Source: Candidatus Alcyoniella australis (GTDB lineage: Bacteria; Lernaellota; Lernaellaia; JAVCCG01; Alcyoniellaceae). Taken from it: 32,363 nt of DNA. Made by a program: the position numbers and the translations under genes. The notes below the pieces were generated by a model. The model had not been told where the DNA came from. It ran no database searches and worked only from the letters and a program-made list of their open reading frames with translations. Position 1 is the first letter of the stretch. Every line of letters begins with the position of its first letter. Below are positions 1 through 32,363 of the stretch, piece by piece. Location of the stretch: assembly GCA_030765605.1 (NCBI GenBank), contig JAVCCG010000023.1, positions 1 to 32,363 on the forward strand. Reading direction: 5' to 3'.

Positions 1-2
1 AG

Positions 3-407
3 CAGATGCGCGCGGCCTTTCCCTACGACACTGCTCCGGGCCATCTCATCTTCGACCGGGACTCGATCTTCAGCGCCTACGTTGTCGCCGCCATCAAATC
101 ATTCGGCATCAAGCCGGTCCGCACCTCGTATCGCAATCCGTGGCAAAACGGGGTAGTCGAACGCTGGGTAGGCAGTTGCCGCCGCGAATTGCTGGATCAT
201 ATCATAGTCTTCAACGAGCACCACGCCATGAGGCTGCTGAGCGAGTACGTCGGTTACTACAACGCCGACCGCTGCCACCTCACTCTGGGAAAAGATGCTC
301 CCGAACCACGGCCCGTGCAGCACCGGTCTTCTTATGCCGCGCGGGTCATCGCCCTGCCGAGAGTCGGCGGCCTGCACCATCGCTACGAGTGGCGCGACGC
401 GGCGTAG
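3..407 (+). CDS. Transposase C-terminal part (integrase catalytic core), cut by window start
   Basis: The frame is open to the left edge, so this is the C-terminal part of a longer protein. It resembles the DDE integrase core (rve) of IS3/IS481-like transposases. An Asp sits in the FDRDSIF motif near residue 19. The catalytic Glu sits in the NGVVERWVGSCRREL segment, followed by the YYNADRCHLTLG stretch typical of the end of this domain. The tail GGLHHRYEWRDAA looks like a natural family C-terminus, so the 3' end seems complete. The first catalytic Asp would lie outside the window. I saw no terminal inverted repeat in the following 250 bases, so the element boundary is not defined. Together with the broken recombinase-associated gene downstream, it marks this edge as mobile or accessory DNA. 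Confidence 0.8.
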   Translation, partial: QMRAAFPYDTAPGHLIFDRDSIFSAYVVAAIKSFGIKPVRTSYRNPWQNGVVERWVGSCRRELLDHIIVFNEHHAMRLLSEYVGYYNADRCHLTLGKDAPEPRPVQHRSSYAARVIALPRVGGLHHRYEWRDAA

Positions 408-664
408 AATGCGGGTGTGTCGGGCTGACGGCAGGAAACTCCCATCGACGCCGGGGGTGTGTCCTGCCGGTGGTATTTCCACTTGAATTCGCGCCCGGGC
501 CGATGCTCCCGCAAAAGCGACCACCGGCCGCCGATCAAAACCAGACGTCAAAGACCAAAATGGAGGAACGAGGGCATCAATCCGCGGGCGAAATCAGGCG
601 CGATCTAATATTGGCGAGCCACACGTCGGGGAACTGGACGGGCGAGAAGAAGGGATGGTTGCTG

Positions 665-1103
665 ATGGCTGAAGACAAGATCACCGTCCAGCGCGATGGC
701 CAGAGTATCCGCATCCACATTCCGCTGAAGTTCAAGCGGCGCGGCGGACGGAAGGAAATCATCGTGCCGGACGGTCTCCCTTCATTCCAGCCGGGTCGCA
801 CGGCTTACCAGAAGCCATTGGTCATCGCCCTTGCGCGAGCCTATCAGTGGCAGCGCCTCCTCGACGAAGGCCGCGTCGCGTCGATCTCAGACCTTGCCAA
901 GCGCCTGAAGGTCGATCACGCCTATGTAAGTCGACTGCTCCATCTGACCTTGCTGGCCCCGGACATCGTTGAAGCGATCATGAACGGAGAAGAACCGAGC
1001 GGTCTTTACTCTGGCAAAGCTCACCAAGCCGTTCCCGGTGCTGTGGGAGGAGCAACGTAGATGGTTTGAAATTTTTATAGCTCCCATGAAGTACTTTTAT
1101 TAA
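665..1103 (+). pseudogene. Recombinase-associated HTH protein, frameshifted near its C-terminus
   Basis: From ATG 665 (purine-rich AGAAGAAGGGA upstream; TTG 659 is an alternative) the frame reads a beta-rich start (IRIHIPLKFKRRGGRKEIIV) and a helical region (VIALARAYQWQRLLDEG). A helix-turn-helix follows (ISDLAKRLKVDHAYVSRLLHLTLLAP). From memory this is the small HTH protein commonly found beside resolvase/invertase-type recombinases. At 1001-1010 one extra T shifts the frame: the annotated frame ends with nonsense at 1060. The +1 frame from 1008 restores the family-like ending TLAKLTKPFPVLWEEQRRWF and runs to a stop at 1101-1103. The family ends near the WF, so the last dozen residues are probably read-through into new sequence. 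It could be a sequencing indel in a T run. No recombinase gene is visible beside it. Confidence 0.7.
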
Positions 1104-1107
1104 TAAA

Positions 1108-2289
1108 TCAATCAGTTATCTTATTAATCACTAATCCTAACAATCCTCCTAGAAGAACCATTCCACCGCCAATCAAAAACGCTTCCAAATAACCATTTCC
1201 CAATGTTGAGAGCTTAAATGACGCAATAAACCCGGTCAACATTCCAACCAAGTGCCAATTCCCATCCAACGGTCCTTGGCGCACTTTCTCTCCAATATCA
1301 TTTACTACCACTTTTTTTCTTTTATTATTGCTTCCAAAGCTTACTGGCATATCGCCATCATTACTTTTCTTGTCGCTCCCTTGTATACTTTTTGTCACAA
1401 TAGAAGGACTTTTGCCGCATTTATCGATATTTTCTTTTGTCTGCACAATATCTGATGGACAAATCATTAATTCCTGGGTCTCATTCTCATTTGCTTCCCG
1501 AGTTTTTGCTATTAATGCTTTCCACTCTAATGACGCAATATACCAATATTCACCAATATTGGCGACAGGTAAGGAGAAGTATAAATAAAATTCGGGCAAT
1601 TCCTTGCGATATGCCTTGCCATCCTTTCCTGATTGTAAAAAAGACTTTATTTCGATACTAATAGTAGCTAATATGATATTTTTTACATGACTGGCTACTG
1701 CAATATCTATATTTGAACTGGAAATAAAGAATTGCCCATCATTATTAATTGATAGAGCATTTAATATTGTAGCTTTAATCGACTCTAAAATATAATCACA
1801 ATATTGACGATAGTTATTATAATTGTCGCCAATAGTGTCTCTTGATGATTGCAGAAGACATACATAAGAATTGAGGAGCAACTTGTTGTCGGTTGACAAT
1901 ATATTGCCAATGTATGCATTAATTGTATCATGATATGTCTTTCCGGATTTAGGAGTCCCAGCGAATAGTCTAATAGAAGTAAATATTATATAGATTATGC
2001 CAAGTAACCCCCCACCACAAGCGAATAAACATAAAGCAAAATCAAGGGTGCCACCTCTGGTATTGTTAAATGCATGCCAAAAACCGTGATTAACGAATTC
2101 ATAATGAACAGCTCGACATCTATAGCCTGAAAGCAACAAATATACTGATACAGCAAGCAAAAAAAACCCGAAGGCGAAATGGGTAGCCAGATGTAAAATC
2201 CAATGCCTTATATTTTTTTTACCTACAAGAAGTAATGATTCCTCAGATTCACTTTCAAGGCTCAAGGAGTCTAAATCGAATGGGGCCAC
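1108..2289 (-). CDS. AT-rich orphan membrane protein, unknown function
   Basis: A 393-residue protein I do not recognise. The start is GTG 2289, preceded by a strong AGGAGG five bases upstream. A nearby ATG at 2291 is in another frame and stops after six codons. The N-terminus is acidic and Ser-rich. Hydrophobic segments near residues 31-54 and 82-109 look like a helical hairpin; one or two more lie at the C-terminus (about 345-390, with a GGG..LLGG..GL pattern). Between them is a soluble, Asn/Ser/Ile-rich region of about 230 residues. Base composition is strikingly AT-rich compared with both flanks, and the change is abrupt near 1070 and 2290. It faces the broken HTH gene tail to tail with almost no gap. 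Recent horizontal acquisition is the likely inference; a membrane effector role in an island is possible but unsupported. Confidence 0.6.
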   Translation of the reverse strand: MAPFDLDSLSLESESEESLLLVGKKNIRHWILHLATHFAFGFFLLAVSVYLLLSGYRCRAVHYEFVNHGFWHAFNNTRGGTLDFALCLFACGGGLLGIIYIIFTSIRLFAGTPKSGKTYHDTINAYIGNILSTDNKLLLNSYVCLLQSSRDTIGDNYNNYRQYCDYILESIKATILNALSINNDGQFFISSSNIDIAVASHVKNIILATISIEIKSFLQSGKDGKAYRKELPEFYLYFSLPVANIGEYWYIASLEWKALIAKTREANENETQELMICPSDIVQTKENIDKCGKSPSIVTKSIQGSDKKSNDGDMPVSFGSNNKRKKVVVNDIGEKVRQGPLDGNWHLVGMLTGFIASFKLSTLGNGYLEAFLIGGGMVLLGGLLGLVINKITD

Positions 2290-2812
2290 ATTGACCTCCT
2301 GGGATAATAAGGGCTAAACCGGTATTCCCCATATCAACCGCTGACATGGAGTATTGCCGGTTCCGTTCGTGACAAAGACCGCCTCGGCGCTCAGGAGCGG
2401 TCAAAGTTACTGTTCGTGATGGCTGACACATACCGCTCTCAGTGCCCTTTGTCAATAGGAATCAAAGTGAAATTTATGTGCAAGTGATGATCCCTCTCCA
2501 TCTCTCCAACTGCTTGCCATTGCACGGTTATTGATCGGACCTGCCCTCCGCCTTTTCGACGCCAGTATCGCTTGCTACTCCAAGCGTTCGCAGCTCGGAA
2601 AAAAGGGGCCTGTCCTAATATCACCACAATATCAACATCTTCTTTGCGATCGGACTTGATGGCCAAAGTCCGAACGACATGGAGAAAGAGAGAGAAAATG
2701 GGCGTTTTGGGGGCAAAATGTGCGCCTGGGGCAGCGAGCCAGTCCGATTGGAGCAGGCCGCCAGGCGCGGCGCGGAACATGGAAATTCCTTTTAGTTCAT
2801 GCGGTTATACGC
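2290..2812. other. Intergenic stretch without a supportable gene
   Basis: This is about 520 bases between the orphan membrane protein and the tmRNA terminator. Short overlapping minus-strand frames exist (2439-2780 and 2255-2455). They start without convincing ribosome-binding sites, match no family I know and have no consistent codon bias. I see no tRNA, no integrase and no copy of the tmRNA 3' end that would mark an attachment site. It probably holds decayed accessory DNA. Confidence 0.4.
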
Positions 2813-2844
2813 CACAAACAACAGTAGCCCCAAGGTGGGGCTAC
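2813..2844 (-). terminator. Probable intrinsic terminator of tmRNA
   Basis: A perfect 8-bp stem (GTAGCCCC / GGGGCTAC, 2824-2844) with a five-base loop lies 33 bases past the tmRNA 3' end. On the minus strand it is followed by TGTTGTTTGTG, which is U-rich but interrupted by G. Position and orientation fit termination of ssrA transcription. Confidence 0.55.
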
Positions 2845-2876
2845 AGAACAGAGAGACAGTCCTTTTTAGGGGATTG

Positions 2877-3231
2877 TGGTGGAGGCGGGGGGAGTTGAAC
2901 CCCCGTCCGAAGATCTTCAAACCGTGCTTCTACGCGCGTAGTCCGTTTTTTAATTTAGGAGCCTAAAGCGCGAACGGACACGCTCATCAGGCCCCGGTTC
3001 AGAATGGTTCTTATCCTTCCGCGCTCTGACAACTTGGAAGGACCAGCTCGCTTTAACGACGCCCCTTACACTGTCCACGAGCGAGGGCATGCGCAGGGAC
3101 GGACTACTTAATTAAGCAGCCAGTGCCAGATTATTGTTGGCAATTAGTGTTTTGCGGCAGTTTAACGAGGCCACCGCACCTCGGCGCGCCACACGACCGT
3201 CAAATATCCCCGTCGAAACCGTGTCGCCCCC
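2877..3231 (-). ncRNA. ssrA: Transfer-messenger RNA (tmRNA)
   Basis: Trans-translation RNA that rescues stalled ribosomes and tags the unfinished protein. The 5' end (GGGGGCGACACGGTTTCGAC, from 3231 down) and the 3' end (TTCGGACG...GTTCAA...CCGCCTCCACCA, ending at 2877) are diagnostic. They pair as a 7-bp acceptor stem that includes a G3-U pair, the AlaRS identity element. The resume codon appears to be GCC at 3141. The encoded tag reads A-N-N-N-L-A-L-A-A, followed by TAA at 3112-3114 and a further in-frame TTA AG. With the charged Ala this gives a 10-residue tag ending LALAA, the usual ClpXP/ClpAP-type degron. Length is 355 nt, normal for a one-piece tmRNA. The mature 3' end is a frequent target for island integrases, and the accessory flank begins immediately beyond it. 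Confidence 0.96.
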
Positions 3232-3263
3232 TAATTTTCAATGAGCAATCGAACTACAGAACA

Positions 3264-3269
3264 ATTATA
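3264..3269 (-). promoter_or_regulatory. Candidate -10 box for ssrA
   Basis: A perfect TATAAT on the minus strand lies about 33 bases upstream of the mature tmRNA 5' end, just past the stop codon of the upstream lipoprotein gene. This would give a short 5' leader for RNase P removal. No good -35 box is visible at 16-18 bases, so the assignment rests on the -10 alone. Co-transcription with the upstream gene is possible. Confidence 0.4.
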
Positions 3270-3295
3270 CACCAGGCCTATGGAATGCGCCGGTT

Positions 3296-4882
3296 TTACT
3301 TCGGCCCTCTATTAAGACCCAGCTTCTTGATGATCGCGCCGAATTCCTCCTTGTCCTTGACCTGGATGAACTCGCGGTTGTTGACGAACACCGAGAAGTC
3401 GCCGCCCACGCCCAACTGCGCCGCGTCCTGGCTCACCTGCTTGAGCGCTCGATCCCCGTCCTCGCCCTCGGCCAGCTTCTTGATTTCGTCCGGATTCAGG
3501 CCCACGCCTGCCACGTATTCTTCCCAGTAGGTGCGGACCATGTTGTGGCAGCGATCCTTGAGATAGGCCAGGAAGCGGTCGGGATGGTGCTCCAAGATCA
3601 TCAGCTGACGCTTAATCTCCTCGAGCTCGGCCGGCGATAACTCACTGACCGGCTGTCCGTTCTCGTCCAGCAGAGCATATGGCGAAAACACGAAATTATC
3701 GCCCATCTCGACGTTCATCCGCTGAATCAGATCGATGGTGTCCAGCAGCACCAGCGGCACGCGCTGGGAGTAAGGCATGTAATAGATCACCACCCTGCCC
3801 GGTACAGCCGGCCGATCGATATTGACGTTGGCGCCCACGCGCTCGGCCTTGAGCAGGTAGTGGTCCTGCTTCTTCTCCAAAACGTCCTCCTGGGTCAACA
3901 TCTCGAACGGCTTGGTCTGTTCGACCTTTTTCTCAAACATGAACGCCGGCAGGTAGACGATGCCGTAGCTTTGGATCAGGCGTTCGCCCTCGGGCGTATC
4001 GGAACGGATCTCGTTGATCTTGAGGTTGGGAAAGAGCTTGCGTGTGGATTCCAGAACATGCTCGGCCGGTGATGTCAACGCAGCGTCGTAGGAGATCACG
4101 GTCATCTCGATCTCCATGGTTTCGGCATCGGCCAGCGGCTGCTCCTCATCGCCGCCGCAGCGCATGTTGCCCTGGGGCCCGTCGTTGTAGCTCAGCTCCA
4201 TCGGCGGGTCGGAGCAGACTTTGGGCTTATTATCATCTTGAAGTTGGGCGCAAGCACGTTGGAAAAGGTCCATACTGCTGATTTTGCCCGAGTATTTGCT
4301 GCCGTCCACGAACAGCGCCGGGGAATAGTTGACGTTGCGCTCCTGTGACAGCGCCAGGTCGGCGCGTAACAGCTCATCGGCGCGGCCGCCCTCGATGCAT
4401 TGCCGCAGCGCGTCAAGATCGATCCCCTGCTGCCCGGCGGCAGCCTCCCAGGTCAACGACTTATCCTCGATCATCGATACGACCATCGGCCAGGCCTTTT
4501 TCATATCGATCTCATCAACGCAGATCCACGAGCGGTTCAGATCGAGCTCTTTGGGACCGTGCAGCGAACGCAGCTGGCCCTCCTTCTCGCCGATCACAAA
4601 ACGGACTTTAACGTTGACCCGATCACCCAGTGCGTCCTTTACCGGATCCATCAACAGGATCGCGTTGGTGCCAAACGGACACTGGCTCATCGCCCATAAC
4701 TCTACGTCGATGATACCGTCGTTTGCAGTGGCCGGTGCCGGAGTCGGCGACGTGGTGGACGGCGTGGTCGAAGCAGTCTCTTCCTGCTCACTGCCATTGG
4801 GACAGCCGGCGAGCAGCAGCATGCTCAACACGATGATAATCACACGTGAAAAAGACATTATCTTCCTCGTCCGAGTTTGCAT
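3296..4882 (-). CDS. Lipoprotein with three thioredoxin-like folds
   Basis: A 528-residue exported protein. A signal peptide ends in lipobox LLLAGC (Cys27), followed by a Ser/Thr/Pro linker, so it is probably membrane-tethered in the envelope. Domain 1 (about 57-220) is DsbA/GILT-like: strand VELWAMSQ, CPFG (Cys68), and a cis-Pro segment SPALFVDG. The site has a single Cys because Gly replaces the second one. Domain 2 (about 250-325) has a cis-Pro-like LPAFMFE but no active-site Cys. Domain 3 (about 350-525) begins RVVIYYMPYSQRV, where a CxxC would be expected, and ends GGDFSVFVNNREF. Further Cys residues may pair with Cys68. Starts at 4882 (GGAGGG upstream) and at the in-frame ATG eight codons later (GAGGAA upstream) are both credible; the latter gives a more typical signal length. 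Probably a thiol-dependent or purely binding envelope protein; substrate unknown. Confidence 0.75.
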   Translation of the reverse strand: MQTRTRKIMSFSRVIIIVLSMLLLAGCPNGSEQEETASTTPSTTSPTPAPATANDGIIDVELWAMSQCPFGTNAILLMDPVKDALGDRVNVKVRFVIGEKEGQLRSLHGPKELDLNRSWICVDEIDMKKAWPMVVSMIEDKSLTWEAAAGQQGIDLDALRQCIEGGRADELLRADLALSQERNVNYSPALFVDGSKYSGKISSMDLFQRACAQLQDDNKPKVCSDPPMELSYNDGPQGNMRCGGDEEQPLADAETMEIEMTVISYDAALTSPAEHVLESTRKLFPNLKINEIRSDTPEGERLIQSYGIVYLPAFMFEKKVEQTKPFEMLTQEDVLEKKQDHYLLKAERVGANVNIDRPAVPGRVVIYYMPYSQRVPLVLLDTIDLIQRMNVEMGDNFVFSPYALLDENGQPVSELSPAELEEIKRQLMILEHHPDRFLAYLKDRCHNMVRTYWEEYVAGVGLNPDEIKKLAEGEDGDRALKQVSQDAAQLGVGGDFSVFVNNREFIQVKDKEEFGAIIKKLGLNRGPK

Positions 4883-4950
4883 CTAATCCCTCCGTTTGGG
4901 CGGCACTAGCATTAGAATATAACCGTCTGAGAGTCAAGAGGACAAAGGCC

Positions 4951-4980
4951 TTGACACCCTTTATACGCCAGTGTTATAAA
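4951..4980 (+). promoter_or_regulatory. Sigma-70 promoter for the SCP2 gene
   Basis: Perfect TTGACA at 4951-4956 and TATAAA at 4975-4980 with an 18-base spacer, about 110 bases upstream of the SCP2 start. It is one of the best consensus promoters in the window and points toward a monocistronic gene that ends in a strong terminator. Confidence 0.7.
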
Positions 4981-5089
4981 CTTTTTGCTTAGTTTGACTG
5001 AGGAATCAATCAGCGTAGGATTTGTTTTCTGCGCAAGCAATTCGAATTAACCCAGACTACCTTCATCATTCCAAGGAAGGGGGAACCCC

Positions 5090-5422
5090 ATGTCAGATTT
5101 GACCCCGAAAATGATCTTTGACGAGAAGATCCCTGAGAACCTGAAGAACGACCCGGGCAAGACGGCAGGCATGAACGCGGTCTACCAGTTCAACATCACC
5201 GGTGACAATGGTGGTTCCTGGTTCGTCGACCTGACTGTCGATCCGTCAGCCGTTGGCGAGGGCACCTCGGACAAGGCCAATTGCACCATTACCTGCACCG
5301 ATGGCGACTTCGTCAACATCGTATCCGGTAAGCTCAACGGCCAGATGGCTTTCATGACCGGCAAGCTGAAAATCGCCGGAGACATGGGCCTGGCCATGAA
5401 GCTGCAGAAGGTGCTCGGCTAA
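5090..5422 (+). CDS. SCP2 sterol-carrier-like lipid-binding protein
   Basis: A 110-residue single-domain protein matching the SCP2 fold over its whole length. It begins with an amphipathic helix (PKMIFDEKIPENL) and continues with strands VYQFNITGDNGGSWFVDL and ANCTITCTDGDFVNIVSGKLNGQMAFMTGKLKI in runs typical of the family. It ends with the GDMGLAMKLQKVL helix that closes the hydrophobic tunnel. SCP2 proteins bind fatty acyl chains, acyl-CoA or sterols non-specifically; bacterial ligands are mostly undefined. There is no signal peptide, so it is cytoplasmic. The start is supported by AAGGAAGGGGG upstream. It has its own promoter and terminator, with no partner gene on the same strand, suggesting a free-standing, well-expressed lipid carrier. 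Confidence 0.88.
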   Translation: MSDLTPKMIFDEKIPENLKNDPGKTAGMNAVYQFNITGDNGGSWFVDLTVDPSAVGEGTSDKANCTITCTDGDFVNIVSGKLNGQMAFMTGKLKIAGDMGLAMKLQKVLG

Positions 5423-5446
5423 TCCGAGAACAACAAGCAGCCCAAG

Positions 5447-5476
5447 AAGGACGCCCGATCGGGCGTCCTTTTTTTT
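5447..5476 (+). terminator. Strong intrinsic terminator after the SCP2 gene
   Basis: A 24-base perfect palindrome at 5447-5470 (10-bp stem AAGGACGCCC around GATC) is followed directly by a run of T to 5476. It ends SCP2 transcription and insulates the FGE-like gene that starts 39 bases later. Confidence 0.92.
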
Positions 5477-5514
5477 CATCGCCTCCCTACCCCCCGATGG
5501 TTTATAACTAACGC

Positions 5515-6117
5515 GTGCGTACCATCGCCTGGATAATCGCCGGAATCGTCACCCTGCTATTGCTGCTTCAGCTTCCCACGTTGCTGCCGCGCCTAGGAGA
5601 CCGGCTGATCTTCGGCGGCATCTCCGGCTCGGAGCCTCCACTATCTTGCCCCGAGGGCATGTTGTTCATCCCCACCGAGGACAGCGGGTTCTGCATCGAT
5701 CGCTTTGAGGCCCCAAACATCGAGGGCAAACTGCCGCTACGTGGCCTATCGATGGAACAGGCGCTGGAGTATTGCGCACAACGCGGCTCCCGGCTTTGCA
5801 CCGAGGGCGAATGGTACCGCGCCTGCTCCGGCCCCCAGGGCAACGCCTCATACATCGGCGAGTGCGTTAATCCCAGTAGCGAACCCCAGATGTCCGGATC
5901 GCGTACGCATTGCTTCAGCCCCGAGGGCGTGGCCGACCTGTCGGGCAACATCCTGGAGTGGACCTCGGACGGTCAGCCCGATCCATTCGCATTCTTCCTC
6001 AAGGGCGGCTCGTACCTCACCCCCGATGGCTATACTTCGTGTGGGTATCAGGTGGTGGTGCTGCCCGGACAGTCCGGGCTGTCCAGACCCGATTTGGGAG
6101 TCAGGTGCTGCCGATAA
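5515..6117 (+). CDS. Short FGE/SUMF1-like (sulfatase-modifying factor domain) protein
   Basis: A 200-residue protein. An N-terminal hydrophobic helix (residues 4-22) acts as signal anchor, followed by a compact FGE-sulfatase fold: CPEGMLFIP..GFCIDRFEAPN, EALEYCAQRGSRLCTEGEWYRAC, GVADLSGNILEWT, FFLKGGSY and the terminal LGVRCCR, all family hallmarks. Known members include formylglycine-generating enzymes and many non-catalytic relatives used as envelope or binding modules. At this size, and with many probably disulfide-linked Cys, a non-catalytic envelope protein is more likely; I cannot identify the FGE catalytic Cys pair with confidence. The start is GTG 5515 with a poor ribosome-binding site. 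The 3' end overlaps the convergent membrane-protein gene by 70 bases. No sulfatase gene is nearby. Confidence 0.75.
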   Translation: MRTIAWIIAGIVTLLLLLQLPTLLPRLGDRLIFGGISGSEPPLSCPEGMLFIPTEDSGFCIDRFEAPNIEGKLPLRGLSMEQALEYCAQRGSRLCTEGEWYRACSGPQGNASYIGECVNPSSEPQMSGSRTHCFSPEGVADLSGNILEWTSDGQPDPFAFFLKGGSYLTPDGYTSCGYQVVVLPGQSGLSRPDLGVRCCR

Positions 6118-6992
6118 GCGCGACGGTCCAATCCGCGTAGATCGACCAAGTAGTCAACGAACCCGACTATCGAGTACAGCACCAGCGCGCCGGGCGCCAA
6201 AGCCACTGCACCGAGCATCAGCGGCAGAATCCGCGAACGGCTCAAGCGCGTTGCGCCGTACCAGGCCACGCTCAATCCCTGCAGGGCAAAGGGGATTGCC
6301 AGGTAGAACATTCGCGCCTGTCGAATCTGCGGCGAACCGTGTCGGTCATACATCCACAGCAGTATCCCCAAAGGCAACACTATCAGCAGCTCAAGCCGTC
6401 CCAGCCGCCAATAAGAAAAACGGACCTTGCGCGCACGCGGACCGACCAGCGCCAGCAGCATCGTGCCGATAATCCCCGCTGTGGCGCGCACCATCACACC
6501 GGCGTTGGCCGCGGCCCAGGCGCCGGCCGGCGCCAACATCTGAGCCACGGTTTCACCCGATCCGGGTACCGCGCGCTCCACTGCCCAGGATGCAGCCAAG
6601 ATCACACGGTTGCCCAGGTCGAGCATCCACAGCGCGGGCATATTCAGCGACAGCTGGTCGTAGTACCAGGTGTCCATGGCGCAGCAGGCGATTATCGCTC
6701 CGGCTGCCGCGCCTGCCAGAGGTGTGAAACCGCGCGCGGCGCCAAAGGCCAGCATGCCGCCCCATAGAATGTAGATCAGCGCCGAGCTGTAGGCCGTGGA
6801 TTGAAATAGTATGTCCGGCGGGCTGAGTAGTGCGGCGAAACCGATGAGCAGCGGCAGGCCCAGCAGTAAACCCGAGGTCCAGCCGCCGCGAATGCGAAAT
6901 ACAAAAAACGACAGCCCGAACAGCAGCAGCAGCGGTCCGACCTGCGGTATCGGCCCGGCGAGAAACTCGTCGATCACCAGCTGCCAGCTCAT
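6048..6992 (-). CDS. Polytopic membrane protein, DUF2232-like
   Basis: A 314-residue integral membrane protein with about eight hydrophobic segments and short loops. It opens with GPLLLLFGLSFFVFR and ends near LGAVALAPGALVLYSIVGFVDYLVDLRGL. That pattern of a final helix followed by a D..D.R motif recalls DUF2232 (YybS-like) proteins, of unknown function. ATG 6992 overlaps the upstream gene's TGA in an ATGA arrangement, indicating translational coupling. A longer frame upstream has no support. It is the last gene of the four-gene minus-strand operon. Its final 24 codons are antisense to the end of the FGE-like gene, look unlike a membrane-protein tail and probably represent a 3' extension. Possible partner of the membrane-anchored PEP-synthase-like protein. 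Confidence 0.68.
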   Translation of the reverse strand: MSWQLVIDEFLAGPIPQVGPLLLLFGLSFFVFRIRGGWTSGLLLGLPLLIGFAALLSPPDILFQSTAYSSALIYILWGGMLAFGAARGFTPLAGAAAGAIIACCAMDTWYYDQLSLNMPALWMLDLGNRVILAASWAVERAVPGSGETVAQMLAPAGAWAAANAGVMVRATAGIIGTMLLALVGPRARKVRFSYWRLGRLELLIVLPLGILLWMYDRHGSPQIRQARMFYLAIPFALQGLSVAWYGATRLSRSRILPLMLGAVALAPGALVLYSIVGFVDYLVDLRGLDRRAYRQHLTPKSGLDSPDCPGSTTT

Positions 6993-9445
6993 GCGCCGTC
7001 CGCTCCGAGCTGCCGCAAGCTGCCGGCCCAGCCATCGACCTCCACGCGGGTTCCCGGCTCCAGCTTTGTCGCTCCGGGCAATCCGACGATCATCGGCAGT
7101 CCCATCTCGCGACACAGTTGCCCCAAATGGCACAGCGCCGATCCGGTCTCGCAAACTATCGCGGCCACCTTGAGTTGCCCGGCGTTGACCACGTCGGGCG
7201 AGGAGAGCACCAGGATGTCCCCTGCTTCAGCCTTTCCGGCCAGGGCCAGCCGCCCTCGCGCAATTCCGGGGCTGACTGCGATTCCCTGGGTGCCCTGTGG
7301 TCTGCGCAGCTCGCCATCCTCGGTCTCGATGATCGTCGGCCACGCGGACTGTGTGCGCCACGCTTCCATCTGCTCGCGGCGTTCATCCAGCGCCTCGACC
7401 GCTGGTAAATCGCGATTGAACGATTGCCGCAGCTCGTCCAGTCCGAGCAGGAATACGTCCTGCACGTCGGCCAGCAGTCCCTGCTCGACCAACTTGCGCC
7501 CATGAGCCAGCAGCAGCGAGCGCAACGCCGTAACGCCGCGCAGCAGCGTGTCCTTGGCGTTCTCACGCCATGAAGATGCGCGCACCGCAGCGTTAAAGGA
7601 ACGCCTGAGTTGCCAACGCTCCCAGGGCACGAGGTGTCCTAGGGCAATCCCCTCACAGCGTTTTTCCAGCTCCTGACGCGCCTGCTCCAGGTCAAGGGAT
7701 TCCTCCGACGCGGCGACCAACGGCAGCTCCATCTGCGGGTCGCTTTGGGGCCGCGGATTGGACAGCTCGATCTCGCCGGCGGCTCGATGACCCCAATCGT
7801 GCCGATAACACTCAATCTGCCCCGCGCGTTGAACCTCGTTGGCGTGTTCCAGCTCCTGACGCGCTCTGCGCCAGGCGTTCAGCGCGTTTTCCTCTACCCC
7901 GGCGATTGCCGATTGCAATAGATCATCAAGCTCGACGTGCCAGCGATCGGCGAGCAACCTCAAACCCGAGGCGTACTGATCGGCGAGGAACGTCCCCTCG
8001 ACGTGCAGCGCCATTGCCCGCCGGTACACCAAATCGGCCAAAGCGCTGCAACGATTAAAGGCTCCCGCGTTCAGGCCGGCGTCCGCCAGACTTTGCGATG
8101 TTCGATCTATCTGTTGACGAAGATCGGTCAGCCGCGCATCCCAGTTGGCGCCGCGTCGCCCAATCCTCAACGAGGCAATCAGATTTCGCAGCTTACTTGA
8201 GAAGCGTCGCGAGTCGCGGTGCAGTTGGCCGATCAGCTCGGCGTCAACGTACGGCCTGCCCTCGATCCAGCGCATTGAGGGGCTGCCGGCGATCGATCCC
8301 AGGCCGGCAAGCTTCAACGGCAGTTCGAGCTGTTGCTCCACAGACAAACGGCCCTGGATCAGTTCGCGGCTCAGGGGGCTTAACGGCTCGCTGATTAACT
8401 CCACCGCGCCGGAGTTGATCCACAACCTTCCGCGAAGTTTGCGCGGTGCGGGTCTGACCTGCAGCGCGAACAGCTCCTGCGAGTCCTCGCTGCTGCACCA
8501 CTCGACCTCCACCGGACCGTTGTAGCGGGCGGACTGCTCAAGCCCCAAAGCGACCAAGCGGCGTATCAGATCGCTGCTCAATCCGACAATCGCCCCAGCC
8601 GGCAAGCCGCGCGGTCCAACCTGTATGCGTCGGGCGCGCGCCGGCTCGTATACGTCTCCGGCACAGGCCTCGATCGTTACGCTGTCCAGCGCACCGCTGA
8701 CCGGGTCTGCGGTCAGCATTCGGCCGATCCACGCACCGCCGACCAGTTGATGCACGAACAAGCCCAAGTTCTCGGGCAGCCCAGTGAAGGCCAGGTTACG
8801 CGCGCGATCGGAATAGGCCGAGCGCCATACCGATTCGATAGCGTGCTCCAGCTCCCGCACCCGCGTAATGCGGACACTGCGAAACACGCCCGATGCGGTA
8901 CCGCTTTGTTGGTCCTCCACCGCAAAACTGGAACGCACCATCGCCTCGCCGCGGCCGACCTGCCGCCGATAGAAACGGACGATGCGCCGCATGGTGCGCG
9001 GCGGGATCTGAAACTGCATTCCGGCGTCCGATCGCTGGCTGCTGCGTTCGTGCAAGCGGCCGCTGATCGCAAATCCTTGGGGAATTTTGACATTGCTCCG
9101 CGATAGCACGCCCAGGCGAGCGGCTTTAGAGCCGAAATATTGCGCATCGCCTTGGACCAGTCGATCCAGCGGCAGCAGCATCGCACGCGGATGACTGATC
9201 CGGATCCAGACTCGGTGCAACAAGGCTCGTAGGGCCAGCAGCAGTGTCAAACAGACCAGCGCCGAGACGGTCAGCTCGAGCATTCCCGCGGCCTGGCCCG
9301 TGGCGCTGAAGTAGACCACGGCTGCGACCACCAGCAGCGCGCCAAGTCCGAGAATCAGCAGCAGCGCCCAGCTGAGCACGATCAGCACCGGCGCCAGCAT
9401 CAGCAGGCCTACCAGTCCGAAAAACGGAAGGACGATCGTGGTCAC
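6989..9445 (-). CDS. Membrane-anchored PEP-synthase-like phosphotransferase
   Basis: An 818-residue protein. Residues 4-75 form about three membrane helices, which PEP synthases lack. Then comes a PPDK_N/ATP-grasp domain: YFGSKAARLGVL (Lys107), MVRSSFAVEDQQSG, GLFVHQLVGGAWIGRMLTADP and LFALQVRP, all recognisable nucleotide-binding signatures. A helical, Gln/Glu-rich middle of about 350 residues follows. A swivelling phosphohistidine domain closes the protein (GDILVLSSPDVVNAG..., ETGSALCHLGQLCREMGLPMIVG, His near 773). The usual TGG.lSH motif is altered to TGSALCH but keeps the His. There is no C-terminal PEP-binding TIM barrel, so it is not a pyruvate-making PEP synthase. The order resembles rifampin phosphotransferase (ATP domain, substrate domain, His domain), with substrate unknown. 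The start is GTG 9445, 20 bases after the amidohydrolase. Confidence 0.78.
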   Translation of the reverse strand: MTTIVLPFFGLVGLLMLAPVLIVLSWALLLILGLGALLVVAAVVYFSATGQAAGMLELTVSALVCLTLLLALRALLHRVWIRISHPRAMLLPLDRLVQGDAQYFGSKAARLGVLSRSNVKIPQGFAISGRLHERSSQRSDAGMQFQIPPRTMRRIVRFYRRQVGRGEAMVRSSFAVEDQQSGTASGVFRSVRITRVRELEHAIESVWRSAYSDRARNLAFTGLPENLGLFVHQLVGGAWIGRMLTADPVSGALDSVTIEACAGDVYEPARARRIQVGPRGLPAGAIVGLSSDLIRRLVALGLEQSARYNGPVEVEWCSSEDSQELFALQVRPAPRKLRGRLWINSGAVELISEPLSPLSRELIQGRLSVEQQLELPLKLAGLGSIAGSPSMRWIEGRPYVDAELIGQLHRDSRRFSSKLRNLIASLRIGRRGANWDARLTDLRQQIDRTSQSLADAGLNAGAFNRCSALADLVYRRAMALHVEGTFLADQYASGLRLLADRWHVELDDLLQSAIAGVEENALNAWRRARQELEHANEVQRAGQIECYRHDWGHRAAGEIELSNPRPQSDPQMELPLVAASEESLDLEQARQELEKRCEGIALGHLVPWERWQLRRSFNAAVRASSWRENAKDTLLRGVTALRSLLLAHGRKLVEQGLLADVQDVFLLGLDELRQSFNRDLPAVEALDERREQMEAWRTQSAWPTIIETEDGELRRPQGTQGIAVSPGIARGRLALAGKAEAGDILVLSSPDVVNAGQLKVAAIVCETGSALCHLGQLCREMGLPMIVGLPGATKLEPGTRVEVDGWAGSLRQLGADGA

Positions 9446-9465
9446 AGCGCAAGCATCCTAATCCA

Positions 9466-10995
9466 TTACAATCGGCCCGAGTAAACCAGCTTGCCGCCGA
9501 TGTACAAGGCCTTGATCGCGATCTGCTCGATCCCGGACGGGTCGATGATCAGCGGGTCCGCGTCTAGGACGCACAGGTCCGCGTCGAGCCCGGGCTCGAT
9601 CGTTCCCCGAGCGCGTTCCTCAAACACCGAACGCGCGCCGCCCAGGGTGAATATCCGTAGCGCCTCGTAGGGAGTAAGCGCCTGATCGCGGTTGGGATGG
9701 TTGATCGCCATCGCGATTCCGCGCAACGGATTGATCGGGCTCACCGGCGCGTCCGATCCGCCGGAAATATCGATCCCGGCCTTGAGGTAGGAGCGCAGCG
9801 GCAGGTATCCGGCGAAACGTTTCTTCCCCAGAGTTTTTTGTAAATAGGCGGTGGGTGTGGTCGGCATATCCAAGAACGCCGGCTGCACCCCCAGGTGCAC
9901 GCCGAGCTTTGCCATGCGCTCGATCTGCTCGGTTCGCGGCATCTCGCAATGCTCGATGCGCATCCGATGGTCGGCCCGCGGATGCTCGGCCAGCACACTG
10001 CCGTAGACCCGCAGCGCCTGCTCGATCGCCCGGTCGCCGATGGCGTGCAGCGCCACCTGCATCATCGCCAAATGGGCTCCTTCGACGAATGCGCGCACCT
10101 TCTCGTCCGAATGGTAGAGCAGACCGTTGGTATCCGGCCTGTCGCAAAACGGCTCGGACAGTGCCGCGGTATGCGAGCTTAAGCTGCCGTCCAGGGCCAT
10201 CTCAAAACAGCCGCCCGCCCTGCCCTGACCCACGCGTTTGACCCGTCGCAAATCGAACGACTGAACGAAGATCCGCAGCCGCGGTCGGTCGAACAGTCCG
10301 GCAACGCGCGCCGCAAGCACGTCAATGTCGAACGGCACTTGGAAGCCTTCGAGGCAAACCGCAGTTCCCACGCCGCGCGAGAGCGCGTGGCGCGACACAG
10401 CGCGCAGTGCCCTGACGATCGAGCGGCGCGCTACCGCCGTTTGGCTGAGCTTAAGCGCCTCGGTGTGGGCCTCGCCCACCAACTGACCGGCATCGGCATC
10501 CAGGCCGCGCAGATCGGCTGGCAGCTCCAGCTTGCGCAGGGCCGCACTGTTGACTGCGCAGCCGTGGCCATCGGCCCGTTCGAGCAGCAACGGCGAATCT
10601 GAGACCCAGCGGTCGAGTTCCTCGCGCGAGGGCAGCCGCCCCTCGGGCATCGAATTGTCGGCCGCGCCCAGCCCGACCAGCCACGCGCCGCGTCCTCGCT
10701 CCTTGCGCGCCTTAGCCACGATCCGCCGCAGGTCCTCGTGGTTCTTAGCTTGATCGAACCGCAGGCCGATCAACATCAGCCCCGCACCCAGCCAGTGGGT
10801 GTGCGAATCGACGAACGCCGGCACTACCGTGGCCCCATGCAGATCGACCACTTTGGCGTAGGCGCGCAGCTCGCGTTCAACGCGATCGGCAACCGCGACG
10901 ATCCGGCCACCTTCGAGTGCGATCTCTTGCGCCCGATTCTGCGGTCCGGTCATCGGGATCACGTTGGCGTTGGTCAACAGCGTCAGGCGCGACAT
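9466..10995 (-). CDS. YtcJ-like amidohydrolase (Amidohydro_3)
   Basis: A 509-residue metal-dependent hydrolase. An N-terminal beta sandwich (LLTNANVIPMTG..., ALEGGRIVAVAD) leads into the barrel with PAFVDSHTHW (His65/His67 metal ligands). Further hallmarks are LERADGHGCAVNSAAL, VALHAIGDRAIEQALRVY, MRIEHCEMP and GGSDAPVSPINPLRGI, with the C-terminal sandwich GLDADLCVLDADPL. This is the full-length architecture of YtcJ-type proteins, which hydrolyse amide or related bonds of small molecules; the substrate cannot be read from sequence. There is no signal peptide, so it is cytoplasmic. ATG 10995 lies four bases after the stop of the DUF192 gene, and the next gene follows within 20 bases, so all are co-transcribed. 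Confidence 0.9.
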   Translation of the reverse strand: MSRLTLLTNANVIPMTGPQNRAQEIALEGGRIVAVADRVERELRAYAKVVDLHGATVVPAFVDSHTHWLGAGLMLIGLRFDQAKNHEDLRRIVAKARKERGRGAWLVGLGAADNSMPEGRLPSREELDRWVSDSPLLLERADGHGCAVNSAALRKLELPADLRGLDADAGQLVGEAHTEALKLSQTAVARRSIVRALRAVSRHALSRGVGTAVCLEGFQVPFDIDVLAARVAGLFDRPRLRIFVQSFDLRRVKRVGQGRAGGCFEMALDGSLSSHTAALSEPFCDRPDTNGLLYHSDEKVRAFVEGAHLAMMQVALHAIGDRAIEQALRVYGSVLAEHPRADHRMRIEHCEMPRTEQIERMAKLGVHLGVQPAFLDMPTTPTAYLQKTLGKKRFAGYLPLRSYLKAGIDISGGSDAPVSPINPLRGIAMAINHPNRDQALTPYEALRIFTLGGARSVFEERARGTIEPGLDADLCVLDADPLIIDPSGIEQIAIKALYIGGKLVYSGRL

Positions 10996-10999
10996 CGTC

Positions 11000-11455
11000 T
11001 CATCTCGGCCAAATATCGCCGTTGGGGTAGCGAATGCTGATCTTGTCGCCGACCTTGATGCCGGCGGTTTTAAACGCGCCCTGGTTGACCTCCAACGCCA
11101 TCAGCGCCGGGCCGGAACTGATGTGAGAATCGAGGGTCAGCGGCTGCATCTGCTGGATGTCGATAATAATCCCCTGTTTGTCGATATAGGCGATCGACAG
11201 CGGCAACAAGGTGTTCTTCATCCAGAACGACAACGGACGGGTGTACTCGAACACGAACAGCATGCCGCACTTCTCGCAGAGCTCCTCGCGTTCCATCAGT
11301 CCGCGCTGACGTTGTTCGGGGCTGAAAACCACCTCGACCTTGAACTCGTTCTCGCCGATGACAACAACGGCGTCAGGCGGTCGCCCTTGGGCTAAGGAAC
11401 CCTGGGGCAGCGTCAGCGCCAGCAGGATCAGCAGGGCCGGGATCTTCCTGTACAT
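11000..11455 (-). CDS. Exported DUF192 protein
   Basis: A 151-residue protein with a clear signal peptide (residues 1-22, IPALLILLALTLPQGSLAQ), then a DUF192 domain: FKVEVVFSPEQRQRGLMERE, GMLFVFEYTRPLSFWMKNTLLPLSIAYID, and a C-terminal ALEVNQGAFKTAGIKVGDKI. The RGLM and FWMKNT motifs are the family signature. DUF192 proteins are small, envelope-located beta barrels of unproven function. It carries a Cys pair (ELCEKCGML) absent from many relatives, perhaps a disulfide or metal site. It is the first gene of the minus-strand operon and divergent from gltB. Confidence 0.88.
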   Translation of the reverse strand: MYRKIPALLILLALTLPQGSLAQGRPPDAVVVIGENEFKVEVVFSPEQRQRGLMEREELCEKCGMLFVFEYTRPLSFWMKNTLLPLSIAYIDKQGIIIDIQQMQPLTLDSHISSGPALMALEVNQGAFKTAGIKVGDKISIRYPNGDIWPR

Positions 11456-11535
11456 CGCGGCGATTCTACGGCAGACAAGGCCGCGGCGCCAGGATCGAAT
11501 CGGGCGATCCCCCTATCCTGAGTCCGCCACTATTC

Positions 11536-11564
11536 TTGACGCGCCGCATTATATCCGCTATCGA
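11536..11564 (+). promoter_or_regulatory. Divergent promoter region between gltB and the DUF192 operon
   Basis: On the plus strand TTGACG (11536-11541) and TATCGA (11559-11564) are 17 bases apart and could drive gltB. On the minus strand a perfect TATAAT covers 11553-11548 and could be the -10 box of the DUF192 operon, though its -35 is poor. The two candidates overlap, so transcription of the two units may be mutually exclusive. Confidence 0.4.
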
Positions 11565-11577
11565 TAGGACTCGTTGG

Positions 11578-11601
11578 GGGCGGCGATTGCGCCGCCCTTT
11601 T
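11578..11601 (+). terminator. Terminator-like hairpin in the gltB leader
   Basis: An 8-bp all-GC stem (GGGCGGCG / CGCCGCCC) with an ATTG loop is followed by TTTT, 16 bases before the gltB start codon. It is oriented for plus-strand transcription, although no gene lies upstream on that strand. It may act as an attenuator or processing element, or block antisense entry; on the minus strand there is no T run. Confidence 0.5.
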
Positions 11602-11617
11602 AGCATGGCGACCGACG

Positions 11618-16184
<4,567 letters not shown>

Positions 16185-16192
<8 letters not shown>

Positions 16193-17609
16193 ATCCTCCG
16201 ATGGCTTCCTGCGCTACGAGCGTCGCGATGCGCCCAAGCGGCCGGTCGATCAGCGGCTGGGCGATTGCGCCGAGATCGAGCTCGACCTGCCTTCGGATCA
16301 GCTCGTGCAACAGGCGGAGCGCTGCATGGACTGCGGCATTCCTTTCTGTCACAGCTACGGCTGTCCGGTAAACAACAGGGTTCCCGAGTTCATCGAATTG
16401 GCGCACCAGGGCTTCTGGCGCGACGCGCTGGAGCTGCTGCACTCGACCGACAACTTCCCGGAAATCACCGGCCGGGTCTGCCCCGCGCCTTGCGAGACCG
16501 CCTGCACCCTGGGAATCAACCAGCCGCCGGTGACCATCCGCCAGATCGAACTGCGGATAGTGGAACGCGGATTTGACGAAGGTTGGATCAAGCCCGAGCC
16601 CGCGCTGGAGCGCACTGGCCGCAAGATCGCGATCATCGGCTCGGGACCGGCCGGGCTGGCCGCTTCGCAACAACTGGCTCGTCTGGGACACAGCGTAACG
16701 TTGTTCGAACGCCAGGACCGCATCGGCGGGCTGATGCGCTACGGTATTCCCGACTTCAAGCTCGACAAAAAGGTGCTCGACCGCCGACTGAAACAGCTCG
16801 CCGCCGAGGGAGTGATCTTCGAGACCGGCGTGGACGTGGGGGTCGACATCTCGGCCAATTACCTTGATCGCAGTTTCGACGCCGTACTGCTCACCGTGGG
16901 CAGCGGGGTGCCGCGCGATCTGCCACTGCCCGAACGCGACGCCGCGGGCATCCACTTCGCCATGGAGTTCCTCTGCCAACAAAATCATCTTGTGTCCGGC
17001 AACGACCTTTCCGGCCAACAGCGCCTGAGCGCCGAGGGCAAGAACGTCGTGGTGATCGGCGGCGGCGATACCGGATCGGACTGTATCGGTACGGCCAACC
17101 GCCAGCACACCGCGTCGGTGACTCAAATCGAATTGCTGCCCCGTCCGCCGCAGCAGCGTCCTGCTGAAAACCCATGGCCGACCTGGCCACAGGTGTTGCG
17201 CAGTTCCAGCTCCCACGAGGAGGGTTGCGAGCGGATGTGGTCGATCGGCACCAAGCGCTTCATCGTCGAACAGGAACGGGTCAGCGGACTGAGCTGCGTA
17301 CGCCTCGAATGGAGCGTCGCGGAAGACGGCCGCCGGACCTTCCGCGAGATCCCCGGCAGCGAGTTCCAGATCAAGGCCGAGCTGGTACTGCTAGCCATGG
17401 GCTTCGTACATCCGGAGCAAGGTCCGCTGGTCCACCACTGGGCTCTTACGCTGGACCAGGCCGGCAACATCGCCGTTGACCAGCAGATGAGCAGCTCGCG
17501 TCCAGGAGTGTTCGTGGCCGGAGACGCGGCGCGCGGCGCATCGCTGATCGTACACGCCATTGACAGCGGCCGCCGGGCGGCCGCGGCTATCGACGAATAT
17601 CTGGGCTAG
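16185..17609 (+). CDS. gltD: Glutamate synthase small subunit
   Basis: A 474-residue beta subunit that passes NAD(P)H electrons through FAD and Fe-S clusters to GltB. The N-terminal Cys-rich region (CMDCGIPFCHSYGCPVNN and CPAPCETACTLGIN) binds [4Fe-4S] clusters. Two Rossmann folds follow: FAD site IAIIGSGPAGLAASQQLARLG near residue 147 and nucleotide site VVVIGGGDTGSDCIGTANR. The terminal FVAGDAARGASLIVHAIDSGRRAA is the conserved FAD-closing motif. ATG 16185 has GAGGAGG about six bases upstream and overlaps the gltB stop, so the two are translationally coupled. The gene ends in a CTAG shared with the stop of the convergent HD-GYP pseudogene; there is no terminator hairpin between them. Confidence 0.97.
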
Positions 17610-18595
17610 CTTTCGTCCTGCAGGTTGGCGAAAACAAACCGCTCGTCCTGCAGCAGACGCACGCAGGCGTCGACCACATCGGCCTGATAGAGCTTACCGC
17701 TGTTCTGCTTAATCTCCTCAATCGCCGAGTCCAGGCCGATCGCCAGCCGATAGGGCCGGTGGTGGTACATCGCTTCGACCACGTCGGCCACAACCAGGAT
17801 CCGCGCCTGAAACAGGATCTGTTCCCCTTCCAAACCGTTGGGATAGCCCTAGCCGTCGAGCCGCTCGTGATGCTGGAGTACGATCTCGGCTGGCACGCCG
17901 ATCTTGCCCACATCGTGGATCATTCCAGCCATGTAGACTCCCTCAACGCTGTTGGGATCAAGCTTGAGTTCCATCGCGATTGCACGGGCGATGCGGGCCA
18001 CGCGGATCTGATGGCCGGCAGTGTACATGTCGCGCTTCTCAACGGTCAGGGACATCGCGTAGATGATCTCCTTGACCGTGCGGCCCAGCTTTTCCAGCGA
18101 TTCGTGTAGTGCCGCCTCGATCAGCTTGCGTTGAGAGATTTCCTGTTTGAGCTGCTCGTTGGCCTTGCGCAGATTTACCGTGCGCTCGTCCACGAGGCTC
18201 TCCAGCCTGCGCTGGTATTCGAGATTTTGTTGTTCGAGCCGCTGCTTGTCGTCCTGCAGGGCCTTCATCCCCGCAGCCCGCCCGACGACCAGCCTGATGT
18301 CGCGGATCTTCAGCGGCTTGGCCAGGTAATCGAAGGCCCCTTGACGCACGGCCTCGGCCGCGGTTTCGTAGTTCGGCTCGCCGGTGACCATGATCATCTG
18401 GGAATGCGGGGACCGCGGATCGCCTCGAGCAGCTTGATGCCGGGCATGATGATGTCGCTGATGACTACGTTCCCTATCTTTGCGCTTTTCCAGCGCAACG
18501 ATGGCGTTCTCGGCTGTTTCAACCTCATAGCCCTCAAGCCTGAGTGTCTCGCTAACGACCAGGCGGATGTTCTCCTCGTCGTCAACAATCAGCAC
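17606..18595 (-). pseudogene. Receiver / HD-GYP response regulator, broken by two frame changes and an amber codon
   Basis: The parent protein is a receiver domain joined by a coiled coil to an HD-GYP cyclic-di-GMP phosphodiesterase. From GTG 18595 the frame gives VDDEENIRLVVSETLRLEGYE. Between about 18500 and 18400 the conserved phosphoacceptor segment (VVISDIIMPGI) is found only in another frame (18588-18394). The original frame then resumes with SQMIMVTGEPNYETAAEAV, so at least two compensating indels are present. The HD part is clear (YTAGHQIRVARIA, GMIHDVGKIGVP, LQHHERLDG), then TAG at 17851-17849 falls where Ser is expected. Reading continues in frame as GYPNGLEGEQILFQARILVVADVVEAM to a stop at 17606. 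A TCG to TAG change would explain the stop. Loss of function is likely. It follows the single receiver gene on the same strand. Confidence 0.88.
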
Positions 18596-18684
18596 ACTGC
18601 TGCCGATCTTTATCTTTGTCGCCTGATCATTTATATCTGGATCTATCGGGTTTTCTACGGTTAAACGTCGAGTATCGCCTGTGC

Positions 18685-19050
18685 TTATCGCTGCCTGGCC
18701 GCGCCGATTACCGCATCGCGGAGTTCTTTTATTTCGAACGGTTTGGTTAAAAAAGTAAAAATGCCATCTTGCAACGACTGAAAAATGTTGTTGGTCGAGG
18801 GTCGTCCGGTCATCATCACAACCCCGATGTCGGGATAGTCGATCTTGATTCTCGACAGTAAATCGAGTCCGCTCTCCCGCCCGTCAAAGTAGATATCAAG
18901 CACGATTACGTCGATAGCCGATTTTTCAAGCAGGGAATCTGCTGATTGGGTGTCCATTGCCGTGAATACTTCGTGTCCGTCCTTCTTCAGAATTTCGGCG
19001 TAGGAGAGTACTAAATTCTCTTCATCGTCGACGATCAATACTCTAACCAT
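18685..19050 (-). CDS. Single-domain response regulator (CheY-like receiver)
   Basis: A 121-residue stand-alone receiver. The acidic pocket is VDDEEN (residues 8-9), the phosphoacceptor Asp52 sits in VIVLDIYF, the switch Thr in VVMMTGRPS, and the conserved Lys in FLTKPFEI. There is no output domain, so it would relay phosphate or act by protein contact. ATG 19050 has AGGGGTGA at good spacing. The next frame on this strand is the broken HD-GYP regulator, and the two were probably co-transcribed; with that partner ruined, this gene may have lost its role. The nearest intact histidine kinase, at 29116, is coupled to its own regulator. Confidence 0.9.
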   Translation of the reverse strand: MVRVLIVDDEENLVLSYAEILKKDGHEVFTAMDTQSADSLLEKSAIDVIVLDIYFDGRESGLDLLSRIKIDYPDIGVVMMTGRPSTNNIFQSLQDGIFTFLTKPFEIKELRDAVIGAARQR

Positions 19051-19418
19051 GGATCACCCCTAGTTGCCTAAAATTCCGAGTCCATGTTTACACAGTCTAT
19101 CGATTGATAATTACGCCTAAAATACATCTAATCCACTATTACAAGCGCTTATTACAAGCCTTGCTTTCAACTAACTATAGCATGGTTTAGAAAAATTCCA
19201 AAATAGAAGTAAAATCGCCCCCTGACTGAGGCCTCCTGGAGCGGGAAAAGCCTGGATCCGCAATGGCGCACAGTCCGATGTATGTTTTCACCGTAACCCG
19301 CAGTAATCAGCAGAACTCCACGGCCCAATCTGACCCGTGGGAAAATTGAATTGGTCTAAGCTAGCGGCTTCTGGTGAATTTCCGCCGAAACGGTTGTCAT
19401 CAATCGCAATGAACTGCA
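19051..19418. other. Intergenic region upstream of the receiver gene, with short direct repeats
   Basis: No gene is visible in this stretch. A perfect 10-base direct repeat TATTACAAGC occurs at 19137-19146 and 19150-19159, about 90 bases upstream of the receiver gene start. The 13-base period is a possible tandem binding site but is not an integral number of helix turns. The segment is AT-rich to about 19220, then GC-rich. Confidence 0.35.
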
Positions 19419-20081
19419 GTGCAACCCACTTCGACCTCTCGCCTGTTCCTGATCGCGCTGCTGGCTGCGGCGCTGATCTTCTGTGGCGCCTGCACGCAGA
19501 TCGGCAACCACGATCAGGGCGACGACGATGCGCCCGACAACGCGGACGACGACGACCAAGATCTTGACGACGACGACCAGCAGCCGGACGACGATGACGA
19601 CAGCGGCGGCGATGATGATGACGACTACGACCCCAGCGACACCACGATCTACGATATTCAGCAAGGTAGAGTGCCGGTCGAGACGGTTGTGACCTGCAAG
19701 GGCATAATCGTCACCTCTCCGCTGGCGATCGATACTCCGGGGATCTTCGTGCAGGAGCCCGAGGGCGGCGAGTATTCCGGTATCTTCCTCTTCCTCTACG
19801 ATGAGGTCGTGGCCGAGCTCGACGTAGCGGTCGGCGACGTGGTCGACGTCACCGGGCTGTACACCGAGTACTACAATATGTCCGAGCTGACCGTTCAGAG
19901 CACCGCGGATCTGACGATCACCGGCAGCAACCAGAACGTGCTTCCCGAGGTGGTGCAACCGGCCGACGTGGCCAACGGCGGGTCCAAGTCCGAGGCTTTC
20001 GAGAGCGTGCTGGTCAAGGTCGAGGACGAGAGCGTGACCAACCGCCTGGGCCTGGCCCTGTTGCTCCACGCGCTATTCTGA
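19419..20081 (+). CDS. Asp-rich lipoprotein with OB-fold-like domain, probably C-terminally truncated
   Basis: A 220-residue exported protein. A hydrophobic signal (LFLIALLAAALIFCGAC, Cys25; the lipobox is non-canonical) is followed by an extremely Asp-rich linker at residues 33-75. Similar poly-Asp linkers are common in surface lipoproteins of some deltaproteobacterial lineages and may bind calcium. Residues 76-205 form a beta-rich domain (VTCKGIIVTSP, GIFVQEPEGGEYSGIFLF, VAVGDVVDVTGLYTEYYNMSELTV) like the OB-fold domains of secreted nucleases. After VLVKVEDESVTN the family-like sequence stops, and a short Leu-rich tail runs into an AT-rich patch, so the original C-terminus is probably missing. 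The start is GTG 19419 with no good ribosome-binding site; the only nearby ATG (19409) is in another frame. Confidence 0.62.
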   Translation: MQPTSTSRLFLIALLAAALIFCGACTQIGNHDQGDDDAPDNADDDDQDLDDDDQQPDDDDDSGGDDDDDYDPSDTTIYDIQQGRVPVETVVTCKGIIVTSPLAIDTPGIFVQEPEGGEYSGIFLFLYDEVVAELDVAVGDVVDVTGLYTEYYNMSELTVQSTADLTITGSNQNVLPEVVQPADVANGGSKSEAFESVLVKVEDESVTNRLGLALLLHALF

Positions 20082-20220
20082 GCAAAGGCCCAAAACAGCA
20101 TATTTTACGCTTAAGTAGAACGCTTTTGTAAGAAAATACTTTACCTACCGGTTTTTGCTTTTTACGCGTTGATTATTACTGTTTATCAAATAGTTATCGC
20201 TTTAACCATAATAATCTGCT

Positions 20221-20541
20221 TTAGATGTTGCATACGAATTGGGATTTCAAATCACAGATTTCGTATAGGTTACGAAGCGCGTATAGTCGTTGAAATTGCT
20301 TGGTAATCGCGATTTGGCTCCATGCGATGTTCATATACTGCTTTCCCCTGTCGCGCAAGGTCTTGATTATTAAGAACAAAGTGCGATAGGTAAGCATACG
20401 ATCAAACATTCGCAACTTGGCGCGATTTCCCTGTAATTCCGCGCGAGTACGATAGGGCTTAGTTGATCGCATAGGTTGAGTTTTCGCAGGTTTGTAAGTT
20501 GCTGATTCTAATGCGAAATAATCGTATGGAAATTTTGGCAA
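20221..20541 (-). CDS. AT-rich hypothetical protein or gene fragment
   Basis: A 106-residue frame starting at TTG with no clear ribosome-binding site. It is basic and rich in Arg, Lys and Tyr (RTRAELQGNRAKLRMFDRM, QFQRLYALRNLYEICDLK). I do not recognise it. The C-terminal half faintly resembles the end of some transposases, but I cannot support that. It lies in an AT-rich patch beside the truncated lipoprotein and the repeat cluster, so it is more likely the remnant of an inserted element than a native gene. Confidence 0.25.
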   Translation of the reverse strand: MPKFPYDYFALESATYKPAKTQPMRSTKPYRTRAELQGNRAKLRMFDRMLTYRTLFLIIKTLRDRGKQYMNIAWSQIAITKQFQRLYALRNLYEICDLKSQFVCNI

Positions 20542-20689
20542 AACATTATGTCAACTACACGACTTCAGGCGCAAATTTCCTTTCGCCGTCCGAGATTTAG
20601 ATTTCAATGAGCACCACTATATTTTACCAGTGGAGGGGGAGGCGTGTCAAATCATTTTAGACAAGGCGAGCGAAATTTGGCGTTCCAAC
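20542..20689. other. Short intergenic stretch before the repeat cluster
   Basis: No gene, RNA or clear signal seen. It joins the AT-rich patch to the first dispersed repeat copy. Confidence 0.3.
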
Positions 20690-20786
20690 GTAGATTCTTC
20701 ACTTCGTTCAGAATGACAGCTAACGCTCTATATTCTTAATATCGTGTGTAATTTGTCATCCTGAGGCCCTGGGCCGAAGGATCTAC
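20690..20786. repeat. Dispersed hairpin repeat, inverted pair A
   Basis: Two copies of a roughly 30-base repeat of the type GTAGATCCTTCg...AGGATGAC lie head to head: 20690-20719 forward and 20754-20786 reverse. Each copy can also fold on itself: the first with ATTCT/AGAAT, the second with ATCCT/AGGAT plus an inner GGCCC/GGGCC. The first copy is followed by a 27-base tail (through 20746) repeated almost exactly at 23185-23213. Similar elements are scattered in many bacterial genomes (recall, not searched). Confidence 0.8.
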
Positions 20787-20834
20787 GTGCGCACGTGGAA
20801 TTTGTCTATAATGGACGATTGGTGGTTGTAGGGC

Positions 20835-20944
20835 GTAGACCCTTCACTTCGTTCAGGGTGACAGCCCGCGCGCGACCGACAGCGTTATATCGCCTTGTTA
20901 TCATACGACAAACCGTCATCCTGAGCCGCAGGCGAAGGATCTAC
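20835..20944. repeat. Dispersed hairpin repeat, inverted pair B
   Basis: Forward copy at 20835-20864 (inner stem ACCCT/AGGGT) and reverse copy at 20915-20944 (ATCCT/AGGAT with GCC/GGC). The reverse copy is a 29-of-30 inverted match to the copy at 23155-23184 on the other side of the STAND gene, making it the left boundary of that cassette. Confidence 0.8.
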
Positions 20945-20984
20945 GTACGGATGGTGAATTTGTTGTGAACTGGCGTAAAACGCC

Positions 20985-23024
20985 CTACAACATGCCGCGC
21001 ATGCGGTCGAGGTTGCGTTGTGCCCTCGCCACCTCTGCTTTGGCGCCGATCTGCTGATAGGCTTGAATCGCTTGTTCGACCAGCTTAATCGCCTCTTCAA
21101 TTCTTCCTTGGTCCTTTCGAACAAGACCGATGGCCTCGGTTGTTAATGCCTCGCCCGCCTTATCGCCGATCTCTCGCTTAATTTTCATGCTCTGCTGGTA
21201 TTGCTCCAGGGCGGCGTCCAAATCGCCGCGAAGCTGATGGATCCTGCCGATCTGGTGGAGGGATGAGGCGATGCCCGCCTTGTTGCCGATCTCGCGTTTA
21301 ATTTTGATGCTCCGCTGGTAGTGCTCCAGGGCGGCGTCCAAATCGCCGCGATCCTGATGGATCCTGCCGATCTGGTGGAGGACGGCAGCCTGCTCCATTT
21401 TCGCGCCCAACTCGTCGAATATCTCTTGCGCCTGCTGGTATTGCTCCAGGGCGGCGTCCAAATCGCCGCGCTTCTGATTGATTATGCCGATCTGGTGGAG
21501 GGCCACGGCTTCATCACGCTTGTCATCGGCCTTTTTGAAAATCTGCCGACATTCTTCGTGCATGCGGATGGCTTCCAGGTATTCGCCTTGGTTCTGTAGC
21601 ATGATTGCCAGATTGCCCAGAGCTGCCGCCCCACCTTTCCCCAAGCTACGCGCGCCGCGGACTAGGTCGGGAAGCATCTGCTGGACCGAGACCAGCCAAT
21701 CAGTGGGTACGATGCCCTGCTTTTGTGCGATGTACTCCGAGAGCATATCCGCATAGTTCCCGAGGAGCTGAAGCTGCTTTACATGGGACTCGGGATCGAG
21801 TTTGCGCTGTAGGGTCTGGCGAACCAAGGAGTGGAAGGCGTAGGTTTTAACAGCGGGATAGCGGGCAACAGATCCGTTCTCCAGCAGGCTACGCTGGTGC
21901 AATGAAAAAAGTAGCTCGTTGGCGTAATCGGTCTGAGGCTGGTCGTCTTTAATCAACACGGCCATAATCGCCCCGGCCTCGGACACGAACTCGCCCTTGA
22001 AAACCGAACAGGCCCGCAGCATGCGTAGCTCGTCCGCGGGCAGGTTGCGCAGGCTGAGATCGAGTGAGTCGTCAAGGCTGCGCTGGTTCTCTTGCTCGGT
22101 CTCGACGCGCGCCTGGGGAAGCAGGTCCAGCACCTGCTCTACGGCGTCCTGGGCGTCAAGGGGCGACCTAGCGAGGAAACCACCGATCAGCCTGCACGAC
22201 AACGGATGGTCGGCCAGCTTGGTCGCAATGCCGTCTAGCTGCTCGTCGCTGTAATCCTGTTGGCGATCACCCAGGGCGGAACAGAGGATGTCGATGGCAG
22301 TCTGCCGCTCAGGGCTTACGACCTTGATTGTCTTCTCATCATCCAGACCGACCGGATGTCTGCGCGAGGTGAACATTAGTAAAGTGTTGCTGCCGATGCG
22401 AGAGAGGTAATCCTTCAGGGCGATTGCGGCCTGGTCTTGATTGTCAATCGCGGCAAGCACGGTCTCAAAATTGTCCAGAATCAGCAGGCGGCGGCCATTG
22501 GCCAGGCTGTTCAACACGTCCGCTTTAAGCTCTTTTTCGGAAAGCCCCTCGATAGCTGGTTTGCCCAGGAGCCGCTTGCCGATCTCATTGAGGAAATTTT
22601 GCAGCGTTATATCTGTCTTGAAGCTGAAGCCCCAGACAGCGTCGAAACGATCCTTGACGCGTTCAGCAGCCTTGCACGCCAGCACCGACTTGCCGATACC
22701 GCCCATGCCCAGCAGGGTGAGCACGCGATGCTCTTGCAGCAGCGCCTCGATTGCGTCCAGTTCCTTTTCCCGGCCGTGGAACGAGGAGGGGGCGTAGATG
22801 GCGGAAAGGTCGAAGGTGGTGGAAACTTCAATCGGTTTTGGTTTATACGTCAATAATGTATCAATTTTACCCTCAAGTCTCTTTTGGTGTCTGAGAGTAA
22901 TAATTACGGATTTTAAACCAACACAAACGCCATAAATTCCTAATAACCCTATTAGACCGCCTGCGATAGTGATGACGATTTGTACAGCATTATTTAATTG
23001 ATTAAACCATTCGATCCAACCCAT
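20985..23024 (-). CDS. Membrane-anchored STAND NTPase with TPR sensor
   Basis: A 679-residue protein. An N-terminal hydrophobic segment (about 12-40, VQIVITIAGGLIGLLGIYGVCVG) is followed by a short linker and an NB-ARC/STAND module: FHGREKELDAIEALL, Walker A GMGGIGKS (about 106-113), Walker B RRLLILDNFE (about 179-186), TSRRHP sensor, a DHPLSCRLIGGF helix, and winged-helix-like sequence to about 430. The C-terminus (about 465-679) is at least five 40-residue TPRs, such as VLHQIGRIHQDRGDLDAALEHYQRSIKI. Family proteins oligomerise upon ligand sensing; several bacterial ones are antiphage systems with N-terminal effectors. Here the effector could be the membrane helix, which is inference. ATG 23024 has GGGGAGGTC at good spacing. 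It stands alone, divergent from an acyltransferase, bounded by inverted repeats. Confidence 0.85.
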   Translation of the reverse strand: MGWIEWFNQLNNAVQIVITIAGGLIGLLGIYGVCVGLKSVIITLRHQKRLEGKIDTLLTYKPKPIEVSTTFDLSAIYAPSSFHGREKELDAIEALLQEHRVLTLLGMGGIGKSVLACKAAERVKDRFDAVWGFSFKTDITLQNFLNEIGKRLLGKPAIEGLSEKELKADVLNSLANGRRLLILDNFETVLAAIDNQDQAAIALKDYLSRIGSNTLLMFTSRRHPVGLDDEKTIKVVSPERQTAIDILCSALGDRQQDYSDEQLDGIATKLADHPLSCRLIGGFLARSPLDAQDAVEQVLDLLPQARVETEQENQRSLDDSLDLSLRNLPADELRMLRACSVFKGEFVSEAGAIMAVLIKDDQPQTDYANELLFSLHQRSLLENGSVARYPAVKTYAFHSLVRQTLQRKLDPESHVKQLQLLGNYADMLSEYIAQKQGIVPTDWLVSVQQMLPDLVRGARSLGKGGAAALGNLAIMLQNQGEYLEAIRMHEECRQIFKKADDKRDEAVALHQIGIINQKRGDLDAALEQYQQAQEIFDELGAKMEQAAVLHQIGRIHQDRGDLDAALEHYQRSIKIKREIGNKAGIASSLHQIGRIHQLRGDLDAALEQYQQSMKIKREIGDKAGEALTTEAIGLVRKDQGRIEEAIKLVEQAIQAYQQIGAKAEVARAQRNLDRMRGML
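21180..21540 (-). repeat. Three 120-base tandem repeats encoding TPRs
   Basis: Within the STAND gene, a block beginning CTGGTA.TGCTCCAGGGCG and running through the GGCGTCCAAATCGCCGCG core recurs near 21195, 21315 and 21435. The 120-base period equals one 40-residue TPR. The copies are nearly identical at DNA level, implying recent duplication or gene conversion. Confidence 0.85.
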
Positions 23025-23154
23025 AAAGACCTCCCCTAAATCTCAATAGAATATATTCCCCGTATGGTCAAGTTATTCTGTGGAAAAGAGAAAAAAAGAG
23101 CAAGACCGGCAGGCGGGAGTCGGTGCTGATACATGCACGATGTGGCAATAGGAA

Positions 23155-23213
23155 GTAGATCCTTCGCCTGTGGCTCAGGATGACAGCTAATGCTCTATAT
23201 TCTTAATATCGTG
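23155..23213 (+). repeat. Dispersed repeat copy 5 with shared tail
   Basis: 23155-23184 is the forward hairpin repeat (ATCCT/AGGAT, GCC-TGT-GGC). 23185-23213 carries the same tail (GCTAATGCTCTATATTC...) that follows copy 1 at 20720-20746. It thus pairs as an inverted repeat with 20915-20944 and as a direct repeat with 20690-20746, bracketing the STAND gene. Confidence 0.85.
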
Positions 23214-23222
23214 CGCCCCTTA

Positions 23223-23249
23223 TTGAAAAGTGACCGATTGCAGTATAAT
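23223..23249 (+). promoter_or_regulatory. Candidate promoter of the condensation-domain gene
   Basis: TTGAAA (23223-23228) and a perfect TATAAT (23244-23249), 15 bases apart, which is shorter than usual. Transcription would begin near 23256, the proposed ATG itself, suggesting a leaderless or nearly leaderless mRNA. The box lies just outside the repeat. Confidence 0.45.
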
Positions 23250-23255
23250 GGCGAG

Positions 23256-24644
23256 ATGTCTACCAAACCCGGCCCAACCATTCTCGATGTACCTTCCGAG
23301 ACCATTTACGCGTGGGAGCAAGAGGGGTTTACAAAGACCAACTACGCTTGCTTCCATTTTCAGGGCCCGTGCGATGTCGAGGCGCTGGACAGTGCGCTTG
23401 CCCAGGCTCAATCCGCCTGGCCGAACTTTCACGCGAACCTGATCCCCACGCGGTTCGGGCTTTACAGGAGGCTCGCCTGGCACGTCCGGGAGCAGCCCGC
23501 GAAGCTCGAGGTGCGGGATTTCACCGCGCTGGAGAATCCGCCCGAGGACATGGAGGCCTGGATCCACCCGCAGATGTTGCCCGAGGTCGATCATCTGCTC
23601 GACCTGCAGCAGGAATACCCGGTCAAGTTCATCCTATTCCTCCTGCCCCGGCAGCAATGCTGCCTGGCCATGGTCGTGCATCATGTGGTCACGGACGGCG
23701 GAGGAGTTTTCGACTTCATGCGGGATCTGTTCGGCATCTATCACCAAATGATCAAGGGCTCGGCGCCCGATTGGGCACAGGTGTCGGGGATGCACTCCCA
23801 GGCAGGTGCCGTCACGCCCGTTGTGCCGGTTTCCGGATGGCGATTTGTGCGCGACCTGCTGGCCGAGTGGCGCAAGTACCCCATGTGGCAGGCGGTGCGC
23901 GTGGCCAGCGACCCTGGTGGCGGGCACGGCCGCAACATGATCCGCCACATCATCTCGGATCAGGATCTGCAAAAGGCCCTACGGGAACGGGCCAGGCGCG
24001 AAGGCGGCACGCTGTCGGACCTGGTGATGGCCGCGTCAAAGCTGGCGATCCAGGAGTTCAACGGCTCGCGGAACGCGCCGAGCGAGATCATGTATCACGG
24101 CCTGGCCGTCAACCAGCGGCTGCGGGTGGCACAGTCCGATGCCGCGATCCTGGGCAATCCGATGTCGGTAATTACGATCCCCAGCAACTCGGCCGACAGG
24201 CGCGATCCCGAGACGCTGCTGCGATATTTGGTCGCCTGCCGCAAGCGCAAACTCGACGCGGGCCACGACCTTAAAATATCCGGGCTAAGCCGAAAGCTGA
24301 CCATGATCTGCCGAATTTTGCCCATCGGTATTCGGTACCAATTCCTGCGGCTCCTGGTGGAACAGAAGCTCTCCTATTTCCTGACCAACGTGGGCGTGGT
24401 CTGGCCGGAGATGAAGGACGGCAGGCCCACCGGGCAGACGGCGATCAAGCGCGTCGGCGACATGGAGCTGATCGATATCCACTCGAGCATCGGCGCAACC
24501 AAAAAGACCGGGAACGCCCTGATCCTCAGGACGATTTACGGAAAACTGTATTTCATCTTCGCTTTGGGAAAACACCTGATCTCGGAGGATGACGCCCAGG
24601 AGTTCTCGAGCCTGGTGGTGAAGAAGACCATCGGCTACCTGTAA
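23256..24644 (+). CDS. Condensation-domain-like acyltransferase
   Basis: A 462-residue protein of the CoA-dependent acyltransferase superfamily (NRPS condensation, PapA, WS/DGAT relatives). The active-site motif HHVVTDGG is at residues 142-149 (HHxxxDG), between KFILFLLPRQQCCLAMVV and a helical FDFMRDLFGIYHQM. The C-terminal half contains YHGLAVNQRLR and LGNPMSVITIPSN, which fit the second half of the fold. There are no carrier-protein or adenylation domains, so it is a free-standing acyl- or ester-forming enzyme; substrates are unknown. ATG 23256 was chosen because family sequence begins soon after; the upstream in-frame ATG 23190 lies inside a dispersed repeat and adds 22 non-family residues. 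No biosynthetic cluster surrounds it. Confidence 0.75.
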   Translation: MSTKPGPTILDVPSETIYAWEQEGFTKTNYACFHFQGPCDVEALDSALAQAQSAWPNFHANLIPTRFGLYRRLAWHVREQPAKLEVRDFTALENPPEDMEAWIHPQMLPEVDHLLDLQQEYPVKFILFLLPRQQCCLAMVVHHVVTDGGGVFDFMRDLFGIYHQMIKGSAPDWAQVSGMHSQAGAVTPVVPVSGWRFVRDLLAEWRKYPMWQAVRVASDPGGGHGRNMIRHIISDQDLQKALRERARREGGTLSDLVMAASKLAIQEFNGSRNAPSEIMYHGLAVNQRLRVAQSDAAILGNPMSVITIPSNSADRRDPETLLRYLVACRKRKLDAGHDLKISGLSRKLTMICRILPIGIRYQFLRLLVEQKLSYFLTNVGVVWPEMKDGRPTGQTAIKRVGDMELIDIHSSIGATKKTGNALILRTIYGKLYFIFALGKHLISEDDAQEFSSLVVKKTIGYL

Positions 24645-24693
24645 GGGTCCGTAATCGCGAACTCGTTTCAAAATCTTCGTTTACCTAGATGCT

Positions 24694-24723
24694 AAAAAAA
24701 GGGCCGAGGCACTGCCCCGGCCC
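24694..24723 (-). terminator. Intrinsic terminator after the outer-membrane barrel gene
   Basis: A GC stem (GGGCCG.GGC with one mismatch, 24701-24723) is followed on the minus strand by seven T (24700-24694), 72 bases past the stop of the barrel gene. It sits between convergent genes; the plus side lacks a T run. Confidence 0.8.
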
Positions 24724-24794
24724 TGGTAATTGTCAATAGTTAACTTGCTCGACCGCCTGGTGTTTGCGCGAGTTTTGCGGCGGCTTGAAGCCGG

Positions 24795-25925
24795 CTAGAA
24801 GGATTCGCCGATCATGAAGTACGGGAATACGCCCCAGGGGCTTACGCCTAGATCGAGGCGCAAGTTGATCCGCTCGTCCGGGTCCAGGGCAAAGCGCACC
24901 CCTGCTCCCGCAGCGTACTTGACCAGCTCCAGCTCGTAGTTCTGTAGGGAGTCCGAGACGTCTCCCGCCGCAACGAAGGTAGCGCCGGAGAAGCGCCAGT
25001 AGATGGGAAAGCGATATTCGACCTGGCCACGGATCAGCATCCGGTCGTTGAAGCGACCGGCGTAAATCCCGCGGATGCCCTGCATGTCCGTGCGCTCGTT
25101 AAACGGCACGCCCCCGCTTAGCCAGGTGGCGTAGGCCTGCACTGCCAGCACGTGCATCCCGCCCAGGCCGATATAGCGCCGCAGGTCGATCACGTAGGCC
25201 TGGTAGTCGAAGTCCGAGCCCAAAGCCTCCTCGTAAAAGCAGGCATTGAACTGGTACCACCCGCCGCGCAGGGGAAAAAATGTGTTGTCGCGCGAATCCA
25301 AGTCCACGGCCGGGCCCAGTCCCGAGCGCAGGCCCCCGCGCGATCCGGCGAGCTTGCGTTGGTCGAGCAGCATTTCGGGCTCGCGCTGGATCACGCTGGA
25401 GCGTTTGAGGTCGTACCAGACGCCCAGACGGAAACTGCGCCAAACGCGGCGCATAACCCAGGGCTGAACCATGGCGCTCTGGGCCACGAAACTCTCTTCG
25501 GAGTCCTCATCCGAGTCGTTGCCGTTGCCGAAGAACGAGTCGGGCATCTTGCTGTAGGCGCAGACGAGCTTGATCTCCCAGTTCTCGCCGTCGAGGTACA
25601 CGTCGGGGACCACGGTCAGCAGCGCCTGATTCTTCAGGGTGTACATGGCAAAAGCTTGGAGCGTATCCGGCCGCGAATCGCGGGGCTGGTGCGGGTCGCG
25701 CATGGTCAGGATCAGCGCGCCTCCCGCTCCGAAGCTGGTCTCCGGCGTGTACAGCGCCACGGGAAAGAGGTTTAGGCCGTAGGGATCGGGATTGAGCAAG
25801 TCCCGCAGCTGCTCCTCGTAGCCCCAGTCTTCGGCCGACGGCTGTTCGTCGGCCCGCGCCGCTGCAGGCGCGAACAGCACAACGACCAATAGGCAGGCCA
25901 AGGTTCCAATGCTCAGATCATTCAC
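24795..25925 (-). CDS. Outer-membrane beta-barrel of the Omp85 surface-antigen type, no POTRA
   Basis: A 376-residue protein with signal peptide (about 1-25, ending AARA). Alternating aromatic/hydrophobic strands follow throughout, with a terminal Phe (YFMIGESF) as in outer-membrane barrels recognised by BamA. The C-terminal half looks like the Bac_surface_Ag (BamA/TamA) barrel: SRDNTFFPLRGGWYQF, MQGIRGIYAGRFNDRMLIRGQVEYRFPI and FVAAGDVSD. The RG.Y/GRF element corresponds to the lid-loop region. Only about 60 residues precede the barrel, so no POTRA domains are present. It may be a stand-alone pore or the barrel of a surface protein. An acidic loop (NGNDSDEDSEES, about 135-147) probably faces the exterior. 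The ribosome-binding site is weak. Confidence 0.78.
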   Translation of the reverse strand: MNDLSIGTLACLLVVVLFAPAAARADEQPSAEDWGYEEQLRDLLNPDPYGLNLFPVALYTPETSFGAGGALILTMRDPHQPRDSRPDTLQAFAMYTLKNQALLTVVPDVYLDGENWEIKLVCAYSKMPDSFFGNGNDSDEDSEESFVAQSAMVQPWVMRRVWRSFRLGVWYDLKRSSVIQREPEMLLDQRKLAGSRGGLRSGLGPAVDLDSRDNTFFPLRGGWYQFNACFYEEALGSDFDYQAYVIDLRRYIGLGGMHVLAVQAYATWLSGGVPFNERTDMQGIRGIYAGRFNDRMLIRGQVEYRFPIYWRFSGATFVAAGDVSDSLQNYELELVKYAAGAGVRFALDPDERINLRLDLGVSPWGVFPYFMIGESF

Positions 25926-25956
25926 GGGGATCAGCTTGGCACAATTTCCGCTGAAC

Positions 25957-26038
25957 GATCAATGTTTGAAATAGGTCGCGCTGAAGATCGGTCCCACGGC
26001 TTTAGCGGACTGCTGACCCTCTGCAATATCGCCAGCCG
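25957..26038 (-). pseudogene. Remnant of a second copy of the methyltransferase gene
   Basis: 25957-26000 matches the 3' end of the intact methyltransferase gene (28163-28206) at 42 of 44 bases and encodes AVGPIFSATYFKH-stop. 26021-26038 matches an internal part (28354-28371) at 17 of 18 bases, encoding RLAILQ. The 140-odd bases that separate these parts in the intact gene are mostly missing, and the two parts are in different frames. It is therefore a decayed, internally deleted paralogue. The rest of 25926-26123 shows no gene. Confidence 0.82.
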
Positions 26039-26183
26039 TTGTTCGATGTTTGCAAGGATCTACATTCGTATAGCGCAAGTATAAGTCTTATCAGCAAATA
26101 AGCAGCTACTTCACATCGGTGGTATGCTGTTTTATAAGCAGTACCGTATTAACCCGTGGCGTAAATGGAAAGCATCAAGGCTG

Positions 26184-28148
26184 ATGGGTATCACAACTGA
26201 TTTTGTTGTCATTATTATTGCCGCCCTGATCGGTGGTCTGGTTGCCCGAAAATTAAGGCAACCTCTGATTATCGGATACATTTTTGCCGGCATCGCAATC
26301 GGGCCGTACACTGGCGGCGTAACCGTCTCAGATGTTCATCAGATCGAACTCCTGGCGGAGATCGGCGTGGCGCTGCTGCTTTTCGCCCTGGGGCTTGAGT
26401 TCTCCTTCAAGAAATTAAGGCCGGTCCGCTACGTTGCCCTGCTCGGAACGCCCATCCAAATAGGCCTGATTCTCGGATACGGATACCTGATCGGGGGTTT
26501 CCTCGGACTGGGAAGCGGAGAGCGTATTTGGCTCGGAGCGATGCTCTCGCTTTCCAGTACGATGGTTCTTCTCCGATCGTTAATGAATCAGGGATGGATG
26601 GGGACTCTCTCCAGCCGCGTTATGATCGGCATGCTGATTGTGCAGGACCTTGCAATCGTACCGATGATGATCGTTCTGCCCCAGCTGAATCAGCTCTCCA
26701 TCGGCATCGGGCTGTTACTGATCGATGCCATCAAGGCGATTGTGTTCATCGCCGTAATGGTCGTCCTGGGAACCAAAGCCCTGCCCTGGGCGATGAAGCA
26801 AATCGCCCGCTGGAAATCACGAGAGCTATTTCTGCTGGCAATTACTGCGATCGGCCTCGGGATCGGCTATGCCACCTACCGCATCGGTCTGCCCTTCGCT
26901 TTCGGCGCTTTCGTCGCGGGCATGGTTCTCAGCGAGTCTGATTTCGGCCACCAGGCCCTGAGTGAGATCATTCCCGTACGCGATCTGTTCGGTTTGCTTT
27001 TCTTTACATCGGTGGGCATGTTGCTCGATCCGGCCTTTCTTTTCGATAATCTCTCAACGGTGTTGCTGCTTGTCATACTCGTCACGGTGGGAAAGGGATC
27101 TGTTTTCGCCCTTGTCACCCGCCTGTTCGGCTATGGCAATGTAGTTCCATTGGCAGCGGGATTGGGCATGTTCCAGATCGGTGAGTTTTCTTTTGTTCTG
27201 GCCCGTCTCGGTGTATCGAGCAACTCAATAAGTCAAGAACTATACTCGCTGATTCTCTCCACTGCCGTTTTGACGATGATTATGACCCCGTTTATCTCCA
27301 GTCAGACGACTCGAATCTATTCCCTCAGAAAACGATCGTTTCAACAGGAGCCTCCACAGACAACGAACCTGCCCGCAGACCGCCTGAAAGATCATGTCAT
27401 CATCGCCGGAGCGGGCCGTGTAGGCCTCAACGTGGCGCGGGTTTTGAAAAAGCTTGACCTGCCTTTCGTTGTCATTGAATTGGATCACCAGCGAGTGGAG
27501 GAAATCAAACAGGAGAACATTCCCGTGGTTTTCGGAGATGCTGCACAGCCGGTCGTCCTGGATGCCGCCAATTTGCAGGGGGCCAAATTGCTTCAGGTGA
27601 CGCTTCCGGGAATCGCTGACGTCCGTAATATCGTGAGGCTGGCGGCGGAGAAAAACCCTTCGCTCCCGATTGTCGCCAGGGTGAAAAATGTAGAGGAAAT
27701 GGAAATGTTAAACGGTCTCGGCGTTCACGAGGTGGTTCAACCCGAATTCGAAGCCGGGTTGGAAATGACGCGACAAGCCTTGCTTCAAATGCAGGTTGCT
27801 CCCTCGGACGTATTTCAGTATGCCGACGCCGTCCGCCGCGATTTCTACTCCTCGTTGTATCAGAAATTGGATTATCGCCTGCTCTCACAGTTCCAATCTG
27901 CAGAGGGGGCGTTTAAACTGGAGTGGACGGAAATCACGGCGCACAGCACGTTGGCGGGCAAAACCATTGGCGAGATGGAAATCAGGCGCCAGACAGGTGT
28001 CTCCGTTGTTGGAGTGCTGCGAAACGGCGACTTGGCGCCGAATCCCGACGCGGACTTCAGCCTGATGGCCGGCGATATTGTGGCCGTTATCGGCAAGCCG
28101 GAACAGCAGAAGCAGTTCCGCGACAACATGCTGAACATTAAAAGTTAA
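26184..28148 (+). CDS. CPA2 cation/proton antiporter, KefB/KefC type, with RCK domain
   Basis: A 654-residue inner-membrane protein. About 12-13 helices (residues 5-385) form a Na/H-exchanger fold: [46 protein letters not shown] and [15 protein letters not shown] are typical of CPA2. A cytoplasmic TrkA-N domain follows ([18 protein letters not shown], a GxGxxG nucleotide site, then [13 protein letters not shown] and VFGDAAQP). A TrkA-C domain closes the protein ([27 protein letters not shown]). It exports K+ or Na+ in exchange for H+, gated by nucleotide. ATG 26184 fits the family start; ATG 26124 would add 20 basic residues. Codon use looks less GC-biased than its neighbours. The gene lies between a methyltransferase and that gene's decayed copy, suggesting insertion. 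Confidence 0.92.
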
Positions 28149-28164
28149 ATCCGCCTTCAGCAGA

Positions 28165-28773
28165 TCAATGTTTGGAATAGGTCGCGCTGAAGATCGGTCC
28201 TACGGCGAATTGCTTGAACGCCTCGGAGCGTACGACCTCAAACCCGGAATCGTGCATTAGCCGCCTGACCTCGGTGGCCTTGATGCCGCGCGAATTGTTG
28301 GTCGGCTCGCGCAAAAAGATCCGACCGCCGGGCTTGAGCAGGCCGCTGAGCGCCTGCAATATCGCGAGCCGACGTCCGGGGTAGACGTCGTGCAACACGA
28401 AGTGCAGCGCCACCGCATCGAAGCTGCCCGGCTCGAGCTTGAGCCGATCGACCTCGCCGCGCAGATACTCGACGTTGTCGTGCTTGCGTAGCGTATGGCG
28501 CGTTGCATCCAGCCACTGGCCCGAGACGTCGACGCAGGTCAGCTTTCCGCCGTTGCCCTCGAGGATCGGCGCGATATGGCGCGCCAAGGCCCCGTCCCCG
28601 GGGCCCAGCTCGAGCACGCGCTCGCCGCCGTCAAGCTGCATCTGCTCGACGAACCTATGGTAGAAATTGCTCAGCAGTGTGCGCGTGGCCAGCTTACTGA
28701 TAACCATCTTTATTCTTTCCGGCTCGTAATATCCGTTGGACGAATGCCGTCCGAGCGTCAGTTGATTGTCCAT
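28165..28773 (-). CDS. Class I SAM-dependent methyltransferase
   Basis: A 202-residue cytoplasmic methyltransferase of the Methyltransf_11/25 type. Motif I is RVLELGPGDGALA (about 53-65), the acidic strand-2 motif is KLTCVDVSGQW, and strand 4 is SFDAVALHFVLHDV. The strand-5 motif is LLKPGGRIFLREPTNNSRGI, and the final strands end ATYSKH. The LHDVYPGRRLAIL segment resembles small quinone/lipid-type methyltransferases, but the substrate cannot be assigned. The 3' end is duplicated 2.2 kb away, left of the antiporter gene. An upstream perfect hairpin GCGCCC-AATA-GGGCGC (28814-28829) lies 40 bases before the start codon and could sit in its 5' leader. Confidence 0.88.
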   Translation of the reverse strand: MDNQLTLGRHSSNGYYEPERIKMVISKLATRTLLSNFYHRFVEQMQLDGGERVLELGPGDGALARHIAPILEGNGGKLTCVDVSGQWLDATRHTLRKHDNVEYLRGEVDRLKLEPGSFDAVALHFVLHDVYPGRRLAILQALSGLLKPGGRIFLREPTNNSRGIKATEVRRLMHDSGFEVVRSEAFKQFAVGPIFSATYSKH

Positions 28774-29115
28774 GATTAGTCATGAAAACAGGCAGCCGAT
28801 ATCGTTCTAAGCTGCGCCCAATAGGGCGCCTCGGGCTTTGCTTGATATCGCAGAGGCTGCCGATTTCACGTTATCCTCCCTTGACAAGGATCGATCGGGT
28901 CGAAATATATGCAATATCTGAGCCATGACCGCCTAAAAGCCGTGGGTTTAGCATTTACATATAGTTTTGACGGATTATTAGGAATTTATTTTTTCGGCTT
29001 TGGGGGTTGCTTGTACCAAAACGGTATTGTCTAATTACAAACCGTTGAATCGCAAGTAATTCAGTACTGCGTACCAAAATGAGATATTCCAAAAGCGCCG
29101 GATGAAAGAGCATTG
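28774..29115. promoter_or_regulatory. Divergent intergenic region with candidate kinase promoter
   Basis: No gene is visible. TTGACA at 28881-28886 and AATATA at 28904-28909, 17 bases apart, could drive the kinase operon with a leader of about 200 bases. A GCGCCC/GGGCGC hairpin lies at 28814-28829, and the heptamer GATATCG occurs near 28798 and 28844. The part from 28900 to 29110 is AT-rich compared with the kinase gene. Confidence 0.4.
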
Positions 29116-31511
29116 ATGAAGATAGATTATTCCAGAAGAACGTTCTGGCTGCCCTTGGCGGTGTTCGGCGTACTGGCGTCGCTGATCCTCATGGTCTGGG
29201 GCTACGCCAACTATCAGTATAACGAACAGCAGTCGATGAGTTCCCAGATCACCGCGGACAATACCGCGATCCGCATCGAGGAGTACGTCAATCTGCGGCT
29301 GGCCGTGGTCGACCATTTGCGGGATCTGTTCAGCCGTAATCAGATCCAATCCGAGGCCGACTTCGTCGAACACGCGCTGGCGGCCCAGGATAAATTCTCG
29401 GGCCTGTTGGCGATCAACTGGATCGATCCGCAGGGAATTATCCGCTGGGTGGTGCCCGAGGGTCCCAATCGCGCGGCCAAGGGCAAGGATCTGCACGTGC
29501 ATCCCGACGCGGCGACGACATTCCTCGAGGCCGAACGCAGCGGACAGTTGCAGGTCACGGGTCCGTTGAACCTGCTCCAGGGCGGACGCGGGTTCGCCGG
29601 CTACTTCCCGCTTGACATCGACGGCCGCCACGCGGGCTATCTCAACGCCGTGTTCCGCGTCGATCATATGATCGACGACTGCCTGTCCCACGGTCTGCGG
29701 CAGATGTTCGACCTGGCGATTTACGAGAGCGATCAGCTGCTTTACGCCGACGGCGAACCAGCGCAGGTGCTCGCCCATCGCTGGGCTGCGGGCCACGAGG
29801 TCAACATCGGCGGCCATCGCTGGATGCTCACGTTGGCGCCCGCGGAAGGCCAGACGCTCTCATCGCTGGGCCTGGTCGATCTGATGATCGTCGGCATGGG
29901 TTTGCTGTTCGCCGCGGCCCTCTCGCTTGCGGTGCGCAAGCTGGTCCAGCGCGCCGACGATCTGCGCAATTCCGAGGAGCGCTACCGCACGATCTATGAG
30001 AACGCCCAGGTCGGGCTTTTCCGCATTCGTCTTTCCGACGGCAAGTTGCTGACCGCCAACCGCTACATGGCGCAGCTCTTCGGCTACGAGCTCGACGAAC
30101 TGCTGGCCCTGCCCCGCATCGACGACGCCGGGTTCACCCTGCTCGACCGCCAGGGAGTTATCGAGCAGTACCGCGAACAGGGCCTATTGCAGAGCAACGG
30201 CGATCAAAACAAGATCAAGCTGCAGGCCGGATCGTTGCACGGCATTGAAATCACAGTCACCCTTCGCGACGGCTCGCAGGTCTCGTTGCGCTACTCGCTC
30301 TCGGTCTATCCTGACCTGGATTACTGCGAGGGCGTGGTCGTGGACATGACCGAAATCCGACGCGCCGAGGCCGCCCTGCGCCAATCCGAGGAGCAGAACC
30401 GCGCGCTGCTCAATGCAATGCCCGACATGATTTTCCAGTTTTCGGCCAAGGGCGAGTTCATCAGCTACAAGGCGGCCAAAGACGACATGCTGCTGCTGCC
30501 GCCCGAGGCGTTCATGGGCAAACGCGTGCACCAGGTCCTACCTCCCGATGTCGCAAGTCAGACCATCGAGCACATCGAATCGGCCCTGGCCACGGGCCAG
30601 ATGCAGATTTACGAATACTGCCTCGATCTGCCCAACGGCTCGATCGGGACCTTTGAAACCCGAATGGTGGTCAGCGGCGAAGATTCCGTGCTCTCGATGG
30701 TGCGCAACGTCAGTGACCGCAAGCGGGCCGAACAGCAGATGTTCCGCGCTGAAAAGATGGCCGCCCTGGGGCAGATCATCGCCGGAGTGGCCCACGAGAT
30801 TAACAATCCCAACAACTTCATCTTTTTCAACCTACCGATCCTCGAACGCTACATCGAGGCGATCCGGCCGCTGCTCGACGATTGCGCCGCGCGGCAGCCC
30901 GGACTGAAGATCCTCAACATGCCCTACGAGGCTTTTCTCGAGGACGTGTTCAAGCTGTTGCAGAACATGCAGCACGGATCGGAGCGAATCACCTCGATCG
31001 TCTCGGAACTGCGCTCCTACATCCGCAGTCAGGAGGCCGAGGAGCTGCGGCCCGAGGACGTCAACGCGCTTATCGAGCACGTGATGACTCTGGTGGGCAA
31101 GCAGGTGCGCAAGACGGTCAAACGCTTCGACGTGGAGCTTGAGCCCGACCTGCCCGCGGTGACCATGAACATCGGCCGCATCGAGCAGGTGCTGATTAAC
31201 CTGGTGATCAACGCGGGTCAGGCCGCTGACAAAGACGACAGCTGGGTGCGGCTGCACACCGGTCTGGCCCCGGACGATCCGGGATTTATCGAGTTCGTGG
31301 TTACTGACAACGGCTGCGGCATTGCGGCCGACGTGCTGTCGCAGATCTTCGATCCGTTTTTCACCACCAAGGGCCGCGAGTCGGGCACGGGCCTGGGCCT
31401 GGCGATCAGCCAACGAATCGTTGAGGAGCATAGCGGACGGCTGCTGGTCCACAGTGATCCCGGCGAGGGCAGCCGCTTTACGGTGCTGCTGCCGATTGAG
31501 GGGAAAAGCCG

Positions 31512-31515
<4 letters not shown>
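29116..31515 (+). CDS. Membrane sensor histidine kinase (CHASE, two PAS, HisKA, HATPase)
   Basis: A 799-residue kinase. Helix 1 is at about 14-35, followed by a periplasmic CHASE-like sensor (about 40-245, with [19 protein letters not shown] and [19 protein letters not shown]). Helix 2 follows ([20 protein letters not shown]). PAS 1 is at about 288-415 ([19 protein letters not shown]). PAS 2 is at about 423-545. The H-box is [12 protein letters not shown] (His560). The ATPase N-box is [11 protein letters not shown], with G1 VTDNGCGI, F-box FDPFFTTK and G2 [11 protein letters not shown] 29116 follows an in-frame TTG; the ribosome-binding site is modest. Its TGA overlaps the ATG of the next gene (ATGA), so kinase and sigma-54 regulator form a coupled pair. 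The CHASE ligand is unknown. Confidence 0.94.

Positions 31516-32363
<848 letters not shown>

Follow-up and report, generated by a model that had tools for sequence, protein, structure and literature searches.

A putative membrane-anchored branch of RPH-type dikinases paired with a polytopic membrane protein in two small phyla

What is the role of an enzyme that combines the ATP-grasp and phosphohistidine domains of PEP synthase with a hydrophobic N-terminus, and whose gene runs directly into that of a polytopic membrane protein? The question is raised by a locus of Candidatus Alcyoniella australis, which we analysed within a 32,363-nucleotide stretch of contig JAVCCG010000023.1 (the window; Table 1). 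A preliminary description had taken the enzyme, here gene A, to be PEP-synthase-like, and its partner, here gene B, to be DUF2232-like. Judged by sequence, the pair is real, conserved and intact, and it is novel as a membrane-bound version of a known kind of enzyme, with a function that we regard as putative.

Table 1. Features of the locus, with positions in the window
Feature	Position	Strand	Remarks
Gene A, predicted membrane-anchored RPH-type dikinase	6989..9445	-	818 aa; coordinates include stop; GTG start
Hydrophobic N-terminus of gene A (residues 1-81), with 2-3 membrane helices	9203..9445	-	Hydropathy
ATP-grasp domain of gene A (residues 104-333), containing K107, R171, S190, E315, Q329, R331	8447..9136	-	Pfam and RPH-Lm alignment
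Gene A residues 340-735, substrate-domain region, divergent, colinear with RIF-binding region of RPH	7241..8428	-	R627-E628-x-x-K631 kept
Gene A residues 741-808, phosphohistidine swivel domain	7022..7225	-	His773 at 7127-7129
Amidohydrolase gene	9466..10995	-	20 nt upstream of gene A; perhaps co-transcribed in the window's genome
Gene B, polytopic membrane protein	6048..6992	-	314 aa, with about nine hydrophobic segments and a W-x-L-D-x-x-N motif; C-terminal part resembles DUF2232
ATGA overlap, gene A stop and gene B start	6989..6992	-	4 nt
Gene C, one N-terminal membrane segment and FGE-sulfatase (SUMF2-like) domain	5515..6117	+	Homologous to the domain at the C-terminus of gene B in six other members

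The enzyme encoded by gene A

The domain inventory first given for gene A was accurate, since Pfam recovers PPDK_N at E 1.5e-16, along with the mobile domain of PEP-utilizers at E 3e-12, and lists no PEP/pyruvate barrel up to E 1. Its comparison with PEP synthase was misplaced. PEP synthase and PPDK share the ATP-grasp and swivel domains with gene A, but their own swivel is central and is followed by a C-terminal barrel, both of which are wanting in gene A, where the swivel is C-terminal; the score against TIGR01418 is 71.1 bits of the 739.75 required. The closest characterised architecture is that of the dikinases of rifampin phosphotransferase (RPH) type, named for an enzyme that inactivates rifampin, and in these the absence of the barrel is to be expected. 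A family profile of eight rows, comprising whole and partial members, aligns with the Listeria enzyme RPH-Lm (5fbs) in one colinear stretch at profile positions 116-746 (E 1.7e-53), and both Pfam and this alignment place the ATP-grasp domain, substrate domain and C-terminal swivel of gene A in the RPH-type order. Membership of rifampin phosphotransferase proper can be set aside, the score against RIF_Ptrans_rph (NCBIfam) being 101 bits, with a cut-off of 999.

The catalytic residues argue for the same assignment. Three residues of the window protein, K107, R171 and H773, correspond to Lys22, Arg117 and His825 of RPH-Lm and are identical in all nine family members; Thr136 corresponds to S190 and is Ser in all nine; and Glu297, Gln309 and Arg311, the latter two counted on the 5fbs chain of the profile alignment, correspond to E315, Q329 and R331, which are identical in the eight readable copies. 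The available text of PMC4844700 describes Lys22, Arg117, Thr136 and His825 as important for the first step of the reaction, and gives Glu297 a role while reporting it to be dispensable. The preliminary description had placed the histidine correctly, at residue 773, and the altered swivel motif to which it drew attention (TGSALCH) is real, but the substitution of G-S for G-G is also seen in G125, G388 and G389 and is not peculiar to the window.

For the second step, the Arg-Glu and Lys of block 9 in RPH are described as catalytic, with conservation extending to the most distant of the RPH clades examined (PMC4844700, in the available part of section 10). The window protein has this Arg-Glu-x-x-Lys motif, pointing to a small molecule as the acceptor. 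Across the family, the Glu is found in seven of nine members by automatic alignment and in all nine by hand alignment anchored on a downstream D-x-F motif; by the latter, the Arg is kept in six of nine, being replaced in three members from the window's phylum (G001, G002 and G005), and a basic residue (K/R/H) stands at +3 in every member. The middle domain is otherwise divergent and variable in length, whole family proteins ranging from 738 to 908 aa, and so the class of substrate is not readable from sequence.

At the other end of the protein, three helices had been proposed. A hydrophobic N-terminus is present in nine of nine members, but the number of helices is better given as two or three, since hydropathy permits three and a low-confidence predicted model (mean pLDDT 46.6, 4-row alignment) gives two long ones, at residues 2-45 and 53-83. 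This feature sets gene A apart from RPH-Lm. RPH-Lm (PDB 5fbs/5hv1/5hv2) has the same domain order, the same ATP-site residues wherever checked, the catalytic His and the Arg-Glu-x-x-Lys seen in the window, but it is without helices and without a partner, and about 100 residues of the RPH middle region have no counterpart in the gene A family profile. The two-component phenol dikinases HpeHI, CreHI and PpsAB likewise apply RPH-type chemistry to small molecules, but with ATP-grasp and swivel on separate proteins, and the portions of PMC12167813 available mention no membrane anchor for them. On these comparisons, gene A is best described as a predicted membrane-anchored branch of the RPH-type small-molecule dikinases.

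In a tree, eight family members are split from 21 other, hand-chosen RPH-like proteins with a support of 0.994; the tree is unrooted, its midpoint root falls inside the family, and the frameshifted copy of G005 was left out. Within the family, G125, G388 and G389 are placed with the window's phylum and apart from G262 and G387 of their own (0.921 and 0.963), which would fit either exchange between the phyla or weak resolution.

Among the other RPH-like proteins, one from G196 (L074, 3295-6225) is a 976-aa fusion of a G3P acyltransferase (PF02660) with an RPH-like dikinase, and proteins of like length and helices in G052 (L097) and G327 (L104) group with it in the tree, the Pfam assignment being that of L074. 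Here too an RPH-like dikinase lies behind a multi-helix N-terminus, but the helices of L074 are those of PF02660, and in the tree it falls outside the gene A family branch; it is a second way of tying an RPH-like dikinase to the membrane.

The membrane partner and the FGE-like domain

The translational coupling first reported for gene B is borne out by the overlapping ATGA. The listed open reading frame begins at a TTG at 7154, and the likely start is the ATG at 6992, giving 314 aa. The likeness of its product to DUF2232 holds at the level of profiles but not of membership: the window protein has no Pfam match over cut-off, and reaches 19.9 bits against DUF2232 (PF09991), where the curated cut-off is 27.8 (E 7e-4). 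Compared by hhalign, its C-terminal part matches DUF2232 with a probability of 87.6%, or 95.3% when more DUF2232 sequences are included (E 2.2e-8, 129 columns), while reversed and unrelated membrane proteins used as controls give at most 0.8%. The gene B profile also picks up G000:C76 (E 2.8e-6), a true DUF2232 gene carried by the window's genome. By profile comparison, then, gene B is a distant relative of DUF2232, whose proteins align with its C-terminal 100-130 residues; it differs from them in scoring under the curated cut-off, in having its own W-x-L-D-x-x-N region, in the fusion of an FGE-like domain in six members, and in coexisting with a separate, true DUF2232 gene in the window's genome.

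The DUF2232 clan offered a lead toward an ECF substrate-binding fold for gene B, but this is unsupported, the similarity being 0.2% in a weak test of seven automatically picked ORFs from one family (PF12822). No similarity to solved structures was found by sequence profile, and the predicted structure has a mean pLDDT of 42.4 (4-row alignment). Within the library searched, no paper mentions DUF2232 by name, including in conjunction with PEP synthase, or YybS as a membrane protein.

A third element, gene C, was overlooked in the preliminary description. In six of the nine genomes (G001, G002, G005, G125, G388 and G389) gene B runs on into a last hydrophobic segment and an FGE-sulfatase-type domain, the arrangement in G005 extending across frameshifts and occurring twice in tandem. 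In the window, this segment and domain constitute a separate, convergent gene on the strand opposite to gene B, and the 3' ends of genes B and C overlap by 70 nt (6048-6117), such that the last residues of gene B are antisense to gene C. It has the look of a remnant left when an inversion divided an ancestral B-FGE fusion. Gene C scores 44.9 bits against PF03781 (FGE-sulfatase; cut-off 23.3), and the fused domains of G001, G125, G388 and G389 score 24.1-53.8 bits. Gene C belongs to the system formed by genes A and B. The domain is absent from gene B of G262 and G387, however, and is therefore not essential.

The closest solved protein to the gene C domain is SUMF2 (E 1.8e-12), which we take to be an FGE paralogue without FGE activity. 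FGE itself has a catalytic pair of cysteines in a conserved motif; no such pair was recognised after the G-G-S of gene C, but the SUMF1 alignment stops before that site. Gene C resembles the SUMF2/FGE family in exceeding the Pfam cut-off and in its best solved match, but differs in being membrane-anchored and tied to a dikinase pair. Its invariant cysteines, together with the helix ahead of it, suggest that the domain is extracytoplasmic. Two nearby genes may be recorded here: a 528-aa protein with a DsbA/thioredoxin-like domain (3296-4882), which might serve the Cys-rich gene C, and an SCP-2 sterol-carrier-type gene (5090-5422) that lies just ahead of gene C and shares its strand.

Distribution and neighbourhood of the pair

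Co-occurrence of the two genes, which had been advanced as a check, is evident: genes A and B are found together in nine of 14 genomes belonging to two small phyla. In the window's phylum (seven genomes) gene A is present in G000, which is the window's genome, G001, G002 and G005, and no member was found in G003, G004 or G006; in the second phylum (also seven) it is present in G125, G262, G387, G388 and G389. The two genes are adjacent in all nine, with gaps of -8 to +13 nt at the eight intact junctions, that of G005 lying in a frameshifted stretch. A profile of gene B matches ten of the 14 genomes, the nine with gene A and G390, in which the contig starts inside gene B, so that gene A may lie off the contig; neither gene was detected in G003, G004, G006 or G386. 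A scan of genome contigs returned the copies in G005 and G262 and three weaker, partial matches. Beyond the two phyla, no further genome with a high-scoring match covering the helices appeared in wide, overlapping samples of 386 and 385 genomes, considering the best two candidates per genome, and no relative was found among viral contigs. Canonical PPDK/PEPS matches were left out of the member count. Whole members score at least 850 bits with the family profile and other proteins at most 244, a gap that is in part circular, some of the members having gone into the profile.

At an identity of about 25%, the conservation of catalytic residues, hydrophobic N-terminus and gene pair from one phylum to the other indicates more than chance. 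Neither observation that might have undermined the initial proposal was made, since the N-terminal hydrophobic region is universal among the homologues and so are the catalytic Lys, Arg and His. Nine members do represent fewer independent cases, as G125, G388 and G389 are one genus. In the G005 copy (L007, 4823-10293) there are several frameshifts in gene A and in the two tandem B-FGE genes; these are probably assembly errors, given that several genes are affected in a genome 77% complete, decay being the alternative.

The surroundings of the pair differ between the two phyla. Gene A in the window is closely preceded on its own strand by a DUF192 gene and the amidohydrolase gene, the latter not being beside gene A in any other locus read. 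Divergent to the pair in the second phylum, where the contig allows, are genes for a beta-propeller and for two polytopic proteins. Across L107, L108, L109, L070 and L071 these are two conserved polytopic proteins with no Pfam match over cut-off and a beta-propeller of PQQ type, the propeller not being seen in L109; in one genus a B12-binding radical SAM gene lies beyond gene B. No conserved third neighbour that points to a pathway was found common to both phyla. Genes A, B and C have no PADLOC match, and a role in anti-phage defence was set aside.

Proposed mechanism and its alternatives

In proposing a mechanism, we start from the architecture, the catalytic residues, the pairing and the hydrophobic N-terminus, which are read from sequence; we infer the chemistry in the gene A protein, a transcript common to both genes, the sidedness of the parts, a small-molecule substrate, and the roles of gene B and the FGE-like domain. 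Dikinase chemistry is established for RPH (available text of PMC4844700) and described for HpeHI (in the accessible portions of PMC12167813). By analogy, the cytoplasmic ATP-grasp domain of gene A would load the swivel residue His773 with the beta-phosphate of ATP, yielding AMP and phosphate; the swivel would then turn to the middle domain, where a hydroxyl on a small and probably hydrophobic molecule would accept the phosphate. Gene B, on the same transcript, would be an obligate partner, holding this molecule at the membrane or passing it on; the FGE-like domain, fused to gene B or separate, would bind a ligand on the outer face. Also in favour, relatives of this kind of enzyme phosphorylate phenols, a step suggested to trap the passively diffusing substrate (PMC12167813, in the text available). 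A membrane anchor together with an inseparable membrane partner suggests a substrate in the membrane, or arriving through it, and phosphorylation of a membrane-linked or exported substrate, as initially suggested, may be what gene A performs. We regard the chances as about evenly balanced that gene A is an RPH-type dikinase phosphorylating the hydroxyl of a small, hydrophobic or membrane-delivered molecule that gene B holds or passes.

A tentative alternative, which we consider rather unlikely, is that gene A is a lipid kinase, phosphorylating a membrane lipid alcohol such as a polyprenol, diacylglycerol or quinol at the inner leaflet, while gene B binds or flips the lipid. The anchor of gene A and its polytopic partner would suit such a role, as would the divergent, conserved pair of polytopic proteins in the second phylum, a PMT/GT87-type glycosyltransferase near the G002 copy, and the three other genomes with an RPH-like dikinase behind a multi-helix N-terminus, which in one of them is a G3P acyltransferase. 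However, the neighbours differ between the two phyla, and neither gene A nor gene B matches a lipid-kinase family.

Improbable, in our estimate, is vectorial uptake, by which the FGE-like domain would capture a molecule outside, the DUF2232-type gene B would carry it across, and gene A would phosphorylate it on entry, an ATP-dikinase counterpart, working through a swivelling phosphohistidine, of the PEP-paid group translocation of the PTS. A cytoplasmic dikinase, a membrane partner and a probably extracytoplasmic Cys-rich domain are fitting parts for this, and the phenol dikinases have been proposed to trap their substrate metabolically. Against it, gene B resembles neither solved structures, by sequence profile, nor the one ECF substrate-binding family included in the weak test above, and two members lack the FGE-like domain.

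We give still less credence to a signalling role, in which phospho-His773 would phosphorylate gene B or some other protein, with the FGE-like domain serving as a sensor. In its favour, an outer domain whose fold resembles those that bind ligands is coupled to a phosphorylating enzyme inside, but the catalytic Glu of the second step in small-molecule dikinases is kept in all nine members by hand alignment, and no receiver, HPr or other response protein occurs among the neighbours scanned. That the genes are chance neighbours, or encode a decaying enzyme without joint function, is very improbable, for although the G005 copy is frameshifted and gene A was not found in five of the 14 genomes, those frameshifts are likely to be assembly error, and the pair, its N-terminus and its catalytic residues have been retained between phyla.

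RPH-type dikinases are widespread, few have a known substrate, and those studied are described, in the texts available, without a membrane anchor. If the proposed dikinase reading is true, a branch that is anchored in the membrane, with an obligate partner there, would extend the range of what RPH-type dikinases act on, and the pairing of genes A and B would supply a functional context for a distant relative of DUF2232.
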